IMG/VR virus record: IMGVR_UViG_3300020583_000010
Location: 1 to 64,000 of that record
Direction: 5' to 3' (one strand)
DNA length: 64,000 nucleotides
From: a virus
A program made the translations under genes and the position numbers. Under the pieces are notes generated by a model. It made no database searches, was not told the origin of the DNA, and saw only the letters and a program-made list of their open reading frames with translations. Shown piece after piece: positions 1-64,000 of the stretch (positions are counted from its first letter, which is position 1; each line of letters begins with the position of its first letter).

Positions 1-56
1 TCGCAGACGCTCTCACTGGCATGAGCTTTGATCCGTGTCTCCTAAGCTAAGCCCGT

Positions 57-101
57 CCGTAAGTAGTACGGTGCTTCGGCAGGCGGCAGAACTACTTACG
101 G
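57..101. repeat. Inverted repeat / hairpin next to tmRNA-like gene
   Basis: An 11-bp perfect inverted repeat (CCGTAAGTAGT at 57-67, ACTACTTACGG at 91-101) encloses a small TGC-TTCG-GCA hairpin. It lies just past the 3' end of the tmRNA-like RNA on the minus strand, so it could be a processing or termination structure. No U-tract follows it. Confidence 0.55.
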
Positions 102-127
102 TGTTGTCTGCCGTTTTACGCGGAACG

Positions 128-204
128 TGGACGATTGGGGATTTGAACCCCGCTCCGTGATGTGCCGCGTGCGGCTTTCATCGCGTCGAAACCAGATATC
201 GCCC
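128..204 (-). ncRNA. tmRNA-like RNA (tRNA-like domain only, no tag region)
   Basis: The transcript starts GGGCGAT-AT-CTGGTTTCGACG, matching the conserved tmRNA 5' end (actinobacterial tmRNAs carry GGUUUCGAC). It ends GGGG-TTCAAAT-CCCC-AATCGTCC-A. The 7-bp acceptor GGGCGAT/ATCGTCC pairs fully and contains G3-U70, the alanyl-tRNA synthetase identity pair. There is no D-stem or anticodon arm. The two halves are joined by a near-perfect CGCGATG/CATCACG helix capped by GCCG-CACG-CGGC. Normal tmRNAs are about 350-400 nt with a tag frame and pseudoknots; here those are absent and the total is 77 nt. CCA is not encoded. The alternative is a degenerate tRNA pseudogene, but the intact conserved tmRNA elements argue against that. 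Confidence 0.6.
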
Positions 205-284
205 TTTAGTTGTTCCACCAGAAGCCTATTGAGACTCCCGCGAACAATCTCCCTGGCAAGAGCTGAGGACTTACATCCTCTGCG

Positions 285-356
285 CGATTCGTACGGGTGT
301 TGATCCCGTGACCTCTGGCTTGACAAGCCAGTGCTCTACCGTTGAGCTAACGAACC
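285..356 (-). tRNA. tRNA-Asp (GTC)
   Basis: Acceptor GGTTCGT/ACGAATC, D-stem GCTC/GAGC, anticodon arm CTGGC-TTGTCAA-GCCAG (anticodon GTC) and T-arm ACGGG/CCCGT. CCA is not encoded. It is the second-last RNA gene at the left end of the array. Confidence 0.93.
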
Positions 357-360
357 AAGT

Positions 361-421
361 GTTAAGCCTTTTACCTAGAAACTCAGCCTAGTGATCTGGA
401 ACGCCAGTGGAGTAGCTTAAC
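361..421. repeat. Inverted repeat closing an inter-tRNA spacer
   Basis: GTTAAGC (361-367) and GCTTAAC (415-421) bracket nearly the whole spacer between tRNA-Asp and tRNA-Glu. Inside are further pairings (CTAG with CTAG, CTGG-AACG-CCAG). Other spacers in this array show the same layout. Confidence 0.5.
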
Positions 422-430
422 TGTCCAGCG

Positions 431-501
431 CAGCCTATCCCGGTACTGACCCGAGGACAACAGGTTGAGAACCTGCCGTGTTACCATTACACCAATAGGC
501 C
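431..501 (-). tRNA. tRNA-Glu (CTC)
   Basis: Acceptor GGCCTAT/ATAGGCT, D-stem GTGT/ACAC, anticodon arm GCAGG-TTCTCAA-CCTGT (CTC). The T-loop is GTCAGTA between CTCGG and CCGGG instead of TTCRANN, a variant shared with the tRNA-His of this window. Confidence 0.85.
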
Positions 502-569
502 TTCACTAGGATAACGCGCCTAGTCGCGAGCCGTCACCGCTAGGTGTCACAAGCATGCCTTGTGGAGCG

Positions 570-641
570 CAGTCCCAGAGAGAATTGAACTCTCTCCTTC
601 GGTGTGAAAAACCGAGATCCTAGCCAATAGACGATGGGACC
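570..641 (-). tRNA. tRNA-Glu (TTC)
   Basis: Acceptor GGTCCCA/TGGGACT, anticodon arm TCGGT-TTTTCAC-ACCGA (TTC), T-arm GAGAG-TTCAATT-CTCTC. It is a normal class I tRNA and the second Glu acceptor in the array. Confidence 0.92.
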
Positions 642-658
642 GTGTTATGAAATTATCG

Positions 659-958
659 TCAGTCTTGCAGAGGAGCCGGACCATTTTCATCGAAACGAAG
701 TTCCCACTTAGATGGCGTAGCCTTTACTGTAGAGCCGCTCAGCGAGCTTACCTTGTCTTGTATGTCATAGCTTACCAGAGCGGCTACTAAGCTGTCAAGT
801 GTTCCTGAGGCCACATGTTCGCGCCATACACCCTCCTCGTTAGGCTCTGGCAGCTCACGGTACAGGCGAAAGCTGTAGGCATCTGCATTGAGAAAGAATG
901 AGTAGGTGTCATTCTTAACCTTGATCACTGTGTACTTCGCGGCATCTGTCGATGTCAT
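659..958 (-). CDS. Hypothetical protein, 99 aa
   Basis: No family is recognised. The product is a soluble, mixed-charge protein without membrane segments or cysteine motifs. A good ribosome site (AGGAG, seven bases before ATG 958) supports translation. It sits between tRNA-Arg and tRNA-Glu inside the RNA array, so it is probably co-transcribed with the tRNAs and released by their processing. Confidence 0.7.
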   Translation of the reverse strand: MTSTDAAKYTVIKVKNDTYSFFLNADAYSFRLYRELPEPNEEGVWREHVASGTLDSLVAALVSYDIQDKVSSLSGSTVKATPSKWELRFDENGPAPLQD

Positions 959-974
959 TTACTCTCCTGTTCGC

Positions 975-994
975 TGTTCGGGGAACCCCGAACA
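975..994. repeat. 20-bp perfect palindrome
   Basis: TGTTCGGGG followed by AACCCCGAACA forms a perfect 20-bp palindrome between tRNA-Arg and the 99-aa gene, just before its ribosome site. It could be a transcript hairpin or a dimeric operator. It has GTTC..GAAC order, not the GAAC-N4-GTTC order of actinobacterial LexA boxes. Confidence 0.6.
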
Positions 995-1005
995 CTAGGT
1001 TAACG

Positions 1006-1078
1006 CGCCCCTGGAGAGATTCGAACTCCCGGCCATGACCATAGAAGGGTCTTGCTCTGTCCGCTGAGCTACAGAGGC
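1006..1078 (-). tRNA. tRNA-Arg (TCT)
   Basis: Acceptor GCCTCTG/CAGGGGC, D-stem GCTC/GAGC, anticodon loop CTTCTAT (TCT, reads AGA) and T-arm GGGAG-TTCGAAT-CTCTC. The predicted start of transcription (1080) lies two bases before its 5' end, so this tRNA would hardly need a leader. Confidence 0.92.
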
Positions 1079-1086
1079 ATAGATAT

Positions 1087-1115
1087 ATGCTAGCACATCA
1101 CTCGTCCGTCGTCAA
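1087..1115 (-). promoter_or_regulatory. Early-type promoter before tRNA-Arg
   Basis: TTGACG-N17-TAGCAT with an extended TGC before the -10. It lies over the 3' end of the 135-aa gene (stop 1098). Counting seven bases from the -10 puts +1 at 1080. Confidence 0.75.
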
Positions 1116-1505
1116 GCCCAACTCTTGTTCCAACTGAGCATTGCGTTCTAACAATGCTGTATAGTCTAGTTTTTTCTCATACTTAGTCTTTGGAGCTGAG
1201 CGATCAAACCATATGGCCAGCAGGCTATGACATACAATTATGGAAATTCCAAGTCCGGTTACCGGCCAGAAAAGCCCGGAAACCAGGCACAGAGTTGTAG
1301 TTTTCTTGGCTTCATACTTAGTGAAGAAAGCTACGGGGTCTCTGACTTTGCTGTATCGGCTATCCATTCCTGACGATATGAAATATCCTAAAGTAGAAAG
1401 TGACTTAATTCTCTGCTCTCGCCTCACATTGAAGAACTGCTTTGCGAAGAATAACACTCCCGCAGAGTAACAAATTCCAAAGAATACAGGAGCTAGAATA
1501 ATCAT
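1098..1505 (-). CDS. Membrane protein, 135 aa
   Basis: It has a hydrophobic N-terminal segment (about residues 2-24), a second hydrophobic stretch (about 70-100) and a charged C-terminal tail with coiled-coil character. Function is unknown. Its ATG overlaps the TGA of the 26-aa membrane peptide gene upstream (ATGA), so the two are translationally coupled and driven by the 1589-1617 promoter. A holin-like or superinfection role is possible but not shown. Confidence 0.65.
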   Translation of the reverse strand: MIILAPVFFGICYSAGVLFFAKQFFNVRREQRIKSLSTLGYFISSGMDSRYSKVRDPVAFFTKYEAKKTTTLCLVSGLFWPVTGLGISIIVCHSLLAIWFDRSAPKTKYEKKLDYTALLERNAQLEQELGLTTDE

Positions 1506-1582
1506 TTAAAGTACCTTAGTCCTGTTGCTATAATCCCATACACACTGAATAACAGCGCTAGCCCTACTATAAGAAACACCAT
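1502..1582 (-). CDS. 26-aa leaderless membrane peptide
   Basis: An ORF of 27 codons starts at ATG 1582. The product begins MVFLIVGLALL and is one hydrophobic helix ending in a basic tail (LRYFK). The promoter at 1589-1617 places +1 exactly on the A of this ATG, so the mRNA would be leaderless. Its TGA overlaps the ATG of the next membrane protein gene. The placement and ATGA coupling support a real gene despite its size. Confidence 0.6.
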   Translation of the reverse strand: MVFLIVGLALLFSVYGIIATGLRYFK

Positions 1583-1588
1583 ATGAGC

Positions 1589-1617
1589 ATGGTATCACAA
1601 CTGGTCAGCAAAGTCAA
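1589..1617 (-). promoter_or_regulatory. Early-type promoter, leaderless
   Basis: TTGACT-N17-TACCAT with an extended TGA. +1 is predicted at 1582, the first base of the 26-aa membrane peptide gene. The -35 overlaps the stop region of the upstream 143-aa gene. Confidence 0.72.
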
Positions 1618-2045
1618 CCCTGGCCGAGGAGAGGAGTGTCCGGAGACGAGATAAGCGTACTCTCAATGATGCGCATCAGCAGAGAAGCCGCCACCTTCTC
1701 GCCGTAGTTGCCTTCATCTTCAGTACCGCCAATAGTGTCTTTGAGAATATCTCGAAGTCTCAAGAGCTCAGATGGCTTAATATCCTCAGCTAGCAGTTTC
1801 TCTAAGAGCGAATCCCGTTCCGCGTAGGCCGCATGCGGCTGGTGTAGCACTTGTGCGAGGTCAAATGCTACGCCTTTCCACACAACATCAACTTTAGTCT
1901 CCAGTATGGCCATCCTGGTAGAGATCTCTATGGCTTCTTGTTGAGCTGCTCGTTCTATTGTTTTCTTGAAGTTGCGCTGAGACAGGTATATAGCACTCAG
2001 CGCCACGATGACGGACAGCACTGTAGCCAGTAGAGATATATCCAT
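1614..2045 (-). CDS. Membrane-anchored coiled-coil protein, 143 aa
   Basis: One N-terminal membrane helix (about residues 4-21) is followed by a charged, helical, probably coiled-coil domain. The layout resembles small phage membrane-anchored or holin-accessory proteins, but no family is recognised. It abuts the stop/start of the 188-aa membrane protein upstream, so the two are likely co-translated. Confidence 0.65.
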   Translation of the reverse strand: MDISLLATVLSVIVALSAIYLSQRNFKKTIERAAQQEAIEISTRMAILETKVDVVWKGVAFDLAQVLHQPHAAYAERDSLLEKLLAEDIKPSELLRLRDILKDTIGGTEDEGNYGEKVAASLLMRIIESTLISSPDTPLLGQG

Positions 2046-2611
2046 CAGCTTTTGCCGCTCTCTTTAAGAGCATCTCTGAGCTGTTCTTTTATCTGTTTAA
2101 CACGACTGACTCTGGCGATAGCCAAGGTTGTTATAGATGAGGCCAGAGAAATAGCCCTAATCACACAGGCCAGTATAAGAACCATCACGGCTATAGAAGA
2201 CAGAATAGGGTAAATAGCGGGCTCTGGAAGGGATAAGCCCACTGCCAGGGTAGCATAGCAGTAGTAGCTAAACAGAGCAGCATACAGCCACAGACCTGTT
2301 ATCTCAAGTTTCCGTATTGCAAGAAGATTATGCTGAGCCATAGTGGCGAGAGACCAGATAAGGATCACGCTGGCGAACAGCAGTAGGCCAGACCATATGA
2401 ATAGGCCTACAGCACCATGATAGTAAGGAAGAGACAGTTGGTCTAAATGCTGTATATGCTGTAGTATAAGAGCGGCGGAGGACAGCAGCCCGAAGACCAC
2501 CAGAAACACTTCGAACGGCTCTGCCACAAAGCCTGAAGGAGTCAGCAGAAAAGATTTGAAAAATAGCCGCTGATGCAGAGACAGCTTCCCTGGTATAATG
2601 CTATTGCTCAT
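2045..2611 (-). CDS. Polytopic membrane protein, 188 aa
   Basis: About four hydrophobic segments are visible (roughly residues 29-50, 64-88, 105-124 and 130-158), followed by a basic cytoplasmic tail. Its start overlaps the end of the ribonucleotide reductase gene by eleven bases, so it belongs to the same transcript. No family is recognised; with its two membrane neighbours it may form an envelope-directed module. Confidence 0.65.
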   Translation of the reverse strand: MSNSIIPGKLSLHQRLFFKSFLLTPSGFVAEPFEVFLVVFGLLSSAALILQHIQHLDQLSLPYYHGAVGLFIWSGLLLFASVILIWSLATMAQHNLLAIRKLEITGLWLYAALFSYYCYATLAVGLSLPEPAIYPILSSIAVMVLILACVIRAISLASSITTLAIARVSRVKQIKEQLRDALKESGKS

Positions 2612-5600
2612 GAGTTTTCACATTCTCTTCGAACTCTTTAATAAGACAAGTATCGGTTTGACAGAAGGATTCACCTATAGCCTCAAGGCCTAAGCCCTGA
2701 TATATACCTGAAAGATCGACTGGCATAAGTTCGAACTCTGCTGCTTCGAAGTCTTCTTCAGAGATATGGGTATAGGGCATTTGCGGGTATACCTTATTTC
2801 CTGAGGGCAGGAAACTTACTGTTTTTAAGCTTCCATCGTACATTTTAAGTATCGTACCCACATGTTCTTTTTCTGTTTCCGGATCAAAAGTCAGAGTAAC
2901 TGAAACAGAGTTGTCAGACCAGTATCTTTGAAGTAGTACAGCAAGGTTAGCTTTCTCGAATAATGAAACATCCTGCTGTGATCTCTTAGCCTGGGACTTG
3001 ATGGGGAAGTAGACAACCACTGTCGTTTCTGGATTGGAGACATCAACTTCTACCTTATAACCGGAGTGCTTGAACAGGAATACCATAGGGTCGTCTTTGG
3101 CGAAACGAACAGCCCTGTTGAAGTATGCGCCGCCAGGACCCCAATGAGCGCCTGGAGAGGACCCCGCAAGAATGGAAACTGTATTATGGGATTTAACAGC
3201 TCCAGCATAGTACCAGTGAGTGTCTTCTACCTCAATGTCAAAAGTATCCATTTCCCCCATTGACTCAACTGCTGTAACTTTGCCAAAAATAGTATTGCAA
3301 CTCGTACGTCGTCTATGAGGAGACCAGGGAAGTTCGGGATGACGAGGATTAGACATTTTCCAACTGTGGCCCGTCATCATATTTAGGCGTTCAGGTACTG
3401 TATCCGGACCTAGACACATTAACCACATTGATTTCTCAGGTTGAAGGTTCTCTCCTTTAGTATTATGCGATCTTCCTAGAACAATGCCTACAGATAGTGC
3501 TACGTCCTGTACATGTCTTGCAAAATTCGCGCTAGCAGTTCCTAATATTATAATGTTCTCTTTTGATCTAGCCGCTACATGGCCATCTGCATCAATCAGT
3601 CCTGCCAAGAAGGCTAAAATAGTTTCATGACTAGAACGTCTAACAACTTCTGGGATTAAGTCAATATCATTAGCAAAATACTTCCATACGCCGTTCTTAA
3701 TCAACCAGTGCCAAAGCATTTTCGAGCCTATATCAAGAGTAAAAGCCCCTTCTCCGTGCTTATGGTGAATACTGGACTTGACTCCAAATACTTCCAAGAG
3801 AATGCGTTGCGCCTTTTCTAGATTTTCTATAATAGCATCTGTAAATCTGAGCCTGTACCTTCCCGGACTCATGGCACCGTCTCCCCATAGATATCCAAGT
3901 AGCCAGCCAATGTCGGGTGTCATAGACACCGGTTGAAGAATCTCTGTAGCGTCTCCACGCATAGATATCGCTCGGGAATCTAGTCTGTCTAATGGCGCTT
4001 CAGTCAAGGAGGTGTACACGCCTGGTATCACTTCTAAAACATCCCCAGACTGAAGTTCATCTGTACGAACCCAGGCATTGACAGTTGTCCATCGTGTTTT
4101 CTTAGATCGGTCATACCTGCGACTTACCCACCAGCGGTGGTTACCTGTACTCCTTACTTCCATTCCATAGGACATACGAACCGAAAAGACTTCGGCCTTT
4201 CCATTATCATAGGTCTTTGTAATTCTAGAAGAAGTGCCGTCTTGAGATGCTGAGTATCCGCTGAAAGGATGCCAAACTTCATTATTACTGTGACCAGAAG
4301 CAGTAAATATTTCTTCTAAGGTAAGAATTCCTTGATCCGTCGTAGTTAGAGCTTCCCACGGGCGGCAGCCACTGGGTTTTACTGTCGTCGTCTTTATGGA
4401 TTCTCGAACACAGAGCCACTCAGAGTACACCTCGTCATAGTACTGTACAGTTGCGTACGTAGAATCAAGCCATTGACGTAATTTGGTCATTCCATTAGTA
4501 TCTGTGAAGTCAGCTACACCCGAGACACTACAGCCGATACGACGATTCCGCTGCATAATGGCATTTGTTTTCTCCCAGTGAGTTGCCATTAGTGTTACTG
4601 TTTTAGCATACAAGAAAGCTAGCTTAGCAGTCTGCTGGAAATCTTTCAGATCTTTATGTCTATTCATGAATAACTCTACAAGAGTACAACACTCTCCTGA
4701 CTCCAATGTTTGCTCTGAGCAGGGGTTATACCCTTTAGCTCTGTGATCTTTGTTATTCACAGGGTCAATTAATCTACCATAGGCGCGGGATACATCCATC
4801 CACACTATGCCCGGTTCCCCATTCAGAGAGATAGCTTCAGTAAGATTAGATAGATCTTGGCCGACTTCTGCTAGTACCGAATTGTTTGAAATCCAGCCCC
4901 AGCCTGACTTACCGGGGTCTTCAGAGTACTTATTGCGAGCTGGGTAAATATCGGGATTCTTGAGATTGTGAAAGTTCTCATCGGTAACCTCACCAAGCAG
5001 TAGTTCAGCACTACGCCTAACATTGCCACTTACGACGCAAACCCCAATAAGGTTTCCTATGTCTGCAATTAATTCAACATCAAGCTCTGAAACTTCACCT
5101 TCTTCTAGGCGAGCTGTGAACAACTCATGCAGTTTCTCATGAAGGCGCTCTAGCGGAGCAGGGCCAGCAGAAGTACCGCCAAATGTCTTTATAAGATCAC
5201 CAGCCGGACGTACCTTAGAAGTGTCAAGGTATAGTAATGGCTTATTCGGCATCAGATAAGACTCAAGAAGTTTCTTGACTGATTCTACCCAACCTTCTCT
5301 AGTATCAGGCACTTGATATACTTCATATTCTGTAAGGCTAGGCTCATAAATTCTTAATCTCTTCTTGGAACCTAGCGTGTCAAATCCCACGCCAATACCG
5401 AGCATACTGGCTTCCATTAGAAATGTAAAAGGGCTTGACGGGTCTGCTCGGGTAATATCTTCGCTAGATATATATGAGCAGTTCTGAAGTGCCGCAGAAT
5501 TTCTATGCTCCATGACCAAAGAAGTACCCATCATCCATAGGCCTCGGCCTGGCGGCAACCATTTGAAATTGAACATACGATCATAGGCATCTTGAGCAGT

Positions 5601-5855
5601 ACGCTGAGCCTTATCAGCTCTCCATGGCAACCTATTCTGACGGCAATGGTCCTTTTGTATGGACATCATGCCCTCTATGACACGCTGGCAGACTTCCCAC
5701 CACTGCTCTTTCGTACCGTCTTCTTTAATCCTGCTGTACGTTCTGAGAAACGTAATCTCACCTAGTGAATTACCTCCGGCATCCTTGAACCCCCAGTCTA
5801 CCGGCTTGTCTTTGTAAGTTTCGATAAAGTCAGTGGGAAGCCGGAAACTGAACAC
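2601..5855 (-). CDS. Class II (B12-dependent) ribonucleotide reductase with intein
   Basis: It reduces ribonucleotides to deoxyribonucleotides using adenosylcobalamin and resembles the monomeric Lactobacillus leichmannii type. Visible signatures are QNCSY (C126), NPCSEQ (C379), TTVKPSG...TVSILAGSSPG, and a C-terminal CQTDTC redox pair (C1065, C1070). The 1084-aa precursor contains a 395-aa intein (residues 497-891), leaving a 689-aa enzyme, close to the usual 700-740. The start is GTG 5855 with AGAGGAC upstream. A late-type CCGAT-like motif lies 36 bp before it. Together with ThyX and a deaminase it supplies DNA precursors. Confidence 0.95.
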   Translation of the reverse strand: MFSFRLPTDFIETYKDKPVDWGFKDAGGNSLGEITFLRTYSRIKEDGTKEQWWEVCQRVIEGMMSIQKDHCRQNRLPWRADKAQRTAQDAYDRMFNFKWLPPGRGLWMMGTSLVMEHRNSAALQNCSYISSEDITRADPSSPFTFLMEASMLGIGVGFDTLGSKKRLRIYEPSLTEYEVYQVPDTREGWVESVKKLLESYLMPNKPLLYLDTSKVRPAGDLIKTFGGTSAGPAPLERLHEKLHELFTARLEEGEVSELDVELIADIGNLIGVCVVSGNVRRSAELLLGEVTDENFHNLKNPDIYPARNKYSEDPGKSGWGWISNNSVLAEVGQDLSNLTEAISLNGEPGIVWMDVSRAYGRLIDPVNNKDHRAKGYNPCSEQTLESGECCTLVELFMNRHKDLKDFQQTAKLAFLYAKTVTLMATHWEKTNAIMQRNRRIGCSVSGVADFTDTNGMTKLRQWLDSTYATVQYYDEVYSEWLCVRESIKTTTVKPSGCRPWEALTTTDQGILTLEEIFTASGHSNNEVWHPFSGYSASQDGTSSRITKTYDNGKAEVFSVRMSYGMEVRSTGNHRWWVSRRYDRSKKTRWTTVNAWVRTDELQSGDVLEVIPGVYTSLTEAPLDRLDSRAISMRGDATEILQPVSMTPDIGWLLGYLWGDGAMSPGRYRLRFTDAIIENLEKAQRILLEVFGVKSSIHHKHGEGAFTLDIGSKMLWHWLIKNGVWKYFANDIDLIPEVVRRSSHETILAFLAGLIDADGHVAARSKENIIILGTASANFARHVQDVALSVGIVLGRSHNTKGENLQPEKSMWLMCLGPDTVPERLNMMTGHSWKMSNPRHPELPWSPHRRRTSCNTIFGKVTAVESMGEMDTFDIEVEDTHWYYAGAVKSHNTVSILAGSSPGAHWGPGGAYFNRAVRFAKDDPMVFLFKHSGYKVEVDVSNPETTVVVYFPIKSQAKRSQQDVSLFEKANLAVLLQRYWSDNSVSVTLTFDPETEKEHVGTILKMYDGSLKTVSFLPSGNKVYPQMPYTHISEEDFEAAEFELMPVDLSGIYQGLGLEAIGESFCQTDTCLIKEFEENVKTHEQ
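3183..4367 (-). other. Intein (LAGLIDADG homing type) in ribonucleotide reductase
   Basis: The 395-aa insertion splits KPSG/TVS. It begins CRPWEAL, has a block-B-like TGNHRWWV (H573), two LAGLIDADG-type motifs (LLGYLWGDG near 653 and FLAGLIDADG near 750), and ends VKSHN before Thr. Splicing would use Cys1, the penultimate His, the final Asn and Thr+1. The site is in the highly conserved substrate loop, a typical intein niche. Confidence 0.92.
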
Positions 5856-5891
5856 AGAAATGTCCTCTTTTTAGATTGGAAGGTGCTACTA

Positions 5892-5900
5892 AATAATCGA
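5892..5900 (-). promoter_or_regulatory. Late-type motif before ribonucleotide reductase
   Basis: Minus-strand TCGATTATT, 36 bp before the GTG of the RNR gene. It is a one-base variant of the CCGATTATA motif found before structural genes. Confidence 0.4.
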
Positions 5901-5905
5901 CGTTC

Positions 5906-5934
5906 TTAACCCATTTAACACCCTACTGGGTTAA
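5906..5934 (-). terminator. Hairpin between small ORF and RNR
   Basis: TTAACCCA (5906-5913) pairs with TGGGTTAA (5927-5934), an 8-bp stem that includes the stop codon of the 66-aa gene. No clear U-tract follows, so it may attenuate transcription rather than end it. Confidence 0.4.
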
Positions 5935-6131
5935 TCTTCACCTAAACATTCACTAACTTCTCGTCGGTCCACATTGTTCCAGCGTATCTCTTCCCAGCAA
6001 TTCTCCACACTGCACTCATCATCCCCGTAGCAAGTGCCGCAAGACTCACACCAACCATCGCAGTTGAAGCCTTCAGTATCAGAGATATAACCCTGACAAC
6101 CACTGGGATCTTTACAGGTCATAATAGTCAT
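5931..6131 (-). CDS. Cysteine-rich small protein, 66 aa
   Basis: It has ten cysteines in 66 residues, including CESCGTC and CSVENC, suggesting a metal-binding fold. No family is recognised. Its start overlaps the stop of the 84-aa gene by about 20 bases, so the pair is coupled. It is the last of four small genes read before the RNR transcript. Confidence 0.6.
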   Translation of the reverse strand: MTIMTCKDPSGCQGYISDTEGFNCDGWCESCGTCYGDDECSVENCWEEIRWNNVDRREVSECLGED

Positions 6132-6366
6132 GCTCCAAGATATACGTCCGGAACCAGGTTACCGCCTCAATCATATCCTGTACTGTAGCCTGATGAGAAC
6201 CAGGCCACCCCGGAGTGTTAATGTGATCAAACCTGTCTAGAATGGTCAACTGGATGAGGCCGATATCCCAGCCGTCATCCATGAGGGTCCCGAATAGCTC
6301 GCTGGGAGGAAGCCTGTAAAGTACTTCTAGGAAACGTCCTAGCATGCTGTACAAGGTCTCTGTCAT
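6112..6366 (-). CDS. Hypothetical protein, 84 aa
   Basis: An acidic, aromatic-rich soluble protein with no recognised domain. It lies three bases after the 103-aa gene and overlaps the 66-aa gene, which indicates one operon. Confidence 0.62.
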   Translation of the reverse strand: MTETLYSMLGRFLEVLYRLPPSELFGTLMDDGWDIGLIQLTILDRFDHINTPGWPGSHQATVQDMIEAVTWFRTYILEHDYYDL

Positions 6367-6369
6367 AGT

Positions 6370-6681
6370 TTAATCTTCGGTATTGCTATCTTCTCGTGCC
6401 TTGTTTAGGTCTGGCAACTCCAACACTCTCTCATAAGCATACCTGGAGCTACTAGGATCTTCATCGTGCCACTCAATTGCACGCTCCTCTATGGGGGTGT
6501 CTCCGTAGTAGCCCTTAGTAGCCCAGAACCAGCCCGGCTTGAATGGCTTCTCAGTAACAACGATTGACACATCATACTTATCTCGTTCAAAGACTAATAT
6601 ATCGGCAGCGTTGGTTATCCTGATGGAGAAGGAGTCCCCCGCAAGAGAGTAAGCGGAGAAGGGATTAATAAACTCGGTCAT
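6370..6681 (-). CDS. Hypothetical protein, 103 aa
   Basis: A soluble acidic protein with no recognised domain. Its start overlaps the stop of the 142-aa gene by four bases (coupled translation). Confidence 0.62.
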   Translation of the reverse strand: MTEFINPFSAYSLAGDSFSIRITNAADILVFERDKYDVSIVVTEKPFKPGWFWATKGYYGDTPIEERAIEWHDEDPSSSRYAYERVLELPDLNKAREDSNTED

Positions 6682-7106
6682 AGTTTATAGAAACTCACAT
6701 TCTTCAGAGTAGGGTTACCACACTTCAAGCAGTGAAGCTTTTGTCTAGGAAACCTAGACAAGAATTTACTTATCTTCCAGGCTATTCGCAATAGACGGGT
6801 GTGCTTATTGCATAGATATACGGTGTCTCCATCGTGTTCACACCCTTGATACGAGAATACAGCAGCCCAAGTCGCTTTGCTGCTGCAAGTATACCCGGGC
6901 AAGAGCATGCCGAACTCACATACCTTGTCTAGATCATAGTCCTCTAAGAGGTCTATGTCAATACCTACATCAGGAACAACTAGAGTATCCACGAGCTTCA
7001 TGCCGGACACGATCCGGCGACTACACTTTGGAAGAGTGTCATGTTTCCAACTACACCAATGAAGCAAGCCCTCGGTGCTCCGCAGTTCGTGGCCGCAGAC
7101 CGACAC
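6678..7106 (-). CDS. Cys-rich hypothetical protein, up to 142 aa
   Basis: The C-terminal half carries zinc-ribbon-like pairs (CEFGM..CSSK, LHCLKCGNPTLKN) separated by CEHDGDTVYLCNKH, a pattern also seen in other small Cys/His proteins of this window. The GTG at 7106 has no good ribosome site; ATG 7001 (residue 36) is an alternative start. It is the first gene after the long tRNA array. Confidence 0.55.
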   Translation of the reverse strand: MSVCGHELRSTEGLLHWCSWKHDTLPKCSRRIVSGMKLVDTLVVPDVGIDIDLLEDYDLDKVCEFGMLLPGYTCSSKATWAAVFSYQGCEHDGDTVYLCNKHTRLLRIAWKISKFLSRFPRQKLHCLKCGNPTLKNVSFYKL

Positions 7107-7159
7107 CGAGGGGTGTGTCAGCCCGAAAGACGTTTAGGTACCCATCAATCCTTCAGGCG

Positions 7160-7233
7160 TATCCCTAGAGAGATTCGAACTCCCGACCTGTTGATTCGTA
7201 ATCAACTGCTCTAATCCACTGAGCTATAGAGAT
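7160..7233 (-). tRNA. tRNA-Arg (ACG)
   Basis: Acceptor ATCTCTA/TAGGGAT, anticodon arm GTTGA-TTACGAA-TCAAC (ACG, reads CGN), T-arm GGGAG-TTCGAAT-CTCTC, discriminator A. Confidence 0.93.
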
Positions 7234-7295
7234 ATTGTGATAGACCACAGTCTGCTTACGCCACCGCAGTGGATCAGCGAATCTATAGCCTATCG

Positions 7296-7368
7296 CGCGT
7301 CCACTAGGAATCGGACCTAGTTCTCCAGGGCTTCAACCCGGCGCTTGAACCATTTCAGCTTTGGACAC
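7296..7368 (-). tRNA. tRNA-Phe (GAA)
   Basis: Acceptor GTGTCCA/TGGACGC, anticodon arm CCGGG-TTGAAGC-CCTGG (GAA), T-arm CTAGG-TCCGATT-CCTAG. The T-loop begins TCC rather than TTC. Confidence 0.88.
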
Positions 7369-7372
7369 TCAG

Positions 7373-7444
7373 TTGGCGGCCAAGGAATCGAACCTTGTAC
7401 ACACTCCGTATCAGAGAGCTGCTCTACCATTGAGCTAGCCACCA
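7373..7444 (-). tRNA. tRNA-Ile (GAT)
   Basis: Acceptor TGGTGGC/GCCGCCA, D-stem GCTC/GAGC, anticodon arm GCTCT-CTGATAC-GGAGT (GAT), T-arm CAAGG-TTCGATT-CCTTG. It lies four bases from tRNA-Phe, so the tRNAs are processed from one precursor. Confidence 0.92.
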
Positions 7445-7448
7445 TTGG

Positions 7449-7521
7449 GGTGAGATGCCGGTACCGACCCGTGCGTCTCTTGAGTCACAGTCAAGGATTC
7501 TACCTTTGAACTAATCTCACC
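7449..7521 (-). tRNA. tRNA-His (GTG)
   Basis: Acceptor GTGAGAT/ATCTCAC with an encoded extra G at -1 opposite C73, the hallmark of tRNA-His. Anticodon arm CTTGA-CTGTGAC-TCAAG (GTG). The T-loop is GTCGGTA on a short CGG/CCG stem, the same unusual form as tRNA-Glu(CTC). Confidence 0.9.
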
Positions 7522-7524
7522 GAA

Positions 7525-7599
7525 CGATCTGAAAGAGTCGAACTTTTTACCACGTGGGTTGCAACCACGCCCCAGCTGCCCGCTAAGTTAGGTCAGACC
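7525..7599 (-). tRNA. tRNA-Cys (GCA)
   Basis: Acceptor GGTCTGA/TCAGATC, anticodon arm CGTGG-TTGCAAC-CCACG (GCA), T-loop TTCGACT. The D-arm pairs poorly and the discriminator is G rather than the usual U, so charging efficiency is uncertain. Confidence 0.85.
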
Positions 7600-7617
7600 G
7601 CATTATTAAGTTATCCG

Positions 7618-7690
7618 TACGCCCACTCAGATTCGAACTGAGGTCTCGTAGATTAAAAGTCTAGTACACTGACCACTGTGCTATAGGCGC
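7618..7690 (-). tRNA. tRNA-Lys (TTT)
   Basis: Acceptor GCGCCTA/TGGGCGT, D-stem GCAC/GTGT, anticodon loop CTTTTAA (TTT), T-arm CTCAG-TTCGAAT-CTGAG. Confidence 0.92.
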
Positions 7691-7711
7691 GCTAGTTCTA
7701 TTTAATTATCG

Positions 7712-7784
7712 TACACCCAGAGGGACTCGAACCCCCGACCCGAAGATTAAGAATCTCCTACTCTACCAACTGAGCTATAGGTGC
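7712..7784 (-). tRNA. tRNA-Lys (CTT)
   Basis: Acceptor GCACCTA/TGGGTGT, anticodon arm GGAGA-TTCTTAA-TCTTC (CTT), T-loop TTCGAGT. It is the second Lys acceptor. Confidence 0.92.
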
Positions 7785-7836
7785 AAGTGTCCATGTAGAC
7801 GACCCTGGTCGTGGTACCTTGTCGGCCTTCTACTTC

Positions 7837-7865
7837 ATCTTACCACATGACCACACCCTGGGCAA
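7837..7865 (-). promoter_or_regulatory. Early-type promoter inside tRNA array
   Basis: TTGCCC-N17-TAAGAT with an extended TGG, in the 113-bp gap between tRNA-Thr and tRNA-Lys(CTT). Predicted +1 is 7830. It would give the eight-tRNA block a second transcription start. Confidence 0.6.
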
Positions 7866-7897
7866 GACTTATTTCTCTGGCTAGGACTGAGCCATGG

Positions 7898-7969
7898 AGC
7901 CCCATGAAGGAGTCGAACCCTCATCACCTGATTACAAAACAGGTGCACTCGCCGTTGTGCTAATAGGGC
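7898..7969 (-). tRNA. tRNA-Thr (TGT)
   Basis: Acceptor GCCCTAT/ATGGGGC, D-stem GCAC/GTGC, anticodon loop TTTGTAA (TGT), T-arm GAGGG-TTCGACT-CCTTC. Confidence 0.9.
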
Positions 7970-7977
7970 GTATTAAA

Positions 7978-8172
7978 TTATTCTACTTCAGCCTCTTCAA
8001 CTGAAGTAGGTACAATCCTAGTTCTAACTTCTGGAGGGTCATAGTAACTGTCGGCTGTTATATACTGAGAAGGGAGTCGTAAAGTAGGCGCCCAATCAGA
8101 CCAGTCGTCATAGCAAGGATGAGCACGCCAGCTCCACTCAACAGTGTATGAAGCTAGGACTGTCTTCGCCAC
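7978..8172 (-). CDS. Hypothetical protein, 64 aa
   Basis: A small Trp/Tyr-rich protein starting at GTG 8172 with AGGAAGG about six bases upstream. It lies between tRNA genes. No family is recognised. Confidence 0.62.
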   Translation of the reverse strand: MAKTVLASYTVEWSWRAHPCYDDWSDWAPTLRLPSQYITADSYYDPPEVRTRIVPTSVEEAEVE

Positions 8173-8197
8173 TTTGCTGCCTTCCTATTATATAGCG

Positions 8198-8270
8198 TAC
8201 CTGAGGTCAGATTTGAACTGACACTGTCTTCCTTCTAAGGAAGTGTCTCCTACCGTTGGACTACCCAGGC
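8198..8270 (-). tRNA. tRNA of uncertain identity (atypical anticodon arm)
   Basis: Acceptor GCCTGGG/CTCAGGT and T-arm GTCAG-TTCAAAT-CTGAC are normal. The best anticodon helix is CTTCC/GGAAG around a six-base loop TTAGAA. If a seven-base loop is forced the anticodon would be TAG (Leu), with two mismatches in the stem. AGA (Ser) is another reading. There is no long variable arm. It may be a decayed or specialised tRNA. Confidence 0.6.
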
Positions 8271-8390
8271 ATTAGAAGTAGTAGACCCGTATGTGACTCA
8301 CGCGCCCTTACTCCTAGGCTACGGTGTTCCCAAATGCGTTAGAGCATCTACAATTGCTCAGCTTCGGTAGTCGGCTAGGCTGAGCGGGAG

Positions 8391-8462
8391 CAGGGAATGA
8401 GAGGTTCGAACTCCCGACGCGCGGCTTTGGAGACCGCCGCTCTACCGCTGAGCTAATTCCCA
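8391..8462 (-). tRNA. tRNA-Trp (CCA)
   Basis: Anticodon arm GCGGT-CTCCAAA-GCCGC (CCA), D-stem GCTC/GAGC, T-arm GGGAG-TTCGAAC-CTCTC. The first acceptor pair is a T1-T72 mismatch; the other six pair. Confidence 0.9.
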
Positions 8463-8466
8463 AAGA

Positions 8467-8578
8467 TGCTGGCAGATAGCCCCGAGACTAGTAAAAGGCA
8501 GATGCCTAAACCCTTACGGGTTCTCGTTCCTCGTACAGGCCGTGTTTCACTATTCCTTACCGCCCATTCAGGCCAGCA
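8467..8578. repeat. Inverted repeat closing a 112-nt spacer
   Basis: TGCTGGC (8467-8473) and GCCAGCA (8572-8578) bracket the spacer between tRNA-Trp and tRNA-Pro, with an ACCC/GGGT hairpin inside. No gene was found in it. Confidence 0.45.
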
Positions 8579-8596
8579 ACTATATTTAGTTATAAG

Positions 8597-8669
8597 TCCG
8601 GAACCGGGGAGTCGAACCCCGTTTATCCTCATCCCAAATGAGGCGGATTAGCCGTCTTCCTCGTTCCGA
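8597..8669 (-). tRNA. tRNA-Pro (TGG)
   Basis: Acceptor TCGGAAC/GTTCCGG, anticodon arm CCTCA-TTTGGGA-TGAGG (TGG), T-arm CGGGG-TTCGACT-CCCCG. Confidence 0.92.
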
Positions 8670-8678
8670 GGGAGAAGA

Positions 8679-8783
8679 CTGGCAGAGCCTTCGTATATTC
8701 GTTCAGCCTCACAGTGGCTACCTGTGGTTTCACATCGGGAGCTATCCTCGACGGCCTACTAGACATCTACTCGGGTTGCCAGT
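8679..8783. repeat. Inverted repeat closing a 105-nt spacer
   Basis: ACTGGCA (8679-8685) and TGCCAGT (8777-8783) bracket the spacer next to the atypical Ser-like tRNA. No gene was found inside. Confidence 0.45.
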
Positions 8784-8790
8784 ATCTTCC

Positions 8791-8866
8791 GTGATAGGTA
8801 GGGAATCGAACCCTCCGCATATCTGCGTAGCCCGTTCTAGCGCTAACTAGGACTCGCCTATCTCAC
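8791..8866 (-). tRNA. Atypical tRNA, possibly Ser (AGA)
   Basis: Acceptor GATAGG/CCTATC and T-loop TTCGATT are clear. A CGCA-GATA-TGCG hairpin before the T-arm looks like a class II variable arm, and CTAGAAC could be an anticodon loop reading AGA. The D-arm would then be too short. The assignment is tentative and this could be a degraded tRNA-Ser. Confidence 0.45.
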
Positions 8867-8871
8867 TGCTA

Positions 8872-9216
8872 TCAGAAGTGTAACAGTCCTTCAGCATCTA
8901 GTTTATTTACAACTTCTTCCGTTACCTCTATCACGCGCCATGGTCGGAAATCACGGTCACTTAAATGGTTCTTGGCCTTCATTCCTACCAGCATAAGGGC
9001 TCCAGCTTTGTCGGCTGCCCTTACATAAGTAATACATGGCTCATAAATCCTGTAATACTTACCATCACGCTTAACCTTAACTACATTAGTAGTTAAGACC
9101 TGATATTCTACTTGCCAAATCTTCATTTCTTCTGGACTGCTGACTTTTTCTACTAGACTTACTTCGCCTTCACTATTAACTTCTTCGTGACGGCTAACTT
9201 TTTCTGAGCTACTCAT
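8872..9216 (-). CDS. Hypothetical protein, 114 aa
   Basis: An acidic, repetitive N-terminus (EKVSRHEEVNSEGEVSLVEKV) precedes a compact C-terminal domain (from about residue 30) that looks like a small beta-rich domain. An AAGGAG ribosome site precedes ATG 9216. It lies between tRNA-Met and the Ser-like tRNA. Function is unknown. Confidence 0.68.
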   Translation of the reverse strand: MSSSEKVSRHEEVNSEGEVSLVEKVSSPEEMKIWQVEYQVLTTNVVKVKRDGKYYRIYEPCITYVRAADKAGALMLVGMKAKNHLSDRDFRPWRVIEVTEEVVNKLDAEGLLHF

Positions 9217-9274
9217 TTATTACTCCTTGCTAGCAACTTGGGTCCATTTAGGCCCATTCTTTAGTTACTGTGCG

Positions 9275-9348
9275 TAGCGGGAATGGGAGTCGAACCCATG
9301 TAGTTGGCTTATGAGGCCACGCCGGAACCACCTCCGGTCTATCCCGCA
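9275..9348 (-). tRNA. tRNA-Met (CAT)
   Basis: Anticodon loop CTCATAA (CAT), T-arm ATGGG-TTCGACT-CCCAT, acceptor GCGGGA/TCCCGC with a T1-T72 mismatch. The anticodon stem lacks the three G-C pairs of initiators, so it is more likely an elongator. A CAT tRNA modified to read AUA is possible, though an Ile(TAT) tRNA also exists here. Confidence 0.85.
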
Positions 9349-9635
9349 CTGCTAGATGTAGGATCTCGGCCGACTCGGAAAACTCCTCGACATGAGGTCC
9401 TGCCGTGCTCCCCTACATCTAGTTTGTCAATCACAGTTGTGCCGAGCAACTCATTGACTCTGGGCTATATGCCTAACTCTTTCGAGTTGGTAGGGATAGT
9501 TCTCCAGCTATTAAGTTAGTGTCCGGTAGGTTAGCTCGGTCATGACTCCGAGGGTCACCGGACTGGAGCGCTGTGCCGATAGCGGCCAGTCTTTCACTCT
9601 TTATATTCTCCATTTCAGAGGTTGATAGCCTCTGA
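9349..9635 (-). ncRNA. Structured leader of the tRNA array transcript
   Basis: No ORF with a ribosome site is seen between the 9643 promoter and tRNA-Met. It holds several hairpins: TCAGAGG-TTGATAG-CCTCTGA (9615-9635), GTCCGGT/ACCGGAC (9521-9563) with inner CTCGG/CCGAG, AACTC-TTTC-GAGTT (9475-9488), GTCAAT/ATTGAC (9426-9458), and a 71-nt element closed by 11 bp (CTAGATGTAGG at 9352 with its complement ending at 9422). Whether any piece is a stable RNA is unknown. Confidence 0.45.
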
Positions 9636-9642
9636 TGTCTCT

Positions 9643-9671
9643 ATTCTAGCATCGGCAGCCCGTTCTGTCAA
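9643..9671 (-). promoter_or_regulatory. Strong promoter for the tRNA array
   Basis: TTGACA-N17-TAGAAT with an extended TGC, the closest consensus match in the window. It overlaps the last codons of the sigma-like gene (stop at 9668). Predicted +1 is 9636, one base before a perfect 7-bp hairpin, so the transcript would begin with a stem-loop. Confidence 0.82.
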
Positions 9672-10246
9672 GTGCTGGTTAGAATCTTCTTCTGCCTGAT
9701 CTCGTCCCGCAGTTTCTTCAAACCCCCGAAGTACGTACTTTCGGGCATTCCTTCTAGAGGAAGGATTTCCTTGAGCTGGTACCCTTCCATTCGCCGCCCT
9801 AGTACTCTAGGGAACTTAGGATTTATCTTCTCAGCCAGTTCTAACATTCTGTCTATCTCATTGTTTATGAAACAGATAGAGTCAGGGTCCCACTCGAAGT
9901 CCGTAGCCTCATCGTGAGCCTCTTCTAGAGGATAAGTATTATTTACTATGAACTTCTTAGCCCGGACAGTGTCAGAGCGGCCTTCACGGCTTCTCAGGCC
10001 ATCAATAATGCGTTGTTTTATCATCGTACAGATATACCCGTTAAGCTTGTAACCTTTGTCAGGACTGAAGTTAATCAAAGCCTGCCAGAGAGCCTCATAG
10101 GCGTCTGAGTACATCAGCCAGGGGTCCCGAACATATGTCTTAGAGAACTCAGTGCGAATTATAGCAAAGACTGCTCCTTGATGCTTTCTTATAGCATCAT
10201 TTATCTCTGAGCAGCACTCGCACTTAGGAGTTGACATTCTCTTCAT
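9668..10246 (-). CDS. Sigma-70 region-2-like protein, 192 aa
   Basis: Residues about 45-85 (SDAYEALWQAL..FSPDKGYKLNGYICTMIKQRIIDGLRS) resemble sigma region 2, the core-binding and -10-reading part. The C-terminal third (GYQLKEILPLEGMPESTYFGGLKKLRDEI) could be a region-4-like helix-turn-helix. A CECC pair is near the N-terminus. It overlaps the upstream zinc-binding gene; ATG 10237 is an alternative start. It probably redirects host RNA polymerase, but the match is weaker than that of the second sigma gene. Confidence 0.65.
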   Translation of the reverse strand: MKRMSTPKCECCSEINDAIRKHQGAVFAIIRTEFSKTYVRDPWLMYSDAYEALWQALINFSPDKGYKLNGYICTMIKQRIIDGLRSREGRSDTVRAKKFIVNNTYPLEEAHDEATDFEWDPDSICFINNEIDRMLELAEKINPKFPRVLGRRMEGYQLKEILPLEGMPESTYFGGLKKLRDEIRQKKILTST

Positions 10247-10484
10247 CTATATGTGATCTTTCCCAGATTTCGTATTCATCGGCTTCACAGTCGTCACAGA
10301 TCGTGTCATCTGCGGGCACATGACCGCCGCATTCCGGGCACTCACGACACAGGGGTAACCCCATCTGAGCAAACTCAGGATCTGTACATATGTAACAACT
10401 GTCACTGTAGACCACTGGAACAGAGACTACATCATCTAAAAGAAGATGGTAAGCCGGATCACTAGGTTTCATTGGAAGACTCAT
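10224..10484 (-). CDS. Zinc-ribbon-like protein, 86 aa
   Basis: Cys pairs CYICTDPE, CRECPECGG and CDDCEAD suggest one or two zinc ribbons. It overlaps its neighbours on both sides, giving a three-gene operon (88 aa, 86 aa, sigma-like 192 aa) driven from 10771-10799. Function is unknown; it may assist the sigma-like protein. Confidence 0.65.
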   Translation of the reverse strand: MSLPMKPSDPAYHLLLDDVVSVPVVYSDSCYICTDPEFAQMGLPLCRECPECGGHVPADDTICDDCEADEYEIWERSHIDEENVNS

Positions 10485-10747
10485 GCCTCAGCCCACTGAC
10501 TTGTGTTAGCCAGAGCACTATAGTCCCAGCCCTTCATGAAAATCTCATTAAGCTTGGCTGCATACTCTTGTGCCATCTTCTCAGGAATCAGCCTAGACAT
10601 ATCAGGATCTTGGATAGCAGCAGCCAACGGTGCAAAGTTTATCTTAGTTATCTGCGTGCTGATAACCGTTCCGTCAAAAGCGACAGCATCTTCCCAGATC
10701 TTGAAGTCTTTTGCCCGGTATCGCAGCGAGTAAGCGCCTTCAATCAT
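10481..10747 (-). CDS. Hypothetical protein, 88 aa
   Basis: A small soluble protein with no recognised domain. It is the first gene after the 10771-10799 promoter, with GAGGAGA before ATG 10747. It is coupled to the zinc-ribbon gene by a four-base overlap. Confidence 0.65.
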   Translation of the reverse strand: MIEGAYSLRYRAKDFKIWEDAVAFDGTVISTQITKINFAPLAAAIQDPDMSRLIPEKMAQEYAAKLNEIFMKGWDYSALANTSQWAEA

Positions 10748-10770
10748 TAGTGTCTCCTCTCTAGGCTTCT

Positions 10771-10799
10771 AGCGTATCACCTAGGCACTACTATGTCAA
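10771..10799 (-). promoter_or_regulatory. Early-type promoter for sigma-like operon
   Basis: TTGACA-N17-TACGCT with an extended TGA, beginning right after the thyX stop. Predicted +1 at 10764 gives a 17-base leader carrying the ribosome site. Confidence 0.75.
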
Positions 10800-10802
10800 G
10801 TC

Positions 10803-11504
10803 TCACGCATAAGGCTCTAGAGGGATATCCTGATAAGTAGCCGGAGCTATTGCTCTGAGCTGACTGAGTAGTTCTGTAGCCAGCTCTAGTATCTCAGCGT
10901 CAGCGTGGATATTATATCGTTTCCCCAGGACATCTCTCCAGGCTCTGTGGTTTGCTGTCACCGTCATAGCCACCGGGGCGCAGTTGGGAAGTACTGACCT
11001 CGCGGCTTCGCGCGCCTGCTTACGGGTCTTGCCGTCGTGGACAAGCTGGTCTGCCAGCACCTGATAAGCCACAAGAGCACGTGTATACTGGTCCTCAATG
11101 ATCTTTTCCATTGAAGCATTACCTCTGATGGCCGGAGGTATTACGGGTCTGGTATTACTGTAATCCACATAACGCTGGCTCTCCACACTAAAGCTCACAT
11201 GTCGATGTCTAGTCAGCTCTGCTAAGAGACTTCGGCTCACGCCTTCGATATAAAAAGTAGCGGAAGCATGCTCTAAAACGCTGAAGTGCTGCTGTTTAAG
11301 TATGTTAGCTAAATAACTCTCATCAGTGGCAGTCTTAGGGTTAGGCATTTCCCAGGAAAGATAGCATGATCTGCCGCCGAAGTGGGCTAAACGGTCTGCA
11401 CTGTCGCCCTCATTAAGAGCATGGTAACGGTCAAACTCTGTGCCTTCGATAGGCCAGAAGTTGTCTTCGCCTATCAGAGTAGAAGCTAGCAAAGTCACGC
11501 GCAT
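10803..11504 (-). CDS. thyX: Flavin-dependent thymidylate synthase ThyX
   Basis: It methylates dUMP to dTMP using FAD, NADPH and methylene-tetrahydrofolate. The signature RHR-X7-S is present at residues 99-109 (RHRHVSFSVES), followed by QRY. The length of 233 aa is normal. A ribosome site AAGGAA precedes ATG 11504. The gene overlaps the end of the 238-aa upstream gene by about 74 bases. It works with the RNR and the deaminase-like enzyme in dNTP supply. Confidence 0.95.
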   Translation of the reverse strand: MRVTLLASTLIGEDNFWPIEGTEFDRYHALNEGDSADRLAHFGGRSCYLSWEMPNPKTATDESYLANILKQQHFSVLEHASATFYIEGVSRSLLAELTRHRHVSFSVESQRYVDYSNTRPVIPPAIRGNASMEKIIEDQYTRALVAYQVLADQLVHDGKTRKQAREAARSVLPNCAPVAMTVTANHRAWRDVLGKRYNIHADAEILELATELLSQLRAIAPATYQDIPLEPYA

Positions 11505-12147
11505 TTGTATTCCTTTGATAGTATGTTATCGCTAGAGTATCCAGTAACATGTCTAGTGGCGGAATCTCGCCATCCCAGTACCAGCTCATTCCGAAGACGC
11601 TCTTATTGGTGTCTTCGAGCATGTGGAAACCCGGAAGGCCCTTAAAATGTGGGAGCATCAACCAGTAAGCACGACTATAGTTCTCCTCCCCGTAAAAAGT
11701 AAGATAGCCGCTGTTTGGAAAGCCTTGACAAGAGCACCAGGTAGTAACTCCCTGCTGCCATAGCCATCGGAGGACTGGGTAAAGCTTCTCATCTACAGCA
11801 GTAGGTCTTAGAGCATAGTCATCAAAAGCAGCAGCTAATAGTCCATTAACAGCAGGAACTACTACGATAGAATGATCACCAGCTATAAGATTCTCACAGT
11901 CATACCCTGTGATGTTCTTGACTGCTGCTCTCTTAGTGTGCTCTTTACGGAACTTAGGAAGTTTACTCCAGTCTACAACTGGAGGACTCTCAGGCCATAT
12001 ATCATCGGAGAGAGCGCCCTGATCTATAGGCTTAACACTAGCACTCCATAAAAAGGCAGCCTTGGCAGTCCACACTTCTCTTTGCTCAGTACTGAGGCTT
12101 TCTAAATCTGAGTAATCCCAATCTATGTCATCTGAAGTTCCTGTCAT
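11431..12147 (-). CDS. Hypothetical protein, 238 aa
   Basis: No family is recognised. It contains a CSCQG motif in an aromatic-rich context (LRWLWQQGVTTWCSCQGFPNSGYL). It overlaps the 95-aa gene upstream by four bases and thyX downstream by 74 bases, so it is part of a tightly packed operon. Confidence 0.65.
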   Translation of the reverse strand: MTGTSDDIDWDYSDLESLSTEQREVWTAKAAFLWSASVKPIDQGALSDDIWPESPPVVDWSKLPKFRKEHTKRAAVKNITGYDCENLIAGDHSIVVVPAVNGLLAAAFDDYALRPTAVDEKLYPVLRWLWQQGVTTWCSCQGFPNSGYLTFYGEENYSRAYWLMLPHFKGLPGFHMLEDTNKSVFGMSWYWDGEIPPLDMLLDTLAITYYQRNTNARDFASFYSDRRRQLLAYRRHRV

Positions 12148-12431
12148 CGTTCAAGACCTTCCAGCCACGTATAGCCATCAGGCCTGTTACCGCCCCACGC
12201 GTCCCTATGCTGTGGGTTCCGGAACCATGTGGAAGGACATGGAGCCACAGCCTCATACAGACCATTAGTATCAACTCCCCACGGAATACCTAACTCATCA
12301 TCTTCTCCGGTAAAGGCAATACGCGCGGCTTCTCTATACTCTTGATACTGAGGATACCGGTCACAGTATATGCACTTTGACGGTGCATGCAGAATTGAAG
12401 GGTCACAGTGTGGCATAGTAGGAAGCGTCAT
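12144..12431 (-). CDS. Hypothetical protein, 95 aa
   Basis: It contains a CIYCDRYPQYQEYREAAR segment with one CxxC pair. It is coupled at both ends by four-base overlaps with its neighbours. Function is unknown. Confidence 0.62.
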   Translation of the reverse strand: MTLPTMPHCDPSILHAPSKCIYCDRYPQYQEYREAARIAFTGEDDELGIPWGVDTNGLYEAVAPCPSTWFRNPQHRDAWGGNRPDGYTWLEGLER

Positions 12432-12994
12432 ACTAGGATAGCTCCCTTATCTACAAGGAGTTTGGCCACTCCATAAGGAGTTGCATAACCTGTCCACTGT
12501 CCTGGGAATAGAGGTTTTCCGGCCTTACTGTATGCGATAGCTGCCAAGGTACTACAGATAATGTGACCTTCATCATCTATGTAGTCATGCAGTCCTGGCA
12601 CTGGAATATGGAATCTGTGTGCAGCTATTGAGAAGTAGTCAAGTGACGAGTATGGAGCACCCACCATGGCTTCGGCATACTTTACAATATTCAGACCTGT
12701 AGCTTTATCAATGCCTAGAAGTCCGGTGCTGAACAGGATAGGACGGCCGTCTAGGTACTCTGAGATAGGCGCTATGCGAGCTCCGCCTACCTCTGCCTCA
12801 ATCAGAGTTGTGGCATCTCTTACTACAGCTACATGTGAGAAGACACTGAGTTTCTTAGCTTCAACGCTGAACGGATGAAACAGCCGGTTACTATTGAGCA
12901 GTTCGCCGAAACCTATAAGTTTTCCAACCTCACCAGTGATATGTGTAGCTAGGAGGTCGCCGGGCTGTAATGCCTCTGGAACCGTAGTTGTCAT
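12428..12994 (-). CDS. Permuted papain-like (NlpC/P60 superfamily) hydrolase
   Basis: The order fits the circularly permuted YiiX/DUF830-type fold. An N-terminal PGDLLATH strand comes first, then FSHVAVV with catalytic-type His54, an acid in IEAEV, and a later CSTLAA with nucleophile-type Cys147. Such enzymes cut amide or ester bonds in peptidoglycan, peptides or lipoproteins. There is no signal peptide, so it acts in the cytoplasm or after lysis. It sits in the thyX operon, away from the endolysin. Substrate is unknown. Confidence 0.68.
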   Translation of the reverse strand: MTTTVPEALQPGDLLATHITGEVGKLIGFGELLNSNRLFHPFSVEAKKLSVFSHVAVVRDATTLIEAEVGGARIAPISEYLDGRPILFSTGLLGIDKATGLNIVKYAEAMVGAPYSSLDYFSIAAHRFHIPVPGLHDYIDDEGHIICSTLAAIAYSKAGKPLFPGQWTGYATPYGVAKLLVDKGAILV

Positions 12995-13122
12995 AGGGTA
13001 CTGTGCTCCTCGTCAGCATAGAGAAGCACTCCTGGCTCCTCGCAAATGAAACAGATCGAGCGGCGTTCAGGAAATTCTTTCCATTGAATTCCTTCACATT
13101 CAGGACATGCAAAGTCTACCAT
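12991..13122 (-). CDS. Zinc-ribbon mini-protein, 43 aa
   Basis: ATG 13122 was chosen because upstream codons of this frame overlap the WhiB-XRE gene. The product begins MVDFACPECEG and has a second CFICEEPG pair, forming a C2-C2 zinc ribbon. Its stop overlaps the start of the hydrolase gene by four bases. Confidence 0.55.
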   Translation of the reverse strand: MVDFACPECEGIQWKEFPERRSICFICEEPGVLLYADEEHSTL

Positions 13123-13147
13123 GTCATAGCTTGAAGCAGTTACTCGT

Positions 13148-13684
13148 TCAGCTACTCTGGTTTGCGGGTACAAGGCCGCTGGCAATCTCTGCGAGCTCAA
13201 GTTCAATCGACGCCTCACGAATGACTTGTGATGGAGGACAGCCAAGCGCTTCAGATATCTTGGGTAGAGCATGCGATGACAAATCCTTCCGGCCACGTTC
13301 TACATCAGAGAGGTGAGCGATAGAAATGAAAGCAATCTTAGAGAACTCACGCATAGTGAATCCGAGAGCTAAGCGCCGCTGCCTGATAACAGAACCAAGA
13401 GCTGTACTAAAACTGTACTCACTCGGCTTCGATGTATGACTCTTCCTCTTTCGAGGTTCTGGATTACGGCTGATCTTTCCGTGAAATTCTCCTCCAGCGA
13501 CTCCGGTAAACCCCTCATACACTGCCTCCCCGCACAGCTTCTTAATGGGACACGAATTACAGTATGGGGCCCACTTCCTGGCTTCTAGCTCTTTCGCTGA
13601 GGAAGGAAAGAAGATTTCAGGGTCAGAAACATCTCTGCACATAGCTTCATCAGAATGGGATATAGTAAAGGTTACCGGAATCAT
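13148..13684 (-). CDS. WhiB-XRE fusion transcription factor
   Basis: The N-terminal half has the WhiB-family iron-sulfur pattern: C16, C42, C45, C51 in MCRDVSDPEIFFPSS...PYCNSCPIKKLC, then the G[VIW]xGG-like turn GVAGG (61-65). Residues about 95-155 form an XRE/Cro-type helix-turn-helix (SVIRQRRLALGFTMREFSKIAFISIAHLSDVERGRKDLS). WhiB proteins usually lack their own second DNA-binding domain, so the fusion could bind DNA and sense redox or engage sigma. The predicted +1 coincides with its ATG (13684), so it would be leaderless. Confidence 0.85.
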   Translation of the reverse strand: MIPVTFTISHSDEAMCRDVSDPEIFFPSSAKELEARKWAPYCNSCPIKKLCGEAVYEGFTGVAGGEFHGKISRNPEPRKRKSHTSKPSEYSFSTALGSVIRQRRLALGFTMREFSKIAFISIAHLSDVERGRKDLSSHALPKISEALGCPPSQVIREASIELELAEIASGLVPANQSS

Positions 13685-13690
13685 GTACTC

Positions 13691-13719
13691 ACCTTAGCAA
13701 GTTCTTGTCACTTTGTCAA
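13691..13719 (-). promoter_or_regulatory. Promoter of WhiB-XRE gene, leaderless
   Basis: TTGACA-N17-TAAGGT with an extended TGC. Predicted +1 is 13684, the A of the ATG. The -35 overlaps the last codons of the upstream gene. Confidence 0.8.
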
Positions 13720-13992
13720 GGGCTCGAACCATACATCTTCCACTGGAGTGTACACACCCATATCGTTGCATTCTCCGCACACTATCTCCTCTAGAAGGAA
13801 GTTTGTATTATGATACATATCCCATTGTTCTAAATAGTGGTTACGGCATAGAAAAGTAGGATCAGAGTGCTCACAGTCTGAGACATAGTAAGCTACCCAT
13901 TCAGCTTGAGACTGACAGCTCTCCATCTCACAGGATGGTCTGAAGTTGAGATGTGATATCTCGTCTAAAGTAACATCTGGTTGCTGTTTCAC
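13708..13992 (-). CDS. Cys-rich hypothetical protein, about 94 aa
   Basis: GTG 13992 was chosen because the longer frame runs through a tRNA gene. The protein has CEMESCQSQAEW, then CEHSDPTFLCRNHY, then CGECN. This repeats the pattern of the 142-aa protein at 6678-7106, suggesting a shared zinc-binding fold. ATG 13926 is an alternative start. Confidence 0.5.
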   Translation of the reverse strand: MKQQPDVTLDEISHLNFRPSCEMESCQSQAEWVAYYVSDCEHSDPTFLCRNHYLEQWDMYHNTNFLLEEIVCGECNDMGVYTPVEDVWFEPLTK

Positions 13993-13993
13993 G

Positions 13994-14066
13994 TACCCCG
14001 AGCCGGATTCGAACCGGCGCTGTGCAGGACTTGAATCTGCCGCCTCTACCACTGGGCTACCGGGGC
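13994..14066 (-). tRNA. tRNA, probable Leu (CAA)
   Basis: Acceptor GCCCCGG/TCGGGGT, T-arm GCCGG-TTCGAAT-CCGGC, anticodon loop TTCAAGT (CAA) on a GCAGA/CCTGC stem with one mismatch. Leu tRNAs normally have a long variable arm, but this one has a short one, so the identity is provisional. Confidence 0.78.
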
Positions 14067-14070
14067 TTGT

Positions 14071-14280
14071 TTATTTTACTAGCTGATAGTTACTTCCACA
14101 TAATATAGGATTTTGATCTCCCTTATTATGTCCATTCTGTATCTCACCAACGTACCACAGTCCAGAAGCATTCTTATACTGTGCTACTATCTTCCACTGT
14201 GTGTCAGACTGTGTGTCACTAGGATAGTTAGGGTCAGGAGCCAGCTGTACAATATCTCCGACTTTCCATACTGCTGTCAT
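14071..14280 (-). CDS. Hypothetical protein, 69 aa
   Basis: ATG 14280 follows AAGGAT and was chosen because a longer frame would overlap tRNA-Ile. The product (MTAVWKVGDIVQLAPDPNYPSD...) looks like a small SH3-like beta barrel (KOW/DUF2158 style: VGDIVQL..WKIVAQYKN..WYVGEI). Function is unknown. Confidence 0.6.
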   Translation of the reverse strand: MTAVWKVGDIVQLAPDPNYPSDTQSDTQWKIVAQYKNASGLWYVGEIQNGHNKGDQNPILCGSNYQLVK

Positions 14281-14305
14281 AACTATCCTTACTACTAGAT
14301 TAAAG

Positions 14306-14379
14306 TAGGCCCTGAGCGGATTGAACGCTCCTCTAAGATGGATATAAGCCACCTTCTGACCACCAGCCAGCCAAGGCCC
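14306..14379 (-). tRNA. tRNA-Ile (TAT)
   Basis: Acceptor GGGCCTT/AGGGCCT, D-stem CTGG/TCAG, anticodon arm GGTGG-CTTATAT-CCATC (TAT, reads AUA), T-arm GAGCG-TTCAATC-CGCTC. AUA is very rare in high-GC actinobacteria, so a dedicated TAT tRNA is useful to the phage. Confidence 0.88.
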
Positions 14380-14402
14380 AAGAGCCCCTAAGGGCTAATT
14401 AA

Positions 14403-14696
14403 TCAGATTTTGATCTGCGCCTGATTAAGGGTTACGCTTAGACGAGTCGCCATCTCGGCCAGCAGAATGAAGGGAACTGATACCGCAGAAGGAATTCTGA
14501 CGCTCTTAGAAGAAACGTCAAACTCCAGTTGAAACTTCGGATAAGTATCATTTACTACCTTCACTGAAGACAACTGAGGATTTCCTTTCTCATCATCCTC
14601 ATAGCCTTTGCTGACCTTTACAAGTGGCTTAGCCTCAGGCTCTTCATTCTGAACCTTGAAACTAGGAGCGTTGGAAGACGCTGATGCAGATGCCAT
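14403..14696 (-). CDS. Hypothetical protein, 97 aa
   Basis: A Ser/Ala-rich N-terminus precedes a small folded domain with hydrophobic strands near the C-terminus. No domain is recognised. It is the third gene of the 15192 operon. Confidence 0.62.
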   Translation of the reverse strand: MASASASSNAPSFKVQNEEPEAKPLVKVSKGYEDDEKGNPQLSSVKVVNDTYPKFQLEFDVSSKSVRIPSAVSVPFILLAEMATRLSVTLNQAQIKI

Positions 14697-14706
14697 ATGT
14701 TATTCC

Positions 14707-14904
14707 TTACTTGGTTAGCTGAGCAACGCGCTCGGCTAGCTGGGGTACGGTAAATGACTTTCCTACCTTACCGGCTACGTACTGTTGTACGAATACTGGA
14801 GTAGTCAGCTCAGCAGCTACACTGAGAGCCTCCGCCATAGTGTCAGCCTCTCCCATACGAATAGCAGGCTTAGAGTCTGACAGGACTAGATACATCTTAC
14901 GCAT
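14707..14904 (-). CDS. Hypothetical protein, 65 aa
   Basis: A small soluble protein of helical character with no recognised domain. It immediately follows the 95-aa gene, one base apart. Confidence 0.6.
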   Translation of the reverse strand: MRKMYLVLSDSKPAIRMGEADTMAEALSVAAELTTPVFVQQYVAGKVGKSFTVPQLAERVAQLTK

Positions 14905-15192
14905 TCATGCTCCTTTTGTAGTCCCGGAATTACCAGCCGGGTAGTTCTTGTTGTTCCACTTATCTACTAGAATCTGAGTTCTCTTATCTTTAGACTCTGA
15001 CCAGGCCCACCCGCACCCGCCGTTATCAGGATGATCTACCATATGCTGCTCACGTACTCCTAGGTACTGCATAATAGTACCTAGAGTATATGGAAAAGTT
15101 TGACTAACTGAACCGTCTGGGTTCTCTGCAATCTTAGGACTTTTCCAGTCAGTGAGACTACGTTCGCACTTTGGACACCGATCTCGACTCAT
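14905..15192 (-). CDS. Zinc-finger-like protein, 95 aa, leaderless
   Basis: The N-terminal CPKCERSL and later HPDNGGCGW suggest a metal site. Function is unknown. The 15199-15227 promoter puts +1 on its ATG, making it a leaderless gene and the head of a three-gene operon. Confidence 0.65.
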   Translation of the reverse strand: MSRDRCPKCERSLTDWKSPKIAENPDGSVSQTFPYTLGTIMQYLGVREQHMVDHPDNGGCGWAWSESKDKRTQILVDKWNNKNYPAGNSGTTKGA

Positions 15193-15198
15193 GCTTAG

Positions 15199-15227
15199 AT
15201 ATTAGCATGTCTCGGGCCACTTGTCAA
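15199..15227 (-). promoter_or_regulatory. Early-type promoter, leaderless
   Basis: TTGACA-N17-TAATAT with an extended TGC. +1 is predicted at 15192, the A of the downstream ATG. Confidence 0.8.
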
Positions 15228-15228
15228 G

Positions 15229-15399
15229 TTACTGTACCCGGCAGACTTCCAGCTCATCACCAGGTGCCAAGTCAAGCATGATGGAGGCGAAGAACTTGGA
15301 CGCCGAACTTTCCACGGAGTCTGGTTCCTCATAGGTACCGACTATGCTCTCGTGGCCTTCGTGAGTGTATATAGTCCAAGTATAAGTAGGATTAGTCAT
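15229..15399 (-). CDS. Hypothetical protein, 56 aa
   Basis: ATG 15399 was chosen over GTG 15411 because AGGAAG is at the right distance. The start overlaps the stop of the 61-aa gene (ATGACTAA). Acidic product with no recognised domain. Confidence 0.58.
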   Translation of the reverse strand: MTNPTYTWTIYTHEGHESIVGTYEEPDSVESSASKFFASIMLDLAPGDELEVCRVQ

Positions 15400-15577
15400 C
15401 TGTGCTGCCACTTCCTATACGCCACAGGAAGACGCCTCTAGCCTCGTCCCAGGTGTCATAAATCCCTACTGGTCTATGACGAAAAGTATCCTCAAACAGT
15501 ACCACTTCTTCGAGTTCCCACTTCTTCGAGCCGTTAGGTTGAAAGATAGCATAGTGTACAACTCTGGCATAGCTCAT
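15392..15577 (-). CDS. Hypothetical protein, 61 aa
   Basis: A small aromatic-rich protein with no recognised domain. It lies between the deaminase-like gene and the 56-aa gene in one operon. Confidence 0.58.
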   Translation of the reverse strand: MSYARVVHYAIFQPNGSKKWELEEVVLFEDTFRHRPVGIYDTWDEARGVFLWRIGSGSTDD

Positions 15578-15585
15578 AAAAAGTC

Positions 15586-15972
15586 CTAGGGGAGCCGTTC
15601 TATGCCGAAATCACCATCGACATCCATACTATATACGATCGACTTCACTCCGGCCAGATGTATAGCCTTATAGCAGGAAAGACACGGCCTTGCCAGTCTT
15701 CTCTTCCCGAACTTGGAGACGCGCACAACATAAAGTACAGCACCTTCAGCACGGTCAGCCTGGTAGGTCAGCTTCCGCAGCGCATGAGCCTCAGCATGAA
15801 CTGTGGTCCCAGGACCTCCCTCAAGAATCCTCGGATCATTCTTAGGGACATTGAAGGCCTTAGCGATTACAGAGGAGCCTCTAGCCACAACACAGCCCAG
15901 CCTCCAGCGGCTGTGTGGTGACTCTTCAGCAACCGCTGTTGCCAGCCTCAAGAACTGCTCGTGTCGTGCCAT
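15586..15972 (-). CDS. Cytidine/dCMP deaminase-like protein
   Basis: Zinc-dependent deaminase signatures are present: HAE (59-61) with the catalytic Glu, and PCLSC with C97 and C100 as zinc ligands. The length of 128 aa is short but typical of phage members. The likely reaction is (d)CMP or cytidine deamination feeding dUMP to ThyX. A tRNA-editing or DNA-modifying role cannot be excluded. The predicted transcript starts at its ATG. Confidence 0.85.
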   Translation of the reverse strand: MARHEQFLRLATAVAEESPHSRWRLGCVVARGSSVIAKAFNVPKNDPRILEGGPGTTVHAEAHALRKLTYQADRAEGAVLYVVRVSKFGKRRLARPCLSCYKAIHLAGVKSIVYSMDVDGDFGIERLP

Positions 15973-15978
15973 GAGAGA

Positions 15979-16007
15979 ATATTAGCACAGGTGCTGTGCG
16001 TGGTCAA
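15979..16007 (-). promoter_or_regulatory. Promoter of deaminase-like gene, leaderless
   Basis: TTGACC-N17-TAATAT with an extended TGC. +1 is predicted at 15972, the A of the ATG. Confidence 0.78.
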
Positions 16008-16222
16008 GCCTTGTTCTCTTTGGCCTGTCTTTGGAGTTTCTTATTATGTCTCTCGGCCTTAAGAACTTGCTTGTCTACGGGAATATAACTGTCAGACTGC
16101 TCAGGAATCCAACCATAAGGATGATCTATCGGATCATCTTCCCAAATATTCACAGGCCCATCAATCTCCCCGAACTCGTCATCATACTCATCGAGCTCGG
16201 ACTGCCAGTCGAACTTCGCCAT
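16004..16222 (-). CDS. Hypothetical acidic protein, 72 aa
   Basis: ATG 16222 overlaps the TAA of the FmdB-like gene (TAATG), so translation is coupled. The acidic N-terminal half (DEYDDEFGEIDGPVN) and basic C-terminal tail have no recognised function. Confidence 0.6.
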   Translation of the reverse strand: MAKFDWQSELDEYDDEFGEIDGPVNIWEDDPIDHPYGWIPEQSDSYIPVDKQVLKAERHNKKLQRQAKENKA

Positions 16223-16443
16223 TACCTGTGATCCTCTATTACAAACCCTGGTGGTTTCGGCTGTTCCCGTCCCCATCCTGTTCCATTGAATTTAACTCCC
16301 GGAGGAGTCCACACACGTTTAGTATCAGGAGAGCCGCACTCTTCACAGTCTACCATAGGAATATCTTCTAGTATACTCCGTGACAACTCGAACTGGTTGT
16401 CGCACTGCTGACATTTATACTCATATACCGCCATGATAATCAC
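16222..16443 (-). CDS. FmdB-type zinc-ribbon protein, 73 aa
   Basis: It begins AVYEYKCQQCDNQFE and has CEECGSPDTKRVW, giving C11, C14, C33 and C36 in the FmdB/CxxC-CxxC regulator pattern. Such small proteins are common in actinobacteria and phages; roles are mostly unknown. GTG 16443 or ATG 16434 may be the start. Confidence 0.78.
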   Translation of the reverse strand: MIIMAVYEYKCQQCDNQFELSRSILEDIPMVDCEECGSPDTKRVWTPPGVKFNGTGWGREQPKPPGFVIEDHR

Positions 16444-16446
16444 ACT

Positions 16447-16728
16447 CTACCATGAGGGGTGTTCATAGTCAAACGCGCTGTCCGGCTGTTCAACTTCTCT
16501 GAAGTCCACAGTCACATATTCTATACTGCGAAAAGGCACATAGGTGATGTTCTCGCTCACCGGAAACTGAAAAGATCCTTCTTTCCCCTCTAAGAACTGC
16601 AGTATAGCCTTTTTTAGAGTGCCGTTCACATAGTCTTTTGTTCCGGGAACATAGTCACTTTTCACATAACTGGTTGATTTCAGTTGTAGCCTTAGAGAGT
16701 ATTCGTACTTCGGCTCTTCAGAGCTCAT
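16447..16728 (-). CDS. Hypothetical protein, 93 aa
   Basis: A soluble protein with no recognised domain. AAGGAAG precedes ATG 16728, just after the terminator-like hairpin, so it may use read-through from the lysin transcript. Confidence 0.6.
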   Translation of the reverse strand: MSSEEPKYEYSLRLQLKSTSYVKSDYVPGTKDYVNGTLKKAILQFLEGKEGSFQFPVSENITYVPFRSIEYVTVDFREVEQPDSAFDYEHPSW

Positions 16729-16744
16729 GTCTTCCTTAATAATA

Positions 16745-16786
16745 ACGAGGGGCGCTCAAGCTGACCATTTCCTGAGCGCCTCTCCC
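16745..16786 (-). terminator. Terminator downstream of endolysin
   Basis: GGCGCTCA and TGAGCGCC form an 8-bp GC-rich stem, followed on the minus strand by CCTCGTTATTATT. It lies about 110 bases after the lysin stop. The bases between (16787-16895) contain another small hairpin (GACTG/CAGTC, 16871-16888) and no gene. Confidence 0.6.
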
Positions 16787-16895
16787 CGTACTCTAACCAT
16801 CCGGGCGGTAGCGTTTTGCACAAAGTGCGCCCGATTAACGACGCCTCTGGGATTACCAAAGGGCCACAAGGACTGGTAGTCAACAGTCTCAAGTC

Positions 16896-17810
16896 TTAAT
16901 AAGCCACAGCGCCAACTGGGAAGTTTCCTGTATCTTTACGCTCTACGGTAACATGAGAGTTGGTAGCAGAGTCTATATTGAAGTCTCTGAAACCTTTAGG
17001 AACATCTCCATCATTGTTGTCTCCGCAGAGCACTAGAGCACCAGCACCACTCCATGCTACTACTCTAACATTGGCGATACCCCCATCCCCGACAGTCAGC
17101 CGGAAATGGCTCTTGTTAATGGTGGGGAAGTTGTACAGCCCAGGATGGACGGAAAGGGGTTCTACTTGCTGCATGTCGTCCTCCTCGGACGTTGTTGGAA
17201 CTGGTGCGGGAACTGGAACCGGGGGAGGTGTAGAGGTGCCCAATGCAGAACCCCCTACTTGCCACCCTCCGAAGTTTGAAGCATCTGCATAATCAGTATC
17301 GACGTTTCCGCCGAGTCCGAAATTAACCTGAACAAGCTGAGCATCTTGCGTACTTGATCCGCCAGTCCAGTCTGTAGACATTGTGCGCCAACCCCACTTG
17401 GCCAGGCCACTGCTCACCATATACTGAACCATAGCGGCTGATCCGTATACACCGATCTGTGCTACAGGAATTATAGAAGCTATACCTTGAAAGTATGCTG
17501 CCTGAGTGGAAGGGTCTACATCTTCATCAATGCTGAAGTATATAGGATAACCGGAAGGCATCCCGCAGGCCGTAGCTTGGGATATAGCACTTTGTGCGTC
17601 AGAAGCTCCCTGACCGTAAGAACCACCCTGTCCGGATGACTCCCAGTTGGACACAATGAGAAGACCCCAACTGGTAAGTTGCTGAGCCTCTGCTAAAGTC
17701 AGGTTCTTAGATGGGTCAGGTGATAGGTAGCGTACTACGAACTGCACGCCTGCGAGGTCTGAAGCGCTGCTTGGCCGCCAAAAGCTGTAATCATATCCGT
17801 TAATGGTCAT
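16896..17810 (-). CDS. Endolysin with glycoside-hydrolase-like (DUF1906) domain
   Basis: Residues 1 to about 185 (MTINGYDYSFWRPSSASDLAG...FVVRYL...YFSIDED...GVYGS...QV.FG...DTDYAD) fit the Rv2525c-like DUF1906 fold, related to GH25 lysozymes. A Pro-rich linker (about 195-215) joins a C-terminal domain (about 220-304) that may bind cell wall. It likely degrades peptidoglycan at lysis. A GGAG ribosome site precedes ATG 17810, and a late-type motif lies 33 bp upstream. No holin is adjacent; small membrane proteins at 1-2.6 kb are possible partners. Confidence 0.82.
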   Translation of the reverse strand: MTINGYDYSFWRPSSASDLAGVQFVVRYLSPDPSKNLTLAEAQQLTSWGLLIVSNWESSGQGGSYGQGASDAQSAISQATACGMPSGYPIYFSIDEDVDPSTQAAYFQGIASIIPVAQIGVYGSAAMVQYMVSSGLAKWGWRTMSTDWTGGSSTQDAQLVQVNFGLGGNVDTDYADASNFGGWQVGGSALGTSTPPPVPVPAPVPTTSEEDDMQQVEPLSVHPGLYNFPTINKSHFRLTVGDGGIANVRVVAWSGAGALVLCGDNNDGDVPKGFRDFNIDSATNSHVTVERKDTGNFPVGAVAY

Positions 17811-17843
17811 CGAGAACTTCTCCAGTTAGTTGGTCTCTCCATA

Positions 17844-17854
17844 TTTATCATCGA
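17844..17854 (-). promoter_or_regulatory. Late-type motif before endolysin
   Basis: Minus-strand AGTCGATGATAAA, 33 bp before the lysin ATG. A variant of the CCGATTATA motif. Confidence 0.4.
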
Positions 17855-17876
17855 CTAGCGACTTTTGCAGGCAGAC

Positions 17877-18614
17877 TTAAGATGCACTACTTTCAAGAAT
17901 TTTAAGCAGTACAGCAACTGCTCTGGAGTGGCGTTCAATTACATCAGAGTCTGCCATACTTAACATGGCTGCTATCTTTTTAAGATCGAAACCACTATAG
18001 TAGTGCAGTACTATTATCAATCTATTCTCATATGCTAAGTCTCTCACAGCATCAGCGAAAGAAGCTAGCATGAAGTTTACTGCCGCTGACGACTCGGTAT
18101 TCCTGTCCTCAGCCAATTGCAGACCAGACTGTTCTCCCGACTCCGTATCCAACCCTTGCATGGCCACATCTAGAGAGATAGGAGCCCTGGAGAGGCCTAT
18201 AAAAGTATCCCTGACTTCTTTCTCTGTGAGGCCAGTAAGTTCTGCCAACTGGGAGTAATTATAGTCTTCTGAAGATGAATTTAGTATCTGGTTTATCTTT
18301 CTGGATCTCTCCCGCATCGACCTTGTTGCGTGATCTACCTTACGCAAGTAGTCTATGATAGCGCCTTTAGTTCTGCGAGCAGCGACCGTGGGAAAATACT
18401 TAGTATTCATCGGGTCAAACTCACGCTCTTCACAGTACTGCGGCCAACGGGCGCACACCTCAACGAGAGCCAGAAGCGCTATACTTCGCAACTCTTCTAG
18501 GTCAAGAGCATGCGGAGCTGTTTTATACACTTTCAGTGCCGCGCTATAAGCTAGTCCTAAGTTCTTCTCTATTAGAAATTCCCACTTAGGGTCTACTTTT
18601 AAATCCGCATCCAT
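17877..18614 (-). CDS. WhiG/FliA-type sigma factor, 245 aa
   Basis: Region 2 spans about residues 37-107 and ends with the FliA/WhiG-like stretch GAIIDYLRKVDHATRSMRERSRKI. Region 3 is near 118-140 (YSQLAELTGLTEKEV), and region 4 covers about 196-240 (RLIIVLHYYSGFDLKKIAAMLSM..VIERHSRAV). Family members direct RNA polymerase to promoters with a GCCGATAA-like -10. Late genes of this phage carry CCGATTATA-like motifs, so this is the natural candidate late sigma. The gene directly follows the helicase gene, one base apart. Confidence 0.88.
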   Translation of the reverse strand: MDADLKVDPKWEFLIEKNLGLAYSAALKVYKTAPHALDLEELRSIALLALVEVCARWPQYCEEREFDPMNTKYFPTVAARRTKGAIIDYLRKVDHATRSMRERSRKINQILNSSSEDYNYSQLAELTGLTEKEVRDTFIGLSRAPISLDVAMQGLDTESGEQSGLQLAEDRNTESSAAVNFMLASFADAVRDLAYENRLIIVLHYYSGFDLKKIAAMLSMADSDVIERHSRAVAVLLKILESSAS

Positions 18615-18615
18615 A

Positions 18616-20208
18616 CTAACTCACGATCATTTGCATAAGTACTTCCGGTGACAATTGTTCAAACAGTTCTGACTCTGAGTTCCAAACATGGTCAATTAGA
18701 GCACTCTCAAGTTCCAATTTCTGCATATAATGCTCTTCTTGCGTATCTCTATTCAGGAGAGTATGAACATATACAGTATTGAATCTCGAACCTTGACGTG
18801 AAATTCTGCCTGCCAGCTGTGTCATGCGAGCCGGGTTCAAAATCAAGTCTAAGCAGATTAAGTGTCTTGCTACCTGAAGGTTAAGTGATGACTCAAGACT
18901 CTGAGTGCCTAGTAATACCTTACAGGAAGGATCATCCCAGAAGCGCTGTACGGACTCATTGCGTCTATTGGCATTGCTGTCCATGCCTGATATGGTAACA
19001 TAAGGTATGCCAGCAGAGTCTAATCTGGCCTGAGCTGCCCTGATCATGGAAAGGTTGTGAATGAACAACAATGTCTTCTCATCAGCCAAGTCCCCTTGCA
19101 GCTTATCTAGTGTCCAGTCAAGCTTAGAGCTGGTTCCTGGACCATCATCTTCTCCTAAGGCTGCGAGGCCAGTACAGGTCGCAGCAGCCTTCATCCATAT
19201 AGTCACAGCCTCAATGGTCTTCATCTCAGACAGTTTCCCTGACTTTATGATCTTTAAGATGCCATCTTGGATTTCTTTGTACTTTGCCCTCTGGGCCGGA
19301 TACAGTTCAAGCCACACAGTAGAGGGGACAATAGCTGGCATATCTACATCATCAAGATCTGCTGGAGTTCTACGTAAGGCCATTGGAGACAGTTTCTGCT
19401 TGAAATCAGCTAAATTCTGATAACCTGTAATCTTCTTAGTGGTCATTATACGGCCACCGCGCACAGGGAGCTGTATGCGCTGCTGAACAGTATATGTATT
19501 TAAGAACCTTGTTTCACTGCCGAACAACTCACGGCCGCCTATGGCCTCTAAAGTAGAGTGGAGCTCTACTAGCTTCTTTTGGAGCGGTGTAGCATTGGCA
19601 ATATAGACATATTTAGCATGACGCGCTACTCGTTTAAGGTTAACAGCTATCTTGTTTTTGCGATGCCTAAGAGAGTCAACATCATCAATCACAAGAGCAG
19701 TTATATCCAACTGATCGAATGCTTCATTATCTCTGTTGAAAGTCTCTCGTCCAATGACATATATCTCCCAGTCGGATAACATAAGATCCAGCCGTTTACG
19801 CGCGTTACCTTCAGCCGCTACTGTTCTGACTAGAGGCATCATGCGATTCAGCTCTTTGGCCCACTGCTTGACCGCTGGTGCCCGGCATACCACTACCGAC
19901 TTCCCCAGATTCCCATGTTCTTTAAGCATTGCTAACGATAGGGCAATTGACAGTGTCTTGCCCACTCCGGTACCGTCTGCCAGCAACGCGTGGCCGCGCG
20001 TATACAACCATGCAGCTCCGACACGCTGGTGAGCTTTGGGGAGCATCCCACAGTCTCTGCAAGAGTACTCTACAGAGGTGTGGCGAGAGCACGGGTCATA
20101 GTTCCAGTGCTTGAGAATGGGGAGATCGAAGTCTTTGGCCTGCTGAATCCTTAGGGCGAGGCGAGTTCTTTCCCCGGGAAGCAGCTTAGAAAGATCTGGG
20201 AGTGTCAT
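18616..20208 (-). CDS. SNF2-like superfamily 2 helicase, 530 aa
   Basis: It has Walker A GTGVGKT (79-85), motif II VIDDVDS (DEAx variant), a SAT-like NATPLQKK, and a C-terminal helicase domain ending with motif VI QLAGRISRQGS. A cysteine cluster (C40, C50, C53) near the N-terminus may bind zinc. It probably remodels DNA-protein complexes or unwinds DNA during replication or transcription. The predicted +1 is its ATG (20208), making it leaderless, and the WhiG-like sigma gene is in the same transcript. Confidence 0.9.
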   Translation of the reverse strand: MTLPDLSKLLPGERTRLALRIQQAKDFDLPILKHWNYDPCSRHTSVEYSCRDCGMLPKAHQRVGAAWLYTRGHALLADGTGVGKTLSIALSLAMLKEHGNLGKSVVVCRAPAVKQWAKELNRMMPLVRTVAAEGNARKRLDLMLSDWEIYVIGRETFNRDNEAFDQLDITALVIDDVDSLRHRKNKIAVNLKRVARHAKYVYIANATPLQKKLVELHSTLEAIGGRELFGSETRFLNTYTVQQRIQLPVRGGRIMTTKKITGYQNLADFKQKLSPMALRRTPADLDDVDMPAIVPSTVWLELYPAQRAKYKEIQDGILKIIKSGKLSEMKTIEAVTIWMKAAATCTGLAALGEDDGPGTSSKLDWTLDKLQGDLADEKTLLFIHNLSMIRAAQARLDSAGIPYVTISGMDSNANRRNESVQRFWDDPSCKVLLGTQSLESSLNLQVARHLICLDLILNPARMTQLAGRISRQGSRFNTVYVHTLLNRDTQEEHYMQKLELESALIDHVWNSESELFEQLSPEVLMQMIVS

Positions 20209-20214
20209 TAAGGT

Positions 20215-20243
20215 AGAGTACCATACAGCACAGAGCTAGTCAA
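20215..20243 (-). promoter_or_regulatory. Promoter of helicase-sigma operon, leaderless
   Basis: TTGACT-N17-TACTCT with an extended TGG. +1 is predicted at 20208, the A of the helicase ATG. The -35 is inside the last codons of the 47-aa gene. Confidence 0.75.
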
Positions 20244-20379
20244 GTTTCGACCGTCTTGACTTCCTGACGCTCGTTCGTGCTGCTTTAGCCACAGCTGCGG
20301 CATAGGCAACATCTTTTCTGAAATCCTCATCTGCCTCTCTAAGGATTTCATTAAACCTTGTATAATCTACTTCTCCCAT
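20236..20379 (-). CDS. Small basic protein, 47 aa
   Basis: ATG 20379 follows GGAGGTTCAA, a strong ribosome site. The product starts MGEVDYTRFNEIL and ends with a basic, Arg/Ser-rich tail (RKSRRSKLD). It is probably helical and nucleic-acid binding. No family is recognised. It lies between the tail gene block and the helicase operon. Confidence 0.65.
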   Translation of the reverse strand: MGEVDYTRFNEILREADEDFRKDVAYAAAVAKAARTSVRKSRRSKLD

Positions 20380-20387
20380 TTGAACCT

Positions 20388-20438
20388 CCACTATATAATC
20401 ATTAGTTAACTAATGAATTAAGCAGGATTATGTAGTGG
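20388..20438. terminator. Large inverted repeat at end of tail gene block
   Basis: Thirteen-base arms (20388-20400 and 20426-20438, one mismatch) enclose a perfect 16-bp palindrome CATTAGTTAACTAATG (20400-20415). It overlaps the stop of the last tail gene and the ribosome-site region of the 47-aa gene. A U-tract is lacking, so it may be an mRNA-end structure or binding site. Confidence 0.45.
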
Positions 20439-21942
20439 TTTCATACATAAATTGCATGACTAATTGCTGGTTAGCAGTGGAAGCAGCCCAACTGAATGGA
20501 GTACTCTGGCTGCCTGCGAAGTTAGCCGCCCCAGCTGTAGTAGGTGGATATAGAGTAGTCGCAACACTAGAAACATTGTTAAGCAGCACTGTTCCTGCAT
20601 AAAGAGACCCGGTAGAGGTCGCCCCTATAACGGTACCTGCTGCTATTCTCGCCGAGTTAGCGGGAGAGAAAGGAAGAGTGAACTGCCAAGTACCGGTACC
20701 ATACGTTGTTGTTGTACCTGATATCAGTGTTATATTGATGAATATAAGGCGCCCATACTTTATATAAGAGCCAGTAAGTGTTCCGTTGCCTATAGCCGGA
20801 TTTGTTCCGCTGGCTCCCCAGATTACTGGCGCAAAAGAAACACTGGCAGCTCCAACAAATGGAGAAGCGTTCGCGTTTGTTAAATCTAATTGTTTGTTAT
20901 TGAGGATAGCAACATTACCAGAACTGTTAACTGACGCTACTGTTACACCATTTTGCTGGAAGTCTGCCACGTCAACTGTTGAGCCAGCTGGTGTGTTAGC
21001 AGTTAAAGGTACATCTCCCGAGGCTGTAGGAGAGATGACGTGTGGCCGGAATCCTGTTAAAGAACCATAGCTAGTTATCTTCCAGACTACAGTGCTTCCT
21101 ATCATGAAGTCAGCTACATCCACTGATGTACCAGTAGGCCCCGTCACTGAAAGCGCTGTGGTACTCAGTCCGGACGGGGCTACAGCAGCTGTGGCTGCCG
21201 ACAGACCAGTACCTGTCAGGACGCCTGCACTGGTAACCTTCCAGAAGGTAGCTCCATTTATCTGGAGGTCTATGATATCTGCTGTCGAGCCAGAAGGGAT
21301 ATTGCCAGTCAGCGGTACTCTTGAGGAAGATGTGGGAGAGGCATTAATATAGGCAAGATTGTTGAAAGAATACCCACCCATATTGACATTCCCGGTAGGT
21401 GCCCCGAACGAGTTCAAAGGCGCCCCGGCAGGATTAATCAGTGTTCCTGCTGGCCATGTGCCATTAGCTTTAGGCCCATAGAAGTACTGGGTAGCGGTAT
21501 TTATCCAGAAGTCTCCGTTGTTGCCTTGAGCCGATGTAGGAGCCGATGTACTGTTCCATATAGTGTTGAACACTGGAGGAGATGGCTGGATTTGAGAAAA
21601 CCCGCTGTTCAATGATGGGTCTATTTGCACAGTACTGTAAAATCCCTGAGGATAGCTTTCCTGTGCCCCGGACCCGTATACTACGAACCATTGAACATTG
21701 AATACTCCTGTATTATTAGTATCACCGGATTGCCACGAGTAGCTTACTTGGCCGTTTACAGCACTGACAACAGTAGCTGTACGGTTTATCACGTTGCCGA
21801 AGAAGGTATTAGTCATGCGGAAATAAACAGTGGCACCTGTTAAGTTAGCAACTGTGCCGAACTGATCGATAAGTGTGGCAGTTATAATAGGAAGAGTGTC
21901 ACTCTGCTTTATATAGAACACTGAAGGTGTCATAGTTGCCAT
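20428..21942 (-). CDS. Tail fibre/baseplate protein with BppU-like N-terminus
   Basis: The first 110 residues (SVFYIKQSDTLPIITATLIDQFGTVANLTGATVYFRMTN...) match the BppU-type upper-baseplate domain that attaches fibres to the tail. The remainder has repeated TPAGSTVDVADFQ-like segments (about residues 213-330), then a C-terminal beta-rich domain. It probably contributes to receptor binding. The gene next upstream encodes a stand-alone version of the N-terminal domain. Confidence 0.75.
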   Translation of the reverse strand: MATMTPSVFYIKQSDTLPIITATLIDQFGTVANLTGATVYFRMTNTFFGNVINRTATVVSAVNGQVSYSWQSGDTNNTGVFNVQWFVVYGSGAQESYPQGFYSTVQIDPSLNSGFSQIQPSPPVFNTIWNSTSAPTSAQGNNGDFWINTATQYFYGPKANGTWPAGTLINPAGAPLNSFGAPTGNVNMGGYSFNNLAYINASPTSSSRVPLTGNIPSGSTADIIDLQINGATFWKVTSAGVLTGTGLSAATAAVAPSGLSTTALSVTGPTGTSVDVADFMIGSTVVWKITSYGSLTGFRPHVISPTASGDVPLTANTPAGSTVDVADFQQNGVTVASVNSSGNVAILNNKQLDLTNANASPFVGAASVSFAPVIWGASGTNPAIGNGTLTGSYIKYGRLIFINITLISGTTTTYGTGTWQFTLPFSPANSARIAAGTVIGATSTGSLYAGTVLLNNVSSVATTLYPPTTAGAANFAGSQSTPFSWAASTANQQLVMQFMYETTT

Positions 21943-21959
21943 AATTATTCCAATTCAGG

Positions 21960-22295
21960 CTATAGATGCTTTACTATGGTCAATAAGTCATAACCATGTA
22001 AGGGGTATGTTGATGTAGCCGCAGTATTCCAAGTCACTAGCCACTCCACTGCATATACTCCAGGAACTTGGGTGTCGCTTAGAACCCAGTTGTAGGTTAC
22101 TGCCCCAGCAGCTGCATTAGTTATGGTCGCTGCTCCTCCTATTGTGTGTCCTAGTAAAACATTTGAAGCTATAAACTGAACACTGGTAGCCGTTGTAAGA
22201 TTCACAATAATATTAGTATTGTCATCTGTTAAAACCGCTGAAGTAACAGGTAAAGTGTCATTCTGGCCAATAATAATCAGAGGCGTATAACTCAT
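21960..22295 (-). CDS. BppU-like domain protein, 111 aa
   Basis: It resembles the first 110 residues of the fibre protein next downstream (PLIIIGQNDTLPVTSAVLTDDNTNIIVNLTTATSVQF...), suggesting duplication. It is probably a baseplate adaptor. A late-type motif lies 23 bp upstream. Confidence 0.68.
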   Translation of the reverse strand: MSYTPLIIIGQNDTLPVTSAVLTDDNTNIIVNLTTATSVQFIASNVLLGHTIGGAATITNAAAGAVTYNWVLSDTQVPGVYAVEWLVTWNTAATSTYPLHGYDLLTIVKHL

Positions 22296-22318
22296 ATTAG
22301 CCTCCTACAGTTCTCTTC

Positions 22319-22328
22319 AATAATCGGT
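22319..22328 (-). promoter_or_regulatory. Late-type motif
   Basis: Minus-strand ACCGATTATT, directly after the 1353-aa tail gene and 23 bp before the 111-aa gene. Confidence 0.5.
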
Positions 22329-22332
22329 GCTG

Positions 22333-25300
22333 TCATTTCTTAACAACTACAGTGTACTGGTTTATAGAAGGCGCTGAATTAAAGGTTACAGTAAGTTGAT
22401 TAATTGAACTTGCTGTAACTGTGTATGTGGTAGCCCCAGGTACTAACATAGCTCCAGTAGAGTTAATGAGAACTGTAACTGTCACACTCTGAGTATTTAA
22501 CCCGTGTCCTATGAAGAAGGCAGAAGTTACTCCGTCTCCTACAATCTGCGTGAAAGTATTATCAGTTAAACTGTTTGAAGACTGCTGAACAACCACAGAA
22601 GAAGCACCGGATGCCGGAATAACCTGGGTATCAGCATTAGCTCCAATCTTCTGGAGAAGCACATTAAGACGCTCTACATACAGCTGAATACGGGTTTCCA
22701 GAGTCAACTCCACGCTAACGAAATCTTGAGTACCATCTATTGAGATAGAAGCGCCTACTACGCGGACCTTGTCTATATCTACGAGGTTGGCATTCTGAAC
22801 ACCGATCCAGTCTCCTATGTGGTAGTCCAAGAACACAGTGTGGCCAGGGTACTCTGCTGGAACCTGCAAAGTTCTTTGGCTGACCTCATACTGGAACTCA
22901 TTAACAGTAGCATTAGCCATTTGACTCAGTGTAGGGATATCTGTAGCTTGAGAGGATTCTACATACTTCTCTCTTTGATTCCACTTCACTTCAGAAGCTC
23001 CTGAAGTCTGGTACACTATATTACCCGTACCGTCTGAAACTACCACGTAGTTAGCTATCTGGTCTCTTGTGCGTGTTCTAGTGTGTGTTATTATCTCTCC
23101 GCTAGAGTGGAATACTACCGTTGAAGATAGATCATTTCCCATGCTGCCATCATTAGCTGCTACCAATTGGAAGTTAGGAAGCATCAGCCAATCACCATTA
23201 AATGCTGTTAGTGAAGCCTCAAACTGTGTCTCAAGATCAGTGCCATTAGCTATCACAAGAGAGGCAGTGTCTGTCCATGGCACCTGGAAGGAATCCTCGA
23301 ACATGGTGAATGTGGGGTTGATAATAGGTATTGTAGTTCTAGTTTGAGACTGCTCCAGCAGATCAAGCCACAGTGCCGCATTAGGCATTTCTAAGTAGAT
23401 GTTGGACAATCCTGCACCATTACCCTGAGACAGGTTGTAATTAGAAGCCGAGCCTGGATTTACTGTAGCTGCTACTTGGCCGTTAGATCTTACAGCAGGT
23501 GTTCCAGAGGAATTTATATTGCCGACTTCCATAGGACTAAATCCTGAAGTAGCACCGTAGCCGCCATAGTACCAGCAAGTAAAAGCAAGTTGGACTTTCT
23601 TAGCATTCCACGCGTATGCCATACTCCCCTGGTTAGTCCATGTGCCACCGTCTGGCGATGTATCAAAGAAGAATACCCCATTGAATTCTCGTATTCTCCA
23701 GTAGTTATGCTGTACAGGATCATATGTTGAAGTCAGGTATATACTAGACTGCACACCATTGTTGAATACTCGTGCCCACAGTCTTTGGTTACTCTCCTGG
23801 CAGTCGAGCTCCATCATTACATAGTTAGTAGTAGGACTCGCTGCTGAAGACAGCATCATCGCGTTAGACGTGAAAGGAGTGTATTCATAAAGTAGAGCAG
23901 TGTCTACGAGGAAATTACTGGCACCTGTCCCGCTGTTCACAGAACACACAAGATTAACATTGGCGAGAGAGCCTGTGCGGATAGAGGCCTGTATCAATGA
24001 CCACTCTCCGATAGTAGCTACCACACTGCCAGGATAGCCTAATTTAGAGTTAGTACTGTCATACACAGTACAGGTAGGCTGACCTGAAGTCTTAACTTTA
24101 ACCCAGGCATTGAATTGGTAGTAGGTTATAGGGTTCAGGGCTGGTACTGTCTGCTCTATACCCTGATGGGCACCTGTAGCCACCACTTGTGCACAAAATC
24201 CATCCCCGTCGAAAGAGTCCGCAGTATACACAGCTGCTGTTGCTCCTACAGTCTGTGCACCACTATTGTTAGTATCCCAGCCTTCCAGACCTAACTGGAA
24301 TGAATAGTTAGCTATTACATTTGTAGGCTGTATAGGCATATTTAGTGGTGTGATCTGAGCTGAGATAGCTGATGAGGTAACATCATAATTACCACCAGCG
24401 AGTGCCGGGGACACCGCATATGTAGTATTAGTACCTGCTATAGCAGCCCTGCTGTTGGCCACGTCTACATATACCTGACCGGCATTAATAGCAGCGGGCG
24501 ATGTCAAGTTCCAGAATACTGGATTAAGAGAGGACAGCTGGAAAGTGTCAGCCACTGCGGATATCTTAAATACCTCATTAGGGAATCCCGGCGGTACAGC
24601 CTCTGCCCACTGGAGCATGCGTGCTGTCCCAGCTCCTGATATAGTCACAGGCTGAGCTTCAGACGATGCGTCTACAATGGTCTCTACTACATCAGTCCCG
24701 AGAAACTCAAAGATAGGCTGACCATTATAAATAGCCTGCCACACATTCTCATCATCTATTAGATCAGTGCCAGGACCTCCAGTGCTCAGGGTTTCTAAGA
24801 AGACTGTGTCACTTCGGTCTATTACGACCTGACCAGCTCCTTCATTATTCAGAGCTATGTTAAATGACAGAGACTGATAGCGTGGTATAGTAGTCATATA
24901 GGTGTAAGTGCGGCCAGAGTAAACCTTTAACTCCCATCCTACTCCCTGCACGTAGTTACTTGACAGTGCCCCATTATACATAGAACTATATGAGCATAGA
25001 GCAAAAGGCAGAGTAGAAGGGAGCATTCCTGGTAATTCTGGAGTAAGGAAGGATGCCCCAGCAGATGATGTAGAAAAAAGTCCATAATTTGTAAATGAGC
25101 CAGGCAGGTATCCTGGAATAGAAGCCGAGAATGGTATATCACTCTCTGAAGGACCTCCAGGAGTTACAGGAATTGGAGTTACTGAGCTCGCGGCACTCGC
25201 GATCACAGCAGCCAGACCGGCGCTAGCATCTACCTCAATTACAGATGAGCCAGATGAAGTGGTAGCCGAAGCAGTCCCGGGGTTTGCGTCTACCTCAACT

Positions 25301-26394
25301 GTGGCATTGAACGCCGCTGCTCCCGCTGAGGCTCCTCCTGGGTGAGCACTACTGCCAGTAGTCACTGTGGCATTGAACGCCGCTGCTCCCGCTGAGGCTC
25401 CTCCTGGCGTAGCTCCCACGAGAGGGGTAGCGGGATTGGCTGAAGCAGCGGCAGAGGCTTGGCCTACATTAGTGACATCTACTTCTACCTTAGGTTGTGA
25501 AGCTCCGGCAGAGGCAGTTGCAGTTGCCGGAGTTGCTCCAACTGCCGGAGTCGGAGTTTGTGCTGAAGCAGATACAGCCCCTGTAGAAGGAAGAACACCC
25601 GCTGCTGGAGTTGGCGAGTAGGCAGAAGTAGGTGCAGAAGCATTGCCAGCAGTTGGAGAAGCCGCAGAAAGAGGGTTAGGAAGATAGACTGTAGGGTTAC
25701 GCAATGCCATAGGACCGACATTACGGCGATTAGACTCTTTTCGGGGATAAGTCGGGTTAAAGTTACCAGCGGAAGCAGGAGCAGCCGCATTATACGCAGC
25801 AACCACGCCTTGCCATAGAACACTGTCACCCAGTGTCCATGTGTGCGCATTAGAACCACTGCTAATCAGATCAGCACACGCTGCCGCCCAATATCCAGAA
25901 CCATTCGTATTCACGAACTGCTGGGTTCCTGGGCCAGTATAAGTTATAGTTTCAGGATTTAGAGATGTGTTGTCAAAGAACCCACCGAAGCACAGGACAC
26001 CAGTAGCTGATCCAGTGGTGACAGATGTGCTAGTATTCGTCCCACTGTTAGTGGAAGCTGGAGCGCCAGGCTGCACACCACTATATTCTATGCCACCTAT
26101 CATAATAGTTGTGGCGGAGCCGGTGGTCACCGTGACGGTGTATGAACCTGAAGCCGGAAGTGTGATGCCATTTGCCCGGTAGATATGAATTCCAGGCGAT
26201 GTTGCAGGCTGAATGTCTAAGGTGAAGGTGGTGGGACTGACACCATTGTCAATGACTGATGAAATAGTACCATTGGTCTGAATGAAAATAAGTATGGTAT
26301 TACCAGCAGTAGGGTTAACACTCCATGCGGTGGACTGAGAAGTAGCACTTCCGATGATGCCAAGAGTACTTATTTGGCCTCTTACTATACTCAT
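22333..26394 (-). CDS. Large minor tail protein, 1353 aa
   Basis: It starts with a repetitive beta-rich domain, then an Ala/Pro/Thr-rich low-complexity linker (about residues 240-420, with PGGASAGAAAFNATV twice). A tail-tip-like region follows, with a carbohydrate-binding-type segment around 760-830, and the protein ends in a beta-strand domain. Position after Dit-like genes and size suggest a central tail-tip/adhesin protein. Exact role is inferred from synteny. Confidence 0.72.
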   Translation of the reverse strand: MSIVRGQISTLGIIGSATSQSTAWSVNPTAGNTILIFIQTNGTISSVIDNGVSPTTFTLDIQPATSPGIHIYRANGITLPASGSYTVTVTTGSATTIMIGGIEYSGVQPGAPASTNSGTNTSTSVTTGSATGVLCFGGFFDNTSLNPETITYTGPGTQQFVNTNGSGYWAAACADLISSGSNAHTWTLGDSVLWQGVVAAYNAAAPASAGNFNPTYPRKESNRRNVGPMALRNPTVYLPNPLSAASPTAGNASAPTSAYSPTPAAGVLPSTGAVSASAQTPTPAVGATPATATASAGASQPKVEVDVTNVGQASAAASANPATPLVGATPGGASAGAAAFNATVTTGSSAHPGGASAGAAAFNATVEVDANPGTASATTSSGSSVIEVDASAGLAAVIASAASSVTPIPVTPGGPSESDIPFSASIPGYLPGSFTNYGLFSTSSAGASFLTPELPGMLPSTLPFALCSYSSMYNGALSSNYVQGVGWELKVYSGRTYTYMTTIPRYQSLSFNIALNNEGAGQVVIDRSDTVFLETLSTGGPGTDLIDDENVWQAIYNGQPIFEFLGTDVVETIVDASSEAQPVTISGAGTARMLQWAEAVPPGFPNEVFKISAVADTFQLSSLNPVFWNLTSPAAINAGQVYVDVANSRAAIAGTNTTYAVSPALAGGNYDVTSSAISAQITPLNMPIQPTNVIANYSFQLGLEGWDTNNSGAQTVGATAAVYTADSFDGDGFCAQVVATGAHQGIEQTVPALNPITYYQFNAWVKVKTSGQPTCTVYDSTNSKLGYPGSVVATIGEWSLIQASIRTGSLANVNLVCSVNSGTGASNFLVDTALLYEYTPFTSNAMMLSSAASPTTNYVMMELDCQESNQRLWARVFNNGVQSSIYLTSTYDPVQHNYWRIREFNGVFFFDTSPDGGTWTNQGSMAYAWNAKKVQLAFTCWYYGGYGATSGFSPMEVGNINSSGTPAVRSNGQVAATVNPGSASNYNLSQGNGAGLSNIYLEMPNAALWLDLLEQSQTRTTIPIINPTFTMFEDSFQVPWTDTASLVIANGTDLETQFEASLTAFNGDWLMLPNFQLVAANDGSMGNDLSSTVVFHSSGEIITHTRTRTRDQIANYVVVSDGTGNIVYQTSGASEVKWNQREKYVESSQATDIPTLSQMANATVNEFQYEVSQRTLQVPAEYPGHTVFLDYHIGDWIGVQNANLVDIDKVRVVGASISIDGTQDFVSVELTLETRIQLYVERLNVLLQKIGANADTQVIPASGASSVVVQQSSNSLTDNTFTQIVGDGVTSAFFIGHGLNTQSVTVTVLINSTGAMLVPGATTYTVTASSINQLTVTFNSAPSINQYTVVVKK
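25298..25407. repeat. 44-bp perfect direct repeat in tail gene
   Basis: Copies at 25298-25341 and 25364-25407, spaced 66 bp (22 codons), encode the repeated PGGASAGAAAFNATV linker. Perfect nucleotide identity implies a recent duplication or slippage. Confidence 0.85.
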
Positions 26395-26454
26395 GACAGT
26401 CCACCTCCTAGGCTATTAAAGACAGTCGAGTGATAGACCTCCTTAACTCACTGT

Positions 26455-27045
26455 TTAGTTAAGCCCATACACAAACATCTGGAGAAGCTGGATTGAGTTA
26501 GTGGCAGCCGCTGAGAAAGTGGCATTCATATTGAAGTAGAGAGGGCTTGTCTGATCTACCCCAGTAAATGTTCCTGGCTGAGCTGATCCTCCCCATACTT
26601 CAGCAGTAAATGGAGAAGCTAGACCCTTGTATGAAGTAAACTCGCCTACACCTCGGCCACCCATAGTAGCAGCACCAGAGGAATCATTGAATACTATATC
26701 TGCTTCAAATCTCCAGAAGTTATTGGAAGCTGATGCCGCAAGCGCTGTGACAGCCGTAGCAGCCAGTACAGTGCCTCCAGAAACACCGCCAGCAGCAGTG
26801 GTTCCTCTGAGAGTCATAGTCAAGTTACCTTGGGATGAGGCAGCAGTAGTAATAATCCCTTTAGCTACAACCCGAATAGACCTGCGGGAAGTTGGTGGAA
26901 AGGTTAAGAAACTTCCTGGTAGGAGAGCCTGAGTTCCCATAGCACTTGTATTGTTAAGGTTAGTCTCAGCGGCAGCAGTCACAGCCGTGCCTGCTGTATA
27001 TGTAGAGTATAGTAGCTCTACATTGGTTCCGGTCAAGAATGACAT
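26455..27045 (-). CDS. Putative minor tail protein, 196 aa
   Basis: A beta-rich, Thr/Ser/Ala-rich protein typical of virion surface components. No domain is recognised. It is the neighbour of other small tail proteins and in the same orientation. Confidence 0.62.
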   Translation of the reverse strand: MSFLTGTNVELLYSTYTAGTAVTAAAETNLNNTSAMGTQALLPGSFLTFPPTSRRSIRVVAKGIITTAASSQGNLTMTLRGTTAAGGVSGGTVLAATAVTALAASASNNFWRFEADIVFNDSSGAATMGGRGVGEFTSYKGLASPFTAEVWGGSAQPGTFTGVDQTSPLYFNMNATFSAAATNSIQLLQMFVYGLN

Positions 27046-27057
27046 ATTAAAATCCTA

Positions 27058-27549
27058 TTATGTAGTAGTGACACGGAAGATGCCATTGGCGTTCCAGATA
27101 ATACTGAAGTTTCCAGCTGTTACACTCTGTGCGCCACCGAAGTAGTTAAAGCAAATACCCTGGTTGGCAACAGTTCCTCCAGAGACTGAGGAATCATATA
27201 CAAGAGTTCCATAGGCGTTTGAAATAGTAACACCAGTAGCGGCTACAGTAGAGGCAGTGAATTGTTCATAACCAGTGCCATTACTGAATGCGTTACCACT
27301 GAGAGTCTGACCACCGGCGCTCCAGCCAGTTCCTGTTACTTCATTACCTGATACCCACTGACCTGCACCATAAGCTGAGTTAGCTAAAGTGTCATCCTTA
27401 TTAGGAGTAGCAGAGTTATTAAACAGTGCTGCTTTAATTGTGTCAGCTGTTAATGATGTGAACCCTGTAGGTTTTGTGCCATTCGTTACTGTCACAAATA
27501 AAGGATTAATTACAAACTGTGTGAATACTGAACTAGCAGACCAAGCCAT
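27058..27549 (-). CDS. Putative minor tail protein, 163 aa
   Basis: A beta-rich protein of the kind often found in actinophage tail modules (begins MAWSASSVFTQFV, SNAYGTLVYDSSVSGGTV near the end). The similarity is by style and position only. It lies 12 bases before the 196-aa gene. Confidence 0.62.
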   Translation of the reverse strand: MAWSASSVFTQFVINPLFVTVTNGTKPTGFTSLTADTIKAALFNNSATPNKDDTLANSAYGAGQWVSGNEVTGTGWSAGGQTLSGNAFSNGTGYEQFTASTVAATGVTISNAYGTLVYDSSVSGGTVANQGICFNYFGGAQSVTAGNFSIIWNANGIFRVTTT

Positions 27550-27563
27550 GTTAAGTCACTTCC

Positions 27564-27878
27564 TTAATTTCCCATAGGAATGAGTGCGCAGTCAGGAAAC
27601 ACGGCTACATCATTTCGCCCATCTGCATACTTCGTATTAACAGCCATTACCGGCCGACCTTCAGTATCTGTGTTCACGGTAGAACTACCTATGTAGTCTG
27701 CACGCTCCACTGCTTCAACTACACAGTCAGTGCCTGCCGGTACGAGCGGAGCAGTAAGACCTCTGAGGCCAGCGCATGAATGAAAGCGAGAATGAGGTAA
27801 AGCCTCATTTGTCACATCAACTACTGAGCAATTAGGGCATTCCCACTGCTGAGAAGTATTTAATATAGGCAGATCCAT
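27564..27878 (-). CDS. Hypothetical protein with zinc-ribbon start, 104 aa
   Basis: The N-terminal WECPNCSVVDVTNEALPHSRFHSCAGLRG has a Cys/His cluster, probably metal-binding. The rest has no recognised domain. A late-type motif lies 32 bp upstream. Confidence 0.62.
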   Translation of the reverse strand: MDLPILNTSQQWECPNCSVVDVTNEALPHSRFHSCAGLRGLTAPLVPAGTDCVVEAVERADYIGSSTVNTDTEGRPVMAVNTKYADGRNDVAVFPDCALIPMGN

Positions 27879-27910
27879 ATCAGTCCAACCGTCGAGATAT
27901 CTACGTTACT

Positions 27911-27919
27911 ATCATCGGA
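27911..27919 (-). promoter_or_regulatory. Late-type motif
   Basis: Minus-strand TCCGATGAT, 32 bp before the 104-aa gene. Confidence 0.45.
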
Positions 27920-27934
27920 TACATGCTTATACTC

Positions 27935-28840
27935 TTACGTTATTCCATACAGCCAAGCTTCCCCTGACAGGAAAGCTGAGGAGGCTCCGGAAGGTCCTAT
28001 AGCAATTGCTGAGATCATAGCGGAAGTCTGCCAGGAACCTTTGATATCAAGAGCACTGGCTGTTGATCCGCCATCAGTGGCATAGGAATGACAATGGAAG
28101 TGCTTTACTGCCGCGCTACTCGCGTAGTAAGGGATATCAATGTAGCCCGTACCTCCCAGACGGGTAGAGTAGTTAGTGTTCCACAGAAGGCCAGCCGCCG
28201 GAGCTCCTCCAGATGTAGTACCTGTAAGAGTCGTGACAGAGGAAGAACCTAGCTGAGAGTACATACCAACCCAGTTCGAAGAGACTGATAAGTTATTTAC
28301 CTTAAGATTTACGACATCTACACCATTCTGTATGGAACCTCCTGTACCATTACCGAGTAAGACATATACAATCCTTAGGTGATTATAAGTTGTAGGAATA
28401 GAGTTAAACAGCAATGAACCGCTAACCGGGGCTGCATTAGCTTGGAGGAGTTGAACAGTACCTCCACCCCAAGCGTTAGAAGGTAGTCCGTGTGCTCCTG
28501 AGGTAGGTGTATTAAGATTTATGTGCCACTGGGGTTCTGCCAAGTCAATTTGAGCAAATCCAGGTATTATATTAGTACCCTGGCTATGAGATAGTGGATT
28601 AGTTCCGTCATATCCCCGGGTAATCATATATGGACTACTAGAAGTTCCTGCACCCGATGTGACTAATCCTACTTCTTCATTAGCTGTGCCCGGTTCGAAT
28701 CTCACTGCAAAAGGAAATGATAAAGGCCAGTTCACTGTCGCTTGAACAGCTACAGCATTTGTGCTATCACTTATGCCTCCAGTATTGATAATAGTAGAAC
28801 CCTGAGCTAAGTTACTATAGTATCGATTCTGAGTAGTCAT
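27935..28840 (-). CDS. Minor tail protein, paralogue A
   Basis: It shares its layout with the adjacent 28850-29773 gene: TQNRYY.NLAQ start, a VTRGYDGT motif, then LDLAEPQ.HINL and SGAHGLP, and a divergent C-terminus. Collagen-adjacent or adhesin-like tail proteins of actinophages use similar segments. It probably forms part of the tail fibre or tip. Confidence 0.7.
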   Translation of the reverse strand: MTTQNRYYSNLAQGSTIINTGGISDSTNAVAVQATVNWPLSFPFAVRFEPGTANEEVGLVTSGAGTSSSPYMITRGYDGTNPLSHSQGTNIIPGFAQIDLAEPQWHINLNTPTSGAHGLPSNAWGGGTVQLLQANAAPVSGSLLFNSIPTTYNHLRIVYVLLGNGTGGSIQNGVDVVNLKVNNLSVSSNWVGMYSQLGSSSVTTLTGTTSGGAPAAGLLWNTNYSTRLGGTGYIDIPYYASSAAVKHFHCHSYATDGGSTASALDIKGSWQTSAMISAIAIGPSGASSAFLSGEAWLYGIT

Positions 28841-28849
28841 ATTTATCCT

Positions 28850-29773
28850 CTAGTACGCATATAGTTCGAAAATGGAACTAGCCACAAACTGTGACCCTGT
28901 ACCAGTGAACTGCGGGAATAAAGTAATCGAAGACACAGCTCCGGTAACCTGTGAACAGACACCTCCGCCTTGCAAGGCATAACTATTAGCTAGCGTTGCT
29001 CCATCTGCTGTAGATGACTGAAAGTTATAACCTTTTGCCCAGACTGACTCTGTGAATCCTGGAATATCTATTATCGTTCTAGACGCAATGCTAGTTCCCA
29101 CATTGGAAGTCCAGCATAGTCCACAGACTCCCTGTGTCTGAGACACGTCTGCATGATTCGCTGAACTTCCTGAATTACTGGTCGCTAAACTATAGCCATC
29201 CCCATAGTTGGCCCCGGTGTACCCATTCAACTGAATCATCAGGTTCTCAATATTCGCTGAAGTATAAGATGTTTTACACTTAGCAAGAATCGTAAGATTA
29301 GAGCAACTAGATGGAATAGTTGAAAACATTGTAGAGGTGAAACTTACCGTGCTGGCGGGAGAGGCCAATACCTGTTGGTTGACCAGGGTCATCGTTCCAC
29401 CGAGCCATGCTGAGGCTGGCAGGCCATGCGCGCCAGATGCTGAACCTGTGAGGTTTATGTGCTGTTGAGGCTCAGCCAGGTCCAGTTGGCAAATCTTAGG
29501 TACTACAAGATCATTAAGGTTATGCGGCTGTGCTGTAGTATCGTCAAATCCTCTTGTGACAATATAAGGATTAATAGCAGAGCCGCTGCCTGAAGTAACT
29601 TCTACTAGTTCTTCTGTGACTGTTCCGGCTGCTATACTTAAAACAAAAGGAAAAGAAGTAGGCCAGTTAACATTAGAAGAAGTCTGTACATTAGTCTGTA
29701 CATTATTAAGTCCGCTAGAGTTAGACAGATAAGCAGCTTGGCCAAGATTAGTGTAGTAGCGGTTCTGAGTCAT
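28850..29773 (-). CDS. Minor tail protein, paralogue B
   Basis: A 307-aa tandem paralogue of the 301-aa gene downstream, sharing the first 130 residues in outline while the C-terminal half has diverged. That suits receptor-binding specificity changes. A late-type motif lies 33 bp upstream. Confidence 0.7.
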   Translation of the reverse strand: MTQNRYYTNLGQAAYLSNSSGLNNVQTNVQTSSNVNWPTSFPFVLSIAAGTVTEELVEVTSGSGSAINPYIVTRGFDDTTAQPHNLNDLVVPKICQLDLAEPQQHINLTGSASGAHGLPASAWLGGTMTLVNQQVLASPASTVSFTSTMFSTIPSSCSNLTILAKCKTSYTSANIENLMIQLNGYTGANYGDGYSLATSNSGSSANHADVSQTQGVCGLCWTSNVGTSIASRTIIDIPGFTESVWAKGYNFQSSTADGATLANSYALQGGGVCSQVTGAVSSITLFPQFTGTGSQFVASSIFELYAY

Positions 29774-29806
29774 CGACTAGCCTCCCAGGGCTCTCTGTGT
29801 CCATAT

Positions 29807-29816
29807 AACCATCGGA
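29807..29816 (-). promoter_or_regulatory. Late-type motif
   Basis: Minus-strand TCCGATGGTT, 33 bp before paralogue B, immediately after the Dit-like gene. Confidence 0.4.
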
Positions 29817-29824
29817 TCTTAACT

Positions 29825-30715
29825 CTACGCGTATGGTGGTTGGAAAGATACAGAGGCATAGCCGGTGTCTCCAGTGTTAGAAGAAGATAGAGACAACTGG
29901 TTAACACCAGGATTATAGCTCATCCATCTTTTAGTACCTGAATGAGTAATGCTACCCGATAGATTAGCGCCATCTGAAGTTCTATTAGCTATAAAGTTAG
30001 AAACATCAAAAGTTACGGAATCCCCGCCCGCTATAGCAGTGTTCAACTGAATCCAAGTGTCTGGGTTAGGAGTTGTATTAGTCAGTCGCGGGTATAGCAG
30101 AGGGCCATAGAGTACCACAATATTATTCTGGTATGCTGCTATGTCATCACCTGTGTTTATAACAGTAGTTACTGTATTTAGATTAACCTGTTCAGTTATT
30201 GGAGGGCCATAGAAATAAGGATCTGCCAGAAGAAGGTCAATGGAGAAAGTTCCTGAATCGGCGTTTGGACCTTGAGTGGTTAACTGCATGTTTCCTGCCA
30301 CCTCTGCCATAGCAGTAGCAGAGACTAGGGTAGGAACTCCCATTGGAACACCTGTGTTCACGGGGAGAGTGTATTCCCATTGCCTAGTTAATGGAAACTG
30401 CGCACCTCCAACATTGTAGAATATGTTCTTTAAAGTCTGAACATTATCACTGAACTGAAGGTGCGTATTAAAAGCAGGATGACCGGTAGAAGGATCTATT
30501 CCACAAGTCCACATATTCAGTGTTATAGTCCTGCTGTCTGGATATTTAGGTCTGTAGATCTGTCCAGGAATATAGGCTACTTGAATGTTGTTACCACGCA
30601 TTATGGGCAGTGTTCTGCCGTCACCAAAGGTAGTTATATTCCAAGAATACTTATTAAGAGAAATACCATTGGCTATCCATGCTTCTTTAGTAGTATCTCC
30701 TATATCATAAGGCAT
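29825..30715 (-). CDS. Distal tail (Dit-like) protein, 296 aa
   Basis: Gene order (first gene after the tape measure) and the pattern of an N-terminal beta domain (LNKYSWNITTFGDGRTLP..R.NN) with ADPYFYGP in the middle fit siphophage distal tail proteins that form the hub between tail tube and tip. Confidence 0.75.
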   Translation of the reverse strand: MPYDIGDTTKEAWIANGISLNKYSWNITTFGDGRTLPIMRGNNIQVAYIPGQIYRPKYPDSRTITLNMWTCGIDPSTGHPAFNTHLQFSDNVQTLKNIFYNVGGAQFPLTRQWEYTLPVNTGVPMGVPTLVSATAMAEVAGNMQLTTQGPNADSGTFSIDLLLADPYFYGPPITEQVNLNTVTTVINTGDDIAAYQNNIVVLYGPLLYPRLTNTTPNPDTWIQLNTAIAGGDSVTFDVSNFIANRTSDGANLSGSITHSGTKRWMSYNPGVNQLSLSSSNTGDTGYASVSFQPPYA

Positions 30716-30737
30716 TGGTCCTCCAGGACTCTAGTCA

Positions 30738-33700
30738 TCAGCCTCGTACTCCCTGTACTCTTACTCTCGACAGAGCCGACTGGTAAGACTCAGTCACACG
30801 CTCAGGTATAGCATTATGGATATTGAAGTTCTCAATATGAACTCCAGGACCAGAACGTCCCCCATCTGCACTAGAACCCGCAGTAGACTTAAGAGAGCCT
30901 ATGGTCTTATTTACAATACCTCCTGTGGCATAGCCAGGACTTGCAAATGACCCGATTCCGCCTGCGAACCCTCCGATTGAATAGCCCTTAGGAGGCAGAT
31001 TAGCATTGGCTTGCTGGACATTCTGGATACTGTTCGAGGTTAAGAGTATTGATTTACCCTGCTTCATTGTCCAAGAACCTAACTCAGTGGACACACACCA
31101 CACATCTTCACTTACTATTTCTTCAACAGCCAAGTAAGACTTAGAAATTCTGGGTACGGCCTGGTGTATAGTACCTGAAGGTATAGTACCTGAAGGCTTT
31201 CTACCATCAGTTCCCGCATTTAAAGTATTACGTCTGGGCTGATAACCCTCAAGATAAACGGCTAGAGCAATGCCATCTTGCACTTCTCCATCTGTCTGTA
31301 CAATAGAATAAACATCTGTTCCTCGTTTGCCTGTTTTACTCTTTACTTTGTATCCTTCTGCTTCAATAACACCGTGTAGCCATGCACTGCGCTGCTCTGA
31401 GGACATGGACAATACAAAGTTAATCGTGTCTTCATTGTGCTTGTAGCCAGAACGCCGAAGAAGGTCATTAATGTACTTTGTACTGAAAGTGAACTCATGA
31501 CGTTCCAGGTACCCATTCTTACGTGGAAGATAGACATGCTCCTTGAACGGAATATTTCCTTCCTCCATCATAGATCTGAGACGCTTCACGTGCTCGGGTT
31601 TAGCTTGATATAGAGTGCAACGTTTATTAAAGTTAGTCTTGCTCTTAGGGTCAGAGCGCCGGACTGTGCCATCTCCTGTGATCCATCCCAGAAGTTCAGC
31701 CTCAGCTGTAGTGATGTCTAGACCTTCAACTGTTCTGTGCGGCGATGAAACTACCAAATAGTCTCTAGGCCCAATGTCTACCGTCATCATCTTCTGACGT
31801 GTATGATGAATCTTCTTAGAACTAATTAAACCATGTACCCTGTTGCGATGTAGCCCAACGCCCTTTAGAGTCTTAAAATTATCCTTGTCACAAATGTCAC
31901 ACTTAAGATCATGAGAATCTCCCTTGTACTCATGATCAACTATCCAACGGTGGTTGGGCGTACACTTGACCTCAAGTTGAGAGTTCGACAGCTTGACGAG
32001 TGGTGCATCCTCATAGAAGTGTACCTGGGTGATCTTTGTCCACTCATTGTTACCGGTTTCGAAGTTGTAGCCGACTGTTTCATCACCCACTTGTACCTTA
32101 TCATATGTGAGCCATCCGCGCTTTGTTAGAATCATAGTATCCAGTGGGACACATCCGTAAGTAGCCTCGATATAGCGGATAGCCGCTGCTACGTTGGCAA
32201 TCGGATTCAAAAGGTCATCCGGCAGAGATGACACGCGGTAAGCCTCAAAAGTAGGCTTGATAACCTGAGCCAACCCCTCAGAAGGTGTACCTGCTGCTGC
32301 GTTAGAGTCAGAGTTGTTTACCGCTGAAGCATTCCATCCTGACTCTCTCTGAATAAGAGTATTAAGTCCTGCCTCCCACACACCCCATGAAGAAGTAGGG
32401 ACGCCAGCCGCCTGTAGTGCGGCATCAATAATGCCCTTCTGGCTTCCTGATGGAATTACTCCACCTATATCATTGTACTTCTTATCTTGAGCTGTAAGGA
32501 AAGAATCAATGGCTGCCTTAAATCCTAGAGCACCTGTTTTTAGAACAGACTCAGGAACACTCTTAGGGTCTGACAGTGTATTAACAGCAGGAGATGCGAA
32601 AGTGTTCCAGCCTGCGTCAAAGGCGCCCTTCATAGCGCCTAATACAAGGCCCTTGATGAAAGACTCTGCTGCCCCGAGACCAGTAGTTGTACTCTGGTTA
32701 GGATTCGACTGCTGCTGCTTTGTAAGCTGGCCAGGAGTGGGTACTGAACCACCAGGATTTGTAACAGGACCATTTCCTGTGGGACTTGTAGGATTAGTTA
32801 TCGGACCTCCGCCAGCAAGTCCTGGAACTCCGCCTCCACTAGCAAACTTAGGACTACCGCCAGCGCCTCCTGTGAGGCGCTGCTGTGTCATAACACCTAA
32901 GAATGTCTGATTACTGTCTCCTGAACTGATAAGATTCTTATCAGCATGGTTCAACCAGTGCAGCATATCACTGCCTAGAGCCTGAGCTGCCTTCTTGCGA
33001 ATTACAAACTCACCAGGTGTTAGTCTGGCCAGTGTAGAGTCGCTGGTATCAGTCTCTCCCAGGTTACCCTGGACATGTCCACCGGCAGCTAGCTTACTCA
33101 CATCATTAATGTGAGGAGCGCCTGGGATAACTCCAATAACATCGTCAATAAAGTGAATAACTGGATTGATTACTCCAGTTATGACTGAGTTTATAGCACC
33201 CTTGAAAGCCCCTTCAATACTGCTACCTAGCCCACTAAGGAAAGTCGAGATGGGTTGAATTACCTTTGAGGTAAAGAACCCTGATACTGAGTCAAACCAG
33301 TGTGGAATAGTTTGACTAAAGAAGCTGGGAATAGTATTCATAATGAAGTCTTTAATAGGATTATAGACATCATTTGTAAAGAAGCCGCCCACAGTGGAGA
33401 ACCACTTAGGTATTGTGGTTGTAAAGAAGCTTACAAAATCATTAGTGATCCAATTCTTTATAGGTGTGTAAACCTGTTGTGTGAACCAAGATTCTACTGT
33501 GGAGAACCATTTAGGTATAGTTGTAGTAAAGAACGATACGAAGTCGTTAGAAACCCAGTTCTTTATAGGTGTGTAAACCTGTTGTGTGAACCACTTGCCT
33601 ACGGTACTAAACCAGCTAGGTATAGTTGTAGTAAAGAACGATACGAAGTCTTTAGAAACCCAGTTCTTCACAGGGGTATAGACATCTTGTGTGAACCATT

Positions 33701-36700
33701 TACCTGCTGTGCTAAACCACTGTGGGATAGTAGAGGTAAAGAACGATACGAAGTCTTTAGAAACCCAGTTCTTCACGGGAGTATAGACATTCCTAGTGAA
33801 AGCACCCCCAGCACTTTCAAACCAATGAGGTATAGTAGAAGTAAAGAATCCAACAAAGTCTCTAGATACCCAGTTCTTCACCGGAGTGTAGACATCTCGC
33901 ATAAAGCTAGCTGAAGCTGTTCTAAACCAGTTGGGAATAGTAGTCGTGAAGAAGCCGACGAAGTCTCTAGATACCCAGTTCTTCACCGGAGTATAAGCAT
34001 CCCGCATAAACCAGCTGCCCACACTCTTAAACCAGCCAGAGATAGAACTGTTGGCAGCCTTTTCCCAGCCTGCATTTCCAGTAAAGAAGTCTCCTATAGC
34101 TTTATTCGCTGCTTTCTCCCAGCCTGACTTATCTGTGAAGAAGTTAGCTACAGCAGTATTAGAAGCTTTCTGCCATCCCTGATTTCCAGTAAAGAAATCC
34201 TTGATGGCCCGATTAGAAGCCTTTTCCCACTGAGTATCATCAGTGAAGAAGTTCTTAATAGCTATACCTTCAACATCTCGCACAGCCTTGGCTATTTGTC
34301 CTAGCTCTGAAGAGTCTGAAGTGGGACCTCCTGGGGTTCCTGGTGATCCAGGCTGCGCCTGCTGAGCAGGTACATAACCCTTCTGGCCTGGTCTTCCCTG
34401 CGCTGGAATATAAGGAGTAGCAGGTACTGAAGGAGTACCTGGGGAGTTTAACTTGTCCTGCTCCTGGCGTAGAGCCGACTTAGGATTAGTGACTCCGGTA
34501 ACTAAGTAAGCAACAAGAGCCGCACCTAGCGCAGTCGCGATTATACCAGCGGCAGCATCTCCAATAGTGAATTTGCCGCCATCTAGCGCATTCTTGTCAG
34601 CGGCAACACCTTCCTTATCTGCGGCAGTACCTTGTCCCGTAGCGGCTGTCAACTGCTTGTTTGCGGCATCCAACATTGTATCAGCCGCTGTCTGCATCTT
34701 TCCAGCAGTCGAGGTGTCTGCAACGCCCCCACCTGGAAGATTAACCCCAGGAAGTTTATTGAGCATGTCAACAAGACCAGACCACTTAGCAGAGGCTAGA
34801 TCTGAAAGCTTTCCAACAAGCGATAGCAGAGACGCTGAAACTACTACAGTAGCCATAACCCCGAACAGAGATGAAAGACCTGCCATCAGGTCTTTATTAG
34901 AATCCAACCACCTAAAGAAAGTATCCAGCGGATGAATAACTACATCAAGAGCTATCTGGGAAATATCATGGAAAATCTTTGACATTGTAGGCAGCGCACC
35001 AGCTACTATATCTGTCAAAGTCTTAAGTACAGGCTTAAGACCTTCAGCTATGCTAGCCACATCTGTTAGAATATTACCCAAGAACTTCAAGAACTCAGGT
35101 TTTACTAGCGCCCCAAATAGATCTACTAAAGCCTTGGCAATCTTTCCTAGGCCAGACAGGAAAGTCTCAGTGTCTGTTACCCATACCTTGAAGTTGACCT
35201 TATTTGCGTCATCTGCAATAGTATTAAGACCCTTACCTATACCGGTAAGGATGAAGTTACCTATAGGAGCTAGACCAGAACCCCAGTTATCAAATATGCG
35301 AGCTACGCCCCTGGCTATGTTCCCTACCTCAGCCAGTGCAATCATCATCTGGTTGAAGAAGTCTTTAAAACCACCATTCTTAGCAGTGGCATTAGAAACA
35401 TTTACCATACCTTGAGTAAATGTATCAAACCACTTAGCAATTATCACAGTGTATGGAGCTGCGGCAGTTGCCACTGTTCCCAGAACAGTCAGTAAATTAG
35501 TCACTGTATGACCGAAGGACACAAGACCATTAGCAGCAGCTTCAGAGATTGTAGTAAACTCTGAGCTCTTCATAAAGCTTATAAAGCCTTGAAGGATAGG
35601 TTGTAAAGCTTGACCGATAGCCTTAGACATATTAACTAAAGCAGTTGTTATCGGAGGAACAATGTCTTTAAGACCACCCAAAGGCCCGGCGATACCAGAC
35701 GCCAGGTTGGTAGCCATCTGGGGTACTACTTTTGATATATCATCAAATGCGCTTTGGAAAGCCTTCAGATCTTTAGCCACCTGCTGTATGGGTGTGCTGA
35801 AACTCTCGAACTGGGTCTGCGCCTGCCCTGAAACAAAACCTAAAGTGCCAGTTAAATCTTTAAAGGCAGCCTCTATCGGACCTATAGATAATTGCAGAGC
35901 TTTGAGAGCCTCTATCATTCCAACGACTACTGGAAGGAAAGTGGCAAATACACCGACAAGAGGTGAAAGCGCTCCAATAAGTCCACCAATAGCGGCGCCT
36001 AGACCAACTATAGCAGAAGCAATAGTTGGAATCAATGTGGCAAATACCATTAATGGAGCTATAAAACTAACTAGAGAACCTAGGGAACCTAAAATTCCAG
36101 ATACTCCTGCGTTAGCAGCTCCACCAAGACTACCAAGAATACCACCTATCCCGCCGCCAGAACCGCCTTCTGAAGAGGCAGCAGCAGATAGCCGCATAAA
36201 GTCTGCCGCCAGATCGTCTAGCCCACTCTTTAGATTTTTACCCATGCCCCACAGGTTTTGCCAACTGGCTGTAGTGTCATCTGCTGCTTTCTTAGCAGCC
36301 AGTTGCTTAACATTAAGTTTATCTAAGGCATCGCTATCAGCATTAATAGCTACAGTTGAGGCTGTTAGTTTAGCTATCATCGCATCTATAGTAGACGTGA
36401 GATCAGGATAAGTCTTCTTTAAAGAAAGTAAAGAATTTACAAGGCTCTGATTCTTTGTTATAGCTTGATCAGAGTTTACAGTGCCTTTTGCAATAGAAGT
36501 ATTAAGGTCATTCATTGCTTTCTGAATACCGGTTAGAGCAGTATTTGCAAATACCGTATCCAGAGTCTTCAGATTAGACAGTGAAGCAACATTAGCATCT
36601 ATCTTTGTGCGGTTATCATCAAGTATAGTTGAGAATTTAGCCATCTGACCTAGCACTGAATCAATACCAGATACAGTCTTATCAGAAGCTCCTGTAACTT

Positions 36701-38811
36701 CTCCAGCAGAAGCAGCAAGTTTATCTAGACTACTCTTAGCCTCATCAGTGGTCATCGTCCCCTTGGAGACCGCTGTTGCTACGTCATCATACCCCTTTTG
36801 AAGGTCAGAGAGGGATTGCTTAGCAGAACTCTCTGCCAGCTCGCTTACTACTGTCTGTGACTTATTATATTTGTCTAAGTCATCTGCACTCTTAATTACT
36901 GATGAGGACAGTGTGTCAAAGCGAGCTCTAAGTTCATTTACTGCTGATACTGCCTGTGGATCATCTAAAGCAGTTGCCGCTGTTGCCAGTTGTTTAAGCT
37001 GAGGAGCAGTTTTAAGCATCGAACTAGACAAACTACCCAGGTCTACATCGCCTCTTTGTACGGCGCTGGCCCAGTCGACTAATTTACTTCTCAGGTCTTC
37101 TAACTTAGTCTGGAAGTTAAGAGTATTAGTACCTGTTTTTTCAGCATCATCTCCGAACTTTAGAAATTCATCCCCGGCATTACTCATACCGGCTTTCATT
37201 TCTTGAAGCCGGGTACCTAGACTATCGAGCTCCGGACCAGTATCTGTTATCCAGGCGCGAGCTGCCGGGTTATCAAGGCCTTCTGCTGAGGACTGTATAG
37301 CCTTGTAATTCTTCTGTATTGTAGAAAACTGAGTTAACAGTTGATCACTAAAGCCACTACCGATAGACTTCTCAAGTTGAGAGATCTTTGTATCTACCTT
37401 GTCCATCTGCGTAGCGAGGTCAGCACCCGCAGCGGTAGAAGCTCTGAAGGCAGGAGGCAGAACATCAGCAGCTGTACCTACATCTTCAGTATCTTTTTTA
37501 ACTCCTTGAAGCGTATTTGCTAGGTCTTCCGCATCCCTACTAGCTCCAGTAAATGCGCCAGGCGCTGTAGACATTTCTGGAGAAACATTCTGTGCCGCTC
37601 TCGCAGCAGATGCTGCCTTAGCTTCAGCAGAAAGCATTCCCCCTTCTTGAGTCAACTTGGCCGCATTAGCCTCTGCTTGGGCTCTTAAAGCAGCCGCTGC
37701 ATCCTGTTCTGCCTGAGACGCGTACTTATCAGAGGCAACAGCAGGACGTGGAGGACGCTCTCCCACCATAGAGGATACTGGAGCCTCAGCTCTAGCATTA
37801 GCAACTTTTTGGGCTTCTTGATAATCTTTGAATGCTTGCTGACTTGCAGTAAGAGAATTGGTAGCGTCATCTGCGCTATTAGCTACCTTACTAAGATCAT
37901 CACTAACACCCTTTAGAGGAGAACTAGAGCTAGCAGCAGAGTTAGCAGCATCTGTAATACCCTTACTGAAATCAGATGCACTACTCTTTGTCTCGTCTAG
38001 CGAGCTGCTTAGAGCATCTGACTTGTCCTTCGCTGTTTCCATGCCCAGGCTGGAGTCTTCCAGGGCAGCATTCATCAACTCTGAACTTGTCTTAGAGTCA
38101 GCAAGTGCCGCACTTAAAGCATCTGTTCCCAGAGTTGATTTCTGAGCAGCTTCATTAAGATTACTAAGTCCACTACTGGCAACTGTAGACAGAGCGGTAT
38201 CTAGAAGGCTAGCTCCGCTGGCAGAGTCTGTCAGCGAGCTCTTTAGGTCAGTGGCACTTAGTTTGGATTTATCCAGAGCCGCAGCAGCATCTGTAATGCC
38301 CTTATCTAGATCAGAGGCTGCCTTGGCTGTATCTTCATAAGATGTAGCTAAGTCATCAACTGTCTTTTTAGTGCTAGCCAACGCTGTGTTATCTTGAAGA
38401 CGAGCCTGCGTCTGGTTCTTCATATCCTGAAGAGCCTGATCAGCAGTTAATCGTCCGCCTGTCTTAGCCTGGTATAGACGCTGCCAAGACGGAGTTTCCT
38501 GGCTATCACGGAAGTTCTTAGCATCCTGAGGAGTATTAAAACCTTGATTTACTGCCCTATTATAGAGATCAGTACTCTGGGCTGCCTTAATAGCATCTAG
38601 AGCGCTTTTGCTAAACGCATCGGACTTTAACTTCTCAGCGTCTGAAGCAGCCTTATCAGAGTCAGCTATTTCTTTATTAGCTCCAGCTGCATTAGCCTTA
38701 AGGGAATCAATAGCAGCATTAGCCTCGGCAACCTTGAGCATCAAGTCATCAAAGTCGGCAGTGGCGCGATAAATTACGTCAAAAGGCGTGGTCGCCAGGA
38801 ACGCTTACCAC
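30738..38811 (-). CDS. Tape measure protein with transglycosylase domain and intein
   Basis: It sets tail length and helps DNA delivery. The main frame is 2668 codons from TTG/ATG 38744, but coding continues upstream (FDVIYRATADFDD) without a standard start. A strong site GGGGAGGTGG precedes GTG 38811, which reads VVSVPGDHAF then TGA; a +1 shift at TTT TGA C joins it to the main frame. The order is a long coiled-coil N-terminal half, a hydrophobic segment, 18-aa repeats, 35-aa repeats, and an SLT transglycosylase domain (QRESGWNASAVN, AQVIKPTFEAY) holding a 374-aa intein. The alternative is a one-base assembly or sequencing error in the T-run. Confidence 0.88.
31032..32153 (-). other. Intein (LAGLIDADG plus C2H2 finger) in tape measure
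   Basis: The 374-aa insertion is between YG and SIQ of the transglycosylase domain. It begins CVPLDTMILTKRGW, has a block B TPNHRW, a C2H2-like finger (CDICDKDNF..HRNRVH), LLGWITGDG and a degenerate second motif WLHGVIEAEG, and ends LLTSN before Ser. The penultimate residue is Ser instead of the usual His, so splicing may be slower. Confidence 0.92.
33320..34265 (-). repeat. Tandem repeats in tape measure gene (35-aa and 18-aa units)
   Basis: About eight 35-aa units (YTPVKNWVS.DFVSFFTTTIP.WFSTVGKWFT) cover roughly 33320-34030. About five 18-aa units (AIKDFFTGNQGWQKASN) cover roughly 34040-34265. The DNA repeats with 105-bp and 54-bp periods. Repeat number would change tail length directly. 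Confidence 0.85.
38779..38784 (-). promoter_or_regulatory. Candidate +1 frameshift site TTT TGA C
   Basis: In the frame of GTG 38811 the eleventh codon is TGA, preceded by TTT and followed by C, as in the RF2 (prfB) CTT TGA C site. Slipping one base forward gives FDVIYRATADFDDLM, the tape-measure frame. An internal RF2-style SD stimulator is not evident. Confidence 0.5.
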
Positions 38812-39273
38812 TTAAACCACCTCCCCTAACGAGTTGTCTAGTATATCAATGACGAGTTTAATATGATCTCCACTAAAGTACTCATTACCTTTTACAGGAA
38901 GCACTCCTGCGAGTTTAAAAGTGTCTTTAATATGATTTTCAATATGTAAAGCTTTTCCCTCGGGGAGATTCTCAAAAACCCGAATTATAGTAGAGTATCC
39001 AGCAATCTTATGCTTTGAGTTTCTACCGGAACAGGCATTGCAGATAGAGTGTCCTTGTTGCACAGCATTTGGTGAGCACTTGACTTCGTGTCCTTTTTTA
39101 CACCTGATAGAATGTCTGAGTGTAGAATTAATATACTCTGGTTCAAGGAGTTCTGCGCCCGCTTCCTGTAAAGCGCTATAAAATGCCTCAGCGGCTCTTC
39201 TCTTACTATCAATAGCACTCTGTCTGGGATATGACGACTTAACTAACATATCGCCTGGCACACTAGTTGACAT
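38812..39273 (-). CDS. Zinc-ribbon homing-type protein inserted before tape measure
   Basis: It contains one treble-clef/zinc-ribbon unit (LLEPEYINS..H.IRCKKGHEVKCSPNAVQQGHSICNAC) of the kind repeated in the GIY-YIG-like protein at 51208-52074. Its N-terminal SVPGD equals that encoded at the tape-measure start just downstream (VVSVPGDHAF), suggesting it captured or duplicated the old tape-measure start. No catalytic domain is visible; it may be a remnant or an accessory of a homing endonuclease. GGGAAGG precedes its ATG. Confidence 0.6.
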   Translation of the reverse strand: MSTSVPGDMLVKSSYPRQSAIDSKRRAAEAFYSALQEAGAELLEPEYINSTLRHSIRCKKGHEVKCSPNAVQQGHSICNACSGRNSKHKIAGYSTIIRVFENLPEGKALHIENHIKDTFKLAGVLPVKGNEYFSGDHIKLVIDILDNSLGEVV

Positions 39274-39311
39274 CAGGCTACCTTCCCGCGTCCAGCGCTA
39301 CTAATAAGAAA

Positions 39312-39335
39312 CCCGACAGCATTAAGCTGTCAGGC
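39312..39335 (-). terminator. Terminator after tail chaperones
   Basis: CCTGACAGC-TTAAT-GCTGTCGGG followed by TTTCTTATT on the minus strand, between the chaperone stop and the homing-type gene. Confidence 0.75.
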
Positions 39336-39367
39336 TCTTTGAGGACCCACTTAAAACATCGGTACAA

Positions 39368-40431
39368 CTACCAGATCTCAGGTGGTCCTTCAGGAAGATC
39401 TTCCCATCCTAAGCCGGTCTGGTTCACAGACTCTGGAGCATCTGCAAACTCAGTGGGCGCTCCCAGAGGAGCCCACATAGGCTGAGGGCCATCCGGGAGG
39501 TTATCCAGCTGTCCTACATCCCCTTCAAACTTCTGGACACCGGTGTCCAACTTTCCCCCACCCAGCAGAGTTGTTAGATCACTCACTGAAAGAGAACTTG
39601 TCTTATTCTCTTCCGCCTCTTTAAATTTGGCCTCAGCTGGAGTATCAAGACTAATATTATCAAGAGCCCTGTGAAACTTCTCTCCATCTTCAGGATTAGC
39701 ATACTGCCCAATACTGGCTACAGTATGAGCTAAAGTCTTAACAGACCATGTCATATATTGTCTGTTTCTGAAATCCTCATAATAATGGCGCTCAGAGATT
39801 GCAGCAGTCATCATTCGTATTTCTTTGATAGACAGATCTTTAGCTGTTTCTAGAGTATATCCGCTGTAAGAACTTAAGATAAGGTCGAAGGCTCTGACGA
39901 AACCTCCGAGGTACTCTGAGCCGGAGAACTCTGGGGTGTATCTAGTTGCCCTGTCTTCTGAGCCAGACTGAGCAACTTCATCACTTTTTTTCCCAAGGCA
40001 GCCAGATCAGCTGACTCACGTCTCACAATAGCCTCAATAAGGTCAACCATGTCTTCGGGATCGGGATTAGACAATGTTTGAGCTACATGCTGCTGAAGGG
40101 CAGCATTGTCTTCACGAGTCTTCTTGTCTGTTCCTTTACGAAGATCAGCAGGTTCTACCATATCATATAGGAATCCAACAACCTCATCAAAAGAATCTGG
40201 AATACTGACACCTATGAAAGCTACTAGTCTTCCTAGAATCTCATCTTCTGACCCGGCCAGTAGACCAGCAGTACCTTGTGCGGCCATGAGCTGCATAGCA
40301 GGACCATGAGTAAGAATCTTAAGGAGTTTGAAGAACTGACGAGCCTTTAGATCTACAAGGCGCAGTCTAGTCCCGTCACTAAGAGTAAGGACATCATCAG
40401 ACGGAGTTAACACATCTAGCTCATTGGACAT
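39368..40431 (-). CDS. Tail assembly chaperone, -1 frameshift product
   Basis: Ribosomes slipping back one base at GGGAAAA (39988-39994) leave the 185-aa frame and enter a frame that stays open to 39368, giving about 354 aa. Its new part reads ..TPEFSGSEYLGGFVRAFDLILSSYSGYTLETAKDLSIKEIRMM.., a typical second-half tail chaperone sequence. The ATG at 39814 is internal to this frame and not needed as a start. The extended form links the tape measure to tail-tube subunits. Confidence 0.85.
39874..40431 (-). CDS. Tail assembly chaperone, short form, 185 aa
   Basis: The unshifted product, made in excess, coats the tape measure during tail assembly. Residues 1-160 are shared with the long form. A slippery GGA AAA AAA run near codon 147 supports programmed frameshifting. 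A late-type motif lies 53 bp upstream. Confidence 0.85.
   Translation of the reverse strand: MSNELDVLTPSDDVLTLSDGTRLRLVDLKARQFFKLLKILTHGPAMQLMAAQGTAGLLAGSEDEILGRLVAFIGVSIPDSFDEVVGFLYDMVEPADLRKGTDKKTREDNAALQQHVAQTLSNPDPEDMVDLIEAIVRRESADLAALGKKVMKLLSLAQKTGQLDTPQSSPAQSTSEVSSEPSTLS
39988..39994 (-). promoter_or_regulatory. Slippery heptamer GGGAAAA (-1 frameshift)
   Basis: In-frame reading is TTG GGA AAA AAA GTG. The X XXY YYZ heptamer G GGA AAA lets both tRNAs re-pair one base back. The -1 frame is open on both sides with conserved-looking sequence. Confidence 0.8.
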
Positions 40432-40484
40432 ATTTTCCAGCCTTCTTGGCTACATTAAGGAAGATTGTATTCAGTTGTGTCTAA

Positions 40485-40494
40485 TATAATCGGC
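40485..40494 (-). promoter_or_regulatory. Late-type motif before tail chaperones
   Basis: Minus-strand GCCGATTATA, just after the major-tail terminator and 53 bp before the chaperone start. Confidence 0.6.
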
Positions 40495-40501
40495 AAAGCA
40501 A

Positions 40502-40530
40502 GAAAACCCCTCCGAAGAAGGGTTTTCTTT
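40502..40530 (-). terminator. Terminator after major tail protein gene
   Basis: AAAACCCTTC-TTCG-GAGGGGTTTT followed by CTTGCTTT on the minus strand. A strong rho-independent hairpin. Confidence 0.88.
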
Positions 40531-40560
40531 GGCTTAAAAATAGCCTTTGACCTGCAATGA

Positions 40561-41166
40561 TTACGTAGGATTTCCGCTTCCATATGAGGCGGTAGTACCA
40601 CCGGTAAGGTTACCAGGAGATAGAACAACTCGACCAATAGTCGGATTAGTAAGGGCTACGCCTTGCTCGTCATTATTCGAGTATAGTGCAGTACCTGAGC
40701 AGTTGAAGTTAAGACCAGTCTTGTAAGCGGGACCAGTGAAGTTAATTGGGTTGAACTGCACCTTATACAGGATAATGTCAAATGTCAACTGCTTACTACT
40801 TGAGTCCTTAGCAGTTGAACGAAGACGCATTGACTGTGTAGGCTGGTTAAGAGAAGCCAAGTCCCACAGAGGCATCGAGTAGTAGTCTGATGGGGCGGTA
40901 CCAGATGAACCGATTGTAACTCCGGTGATCAGTGAGTACATAGCCCAAGGTACGAACCCGGTCTCAATAGTCACTGTGGCATAGTCAGACCATACCCAAC
41001 GCGATAGAACTCGGTCATTACCAGTGTTATCATACTGGCTGATGTTAGCAGATAGGGTACCTGTACGGACACCGTAAATTGCCTGCTGATCAGCACCTGT
41101 AGTGCCATTCAGAATAGAGGCTGCGGAAAGCGAGAAGGCCTCTGAGTTGCCACTAAATGCTGCCAT
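40561..41166 (-). CDS. Major tail tube protein, 201 aa
   Basis: Gene order (before chaperones, after tail terminator), its own promoter motif and terminator, and a Ser/Thr/Asn-rich beta-type sequence support the tail-tube protein. Highly expressed structural proteins are often isolated this way. Confidence 0.82.
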   Translation of the reverse strand: MAAFSGNSEAFSLSAASILNGTTGADQQAIYGVRTGTLSANISQYDNTGNDRVLSRWVWSDYATVTIETGFVPWAMYSLITGVTIGSSGTAPSDYYSMPLWDLASLNQPTQSMRLRSTAKDSSSKQLTFDIILYKVQFNPINFTGPAYKTGLNFNCSGTALYSNNDEQGVALTNPTIGRVVLSPGNLTGGTTASYGSGNPT

Positions 41167-41219
41167 TAGTGTTCCTCACCTTAGAAAGAGTCAAGTTGAG
41201 GCTCCAAGCCTCTCCTTCC

Positions 41220-41229
41220 TATAATCGGC
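41220..41229 (-). promoter_or_regulatory. Late-type motif before major tail gene
   Basis: Minus-strand GCCGATTATA, 53 bp before the major tail start. Confidence 0.62.
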
Positions 41230-41238
41230 ATAAGATAA

Positions 41239-41496
41239 TTAGTCTTCTAGGCCTGATATAAGCTCATCAGTACCATCCTCATACTGAATACAGGTTTCCC
41301 AAAGTTCCCCGTTGATAGCATAGCGGTGTAGGACTCGAAAGATACCCTGTCCTTTTTTCCTCCGTGCTCTAGCACAGTCAGAGCATGCTAACTCCATCAA
41401 GTTTCCATTTGTTACTACTGGCTTATCTCCGTCAGCCACTACTTTTAGAAAAAGCCTATTAGGAGAATTAGGGCATCGCACATCGAACTCAGGCAT
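41239..41496 (-). CDS. Zinc-ribbon-like protein, 85 aa
   Basis: It has FDVRCPNSPNRLFLKV and MELACSDCARARRKKGQG, a Com-like C2C2 arrangement as in small zinc-finger translational regulators or HNH remnants. It overlaps the glycosyltransferase gene end by eight bases. Function is unknown. Confidence 0.62.
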   Translation of the reverse strand: MPEFDVRCPNSPNRLFLKVVADGDKPVVTNGNLMELACSDCARARRKKGQGIFRVLHRYAINGELWETCIQYEDGTDELISGLED

Positions 41497-42664
41497 CTCT
41501 TGCTACTCTCTTTCTAGTATCATGTAGCAACTTTGCCTCAGTGTACTTGTCTCTCACTTCATGACCTTTTCCTGGTACTAGATCTGGAAGTCTTCGGAAG
41601 AAATCATCCATTACCCGATCCCAGGAACACATTTCAGGAATAAGTTTCGCACCAGTCATACCTTTCTGCTTCACTTCCTCGCGGTTTCTAAAGCAGTGAA
41701 GCATTAGGGCTTTAAGGTGATCTTTATCTGCCTTAGCCCACTTACAGTTAAGTAAATCTCTACCAGGGACGCCAAATGGTTCAAGTTCATAATTAAGAGG
41801 ATAGGCATACTGTGTATGAAGCCATTGCTGATGGCCTCCCCAATCTGTGGCTACTACTGACCCTCCGGTAGAAAGCATCTCCAATGCTGGAAGATTCTTT
41901 CCTTCCCCATAAGAAGGCGCTAGCAGTACGTGACCACTCTTATAGAACTCATGCATCTCGTAGTCATCGAATGTTCTGTAGTGCACGCGTAGCTTAGGAA
42001 TAGCATCTTCTATCATAGGAGGAAGACTAGAGACAGTAGTATGAAGATGAAACTCCGCTGGTTCGAACTCTACAGGGTATTCTGTTTTAAGTTCAGCGAA
42101 GGCCTCTATGGCTACGAATGGATTCTTCCGAAGGCCCAATTGTCCATTCATTATAAAACTGAATCTCTTACCGTGCCAATTACGCTCCATGTATGGCCAT
42201 AGTTTATCATTATAACCTCCCTGTAGAGTGCCCATAGGCAGCTTTGGAGCGCGTGCTTGAAATGCGCCTACAGAAACATCAGAGTAGCCGAAAAGAGCAT
42301 CAAAGTCACTTGTGCGCTTTTTAAATGTAGAGCGCCCAACAAGATTTCCTAGGGTGCTGAACTCCCACATTGACCATCCAACTATAACATCAGTAGCTGC
42401 TTTTTGTTCTTTAGTGGCGCCGAGCATACTAGGATCAACATGGTGAATCATGAGGTCGAATGGTGCTTCTAGGTGTTTTGTTAAAAGATTAGCCACACCC
42501 TTAGGAAGAGGAGGCTGAAGGTTTATGGGCTGTAAGTAGACATCAATACCTTTTAGCATCAGAGCATCAGCCATATCGATTAGGTCACTACCATACCCTG
42601 AGTATCTTGAAAATGGCCCAACCAGCAGGACCTTCAGCGGTCCTTCATTCATTAATGTCATCAC
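41489..42664 (-). CDS. GT-B family glycosyltransferase, 391 aa
   Basis: It starts with a Rossmann-like LKVLLVGPFSRYSGYG loop. The C-terminal half has the donor-binding pattern PSYGEGKNLPALEMLSTGGSVVATDWGGH (EX7E-like), as in GT4. It likely glycosylates a virion protein or the host surface, and its place among tail genes favours the virion. A late-type motif lies 30 bp upstream. Confidence 0.82.
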   Translation of the reverse strand: MMTLMNEGPLKVLLVGPFSRYSGYGSDLIDMADALMLKGIDVYLQPINLQPPLPKGVANLLTKHLEAPFDLMIHHVDPSMLGATKEQKAATDVIVGWSMWEFSTLGNLVGRSTFKKRTSDFDALFGYSDVSVGAFQARAPKLPMGTLQGGYNDKLWPYMERNWHGKRFSFIMNGQLGLRKNPFVAIEAFAELKTEYPVEFEPAEFHLHTTVSSLPPMIEDAIPKLRVHYRTFDDYEMHEFYKSGHVLLAPSYGEGKNLPALEMLSTGGSVVATDWGGHQQWLHTQYAYPLNYELEPFGVPGRDLLNCKWAKADKDHLKALMLHCFRNREEVKQKGMTGAKLIPEMCSWDRVMDDFFRRLPDLVPGKGHEVRDKYTEAKLLHDTRKRVARDA

Positions 42665-42694
42665 GGCCTCCAGGGCTCTTAGGATGTTCTATTT

Positions 42695-42704
42695 TAGAAT
42701 CGGT
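42695..42704 (-). promoter_or_regulatory. Late-type motif before glycosy-ltransferase
   Basis: Minus-strand ACCGATTCTA, touching the stop of the tail terminator gene and 30 bp before the glycosyltransferase. Confidence 0.5.
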
Positions 42705-43228
42705 TAAGACTGAAAAAAGGCAGTCTGTAATCCATATGACACTGTGCCTATAACTAAGTCATCTTCCGAATTCAACTTAGGCATAAATGCTATATCCCCT
42801 AACCGGTATGATCTCCAGACTGGCTGGGTTCCGAACATTACAACTTCACTGCTGGTGAAGTTCAAGTAGGAGTCCATAATATTGTACAAATAGTCAGCAG
42901 CAAGACGAGCATCTCTAGGTCGTGTAACTTTACCATCCATACCACGTGGTGGATCTGCCCATATTTCTATTGTAAGCTTTGGGAACCTCTCAGTTGTCTG
43001 AGGAGAAGGAGTTCCCCATGTCCCTGAGCCTTTAACTACGATAGCGGTTACTGGATTTTCTGGCCATTTTGCTGAGATACCATTCATATTCTGAATAATC
43101 TCTTCTTGGAAGATGAATGGTGTGCCATTATCATACTGGCCTACCAGATTAGTTATCTGAGGTATGCTTAACAGGTATTTAGTACACCCTTTAACATGAT
43201 CATCTGGATAAGGAAAGTTCAATTGCAT
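42704..43228 (-). CDS. Tail terminator protein, 174 aa
   Basis: A small alpha/beta protein located after the head-tail connectors and before the major tail gene, where the tail terminator is usually found. Segments such as PKLTIEIWADPPRG..D.RLAADYLYNIMD fit that family. Coupled to the upstream gene. Confidence 0.72.
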   Translation of the reverse strand: MQLNFPYPDDHVKGCTKYLLSIPQITNLVGQYDNGTPFIFQEEIIQNMNGISAKWPENPVTAIVVKGSGTWGTPSPQTTERFPKLTIEIWADPPRGMDGKVTRPRDARLAADYLYNIMDSYLNFTSSEVVMFGTQPVWRSYRLGDIAFMPKLNSEDDLVIGTVSYGLQTAFFQS

Positions 43229-43797
43229 CAGGCACCTCCAATATAAAATCCGCTAGAACTTGGTTTACTAGTGCCACTAGGATTTGCCAGGCCTTTAGCT
43301 AAGTGTGCTTTAAGAATCGTCTGTACTCTATTTTTCTGGTATGCCGCTGATTTCTCAACAGATCTTGCAGCTACCTTTGAGTTACCAAGCAGTGAAGGAG
43401 CTTCTGCTGTCAATTCTTGTGTTCTTGAGTTAGAGAAGAAGTTTATTATCTCTTTAATGATGCGAGATGGAATATTCGCATAAGCAGGAGCAAAGAAGAA
43501 GTGAGTTCCTCCACGAGCCAATTCAAACACACCGTAGTACGCTGGGTCTCTAGGCATGCCTGGCGCTGCTCCACCTACCTTGATAGTTCCCTGCCAGCCA
43601 CCAGGATAGGCAGGGGAATCCCAAGTAGTGGTAGACTTTAAGGAACCTGTCTCTATATGAATCAGCGCAAAGACTTCTGCTGCCATTGTTGCAAATATCT
43701 CAGCAAAAGAAGTCATAGTTCTAACATCTGGAGCATCTAAGAGACGATGTAATTCGTCTTTAACCTGTCGGTCATCCACTGAGATATTTATCTTCAT
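43228..43797 (-). CDS. HK97 gp10-like neck/tail completion protein, 189 aa
   Basis: An N-terminal helix-strand pattern (INISVDDRQVKDELHRLLDAPDV.., ETGSLKSTTTWDSPAYPGGWQGTIKVGG) matches HK97 gp10-type proteins that join head to tail. Its start abuts the connector gene upstream. Confidence 0.72.
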   Translation of the reverse strand: MKINISVDDRQVKDELHRLLDAPDVRTMTSFAEIFATMAAEVFALIHIETGSLKSTTTWDSPAYPGGWQGTIKVGGAAPGMPRDPAYYGVFELARGGTHFFFAPAYANIPSRIIKEIINFFSNSRTQELTAEAPSLLGNSKVAARSVEKSAAYQKNRVQTILKAHLAKGLANPSGTSKPSSSGFYIGGA

Positions 43798-43799
43798 GG

Positions 43800-44270
43800 T
43801 TATCTGGTTATCTCGCCGAGCTCTACACCCGGGAACAGATTATTGTCTATTGCCTTCTCAGTTATCTGGGCCTCAATATGAGTTATACCTAACACATCCT
43901 GGGCACCTTCAGGTATAGCCATTATTTGAAATGTAGAACCTACATAGGCTCCTTTTACAACAACTAGGAGATCATTAGCTCTAACTGCGTCTCTCTTAGG
44001 AGGAATATCATAGAATACTGTTCCCGCACGGGGTATGGGACTACCTGCCTCGTAGGGAGGAGCCGTTTGAATTCCTGTGCGAACAAACTGGATATCCAAT
44101 CGGCATTTCATTTTTCCGGGACTTCGAAGGAACCTATCAGCCAGGTCAGAACTTCTTTGGTAATTGAGTACAGGAGCTCCATCTTCTATTCCGGGGCCAT
44201 TACCCATACTAAGGCGCCAGACCTCCACAGTACTCGAATAGAGATATCTTATGTTGGAGTTTCTAGCCAT
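43800..44270 (-). CDS. Head-tail connector (closure) protein, 156 aa
   Basis: A beta-rich protein in the position of head-closure proteins, with no strong motif. It lies two bases from the adaptor gene and two bases from the gp10-like gene, so it is within the neck operon. Confidence 0.65.
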   Translation of the reverse strand: MARNSNIRYLYSSTVEVWRLSMGNGPGIEDGAPVLNYQRSSDLADRFLRSPGKMKCRLDIQFVRTGIQTAPPYEAGSPIPRAGTVFYDIPPKRDAVRANDLLVVVKGAYVGSTFQIMAIPEGAQDVLGITHIEAQITEKAIDNNLFPGVELGEITR

Positions 44271-44272
44271 GG

Positions 44273-44854
44273 CTACGATCCCATGGTGAAGTTACCAGTG
44301 AAGCCGTCTCCACCGTCTCCACTGATAGTGCCGAAACCTAGTAGCCCGTCTCTGTTATGCTCAGCTGGTCCTGTCAGTTTGTGCTCATCTGTAAAGTGAT
44401 CATGATCAATCCATACACTGTCATCATCCCACTTCATGGTTAGAGCACTGCTGAACACTCCGCCCATTTGTGTACGGAGAGCTAAGAACCGGACCGCGTA
44501 GTCAAACATGACTATGCCGGTGGACTCACCCTTAAGGGCATTAGACTGAGCATTACCACGAATATATGATACAGGCTTAGACCATGAAACTGAACCGGCA
44601 TTTTGACTCTGAAACGGGCTGAACTCTGCATCCTTGTAGGGCTGCTGTAGTACAAGAACATCAGCGAAGGCTAGAATACCCATCTGGGCCAACTGCTGTT
44701 GAAAAGGATCTACAGGCCAATCCATAAGCTCTGTCAACAACATAAACACCACAGTAGCCTCCACCAAAGCAAAGTCTGCATAAGGCGGGTAATCTTCCAG
44801 GTCTCTTCCAGAGAATTGAGCCAGCTGAGCTACAGTAAAAGTCGGAAAAGCCAT
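44273..44854 (-). CDS. Head-tail adaptor protein, 193 aa
   Basis: The first 70 residues are helical (TVAQLAQFSGRDLEDYPPYADFALVEATVVFMLLTELMDW), typical of gp6-like connector adaptors. Role assigned by synteny. Confidence 0.68.
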   Translation of the reverse strand: MAFPTFTVAQLAQFSGRDLEDYPPYADFALVEATVVFMLLTELMDWPVDPFQQQLAQMGILAFADVLVLQQPYKDAEFSPFQSQNAGSVSWSKPVSYIRGNAQSNALKGESTGIVMFDYAVRFLALRTQMGGVFSSALTMKWDDDSVWIDHDHFTDEHKLTGPAEHNRDGLLGFGTISGDGGDGFTGNFTMGS

Positions 44855-44868
44855 TAGCGGCAGTCTCT

Positions 44869-45276
44869 CTACTTAGGAACTCCTCGGCCACGCTCAAGTT
44901 CTTTTTTAGCTTCGGCCTCTAAATAATCTCTTGAGATAGAAAGGCCGTGCATATTAGAAACTCCGCGATAGTCGAATCTCTCATTTGGACTGACTTTATA
45001 ATTTACAATAGGGTTAGGAATGGTAGAAGGACCAGTTTTAAACTTTACCTTTCCCCACTGCGCTTCCTGCTCTTCTTCTGTAAGCTCTAGCCAAGACTTA
45101 CCATGGATGTCTTTAGTGCGCTCAAACTCTGGTGAGTCTTTGCCTACTTCTAACTCCTGCCCGGCTAACCAGCTATATCCAAAAGCGGTTAATCCATCTT
45201 CTACAAAATGAATGAGGATTGTCTCTGGCTTAACTACTTTACTTGCAGTATTTGCTGCTCTAGGCGCTGCTGGCAT
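44869..45276 (-). CDS. Hypothetical structural protein, 135 aa
   Basis: A Lys/Glu-rich protein with KVVKPETILIHFVEDGLTAFGYSWLAGQELEV at the start. Position between capsid and neck genes suggests a virion or assembly role; no domain is recognised. Confidence 0.6.
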   Translation of the reverse strand: MPAAPRAANTASKVVKPETILIHFVEDGLTAFGYSWLAGQELEVGKDSPEFERTKDIHGKSWLELTEEEQEAQWGKVKFKTGPSTIPNPIVNYKVSPNERFDYRGVSNMHGLSISRDYLEAEAKKELERGRGVPK

Positions 45277-45293
45277 TATGGCCTCCTGGGCTC

Positions 45294-45566
45294 TTATGAG
45301 GTACTTGCGAATCTGACACTGAATGTAATACTTGACGCTGTTGTATTACGAATATACAACTCTGCCCCACCGGCAGCAAAAGGGCCACCTGTGACTGGAT
45401 AAGTCGGAGTACTCACTGAAGATGAAGGAACCTGAACAAGGCCACTTGCCCCTCCGCCGAATATCTCGAATACTCCAGCAGTGGCTGTAATACTTGTGGT
45501 AGCGAATAAACCAACCGTAGTGCTAGCGGCTAGTGTGACTGAACCGACATAATTTGTAGCAGCCAT
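45294..45566 (-). CDS. Small virion protein, 90 aa
   Basis: A Thr/Ser/Gly-rich beta protein with no charged patches, right after the capsid gene. It may be a cement or fibre-like head component. A late-type motif lies 29 bp upstream. Confidence 0.6.
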   Translation of the reverse strand: MAATNYVGSVTLAASTTVGLFATTSITATAGVFEIFGGGASGLVQVPSSSVSTPTYPVTGGPFAAGGAELYIRNTTASSITFSVRFASTS

Positions 45567-45595
45567 AATGACTCCTTAAAGATTAATCTCTATCT

Positions 45596-45605
45596 TATAA
45601 TCGGA
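45596..45605 (-). promoter_or_regulatory. Late-type motif
   Basis: Minus-strand TCCGATTATA, 29 bp before the 90-aa virion gene. Confidence 0.6.
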
Positions 45606-45668
45606 ATAGGCACTTAGTCATGTAATCTGTAACTTCACATATCTTATTTATAAAGTCTGGATATGACA

Positions 45669-45698
45669 AAATCCCCTATATCTCAAGGGGACTTTGCT
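45669..45698 (-). terminator. Terminator after major capsid gene
   Basis: TCCCC-TTGAGATAT-GGGGA hairpin followed by TTTTG on the minus strand, 26-55 bases after the capsid stop. Confidence 0.78.
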
Positions 45699-45723
45699 TT
45701 TGCTACTAAATCATAAATGCAGG

Positions 45724-46827
45724 TCAGCCTGCATTCGAGCAGTAGATAAACTGCTCAGGTCTTTCGACTATAGGGAGGTACTGTAGCTCCATTAGAACCA
45801 CTCGGGCTGACGGGTCTTTCTCTAGCCAAGACTTGGTGAACTTGCCGTACACATCGTCTCCGGCCTCAAGGTCAGGAGACTTACCATAGACCATGGTCAC
45901 TGGCTGTCCCTGAGTGTAGTTGCCTAGGAAGACTTCTGGGTTACCAGAGGTACCATCACCGACGAAACGAGTGTTGTTACCAGCTGTGTTAGTGTACAGC
46001 TCGTCTACTGCATGCCAGTCAAGTCCCATGAATCCTGGTAGGCCCTGACCCTTGTAGTAGGCATCCTTCATAGTGTCAGAAAGAAGCCCACCAACAGCTG
46101 CGGCACCAAGACTGCTTGGTGAGTTAGGAGCAGCATTAGTCTGAATTGAAGAAGTAGCACCACCAGTGTTAAGTGAGACTGTAGCGACACCACGGTTTAC
46201 CCACGCGTCAATGATCTTCTGCACTGTTACAGAAGAACAGTAGGCGTCAGTAGCAGGTACACGACCGTGGGTCTCGACTAGACGCTTCCACGCGAACACG
46301 TCATCTACGATGTTCTGAGGAGTGGCACTTGACCACACTACCGCAGGACTCACTAGATGAGAACTTGGGAACTGGTAGTTAATTGTAACACTTGAACCAT
46401 CCTGGTAAGCAATGGTTGAAGAGCCGCGAAGAGCATTCCAGAGCAGGTATTCCTGCTCAAGGTCGATAGAGTCAGACATTCCCTGAAGTTCACGCATAAC
46501 CTTGCGCTCAGCGTTAGTCTGGTTGATAGTGCCAGGCTCACGAAGCCAACGTAGAAGCTGACCCTGAAAGGTCTTCTTGATACGTGAGTAAGCTAGTTTG
46601 GCATAGCCAGAGCTGTTACCAAGTTGGTTCTGAAGAATGGCCTCGGCGCCGGGAACATTGAACCCGGCAAGCTGACGAGCACCCTTCTCGATGTCCCAAG
46701 CTACATAGTCAGGACCATCAGAGGGGCGTGATGGAATAGTGTTTAGAAGTGCAAGGTCCTGCGGTGTCACAAATTTCTGGACAACGCGGTTCAGAACCAT
46801 GGGTTCCAAAAGGGAAATATCTGGCAC
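45724..46827 (-). CDS. Major capsid protein (GpE type), 367 aa
   Basis: The pattern N-term VVQKFVTPQDLALLNTIPSRPS, VKLAYSR-like KLAYSRIKKTFQGQLLRWLREPG, a DVFAWKRLVE helix and YGKFTKSWLEKDPSARVVL near the end fits lambda-E-like capsid proteins. It is flanked by a late-type motif and a terminator, suiting high expression. Confidence 0.9.
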   Translation of the reverse strand: MPDISLLEPMVLNRVVQKFVTPQDLALLNTIPSRPSDGPDYVAWDIEKGARQLAGFNVPGAEAILQNQLGNSSGYAKLAYSRIKKTFQGQLLRWLREPGTINQTNAERKVMRELQGMSDSIDLEQEYLLWNALRGSSTIAYQDGSSVTINYQFPSSHLVSPAVVWSSATPQNIVDDVFAWKRLVETHGRVPATDAYCSSVTVQKIIDAWVNRGVATVSLNTGGATSSIQTNAAPNSPSSLGAAAVGGLLSDTMKDAYYKGQGLPGFMGLDWHAVDELYTNTAGNNTRFVGDGTSGNPEVFLGNYTQGQPVTMVYGKSPDLEAGDDVYGKFTKSWLEKDPSARVVLMELQYLPIVERPEQFIYCSNAG

Positions 46828-46906
46828 AGTTTTCTCTTTTCCGTGAGGAAAGTGACTAAGGTTATAATTACCGTAAAACAGTAACCCGGCACTCTGTGCC
46901 TACCTT

Positions 46907-46916
46907 ATATATCGGA
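46907..46916 (-). promoter_or_regulatory. Late-type motif before major capsid
   Basis: Minus-strand TCCGATATAT, 79 bp before the capsid start. Confidence 0.5.
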
Positions 46917-46977
46917 GTAGTATTGCAAAGCTGTCGATTATGTGTTAAACTTCGTAATAAACTACAAAAGGAAAGTA

Positions 46978-47619
46978 ATGGGCACTAGAGCAGAGCGTTT
47001 ATGGGATAAGTCAGATAGAGATTGCATAGTGTGCGGGGATACTTACACACCAGTAAGACACTCACAAAAGTTCTGTCCACCCCCTAAACGGTGCAGGTAT
47101 ACCAATAAAGCTCGTTTATTGTCTAGAAATTCTAATCCTCATCCTCTTATATGTAAAGACTGCGGAAAAGACTTTATGCCTAGAGCCTCAAATCAATATA
47201 CTTGTGGGATGAATTGCCCTGGAAGGCCTCAAAGATTTAAGAAATGTGCCAATGCTTTCTGTAGTAAGAAATTTGCGATCAGCAGGAATGGCTCAGCTAC
47301 TCGCCAAATATTCTGCTCGACTAGTTGTAGAAATAAAGAAGAGGCATTCCGTAAGTATAAGATGACATCTAGAGACTACCTTAAGATGTTAAAAGCTCAG
47401 GGAGGAAATTGCCTAGCGTGTGGCGAACAACCTGAGGAAGGAAGGCGCCTAGTAGTTGCTCATGACCACAGTTGCTGCCCAGGACAATATAACTGTGGTA
47501 CGTGCATAAAAGGGTTACTCCATATTGAGTGCAATATCCTGGAGGGGCTATTTACAGATAACCCTAATCGGCTGGTGAAAGCAGCAACGCACTTCATGTC
47601 CAGTATAAAGTACAGATAA
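46978..47619 (+). CDS. Endonuclease VII-like HNH protein
   Basis: The only plus-strand gene. The C-terminal domain (YLKMLKAQGGNCLACGEQ...LVVAHDHSC...KGLLHIECNILEG) matches recombination endonuclease VII/His-Me finger nucleases. The N-terminal half has several Cys pairs (CIVCGDTY, CKDCGKDF, CSKKF..CSTSC) of zinc ribbons. ATG 46978 with AAAGGAAAG upstream is preferred over GTG 46942. Opposite orientation between capsid and decoration genes is typical of a homing insertion. Confidence 0.82.
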   Translation: MGTRAERLWDKSDRDCIVCGDTYTPVRHSQKFCPPPKRCRYTNKARLLSRNSNPHPLICKDCGKDFMPRASNQYTCGMNCPGRPQRFKKCANAFCSKKFAISRNGSATRQIFCSTSCRNKEEAFRKYKMTSRDYLKMLKAQGGNCLACGEQPEEGRRLVVAHDHSCCPGQYNCGTCIKGLLHIECNILEGLFTDNPNRLVKAATHFMSSIKYR

Positions 47620-47627
47620 AATGCAAA

Positions 47628-47654
47628 ATCCCGCTACCTGTTAAGTAGCGGGAT
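47628..47654. terminator. Bidirectional hairpin terminator
   Basis: ATCCCGCTAC-N7-GTAGCGGGAT, a perfect 10-bp stem. On the minus strand it is followed by TTTTGCATTTT, ending the decoration gene; on the plus strand it lies just after the HNH gene. Confidence 0.85.
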
Positions 47655-47671
47655 CTTACAGTGGGAAGATC

Positions 47672-48163
47672 TTAGAAGTAGAAGTACCCGACAGAGTTGT
47701 CTAGGCGTCCTACTAGCTTAGTGATAGCATTAGCATCTAGGCCAGACACAACCTGGTAGTTTACAACACCACGGTCCACAACAAGTCCGAAGACTGCCTG
47801 GGCTGGAGTACCGGAGGCTGTACCGCCGGTATCAACACCGTTGCGAAGGAAGCCTACAGGAATCTGAAGACCTGGATCACTCGCACTAGAGCTGTATACT
47901 CCGTACATGTACTGATTTACACCAGCAGCTGTGTACTGAGCAATTACAGTTCCAGTAGGGATAATTCCCTGACCCGGAGCAAGCATAGCTCCACGCTCGC
48001 GCCAGCCACCCTTAGTTGAAGCTAGAAGCTCCAGGACCGCAGGGGCGTGGAAGGCATCACCAAAAGTGCTACCATATGTGTGAAGAGGATCGGTAAACCC
48101 GGGAACCGGGATAACTGGGTAGGAGTCGCCCGGTGTGTATGAAGGCGGAGTTGGAGCAGGCAT
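47672..48163 (-). CDS. Head decoration protein, 163 aa
   Basis: A Gly/Pro/Thr-rich protein between scaffold/protease and capsid genes. The end (GVVNYQVVSGLDANAITKLVGRLDNSVGYFYF) and AVLELLASTKGGWRERGAMLAPGQG resemble phage decoration (gpD-like) proteins. Confidence 0.78.
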   Translation of the reverse strand: MPAPTPPSYTPGDSYPVIPVPGFTDPLHTYGSTFGDAFHAPAVLELLASTKGGWRERGAMLAPGQGIIPTGTVIAQYTAAGVNQYMYGVYSSSASDPGLQIPVGFLRNGVDTGGTASGTPAQAVFGLVVDRGVVNYQVVSGLDANAITKLVGRLDNSVGYFYF

Positions 48164-48196
48164 AGTTTATATTCCCTATTCCCTTAGTAGGCGACT

Positions 48197-49369
48197 TTAC
48201 TTGGCAAAGTTCTTGGTATAGCGCTCTACTTCAGCGTCAATATCAAGTTCTTCTTGCTGGGCTGCTGGAGCCTGTTCCTGTCCTGCCATACTGCCAAGTT
48301 TAACAAGTGGCTCAGAAGGAATCAACTTATCGAACATCTCAGGATTAGTTAGACGTAGATCAACATAAGTATCCTTCTGGTGAGGAAGAATATAGCCTTC
48401 ATTAATCAGAGCCTGAACAATGTGCCCGGCACGATCCTTTTCCAAGGTCTCGATACGAGCTGAAAGAGATACTTTCTCCTGGGCTAGTTCAGCAATAGCG
48501 CCGACTAGTGTCTCAGTATCTACAGTATTATCAGTACTAGAAAGCTCAAGGGTCTCAGCAAGCTGAGTAGCAAGCTGGTTAGAGAGCTCCGTAGCAGCGG
48601 ATGCCTCTTCAGCCTGAGCCTGAAGAGCCTCGACATCAATGCCGTGGTTCTCAAGCAGAGCTGCAATCAACTCGTCAAGAGTCATTGGGATCTCCTCAGT
48701 AGGCGTAGACGCCTGGAGCGTCTCATCAATCAAACTATCGGCAGGTTCTTGCAACTCTTCAGAAACTTCAGTAATTTCCTGTGTTTCTTCGGCTATTGCG
48801 GCAGTATATACAACTATATCAGTGTCTTCACTTGAATTAGAAGCTGAAATAAGTTCTTTGTAGTCTTCAAGTCCAGTGACATAAGGACGATTAGTGATAG
48901 CCACATGAAGAAGAGTTGGTCCTACTTTTTCGCCAGTCCTAGTATCAGTATAGTTAGTACTTAACATAGCTGAAGCACCTAGCCATGTCTTTCCCATTTT
49001 ATCCTTCGCATCAGCCCTGCGCGCATCAATTACTGCGTAAACTTTCCCATTACGCTCGCGGACTTCTACTACTTCCCCTACATTACGGTCTGGGTCTTCT
49101 GAATGCAAATTCTGTGCATCAGCAAGTGGAACTTGCACTATATCGCAAATACCATCATCAAAGTTCTTTCTCAACTTGGAGATAAACTCATCATCAATAT
49201 TGATTTCGGCTTTAGTTACAGGGTGAATAAGAATTCCCTTATTCAATATATGCTTCTCAAATAATGTTCCATTTTTAGTGCGGGCAAGTTCAACCCATTC
49301 ACTGTCTTCAGAAGGGAACACTGAGAGTTCGACCCTATCAGCCTGTGGTGTTGTTACCTTCTTGGACAT
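48197..49369 (-). CDS. Capsid maturation protease/scaffold, 390 aa
   Basis: The N-terminal part (about residues 10-170: ILNKGILIHPVTKAEINIDDEFISKL..LHVAITNRPYVTGL) fits phage head proteases of the Mu I type. The C-terminal part is acidic and helical (about 210-340), like scaffolds. It lies between portal and decoration genes. Confidence 0.78.
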   Translation of the reverse strand: MSKKVTTPQADRVELSVFPSEDSEWVELARTKNGTLFEKHILNKGILIHPVTKAEINIDDEFISKLRKNFDDGICDIVQVPLADAQNLHSEDPDRNVGEVVEVRERNGKVYAVIDARRADAKDKMGKTWLGASAMLSTNYTDTRTGEKVGPTLLHVAITNRPYVTGLEDYKELISASNSSEDTDIVVYTAAIAEETQEITEVSEELQEPADSLIDETLQASTPTEEIPMTLDELIAALLENHGIDVEALQAQAEEASAATELSNQLATQLAETLELSSTDNTVDTETLVGAIAELAQEKVSLSARIETLEKDRAGHIVQALINEGYILPHQKDTYVDLRLTNPEMFDKLIPSEPLVKLGSMAGQEQAPAAQQEELDIDAEVERYTKNFAK

Positions 49370-49399
49370 AGGAACTCCTTGTAAAGTCTACTACTAGAA

Positions 49400-49408
49400 T
49401 TTATCGGA
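49400..49408 (-). promoter_or_regulatory. Late-type motif before protease/scaffold
   Basis: Minus-strand TCCGATAAA, 30 bp before the protease start. Confidence 0.55.
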
Positions 49409-49412
49409 CATC

Positions 49413-51215
49413 TTAGTGCCCTCTATCTCGTTCTTTTCTGCGTTCTTTTTCCTGCTGCAACTTAGATTTAGGACTCTGTACTTCTATCTTGGCCTTTGGC
49501 TTGGTATTTCCAGGATTCTTTTCAGTAGCCGCAGCAGCTCTTTTGACAGCAGGATGTGGGGCAGCGGACACTTTCTTAGCTTGAGTTACTTTTTTAGCAG
49601 CTGATACTTTTTTCGCTGCTGGAGGTTTAGAAGTCGTTGCCTTAGCAGGTACAGCCTGTGTGCTTGTAGACTTTGCTCCGGGAACTGGGGGTGTCACTTT
49701 AGGAGGTGGCAGTGGTTGACCGTTAGGTCCTATCCCCTGCTGCTGAGCAGCAAGAGGGTCGGCTGCTGCCTCAAGAGCATTATTCTGCTGAACAAGATTA
49801 GTTTTGAATGTAAGTTGCTGAAGTTGATCATTCTGCTGGTTCTGTTTAGCAAACTGACTTTGCAGAGTGTCAGCATCAAGGTTAAGACCAACATCTTCAG
49901 CCCACTTGAGCTGGAGTGCCTGTGAGATCTCAGGTGCGATATTAGTTTCAGGAGCTATAGCAATCTGACTGAAGGCTGCCTGAATAGCGTCCTTCTGCTC
50001 ATCAGTGAAAGGTCCCCAATGGAAGGTAGGATAATTTCCAGTACCGAAATTCCAGTCAATGAACCTAGGTATCAACTGATTATTTATCATGGAAGCCACA
50101 TCATCCATGATAGTCTCAAGCATCTGAATGAATAATGTATCATCCTGTGAGCTGAAGTTCACTAATGGACTTTTGCCTCCAGTATCATTTCCATCAAAGA
50201 AACTTGCTAACACAGACTCAGACATCATATGGTTGTGGTACTCAATAGCTGGCATAAAGTCAAACTTGCCAGACTCCTGCAAGGATGTAACAGTCCAGTC
50301 AATAGGAACCGCCATCCACTGCTGTGACCCTAACTCACTCAAGGCACGAAGGAAGTGATCTTTATCTGCCTTATTTGGGTTTGGTGGCATAGTACCTATA
50401 CGAGTACCCAGAGCACCCTTCTGTGCTGCTAGGTGCATCAAGTACTCTAACTTCTTCTTCTTGTCATAATGCCAGAAAGCTGTCGCGAACATAGATACCC
50501 CATATAGAGGGTCTATCTCAGAGTTGCAGACATACATCATCATATCATCTGCTGGAAGTTCTACATCTATGTACCGGTTATTCACATAAGCTATCTGACG
50601 CCATCCGGCGAATTCATTATTATCATTAGTCAAGTAATGAACAGTCTCTGAAGGACGATAAGACGCCTTACGCAGAGTTATTTTGCCAGCTAGAGGACCT
50701 TGTTTAGGTACCCAGTATACTAACTCAAAAGCGGAGAACCCGTAGAATACTCCAAGTAATACTTGAGATATAAGCTGATTAATAGGAACTACCATTCCAC
50801 CAGACGCCGGGGGCATGTTCAACATCAGATCAATAAAGCTGGCCTCTTCTTCGCCTCCCTCAACTCCTGATATTGGCAGTATAGTAGATGTTTTAAGACT
50901 AGATCTGATAGGAAGAGTAATTAGACGGTATAATGCTTGAGCATGTCCATCAGTCTTAAGCATTGCCTCAAGCTGGGCAACCTTTACTTTCTCTTTATTC
51001 CATACCTCATGGAGACCATGATACATGGTAGAGAAAGGCCATGAGTATGTAACACCACGCTCGAAGTTTAATTCCTTCTTACGTGGCTTTGGCAAAATAA
51101 CACCAGCATCTCCAATAACACCCATGTTACTAGGTCCGGTTATCCCGGAATTTGCGAAACCTCTGTTTTCGGCATTTGTAGCGAGGTTTACAATCTCTTC
51201 TTCACTATCAGGCAC
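49413..51215 (-). CDS. Portal protein, 600 aa
   Basis: It forms the dodecameric DNA gate. A typical portal core (YRLITLPIRSSLKTSTI..GFSAFELVYW..MYVCNSEIDPLYGVSMFATAFWHYDKKKKLEYLMHLAAQKG) is followed by a basic, Ala/Lys-rich C-terminal tail. The GTG start 51215 has AAGGAG seven bases upstream, inside the end of the homing-type gene. Confidence 0.9.
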   Translation of the reverse strand: MPDSEEEIVNLATNAENRGFANSGITGPSNMGVIGDAGVILPKPRKKELNFERGVTYSWPFSTMYHGLHEVWNKEKVKVAQLEAMLKTDGHAQALYRLITLPIRSSLKTSTILPISGVEGGEEEASFIDLMLNMPPASGGMVVPINQLISQVLLGVFYGFSAFELVYWVPKQGPLAGKITLRKASYRPSETVHYLTNDNNEFAGWRQIAYVNNRYIDVELPADDMMMYVCNSEIDPLYGVSMFATAFWHYDKKKKLEYLMHLAAQKGALGTRIGTMPPNPNKADKDHFLRALSELGSQQWMAVPIDWTVTSLQESGKFDFMPAIEYHNHMMSESVLASFFDGNDTGGKSPLVNFSSQDDTLFIQMLETIMDDVASMINNQLIPRFIDWNFGTGNYPTFHWGPFTDEQKDAIQAAFSQIAIAPETNIAPEISQALQLKWAEDVGLNLDADTLQSQFAKQNQQNDQLQQLTFKTNLVQQNNALEAAADPLAAQQQGIGPNGQPLPPPKVTPPVPGAKSTSTQAVPAKATTSKPPAAKKVSAAKKVTQAKKVSAAPHPAVKRAAAATEKNPGNTKPKAKIEVQSPKSKLQQEKERRKERDRGH

Positions 51216-52074
51216 TTATATACTCCTTAACTAATTTCTTAACTTTAGAAGTTAAGGAAATGTCAAAGTACTCTAATCCTTTTACAGGTTCCTGACCATC
51301 TAGTTTTAATTCCCTGAGTACATACAACTCTGTCTGTCTAGCTTTCCCTTCTTCTAGTACTGGAGAAAGGTATGTTACTATTTGAAATCCAACCTCCCTG
51401 TGCCTCTTTAGCCTTCTGTTCGCATCACCTGAAGTAATTCCTACTTTAACTAATTCTTCATCTTCATTAACTACTATATAAACTCGATTCCATAACTTGC
51501 CTACACAAGTCAGGCATATCCCCTGACCCCCTAAGACCGAGTGAGCATCCACAAAGCAGTTATGTCCTTCGGCACATGTAACTTCATAACTGTAATGAGT
51601 TCCTCTCCAGGCACTATAGTTAGGTGAAGCTCCTAGTTCTTGCATCCTCTGTAGAAACTTTACTTCAGTGGAGGCAACACGTTTCTTACTGTAACAAACT
51701 TTACAGTGTCTATTTCGTGACAGAGTACCTGGATATTTTCTAGTTACATGTCCTTCACTACATCTGACAGCATACGATGTCTTCGATCCTGTATATTCAT
51801 CAAACTCAGGAGTATATCCATATAGAGTCAACTGAGTTAGAAACTTATCTTCGCCTTTTCTTAACTGTCTAGAATTTGCGCAGCGGAGACAAGGAGATTT
51901 GCCAGAAAATAAGTTCATAGCTGTCGGATAGCAGTAGTGCCCGTCAGAGCAAAGTACTTTGTAATGACTGGCGGCCTTAGTGTACTCAGTGTCTAAAAGA
52001 CTATGACCATTCTGCTCCAATAGATTCTTGAGTTTGTTATACTGAGATACTTTTACTTCTGGGTTAATTGGCAT
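51208..52074 (-). CDS. GIY-YIG-like homing endonuclease with zinc ribbons
   Basis: ATG 52074 was chosen because GGAGAGACT precedes it. The first about 185 residues contain three repeats of a C..GH...C..C zinc-ribbon unit (CSDGHYCYPTAMNLFSGKSPCLRC, CSEGHVTRKYPGTLSRNRHCKVC, CAEGHNCFVDAHSVLGGQGICLTC). The C-terminal domain VYIVVNEDEELVKVGITSGDANRRLKRH is GIY-YIG/T5orf172-like. It sits between terminase and portal and its end carries the portal ribosome site. Probably a free-standing homing endonuclease. Confidence 0.75.
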   Translation of the reverse strand: MPINPEVKVSQYNKLKNLLEQNGHSLLDTEYTKAASHYKVLCSDGHYCYPTAMNLFSGKSPCLRCANSRQLRKGEDKFLTQLTLYGYTPEFDEYTGSKTSYAVRCSEGHVTRKYPGTLSRNRHCKVCYSKKRVASTEVKFLQRMQELGASPNYSAWRGTHYSYEVTCAEGHNCFVDAHSVLGGQGICLTCVGKLWNRVYIVVNEDEELVKVGITSGDANRRLKRHREVGFQIVTYLSPVLEEGKARQTELYVLRELKLDGQEPVKGLEYFDISLTSKVKKLVKEYISA

Positions 52075-52112
52075 AGTCTCTCCTCTCAACATAATCCGGC
52101 CTACACTAGTAT

Positions 52113-52121
52113 ATCATCGGT
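52113..52121 (-). promoter_or_regulatory. Late-type motif before homing endonuclease/portal
   Basis: Minus-strand ACCGATGAT, 38 bp before ATG 52074. Confidence 0.45.
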
Positions 52122-52123
52122 TA

Positions 52124-54412
52124 TCACCAATCTCCGGCATAATACTCACTAGGAGGTTCCCATACTTCCCCAGAAATAGGGATATTAAAATCAATATCCA
52201 TATGATCGAAACTATTACTACTGAAAGCTGACTCTGAATGAGTTCCCATAATAAACTCTGGTGCTGTATAATAGGCTCTTGCCCCCATGGGATCTTCTTC
52301 TCCCCCCATCATTATAGCGCCGACAGCAGAGCAAGCCAGTGCATCTGCCTGGTCTTTTGAACTAAATGTGGTATGGTCCACTTTTCCGTTCGGCTTCTTT
52401 GTCAGACAGAATAATTCTACCTTAAGAGAATCATTATCTGGCAAACTTATTCTTTGAGACTCCATCAGGTCTCTCAATGCTTTCCAAGGTTCTTCAGATC
52501 TGTCTGTAGAAATTAAAGGAGACTGTATTCCCATAGCCTCGAATGTCTGTCTCGACTCCACGCTGTTGTGTACAAACACACCAGCAGACAGGGCAAAGTT
52601 GTGATGACCTTCAACTGTAAGATCATATACGTCTTCAGGAGAAGATGACCTAATAGCAACTACTTTATGATTATTTATACTGCACCCCTGACCGAACTCT
52701 CTTAACTTATAGTAAGGCATCAAACTTTGGCCCAGTTCTAGATTTTGAGCTTCTAAATATGCCCCATCACGCAGCATAAATGGATGATCTGAGGTACACT
52801 TTATCTTGGCTCCATTATCAAGTTCTACCTCTAACATATCCTCACGAAAACCAGTTTTCCAAGCTTTAGTACACTTACCAGGTACCATTTTTCCGTCTTT
52901 AAATGCATATAACCAGAATGGATCTGAGTCTTCCAACTCTTTTAGAGTTTTAGTAGACCCGTCTAATAAAGGAATCTCTGTATCCCCTGAAAGACAGTTG
53001 TACCCATCATAGGAGAACTGCGGTATATGAAAACCTCTTCGACGTAGTGCCCCCCATAACTCTCTAGCCCAGCGGATCTGGATCTCACGAGGTGGGCTGA
53101 CTGTAATATCTGCCTCAAAAGCTATAACAAAATCAGTGGTCACTATAACCTCTGGCTCAAAGATTGTCTTAGGACCATCTTCTGTTATAACTTCCTTGTC
53201 TACCATACTGGTACGTACAACATGAGACATGGCCACCCCGGCTTTGTCTCCTGTGAGAGCTAGGTCGGCATGCATAGCATATCGAGCACCCACAATAGGA
53301 TAGAAGTCATCCCTGAATATAAACTTGGGAGTCCATGTTCGCCCACCCTCCGAGTAATACTCTACTGTTACTGCTGGCTGCTCTTCCTTCCTTATACAAG
53401 CTTCAATAGCCATTGTGTTCTTGAAATAAGGATCAGCCGCGTGTTTCGGCTTGCACTCGTACTTAGCCTCTGCCTGTGTTTTATTACGCTGATACTGGGC
53501 ATCAAAGTCTTTTTTAGAACGGTTAGGATTTACTTCCCACGTTGGGAAAGGTCCCGACACATACCACTTAGAAGACTTACCTTGTCTTATCTTATTCTTA
53601 TTTCCTTCTTCGGTCAAATTCTGAATAGTGGAACCTAAGTATCTTGGATAACTAATGAATATCTGTTTGAAGACTTCTGGGAACCTTGTACTTGAAGAAG
53701 ATTCCATCATATTCATAATATGCTCAGCAGTATTCTCGGCCTCGCGGGCAGTAGCAAGTCTAGTTTTGGCTACATCTGCCTGAGTCTTGAAACCATCGAT
53801 CTCATCACACACACCAAAAAGAAGGTTAAGCCCCTCCTGGGATTCTGCCTTAGAATGCCCAGAAATTGCTATTAAACTTTTATCGAAGATAATCTGTCCA
53901 TTAGTGACATCTACTCTATCTTTAAACCAACCTCTATTAACATTCTTCTTTAGTGGGTTAAAGAAAGCCTTTTGTGCCTGGTCGGCATTAATAGCAATGT
54001 TCAACATATGAACATCGTCATCTTCAGGTATTTTATAGTATAATTGAGGATCTTTAAGGCACATGAATAGATAAGCTGCTCTAAGCAGGGCAAACCGCAC
54101 ACTAGAATCTTTTCCGCCGCCCTTACCCCACTGAGCCACAAGGTAATTTACTAATCTTATATCTTCATCCCAATAGGAATAGTGTGTGGCTAATCTAGGG
54201 TACAGGCCTGGAAAGTATATTCTCTCTGCATGTCTGATAAAGTCAGTCTGTATAGGGCTGGGTGTGAAACCTCGCATCCCCAGATACTTTTTATCCTGAA
54301 GAAATACATCAAGAGGTACTGGTATCTCTGTAAGTAGGTCCTCTAGTGAAGACTCTTTTACAGCAGTTGTAGTAGGTTTAGGTAGAGTAAATAACTCATC
54401 AAATTTCGACAC
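52124..54412 (-). CDS. Large terminase subunit with mini-intein
   Basis: It packages DNA into heads. The ATPase has Walker A WGKGGGKDS (95-103) and Walker B LLFGVCDEID. The nuclease part has HADLALTGDKAG (first catalytic Asp) and FSYDGYN-SVE, interrupted by the intein between N and S. The last catalytic residue probably lies in SSKDQADALA. Precursor 762 aa, about 618 after splicing. Confidence 0.93.
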   Translation of the reverse strand: MSKFDELFTLPKPTTTAVKESSLEDLLTEIPVPLDVFLQDKKYLGMRGFTPSPIQTDFIRHAERIYFPGLYPRLATHYSYWDEDIRLVNYLVAQWGKGGGKDSSVRFALLRAAYLFMCLKDPQLYYKIPEDDDVHMLNIAINADQAQKAFFNPLKKNVNRGWFKDRVDVTNGQIIFDKSLIAISGHSKAESQEGLNLLFGVCDEIDGFKTQADVAKTRLATAREAENTAEHIMNMMESSSSTRFPEVFKQIFISYPRYLGSTIQNLTEEGNKNKIRQGKSSKWYVSGPFPTWEVNPNRSKKDFDAQYQRNKTQAEAKYECKPKHAADPYFKNTMAIEACIRKEEQPAVTVEYYSEGGRTWTPKFIFRDDFYPIVGARYAMHADLALTGDKAGVAMSHVVRTSMVDKEVITEDGPKTIFEPEVIVTTDFVIAFEADITVSPPREIQIRWARELWGALRRRGFHIPQFSYDGYNCLSGDTEIPLLDGSTKTLKELEDSDPFWLYAFKDGKMVPGKCTKAWKTGFREDMLEVELDNGAKIKCTSDHPFMLRDGAYLEAQNLELGQSLMPYYKLREFGQGCSINNHKVVAIRSSSPEDVYDLTVEGHHNFALSAGVFVHNSVESRQTFEAMGIQSPLISTDRSEEPWKALRDLMESQRISLPDNDSLKVELFCLTKKPNGKVDHTTFSSKDQADALACSAVGAIMMGGEEDPMGARAYYTAPEFIMGTHSESAFSSNSFDHMDIDFNIPISGEVWEPPSEYYAGDW
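52565..52996 (-). other. Mini-intein (no endonuclease) in terminase
   Basis: 144 aa from CLSGDTEIPLLDG to GVFVHN before Ser. Splicing blocks A (CLSGDTEI), B (CTSDHPF), F (VYDLTVEGHHNF) and G (FVHN/S) are complete, with the penultimate His, and there is no LAGLIDADG region. It interrupts the nuclease active-site region. Confidence 0.93.
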
Positions 54413-54427
54413 TTTGGGCTCACGGCC

Positions 54428-54538
54428 TCAGTTATTAGGTTTCTTTTTCTTGGTAGCAGATGTAAAGAATTTACGAACACGTTTACGAACCAGAAGTCTA
54501 CCTGGACGTCCTTTAATTACTCTTGACTGCTTGGCCAC
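54428..54538 (-). CDS. Small basic protein, 36 aa
   Basis: A GTG start at 54538 overlaps the TAG of the upstream 214-aa gene (TAGTG). The product VAKQSRVIKGRPGRLL..KKKKPNN is strongly basic, so it may bind DNA or terminase. Overlap, length and position suggest a real gene, possibly a small packaging accessory. Confidence 0.5.
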   Translation of the reverse strand: MAKQSRVIKGRPGRLLVRKRVRKFFTSATKKKKPNN

Positions 54539-55182
54539 TACTTACTGTCACTGACTTTGATACCCTGCTTCTTAGCGGCAGATACTATTCGTGCCTTAAC
54601 AGAAGCCCAAGTAACACCATTAAGAGGATACTTTTTCTTCACATCTTCATGGTCTATATAACCTAGTGCAGCATGAATATGGTCCGGGTCTAGAGGAAAC
54701 TTTCCATTCTTTGGGTCTCCATATTCAACAGGTCCATACGGTTTAGGACTGCCCTTACTTTTTGACTTAACTGCTGCTAAAGCAACTACTTCATCTAGAG
54801 GACTGGAAAGTTTAACTGCTCCTGGGTGAGCACTTGTCTCATTATTATGAGGTAGGTAATGGTGGAACTGCATAAGATCCATAGCAGCCCGTGCTCTGTT
54901 GTCATGCGGAGCAGTCATGGCACCAGAAGGGTGATGAATTCCAATGAATTTCTTCTTCTTAGTGGCTACTACATGACCTATTTTCATCGCCCCGTGATTA
55001 ACATTGCCTGTAGGTCCCATGGTAAGACCCATAGCATGCATGTTCTCGTTGTCTTCCCACTCATCATGGTCTGTCTGAAGTATAGTATTATCCGGCTCAT
55101 CTGTGGGCTCACTGACAGTAGACTTGGCAGCCTTCTGGCTTTTAGCCAGTTCTAGGATCTGCTCTAGATTATCAGAGGACAT
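54538..55182 (-). CDS. Hypothetical protein, 214 aa
   Basis: An acidic N-terminus, a His-rich centre (HHPSGAMTAPH, HHYLPHNNETSAHPG) and a C-terminal FPLDPDHIHAALGYIDHEDVKKKYPLNGVTWASVKARIVSAAKKQGI, a helical domain seen in some phage head-proximal proteins. Role unknown; it sits just before the terminase gene, where small terminases lie. Confidence 0.62.
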   Translation of the reverse strand: MSSDNLEQILELAKSQKAAKSTVSEPTDEPDNTILQTDHDEWEDNENMHAMGLTMGPTGNVNHGAMKIGHVVATKKKKFIGIHHPSGAMTAPHDNRARAAMDLMQFHHYLPHNNETSAHPGAVKLSSPLDEVVALAAVKSKSKGSPKPYGPVEYGDPKNGKFPLDPDHIHAALGYIDHEDVKKKYPLNGVTWASVKARIVSAAKKQGIKVSDSK

Positions 55183-55215
55183 AACTTTACTCCAAGCTGC
55201 GAGACATTGTCTGTT

Positions 55216-55656
55216 TTAACCATCGGACTTGGCAATTAGATTAGCTACAAAGTGCTCAGCTTCGAAGTCTGAAGCATTAGCATAGTGAGCACCGCCATGA
55301 CCGCGATGATGAAATTGGCAGAGCCACTCAAGATTTATTGCAGACTCTATCCATTTTCCAAGCTCATCTGGATTACTAACTCCAGGATACTGTTTTTCTA
55401 GAAATTCTAAGTTTACACTATTCTGGAGTGCCCACTCTATGTGAGAATGATGGAGTTCTAGTGGAAGGTCTAGCGTACAGTCTGAAAAGTCTCCGCGCCT
55501 CTTACCCACAGAGCACTGGTATATTTCTGGATTGTTCTTAGTTACTCTATGATAGTGGTCAAAGTCTCGATAGTTAGGATCACTCTCTCTTGCGCCGTGT
55601 TCTGGATAGTGAACGATGTAGTGATCAGACTTAGCCTGATCATGTGCAGCTACCAA
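55216..55656 (-). CDS. HNH-like nuclease, 146 aa
   Basis: It has LELHHSHIEWALQN and a later INLEWLCQFHHRGHGGAHYA, the two halves of an HNH/His-Me finger motif. HNH genes near terminases often aid DNA cutting in packaging. A homing role is also possible. Confidence 0.72.
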   Translation of the reverse strand: MVAAHDQAKSDHYIVHYPEHGARESDPNYRDFDHYHRVTKNNPEIYQCSVGKRRGDFSDCTLDLPLELHHSHIEWALQNSVNLEFLEKQYPGVSNPDELGKWIESAINLEWLCQFHHRGHGGAHYANASDFEAEHFVANLIAKSDG

Positions 55657-56024
55657 CTTATCCCCGCATTCACAACTACTGAACCTTCCATAAGTTTAGT
55701 TATGACTCCTGAGCCAGATTCAACTAGCAGGGCATACTTACCAGTAAAGTAAGTCATTGCCGTAGTGGCGGCAGCTGTCGCAGTGATCTCTATGGTACCT
55801 GCGGCTCCACCTAATATTAAAGACGTATTAGGAGCTGTAGTTCCATCATTTGTAATAGTCAGTATGGGAGATTTATTTATCAAATCTGTCACTACATGAA
55901 GTCGAGCGGAATACCCTGTTAAGTTTACTGGGTTATTATTACTGTCTAGCCACGTGTAAACATAATCATAAGAAGACCCTTGTTCAAATGCAATATTCAT
56001 CAGTGTTACAGGTGTGCTAGACAT
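55650..56024 (-). CDS. BppU-like small protein, 124 aa
   Basis: IAFEQGSSYDYVYTWLDSNNNPVNLTGYSARLHVVTDL resembles the beta domains of BppU-type tail adaptors, here next to packaging genes. The C-terminal FTGKYALLVES..VITKLMEGSVVV is a matching strand pattern. It overlaps the HNH gene by seven bases and the 84-aa gene by one. Confidence 0.62.
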   Translation of the reverse strand: MSSTPVTLMNIAFEQGSSYDYVYTWLDSNNNPVNLTGYSARLHVVTDLINKSPILTITNDGTTAPNTSLILGGAAGTIEITATAAATTAMTYFTGKYALLVESGSGVITKLMEGSVVVNAGISW

Positions 56025-56278
56025 TATTTACCCCCGTGAGCTGCTGACTTCAGTGCTGACCACTCAGCCAAAGCTTTCTTAGCCGCTGCCTGAGTGTCAG
56101 GATGAATCTTCTTTTCGCCACCCATAGGTTTACCAGCAGCCCAGCCCTTGACCACATTGACAGCTATGGCGATAGCCTCTGACTCACTATGACCATGAGA
56201 AATTAGAGCATTTGCTATATGCTCGGTCGTCAAATGTAAGGAGGTAAGTGCCACGGCTTTGGTTTTGTCTTTTTCCAT
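56024..56278 (-). CDS. Hypothetical helical protein, 84 aa
   Basis: Helical, His/Ala-rich; HTQAAAKKALAEWSALKSAAHGGK at the end. It overlaps the 44-aa gene upstream by 49 bases in another frame. Function is unknown. Confidence 0.6.
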   Translation of the reverse strand: MEKDKTKAVALTSLHLTTEHIANALISHGHSESEAIAIAVNVVKGWAAGKPMGGEKKIHPDTQAAAKKALAEWSALKSAAHGGK

Positions 56279-56364
56279 AATGGCTTAGAACCAACTGGCT
56301 GTAGCGTACTAGCTTTCTGCATACTATCTGCTGCGAGCAGTACCTTTTCTAAATCTCCTGACAT
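56230..56364 (-). CDS. Small protein, 44 aa
   Basis: ATG 56364 follows a strong GGGAGGTG ribosome site. The product MSGDLEKVLLAADSM.. has a helical start and a basic, Pro-rich end. It overlaps the 84-aa gene, so either gene could be the main product; the good ribosome site supports this one. Confidence 0.5.
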   Translation of the reverse strand: MSGDLEKVLLAADSMQKASTLQPVGSKPLWKKTKPKPWHLPPYI

Positions 56365-56410
56365 AAGGCATCACCTCCCAGCATCAGATTTTAAATACTT
56401 CTATCTTCGA

Positions 56411-56420
56411 GATAATCGGC
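56411..56420 (-). promoter_or_regulatory. Late-type motif before packaging genes
   Basis: Minus-strand GCCGATTATC, 46 bp before the 44-aa gene. Confidence 0.55.
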
Positions 56421-56468
56421 TAAATCTCTTAATGCCTGAGGACTGTCATACTGCAACCCAGCTAGAAA

Positions 56469-56508
56469 ATCCCTAGTAACAGCGCTCTTACTAGGGATAA
56501 TCGGATAT
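56469..56508 (-). terminator. Terminator after glycan module
   Basis: ATCCCTAGTAA and TTACTAGGGAT form an 11-bp stem followed by TTTCTAG on the minus strand, just past the glycosyltransferase-like gene at 56520. Confidence 0.85.
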
Positions 56509-56515
56509 ACCTATG
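56506..56515 (-). promoter_or_regulatory. Late-type motif-like sequence
   Basis: Minus-strand TCCGATTATC, overlapping the upstream arm of the terminator. It lies 142 bp from the next start, so it may be a duplicate of the 56411 motif or fortuitous. Confidence 0.3.
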
Positions 56516-56519
56516 CCGT

Positions 56520-57200
56520 CTACCTGTGCTCTTCGAAGGTAGCTGCTACTGTAGCAGGGTACATCTCTGGAGTAGTGTGAACTCCTTCAAGCTCTCCTAT
56601 ATGGCAAGATCTGCTGACCCCCGGATGAACAAATGGGTTTACAGACTTAGCCAGCCTAGAGAGATTCCAATCCCAGCCAGCCTCAGCTCCATTAGCCAGT
56701 CCAGTAGAGTAGTCATGGTCCCATGTGTCCCTTATATGATGTTCCCAAGACTCTTTCCAGGTTCCCCACACTAAAACTTCGAATCTTCTCTCTAGCCTTA
56801 GCTCATCCTGGGTTCCGGCTAGGTTGTAAGTATGTGAGCATATTCCTAAAACATCACTCGGAGTATATACTCTTTTAGCTCTGCCAAAGTACTCCAATAT
56901 GTCATCTGACACTATTATGTCTTCTTCAGCTAGAATAGTGAAGTCAGATCCATTATTAAATGAGTAGTTAAGAGCTCTCCAAGGATTACCAAGAACCCCA
57001 TGCTTGTGGGTATTCTCGTGTATAGTAATGTTTAAGGTAGACTCTTCCATTACTCTAAGCATCTCTGACTGTCTATCACTTGGATCTAAGAATATATCAA
57101 TTTCTGTATTCTCTATTCCGCGTACCCTAGCCCAGCTCTCTAAAGACCTTCTAAGGTAAGGTGCACGTCTATGAGCTGTAAATACTATATTAATGCTCAA
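56520..57200 (-). CDS. Glycosyltransferase-like protein, 226 aa
   Basis: A GT-A-type fold is suggested by IVFTAHRRAPYLRRSLESWARV near the start, followed by a FTILAEEDIIVSDD acidic metal-binding motif and later AEAGWDWNLSRLA. It resembles GNT-I/GT2-like enzymes. It overlaps the dehydrogenase gene by four bases. Confidence 0.7.
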   Translation of the reverse strand: MSINIVFTAHRRAPYLRRSLESWARVRGIENTEIDIFLDPSDRQSEMLRVMEESTLNITIHENTHKHGVLGNPWRALNYSFNNGSDFTILAEEDIIVSDDILEYFGRAKRVYTPSDVLGICSHTYNLAGTQDELRLERRFEVLVWGTWKESWEHHIRDTWDHDYSTGLANGAEAGWDWNLSRLAKSVNPFVHPGVSRSCHIGELEGVHTTPEMYPATVAATFEEHR

Positions 57201-58453
57201 AGTTGTTCACCTAGAGGCACATAAGTAATAGTAGAAGAAATGTGTACTATGTACCTAAAGGGATCTACTACTACGCTGCCTTCAGGAAATTTTAGATACT
57301 CAAATGCAGAATGCTTTGTACCCACTAAGTATACGGCAGGTTTATTGAGTGCACTCTCTACACTTTCAGCACCATCTATATACGGGTCTACTTGAGTAGA
57401 GTCTCTTCCCATATAAGATAAAAGATTTCCTACCAGTGTTGCTGGTGAACCGTTTACTAGGTTAGACTCTGGCTTATAGGCCTTACCCAGAATAACTACG
57501 GGCAGTTCTCTACTATCGGAGTAAGAGTACAGCAGGTCAGCTAACCACTGAGCCTGGTCTTCACGAGCTTTCGAGACAAACTCGAAAGGGTCAGCTGACA
57601 ACTCTAAAGTGTCAGCAAGCCAGGACATTGCTATATTATCCCTTGGGTGACAAGAACCACCATCCCCCATCCCTCCGCGCATATAGGTTGGACTTATTAC
57701 ACGCTCTGTAGCTAGGGAAAGTCCATCAATAACGCTGTCACAGTCTGCTCCTATCTTGTGACAGATCTCCATCATAGTGTTTCCAAATACTACCTTCATA
57801 GAGATAAAGCAGTTGTAGGCTACTTTAGTCAATTCTGCTGACTTTATATCCATTATGCATACTGGACGATCATGCACTGTAGAATAGATAGACTTTAATA
57901 GGTTAACGGAACTGTTATCGAAGTTATCATGCCCCACTAATACAAACTCTGGGTTAAGAAAGTCATTAATAGTCGTTCCCATAGCTATAAAGAATGGGTT
58001 ATAAACTAAGTCTACATAAGTATTAAGAACTGGTTTTATATAGGTGTCCATAGACCCTGGCAGTGCAGTTGATATAATTACAAGAGTTATATTCTTCTTT
58101 AGTTCTGCTGCTGCCGCACTTATAGATTTTGCAGCAGTAGATAGCCATGTGTAATTGAAATCCTTCTTCTCAGTAGGCATCAAGGTTTCGCCGCCATAAG
58201 CAGAATCGTGTGGTGTCTGTACGGCGCAAAATACAATATCAACTTCGCGCACCACATCTGCTACTGTACTACAAAGAGTCAGATTATCAAGACTTAACTC
58301 AGATAATCCATTCTCAAAAGGGTTATCATGTAAGACGGCTATATTTTCAGGCGCTATGTCATATCCATATATGATATGACCGCCCTTATCTGCCAGAGCT
58401 AGAGCACAAGGAAGCCCAAGCTTTCCTAAACCTACCCAACCAATACTAGTCAT
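57197..58453 (-). CDS. UDP-glucose/GDP-mannose-type 6-dehydrogenase
   Basis: It would oxidise a nucleotide-sugar to its uronic acid. Residues 5-15 (GWVGLGKLGLP) form the NAD-binding loop, STALPGSMD and AYNCFISMKVVFGN follow, and GGSCHPRDN (about residue 268) holds the catalytic Cys. The length of 418 aa is normal. It is flanked by glycosyltransferase-like genes with four-base overlaps, so it forms one glycan module. Which sugar it makes is unknown. Confidence 0.88.
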   Translation of the reverse strand: MTSIGWVGLGKLGLPCALALADKGGHIIYGYDIAPENIAVLHDNPFENGLSELSLDNLTLCSTVADVVREVDIVFCAVQTPHDSAYGGETLMPTEKKDFNYTWLSTAAKSISAAAAELKKNITLVIISTALPGSMDTYIKPVLNTYVDLVYNPFFIAMGTTINDFLNPEFVLVGHDNFDNSSVNLLKSIYSTVHDRPVCIMDIKSAELTKVAYNCFISMKVVFGNTMMEICHKIGADCDSVIDGLSLATERVISPTYMRGGMGDGGSCHPRDNIAMSWLADTLELSADPFEFVSKAREDQAQWLADLLYSYSDSRELPVVILGKAYKPESNLVNGSPATLVGNLLSYMGRDSTQVDPYIDGAESVESALNKPAVYLVGTKHSAFEYLKFPEGSVVVDPFRYIVHISSTITYVPLGEQL

Positions 58454-59010
58454 ATCACGCCGTCTATCTTATTAGTCCTGAAGTAGTAATGATACATTAT
58501 ACTGTCTACATAATGCTGAGTTTTAATTATCTTCTTAGCTCTCAGAGCCGAAGCCCATCTGCTGTCTTCGCCATCACCACCTGATAATTTCACAGTGGAA
58601 GCTAAGTCTTTACGAATAGGATTTAAATGACTTAAATCCCTATAGTACCCTTTATTATCTTCCCACCAAGAGTCGTATTCTAGCGAGTGATACGTCGGTT
58701 TTTGAGGGTTGCCGTCTATGTACAATTGCAACTGAAAGCCAATATAGTCTACACTACTCAGGTTTGGATATATCTGTTCTACATAATCTTCGGCTACCAA
58801 ATCGTCATCATCTATAAAATTAACATAAGACCCATTAGCGGAGTCTAATAGGTCTTGGCGATTCTCACCCAGTGATATGCTAGTATCATTAGTTTTCACT
58901 GCTAGTTCTATGTCTTGGTATCCTTTTATCTGAGGCTCTAAGACTTCCAACAGCCTAGATAGAAAATCAACTCTCGAAGGCTGAGTTAAAATTAATAAAG
59001 ACCATTTCAT
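58450..59010 (-). CDS. GT2-like glycosyltransferase, 186 aa
   Basis: The GT-A signature FIDDDDLVAEDYV (DDD metal-binding) near residue 66 follows a SLLILTQPSRVDFL-type start. It is short, lacking an acceptor domain. It is coupled to both neighbours (four-base overlap and shared base). Confidence 0.75.
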   Translation of the reverse strand: MKWSLLILTQPSRVDFLSRLLEVLEPQIKGYQDIELAVKTNDTSISLGENRQDLLDSANGSYVNFIDDDDLVAEDYVEQIYPNLSSVDYIGFQLQLYIDGNPQKPTYHSLEYDSWWEDNKGYYRDLSHLNPIRKDLASTVKLSGGDGEDSRWASALRAKKIIKTQHYVDSIMYHYYFRTNKIDGVI

Positions 59011-59693
59011 TAGAATGCTGCAATGAACTCTCTAAGCTTCTCAGCATCTAGTTCTCTGTCTCTTTGCATTGACTCATACTTTCCTGTCACGTCATCCGCC
59101 CAATGTCTCACTAGTCTCTCCTGGTGTGTCTTGTCCCAGGTACCTTTACCGGCACAAGGATGCATATGCTCTGTATAAAGGTCTGGTAGAAATACTTTAC
59201 GGCCTATTCTTACTGCTAAGTCAGTCAACCATGTGTCATTGAAGTCTGAGGAAAAGTATGGAGGCACAAAGTACCCTAAAGCCTCTGTCCAGTTTCTATG
59301 AAGGAAGCTATGAGTTGCCAGTGCCTCCCCCTGAATACCATCCTCACCATGAACTAATACTATCTTATCAGGAACTTTTGCGAATTCTGCCTTGACTTGG
59401 CTGTCCCAGTGCGCAGTTCGGAATACTATGTCATCACCACAGTGCATATTTATCTCGGAATTAGAATACTCATAACACTTATTCCACATCTCAGATAATA
59501 CTATGCGTGGTCCTAGGACCACTGTACAGTCTAACTTCCATATCATATCAGCGGATGCTCTGTCATCTTCATCCACATAAAATATGAACTCTACTTCGTT
59601 ATCTGATGTAGATCTAGCGCTATCAACCATACGCTTTATATTATCAGGGCGCTCTCTAGTTGGCGTAAGTAAAGAAATAGTCACTTTGTCCAA
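59010..59693 (-). CDS. GT2-like glycosyltransferase, 227 aa
   Basis: A GT-A start (TISLLTPTRERPDNIKRMVDSA) and FYVDEDDRAS then HCGDDIVFR acidic motifs. The rest (HGEDG..HSFLHR..YFSSDFNDTWLTDLA) matches nucleotide-sugar GT2-like enzymes. It lies between the RNA ligase and GT2 genes. Confidence 0.75.
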   Translation of the reverse strand: MDKVTISLLTPTRERPDNIKRMVDSARSTSDNEVEFIFYVDEDDRASADMIWKLDCTVVLGPRIVLSEMWNKCYEYSNSEINMHCGDDIVFRTAHWDSQVKAEFAKVPDKIVLVHGEDGIQGEALATHSFLHRNWTEALGYFVPPYFSSDFNDTWLTDLAVRIGRKVFLPDLYTEHMHPCAGKGTWDKTHQERLVRHWADDVTGKYESMQRDRELDAEKLREFIAAF

Positions 59694-60319
59694 GTCTTTC
59701 CACCACCGTGGCCGTAGTCATCACAGTCATCATAGGTAGTCTTATATGCACTACGAGAGGCATGATGAAACACTACAAGCCCTTCTGGATTCATAAAGCC
59801 TTTAGACGCCTGTGATCCTGTTACCTGCAATTCATATTTCACTGTTTCAATAGTGTTTGTACTAAATGAACCAACAAACAACTCAGGAACCATTCCAAGA
59901 CCTTCTACCTCAGAAAGGTTGGTGTCTCTCCATCGCAGTGTGTTAAAAAGTGAGAATCTACGTTCCCCTTTAGTCAACCCATACCCTCGCTGAACTCCGC
60001 TACCCCACCATTCCCCGAAGTGTAGTCCTTCTCCAAGAACTTTGGCTAAGTCTTTGCCATTCTTCTCTACCCAGGAAGCAAATCCAAAGTTATCATCACC
60101 GGGATAGATCAACCGCTTGCGAGATTGGGCAGTCACTCTATAAGTAGAACCACCTACAGTTACTACACCTCTGTCATCTCCCCAGTCCATCATATCATCA
60201 TATGGAATTAAAGGAGTAACATGAACACCGGCATTTGTTCCATCGATTTTTTCCGTAATTGTCATGTCACGATTAAGCCGTGCCAGACTTGGAAATCCTA
60301 CAAACTCTACTTCAGACAT
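59681..60319 (-). CDS. RNA ligase (T4 Rnl2-like family), 212 aa
   Basis: Motif I EKIDGTN with the adenylated Lys24, a later GEWWG (motif III), NPEGLVVFH (motif IV) and AYKTTY (motif V). It would seal RNA nicks, for example repairing tRNAs cleaved by host anticodon nucleases. The tRNA-rich left arm makes that role attractive. No polynucleotide kinase gene was seen. Confidence 0.85.
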   Translation of the reverse strand: MSEVEFVGFPSLARLNRDMTITEKIDGTNAGVHVTPLIPYDDMMDWGDDRGVVTVGGSTYRVTAQSRKRLIYPGDDNFGFASWVEKNGKDLAKVLGEGLHFGEWWGSGVQRGYGLTKGERRFSLFNTLRWRDTNLSEVEGLGMVPELFVGSFSTNTIETVKYELQVTGSQASKGFMNPEGLVVFHHASRSAYKTTYDDCDDYGHGGGKTWTK

Positions 60320-61376
60320 TATTCTCCTTCATAATATCCATCAGCATGACTACACCCATACTAAGGGCGGAAGTATCGTCCGCCATACGAAGTTTTATCT
60401 TAAGATCCCACATTACCCGCATTGCTGCGAATAAAACAGGAGAGGGTATGCGTGCAGCTAGTCTCTCTCTTATCTTAAGAGAGGTGGCTTTATGGGTGGT
60501 CTGTCCGCCTTCTTTAATAACCATTATGTCTCTTATAACCTGTACTAGAGAGTTTAGCACAGAAGTAGGATTACCACTAGTAGTTACTTGATTGTCTAAT
60601 AACTCAAAAGATTTTATAGTGTTTCCCTCTACTACAGCCTCTAATAGATGAGGTGCGTAGTCTGGATTTCCAAACAGCTCTTCATACTGAGCAATAGTAA
60701 CTATATTAGATCTACTTATCTGATCTAAAGTCATCAGTGCATCCCTTAGAGCCCCATCAGCCCTATCTGCTATTCTAATAATAACCTCATCTTGGATCTC
60801 TAACTTCTCTACTTGATTAATCTCATAGAGGCGTCTAGCTATAATTTCTGGGGATACCTGATGGAATTGAAAAGTCATACAACGACTTCTAATTGTCTTT
60901 ATTATCTTGTCTGATTCAGTACTGACTAGTATAAATACTACATTGTCTGGACATTCTTCCAGAGTCTTTAAAAGCGCATTAGAGGCTGCCGTAGAAAGGC
61001 CATGCGCCTCGTCCAGCACCAGTACTTGACAAGTACCTGGTACCGCGTATAGAATCTCTTCCTGGAGTCTTCTAATGTCCGCCACTAGCCCGTTAGTGGA
61101 TGCGTCTATCTCTCTATAGCTCATAGAAGAGTCTTCAAATACTGCCTGGCATGAGTCACACTTACCACACGGTAAGTCACCTTCAGCCTCGCAGTTAAGA
61201 GCAGCCCCTAATACTCTGGCAGTCGAGGTCTTTCCACACCCTCTCGGACCAGTGAGCAGCATTACGGGAGGAGTAACGCCCTTCTCCACCATCTTCTTTA
61301 ATAACTGAGCGACTGCTTTCTGACCTACTATCTCATCAAAGTTCTTGGGTCTATAAGACAAAGCTAAACTTTGCAC
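60312..61376 (-). CDS. dnaX: DNA polymerase III gamma/tau-like clamp loader (DnaX)
   Basis: It has Walker A GPRGCGKT (43-50), a four-Cys zinc site (C62, C70, C73, C76), Walker B LVLDEAH (119-125), an SRC motif (RSRCMTF) and the DnaX domain layout. The 354 aa length matches the gamma-like form without tau domains. GTG 61376 has AGGAGG upstream. It loads the phage clamp encoded next to it. Confidence 0.93.
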   Translation of the reverse strand: MQSLALSYRPKNFDEIVGQKAVAQLLKKMVEKGVTPPVMLLTGPRGCGKTSTARVLGAALNCEAEGDLPCGKCDSCQAVFEDSSMSYREIDASTNGLVADIRRLQEEILYAVPGTCQVLVLDEAHGLSTAASNALLKTLEECPDNVVFILVSTESDKIIKTIRSRCMTFQFHQVSPEIIARRLYEINQVEKLEIQDEVIIRIADRADGALRDALMTLDQISRSNIVTIAQYEELFGNPDYAPHLLEAVVEGNTIKSFELLDNQVTTSGNPTSVLNSLVQVIRDIMVIKEGGQTTHKATSLKIRERLAARIPSPVLFAAMRVMWDLKIKLRMADDTSALSMGVVMLMDIMKENNV

Positions 61377-61385
61377 ACTTACCTC

Positions 61386-62060
61386 CTAGAACTCCTGAGC
61401 TACTGTGTATCCATTGCTGTCTAATGAGTATCTATAAGCTTTATCTGCAACTTCTGCAAAGTCTTTTTGGTGTGTGACCATTATTATTTGAACTTTGGCT
61501 TTGTCTACTACCTCTCGTAGAAACTCTGCGAGGACAGGTAGATATGAGTCTGACACGTGTGCAAAAGTCTCATCAAGTACAATGATAGCAGATTTTCTGG
61601 ACTTGTCAAGCAGAAGTACTACTAGTCTAAGTAGAAAGCCAGCTACGGCCGCTATACCTCCGCCCATAGCACTTAGAATGTCCGCCTCTCTGACTCTTCC
61701 GTCTGGAAGAGTTGTCTGTATCAAGAACTCAACTACTGGAGTTTTTCCTTTCACTGACTGCTGTACCTTGAAGTTAAGATTACTACCGAATATCTTCTGT
61801 AGCCCCTGGCTGACTAATAATTCTATCTGTTCTTGGGCTTCTCTCTGCCTGTCCTCGCCTAACTGAGATAATATACCTGCTGCTTTCTCCATAGATTCTG
61901 AAATTCTAGTAAGTTCTTCTATTTCTGTCTTTAATCTAGTATTAGTCTCAGTTACTACTTTTGCTGCTCCAATATCCTGCATTAGCTGCTGCTTTTTATC
62001 AGAGTACAGAGATATTGCCTGCAAACTGCGGTATGACGGCATATATACGTTTCTCCTCAT
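61386..62060 (-). CDS. Rad50/SbcC-like ATPase C-terminal half, 224 aa
   Basis: A coiled-coil N-terminus (about 20-90) leads to the ABC signature region LSAMGGGIAAVAGFLLRL, a Walker B IIVLDETFAHVSD, and an H-loop MVTHQKDF. The Walker A half is missing from this gene. It might pair with a separate N-terminal half outside the window, or be a stand-alone variant. It overlaps the clamp gene by 62 bases; ATG 62042 is an alternative start. Confidence 0.72.
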   Translation of the reverse strand: MRRNVYMPSYRSLQAISLYSDKKQQLMQDIGAAKVVTETNTRLKTEIEELTRISESMEKAAGILSQLGEDRQREAQEQIELLVSQGLQKIFGSNLNFKVQQSVKGKTPVVEFLIQTTLPDGRVREADILSAMGGGIAAVAGFLLRLVVLLLDKSRKSAIIVLDETFAHVSDSYLPVLAEFLREVVDKAKVQIIMVTHQKDFAEVADKAYRYSLDSNGYTVAQEF

Positions 62061-63105
62061 CCTTCAACAACAGAAGTGACTTTCTTGACTTGGTGTCATC
62101 TCCTAGATAGAAATGGCACTCAGTAGACTCAACTGCCCTTACTAAGGAAGTCAGATACTTGTGGTTAATTACTAGTTGTCTATCTTTTCCTGTCCATGTG
62201 GACGGAATAGTATCTGAACACGTGTTGCCGAAGTTGTCTCTAGAGGTAACAGTTACAGACTTAGAAGACAAGTATAAACCTATGGCGTCAGTCTTGGTAT
62301 CTGCATTTATACGGACTCTATCAACTGCTTTTAGTATCTCAGCATGACTAACTATAAACTCTTGCTTATTTTCAAGAGCTGGCCGTAGAAGAATCTGTTC
62401 TACATTTGGAAAACTAGATGCCAATTTCTTAGTTAGCACACAAGTGTTTCCTGCCATGTAGATACAGTGATTAGGAGAATCTGCTAATCCCACAGTAGTT
62501 ATATTGTCATCTTTAACCAATTCCCACACTAGATTTACTGACGAATGTGGGATAGAAGCACTGAAGTCTCTTGGAAATGAATCTCCGAGGGAAGCCTGCG
62601 ACAACCTCGATCCGTCACAAGCAGTCATAGACCCTTTCCGTATGCTCAGCATCCGCAGTGTAGGACGTAGAGGACTGTCAGCTATAGACTTTCGTGTTGC
62701 TCTTATAGCTGACCTGAAACTATCAGCCGACATTTCTACTTGTGGCTTTACTAGCTTTGGAATTTTCGGGAACTCTACTGTGGGTACCTTTATAGTCCAA
62801 GAAGTCATGTCGGCAACTATGGTGACAACAGTACTCTCTAGTGTAAGTTGCAGAAGTCCCTGTGGCGCTAATCTCACAATATCTCTAAGTTTTCCCGCAG
62901 GCACTAGAAAATGGAAAGCCTCCTCAAATTTACCTGGCAGACTAGTTATAACCGTATTTGCCTGGTCAGATGCTGTTACTGTTATCTTATCTTTTTGGAC
63001 TACTACTTTAAAGCACTCAAGGGCCGGGTGACCTTGAGATACAGCACCATAGGCCACATCAATAAGTTGTTTAAAATCTGTTTTAGATATATAAAGATCA
63101 GACAT
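61999..63105 (-). CDS. dnaN: DNA polymerase III sliding clamp (beta, DnaN)
   Basis: Three-domain beta clamp (368 aa). Typical end IYAVIPQFAG and middle AGKLRDIVRLAPQG.., FPNVEQILLRP. It tethers a polymerase to DNA. A phage-encoded DnaN with a DnaX suggests a phage replisome more independent of the host. Confidence 0.93.
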   Translation of the reverse strand: MSDLYISKTDFKQLIDVAYGAVSQGHPALECFKVVVQKDKITVTASDQANTVITSLPGKFEEAFHFLVPAGKLRDIVRLAPQGLLQLTLESTVVTIVADMTSWTIKVPTVEFPKIPKLVKPQVEMSADSFRSAIRATRKSIADSPLRPTLRMLSIRKGSMTACDGSRLSQASLGDSFPRDFSASIPHSSVNLVWELVKDDNITTVGLADSPNHCIYMAGNTCVLTKKLASSFPNVEQILLRPALENKQEFIVSHAEILKAVDRVRINADTKTDAIGLYLSSKSVTVTSRDNFGNTCSDTIPSTWTGKDRQLVINHKYLTSLVRAVESTECHFYLGDDTKSRKSLLLLKDEEKRIYAVIPQFAGNISVL

Positions 63106-63346
63106 CTGCTAATTTCTCTTCAGCTTCGGTCAATAGTGTCTCTACCATATTTTCTTTTTCTTTTAAAAGTTCAGTCAACTCAGTTATTGTAGATATGCCA
63201 TACTTTTCTTTAAGTTGTTTTGTTATTGAGTCTAACTGATCTGTAGCAGTATCTCTGGCTGCCTCTGCCTTCAATCTTGCCAGCTTATGCCTGTCTGCTC
63301 TCTTCTTAAGATCTTCTATACGCTTCTCAGCATCTACTATGTCCAA
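63098..63346 (-). CDS. Coiled-coil protein, 82 aa
   Basis: Almost entirely helical and charged (DAEKRIEDLKKRADRHKLARLKAEAARDTATDQLD..). It overlaps the clamp gene by eight bases and the RecB-like gene by ten. It could be an accessory of the replication genes. Confidence 0.62.
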   Translation of the reverse strand: MDIVDAEKRIEDLKKRADRHKLARLKAEAARDTATDQLDSITKQLKEKYGISTITELTELLKEKENMVETLLTEAEEKLADV

Positions 63347-64000
63347 CTTACTCTCCCGTCGCTCTGGCGCTTAAACTTCTCACACGCATGTGAGACATCA
63401 CAATAGTTTAAGCAGCCAGAGTCACTTTCTTTTGGGGAGACATCGTTTCTCCAAATACTGTGAGCATAATCTATTATCTTATGCATTAAGTTAAGCTCAT
63501 GCTGCTCAGTTATCTCTAGTGGCTTTATCTTCTCTTGGCACATTGGCTGTATTAGAGCCGTCTTACTAGGAGCTCTTCTGTACTTGCCTTTTACCATGAC
63601 ATGGTAAAATACCAGCTGAGCTATAGTTGTCTTGTAATAATTTTCATTCTCTGTCGCCTTTAAATCATAGATCGCCAGCAGTTCTGGCGCATCTATGAAT
63701 ATGTCCAGAATGCCAATCATCTGAATTTTACGCGGTGTACCGTCTAATCCTGGAATAATTATATCTGTCTTTAGATGCTTATCAGCTTCCACATCAGGCA
63801 GATACGGTACGACCAAAGAGTTTAATAAAGGAACTGAATTATCTAGAAGGGTTTTACACCACTCAATAGACTCTTGTTTGTCCGTTCCACTCTTCCATCT
63901 TACTATACCTGACCCACTTTCCAACTGTTCTTGCTGACAGAGGCTTACAAACTCCTCAACACGATCTGCCATACTCCAGGAGTCACGGTTATCATCCTGT
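63337..64000 (-). CDS. RecB/Cas4-like PD-(D/E)XK nuclease, partial
   Basis: IGILDIFIDAPELLAIYDLKATENENYYKTTIAQLVFYHVM has the LD...DLK catalytic pattern and the QxxFY motif, and the C-terminus holds a CLNYCDVSHAC iron-sulfur-type Cys cluster. The frame is open to the window edge, so the real start is beyond 64000; ATG 63972 may be internal. It is probably a DNA end-processing exonuclease linked to replication or recombination. Confidence 0.78.
   Translation of the reverse strand, partial: QDDNRDSWSMADRVEEFVSLCQQEQLESGSGIVRWKSGTDKQESIEWCKTLLDNSVPLLNSLVVPYLPDVEADKHLKTDIIIPGLDGTPRKIQMIGILDIFIDAPELLAIYDLKATENENYYKTTIAQLVFYHVMVKGKYRRAPSKTALIQPMCQEKIKPLEITEQHELNLMHKIIDYAHSIWRNDVSPKESDSGCLNYCDVSHACEKFKRQSDGRVSWT

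What the first reader, a model, noticed from the sequence alone, without database searches (positions are those of the whole stretch)
128..204. A 77-nt tmRNA reduced to its tRNA-like domain
The transcript has the tmRNA 5' signature (GGGCGAT..CTGGTTTCGACG), a T-arm, and a full acceptor stem with the G3-U70 alanine identity pair. The whole mRNA-like region, tag frame and pseudoknots are replaced by a short hairpin. If expressed it could be charged with alanine, bind SmpB and enter stalled ribosomes without tagging, or act as a decoy or amino-acid donor. I know of no described phage tmRNA of this size.
Basis: partly seen in the sequence, partly recalled or inferred. Interest (0 to 1): 0.85.

Follow-up and report, generated by a model that had tools for sequence, protein, structure and literature searches.

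The report
Phage tmRNA cut to tRNA-like domain
This phage carries a 77-base RNA gene that keeps only the tRNA-like part of tmRNA (the bacterial ribosome-rescue RNA); one such phage RNA was already known, but here it proves to be a widespread, strongly conserved and mostly unannotated RNA family.

Summary
The minus strand of 204-128 encodes a 77-nt tmRNA tRNA-like domain (TLD): 7-bp acceptor stem with G3-U70, the tmRNA D-loop GGTTTCGAC, a P2 helix capped by a short hairpin, a T-arm and A73, with no room for a tag. A model built only from host full-length tmRNAs picks it as the best hit in 64 kb. It is not a relic. Sixty-nine distinct relatives from viral contigs, named phages and prophage-like regions all keep G3-U70 and A73. 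In a 20-sequence alignment 98.5% of base-pair cells pair, and 15 of 23 pairs change on both sides. The claim that no such phage tmRNA is described is wrong: mycobacteriophage DS6A has a "TLD only" tmRNA, and such a molecule is reported to inhibit tmRNA in E. coli. New here are the breadth of the family, a recurrent AAAGCC-N4-GGA-type cap, and co-occurrence: nine of nine Boydwoodruffvirinae phages tested carry a full-length tmRNA and a separate mini, whose predicted SmpB-contact bases have drifted in Samistivirus. Most likely function in this phage: an alanylated, SmpB-binding competitor of host tmRNA (inferred). Rivals: tagless ribosome rescue, or an SmpB-independent alanyl-RNA role.

The parts
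128..204 (-). TLD-only tmRNA gene (mini-tmRNA), 77 nt to the discriminator base A73
   Evidence: R1 57.2 bits E 3.9e-13; R2 32.7 bits E 1.3e-5; sequence
198..204 (-). acceptor stem 5' strand GGGCGAT; G3 at 202 pairs with U70 at 131
   Evidence: sequence; G3-U70 in 69/69 distinct relatives
186..197 (-). tmRNA-type D-loop region ATCTGGTTTCGA; equivalents of E. coli U17 (189) and G19 (187), which contact SmpB
   Evidence: sequence; contacts from PMC8363625; U17 in 63/66 relatives
179..185 (-). P2 helix 5' strand CGCGATG
   Evidence: R1 alignment; P2 covaries across the family
163..178 (-). P2 cap AAAGCCGCACGCGGCA (short hairpin) in place of the mRNA-like domain; no tag frame
   Evidence: same 14-mer in 45 viral contigs; stop-codon check
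156..162 (-). P2 helix 3' strand CATCACG
   Evidence: R1 alignment
153..155 (-). GAG linker; A154 is the equivalent of E. coli A334, an SmpB contact
   Evidence: sequence; PMC8363625; A in 64/66 relatives
136..152 (-). T-arm CGGGG-TTCAAAT-CCCCA
   Evidence: sequence; T-stem covaries in the family
128..135 (-). acceptor stem 3' strand ATCGTCC plus A73; only C74 is encoded after it, so CCA must be completed by the host enzyme
   Evidence: sequence
284..1078 (-). same-strand upstream tRNA cluster: Arg(TCT), Glu(TTC), Glu(CTC), Asp(GTC); likely shared transcription
   Evidence: ARAGORN; weak sigma-70-like site at 1115-1087 minus strand, one found against 0.7 expected

Best explanation
The element is a phage tmRNA reduced to its tRNA-like domain, with helix P2 closed by a short hairpin instead of leading into the mRNA-like domain and pseudoknots. 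It is probably transcribed with the upstream tRNA genes, trimmed by RNase P and the CCA-adding enzyme, and charged with alanine by host AlaRS through G3-U70 (inferred). Because it keeps the D-loop and linker bases that touch SmpB, it most likely binds SmpB and EF-Tu and competes with host tmRNA for SmpB, AlaRS and stalled ribosomes. That would hold down SsrA tagging of unfinished phage proteins during infection. Identity as a TLD-only tmRNA is shown (about 0.95); the competitor mechanism is inferred (about 0.4). The confidence given is for identity and mechanism together.
For: Identity: best hit in 64 kb both for the mini model and for a model trained only on host full-length tmRNA TLDs. Seven relatives, and a mini in an actinomycete genome, score above Rfam's tmRNA gathering cut-off of 47 (54.6-64.5 bits; 56.8). 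Selection: 98.5% of cells paired, 15/23 pairs changed on both sides, covariation 0.611 against 0.133 in shuffles and at most 0.1 when slid. Charging: G3-U70 and A73 in 69/69 distinct sequences while positions 4-69 and 5-68 vary freely. SmpB: equivalents of E. coli U17, G19 and A334, contacts seen by cryo-EM (PMC8363625), are present in the window; U17 in 63/66 and A334 in 64/66 relatives. Competitor: a DS6A-like TLD-only molecule strongly inhibits tmRNA in E. coli, perhaps by titrating SmpB (PMC4131195 and PMC11915505 citing Mao et al. 2009). No full-length tmRNA above cut-off was found in this phage record.
Against: The cited inhibition did not need alanine charging, yet G3-U70 and A73 never vary, so pure SmpB titration does not explain the charging signals. 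The recurrent AAAGCC-N4-GGA cap is unexplained by a simple decoy. All nine Boydwoodruffvirinae phages tested also encode a full-length tmRNA, which a decoy would inhibit too; in Samistivirus minis the SmpB-contact bases are changed, so SmpB binding is not the shared function everywhere. Expression, charging and binding are untested. Mao et al. 2009 was known only through the two citing papers.
Confidence: 0.42

Rival explanations
1. Tagless ribosome rescue: the alanylated mini with SmpB enters stalled ribosomes, takes over the nascent chain plus one alanine, and the peptidyl-RNA is then released (drop-off or peptidyl-tRNA hydrolase), freeing ribosomes without marking phage proteins for destruction.
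For: Charging signals are invariant and SmpB-contact bases are present, both needed for peptidyl transfer. CDS-less organellar tmRNAs are conserved with SmpB and thought to help with incomplete mRNAs (PMC11915505).
Against: No known step recycles the ribosome after transfer. The reported effect of such a molecule in E. coli is inhibition. SmpB-contact bases drift in Samistivirus minis.
Confidence: 0.2
2. SmpB-independent role: what is conserved across the family is an alanyl-RNA with a specific hairpin cap, acting as an alanine donor, an AlaRS or EF-Tu ligand, or an RNA that binds a phage protein or another RNA through the cap.
For: Samistivirus minis have lost the G19 and A334 equivalents but keep G3-U70, A73, P2 and the AAAGCC...GGA cap. 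They co-exist with full-length tmRNA in the same genomes. The same cap occurs with quite different P2 sequences.
Against: Most of the family, the window included, keeps the SmpB-contact bases. No partner for the cap was found, and the exact 14-mer is over-sampled because it was used as a search pattern.
Confidence: 0.2
3. A non-functional relic: an internally deleted tmRNA or a decayed tRNA with no present function.
For: No transcript data. ARAGORN and Rfam at gathering threshold miss it in the window, and in the window one P2 pair and one T-stem pair are broken.
Against: Compensatory changes across 15 of 23 pairs, invariant G3-U70 and A73 in 69 distinct sequences, and uniform lengths of 73-81 nt across unrelated phages.
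Confidence: 0.04
4. An attachment-site remnant: a stretch of host tmRNA carried by an integrating phage (attP) to rebuild ssrA.
For: tmRNA genes are common phage integration sites and attP carries the 3' half (PMC10865867).
Against: The element has both halves of the TLD directly joined, lies in tRNA arrays or between virion or replication genes, and occurs in phages reported as lytic such as BRock and Riptide.
Confidence: 0.02

Closest known systems
Mycobacteriophage DS6A TLD-only tmRNA (tmID 11587; Mao et al. 2009, PMC4131195, PMC11915505)
   Same: [quoted passage not shown] a similar molecule inhibits tmRNA.
   Different: DS6A was not in the phage collection, so its sequence and cap could not be compared. 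Here the form is shown in many unrelated phages with covariation.
Full-length bacterial and phage tmRNA (ssrA, RF00023)
   Same: Acceptor stem with G3-U70, D-loop GGNTTCGAC, P2, GGAC linker, T-arm, A73.
   Different: 266-386 nt with mRNA-like domain, tag and pseudoknots; here 77 nt with P2 capped by a hairpin and no tag.
CDS-less organellar tmRNA (jakobid mitochondria; Mallomonadaceae plastids, ~65 bp)
   Same: Tag frame lost, TLD kept (PMC11915505).
   Different: Organellar reductive evolution, not phage; sequences not compared here.
tRNA-Ala
   Same: G3-U70, A73 and T-arm.
   Different: No anticodon arm; tmRNA-type D-loop; R1 gives tRNA-Ala about 25-31 bits against 57 or more for minis.

Membership tests
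tmRNA tRNA-like domain | 7-bp acceptor stem with G3-U70 and A73 | tested here: met
   Window sequence; 69/69 relatives
tmRNA tRNA-like domain | tmRNA D-loop GGNTTCGAC, GGA linker and T-arm | tested here: met
   Window GGTTTCGAC, GGA and TTCAAAT; R2 best hit in the window, E 1.3e-5
tmRNA tRNA-like domain | Rfam RF00023 score above gathering cut-off (47 bits) | tested here: not met
   Window copy 29.3 bits, a level a tRNA-Ala can also reach; seven relatives reach 54.6-64.5 bits. RF00023 models full-length tmRNA, so this is a curation threshold rather than a defining feature of the TLD-only form.
Full-length tmRNA | Tag reading frame with stop codon, pseudoknots | tested here: not met
   Only 16 nt between P2 strands; an in-frame stop after the AAA motif in only 6, 5 and 1 of 50 relatives in the three frames
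TLD-only phage tmRNA (DS6A type) | Phage-encoded TLD without mRNA-like domain | tested here: met
   G000 is a 126-kb virus record; capsid, portal and terminase genes in the window
TLD-only phage tmRNA (DS6A type) | Inhibits host trans-translation | not testable with these tools
   Reported for a similar molecule; needs bench work
tmRNA tRNA-like domain | Alanylation and SmpB binding | not testable with these tools
   Sequence determinants present; no biochemical data
tRNA | Anticodon arm and tRNA D-arm; tRNA model or ARAGORN match | tested here: not met
   No ARAGORN call; no RF00005 match at E up to 10 in the 3-kb scan

The most novel reading that the evidence does not exclude
TLD-only tmRNAs are a large, dedicated phage RNA family whose conserved function is not SmpB titration but an alanyl-RNA with a specific hairpin cap, kept even beside a full-length phage tmRNA.
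Probability: 0.22. Interest if true: 0.8.

Novelty: new member of a known kind. Interest (0 to 1): 0.6.

Why it matters
One TLD-only phage tmRNA (DS6A) could be dismissed as a curiosity. Finding the same RNA under clear structural selection in dozens of distinct forms, hidden from ARAGORN and from Rfam gathering thresholds in many genomes, points to a common phage means of acting on trans-translation or on alanyl-RNA supply. The phages that carry both a full-length and a mini tmRNA allow a direct genetic test of whether the mini inhibits, replaces or bypasses ribosome rescue.

Tried and rejected
Hidden tag in the cap (for example Ala-Ala, GCC GCA): rejected, no conserved frame or stop. Permuted two-piece tmRNA: rejected, since the 5' half precedes the 3' half in one 77-nt unit. 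Terminator just downstream: the fold of 127-40 is no better than shuffles. Rfam RF00023 as sole proof: rejected as non-discriminating near 30 bits. Genome-collection hits outside actinomycetes to the cap 14-mer, and the Mycobacterium sp. SM1 hit, were chance or protein-coding matches without the TLD. Microbacterium phage Magritte, the nearest named kin of this phage, has no mini; its best hit looks like tRNA-Ala. DS6A under two accessions is not in the collection.

Full report
What is there. On the minus strand, 204-128 reads GGGCGAT ATCTGGTTTCGA CGCGATG AAAGCCGCACGCGGCA CATCACG GAG CGGGG TTCAAAT CCCCA ATCGTCC A. This is the layout of a tmRNA tRNA-like domain: acceptor stem with G3-U70, tmRNA D-loop, helix P2, linker, T-arm and A73. 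Between the P2 strands lie 16 nt forming a short hairpin, so no tag or pseudoknot fits. The gene lies 79 nt downstream of tRNA-Asp in a same-strand tRNA cluster of a 126-kb virus record with capsid, portal and terminase genes. Its capsid protein is 35.5% identical to that of Microbacterium phage Magritte.

Is it a tmRNA domain rather than a tRNA? ARAGORN and a 3-kb Rfam scan report nothing at the site. A short scan gives RF00023 29.3 bits across the whole model with 308 positions deleted, but tRNA-Ala of phage Tomas gets 30.3, so that score alone is weak. I therefore built a model, R2, from TLD halves of 21 distinct host full-length tmRNAs of actinomycetes, with no phage mini in it. It ranks the element first in 64 kb (32.7 bits, E 1.3e-5; next 16.4) and scores 14 of the 20 minis tested at 49 bits or more. 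A model of the minis, R1, gives 57.2 bits, E 3.9e-13, next 18.5.

Relatives. BLAST found unannotated copies in tRNA arrays of Streptomyces phages BRock, pSt2308, LuckySocke, GiJojo, Alone3, Riptide, Tomas and Naboo, and beside the capsid gene of Pontimonas phage phiPsal1. Four of 395 actinomycete genomes have a mini at 59 bits or more; the next hits are below 40 bits and those read are host full-length tmRNAs. At least two of the four lie near terminase genes. None of 274 genomes of another class exceeds 38 bits.

Selection. In a gapless 20-sequence alignment, 98.5% of cells pair, 15 of 23 pairs change on both sides, and the covariation score is 0.611 against 0.133 in shuffles and at most 0.098 in slid controls. 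In 69 distinct elements of 73-81 nt, G3-U70 and A73 never vary, while pairs 4-69 and 5-68 take several forms. Equivalents of E. coli U17 and A334, which contact SmpB (PMC8363625), are kept in 63/66 and 64/66; the window has both, and G19. The cap is AAAGCC-N4-GGA or close to it in most relatives. The exact 14-mer is over-represented because it was a search key, but related caps recur in cap-agnostic, BLAST and genome hits.

A complication. Tomas, Riptide, Naboo, Jay2Jay, Braelyn, Karimac, NootNoot, Targaryen and Warpy (nine of nine Boydwoodruffvirinae tested; Riptide placed there by similarity) carry a full-length tmRNA, with ordinary degradation tags where the tag is annotated, and a separate mini about 10 kb upstream on the same strand. 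In Samistivirus minis the D-loop and linker positions for G19 and A334 are altered, while charging signals, P2 and cap remain. The BRock-like phages and phiPsal1 show only the mini.

What was known. "Ends of the line for tmRNA-SmpB" lists phage DS6A as TLD only and states that a similar molecule, chargeable or not, strongly inhibits tmRNA, perhaps by titrating SmpB, citing Mao et al. 2009 (PMC4131195). The 2025 tmRNA database repeats this, counts nine standard-form tmRNAs without CDS and 79 phage tmRNAs in all (PMC11915505). Three further literature searches found no description of the wider family in the open papers held; the Riptide announcement reports one tmRNA only.

Mechanism. Shown: sequence, structure, family, conservation. 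Inferred: transcription with the tRNA cluster, processing, alanylation, SmpB binding. The best-supported reading for this phage is a competitor of host tmRNA, because of the published precedent and the retained SmpB-contact bases. The invariance of charging signals, the conserved cap and the phages with both forms do not fit pure SmpB titration, so tagless rescue and an SmpB-independent alanyl-RNA role stay open.

Noticed in passing
window 2601-5855 (-): A 1084-aa ORF resembling a ribonucleotide reductase looks interrupted by an intein-like insert (KPSG|CRPWEA ... VKSHN|TVSILAGSS).
   Followed up: no
window 8197-8270 (-): ARAGORN reports a tRNA with an unassignable anticodon loop in the second tRNA cluster.
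   Followed up: no
L049 5386-5670: ARAGORN calls a 285-nt tmRNA with tag ATGTRRNTA whose 3' end is a 78-nt mini; probably a false join, showing how such elements can be mis-annotated.
   Followed up: partly
Jay2Jay, Braelyn, NootNoot, Targaryen, Warpy minis (L236, L237, L239-L241): Minis in Samistivirus phages, which also encode full-length tmRNA, have altered SmpB-contact positions but keep G3-U70 and the cap.
   Followed up: partly
L015, L016, L024, L029: In several metagenomic phages without nearby tRNA genes the mini lies next to a DnaB-like helicase gene.
   Followed up: partly
window 57197-58453 (-): Phage-encoded UDP-glucose dehydrogenase homologue (PHROG 9148).
   Followed up: no
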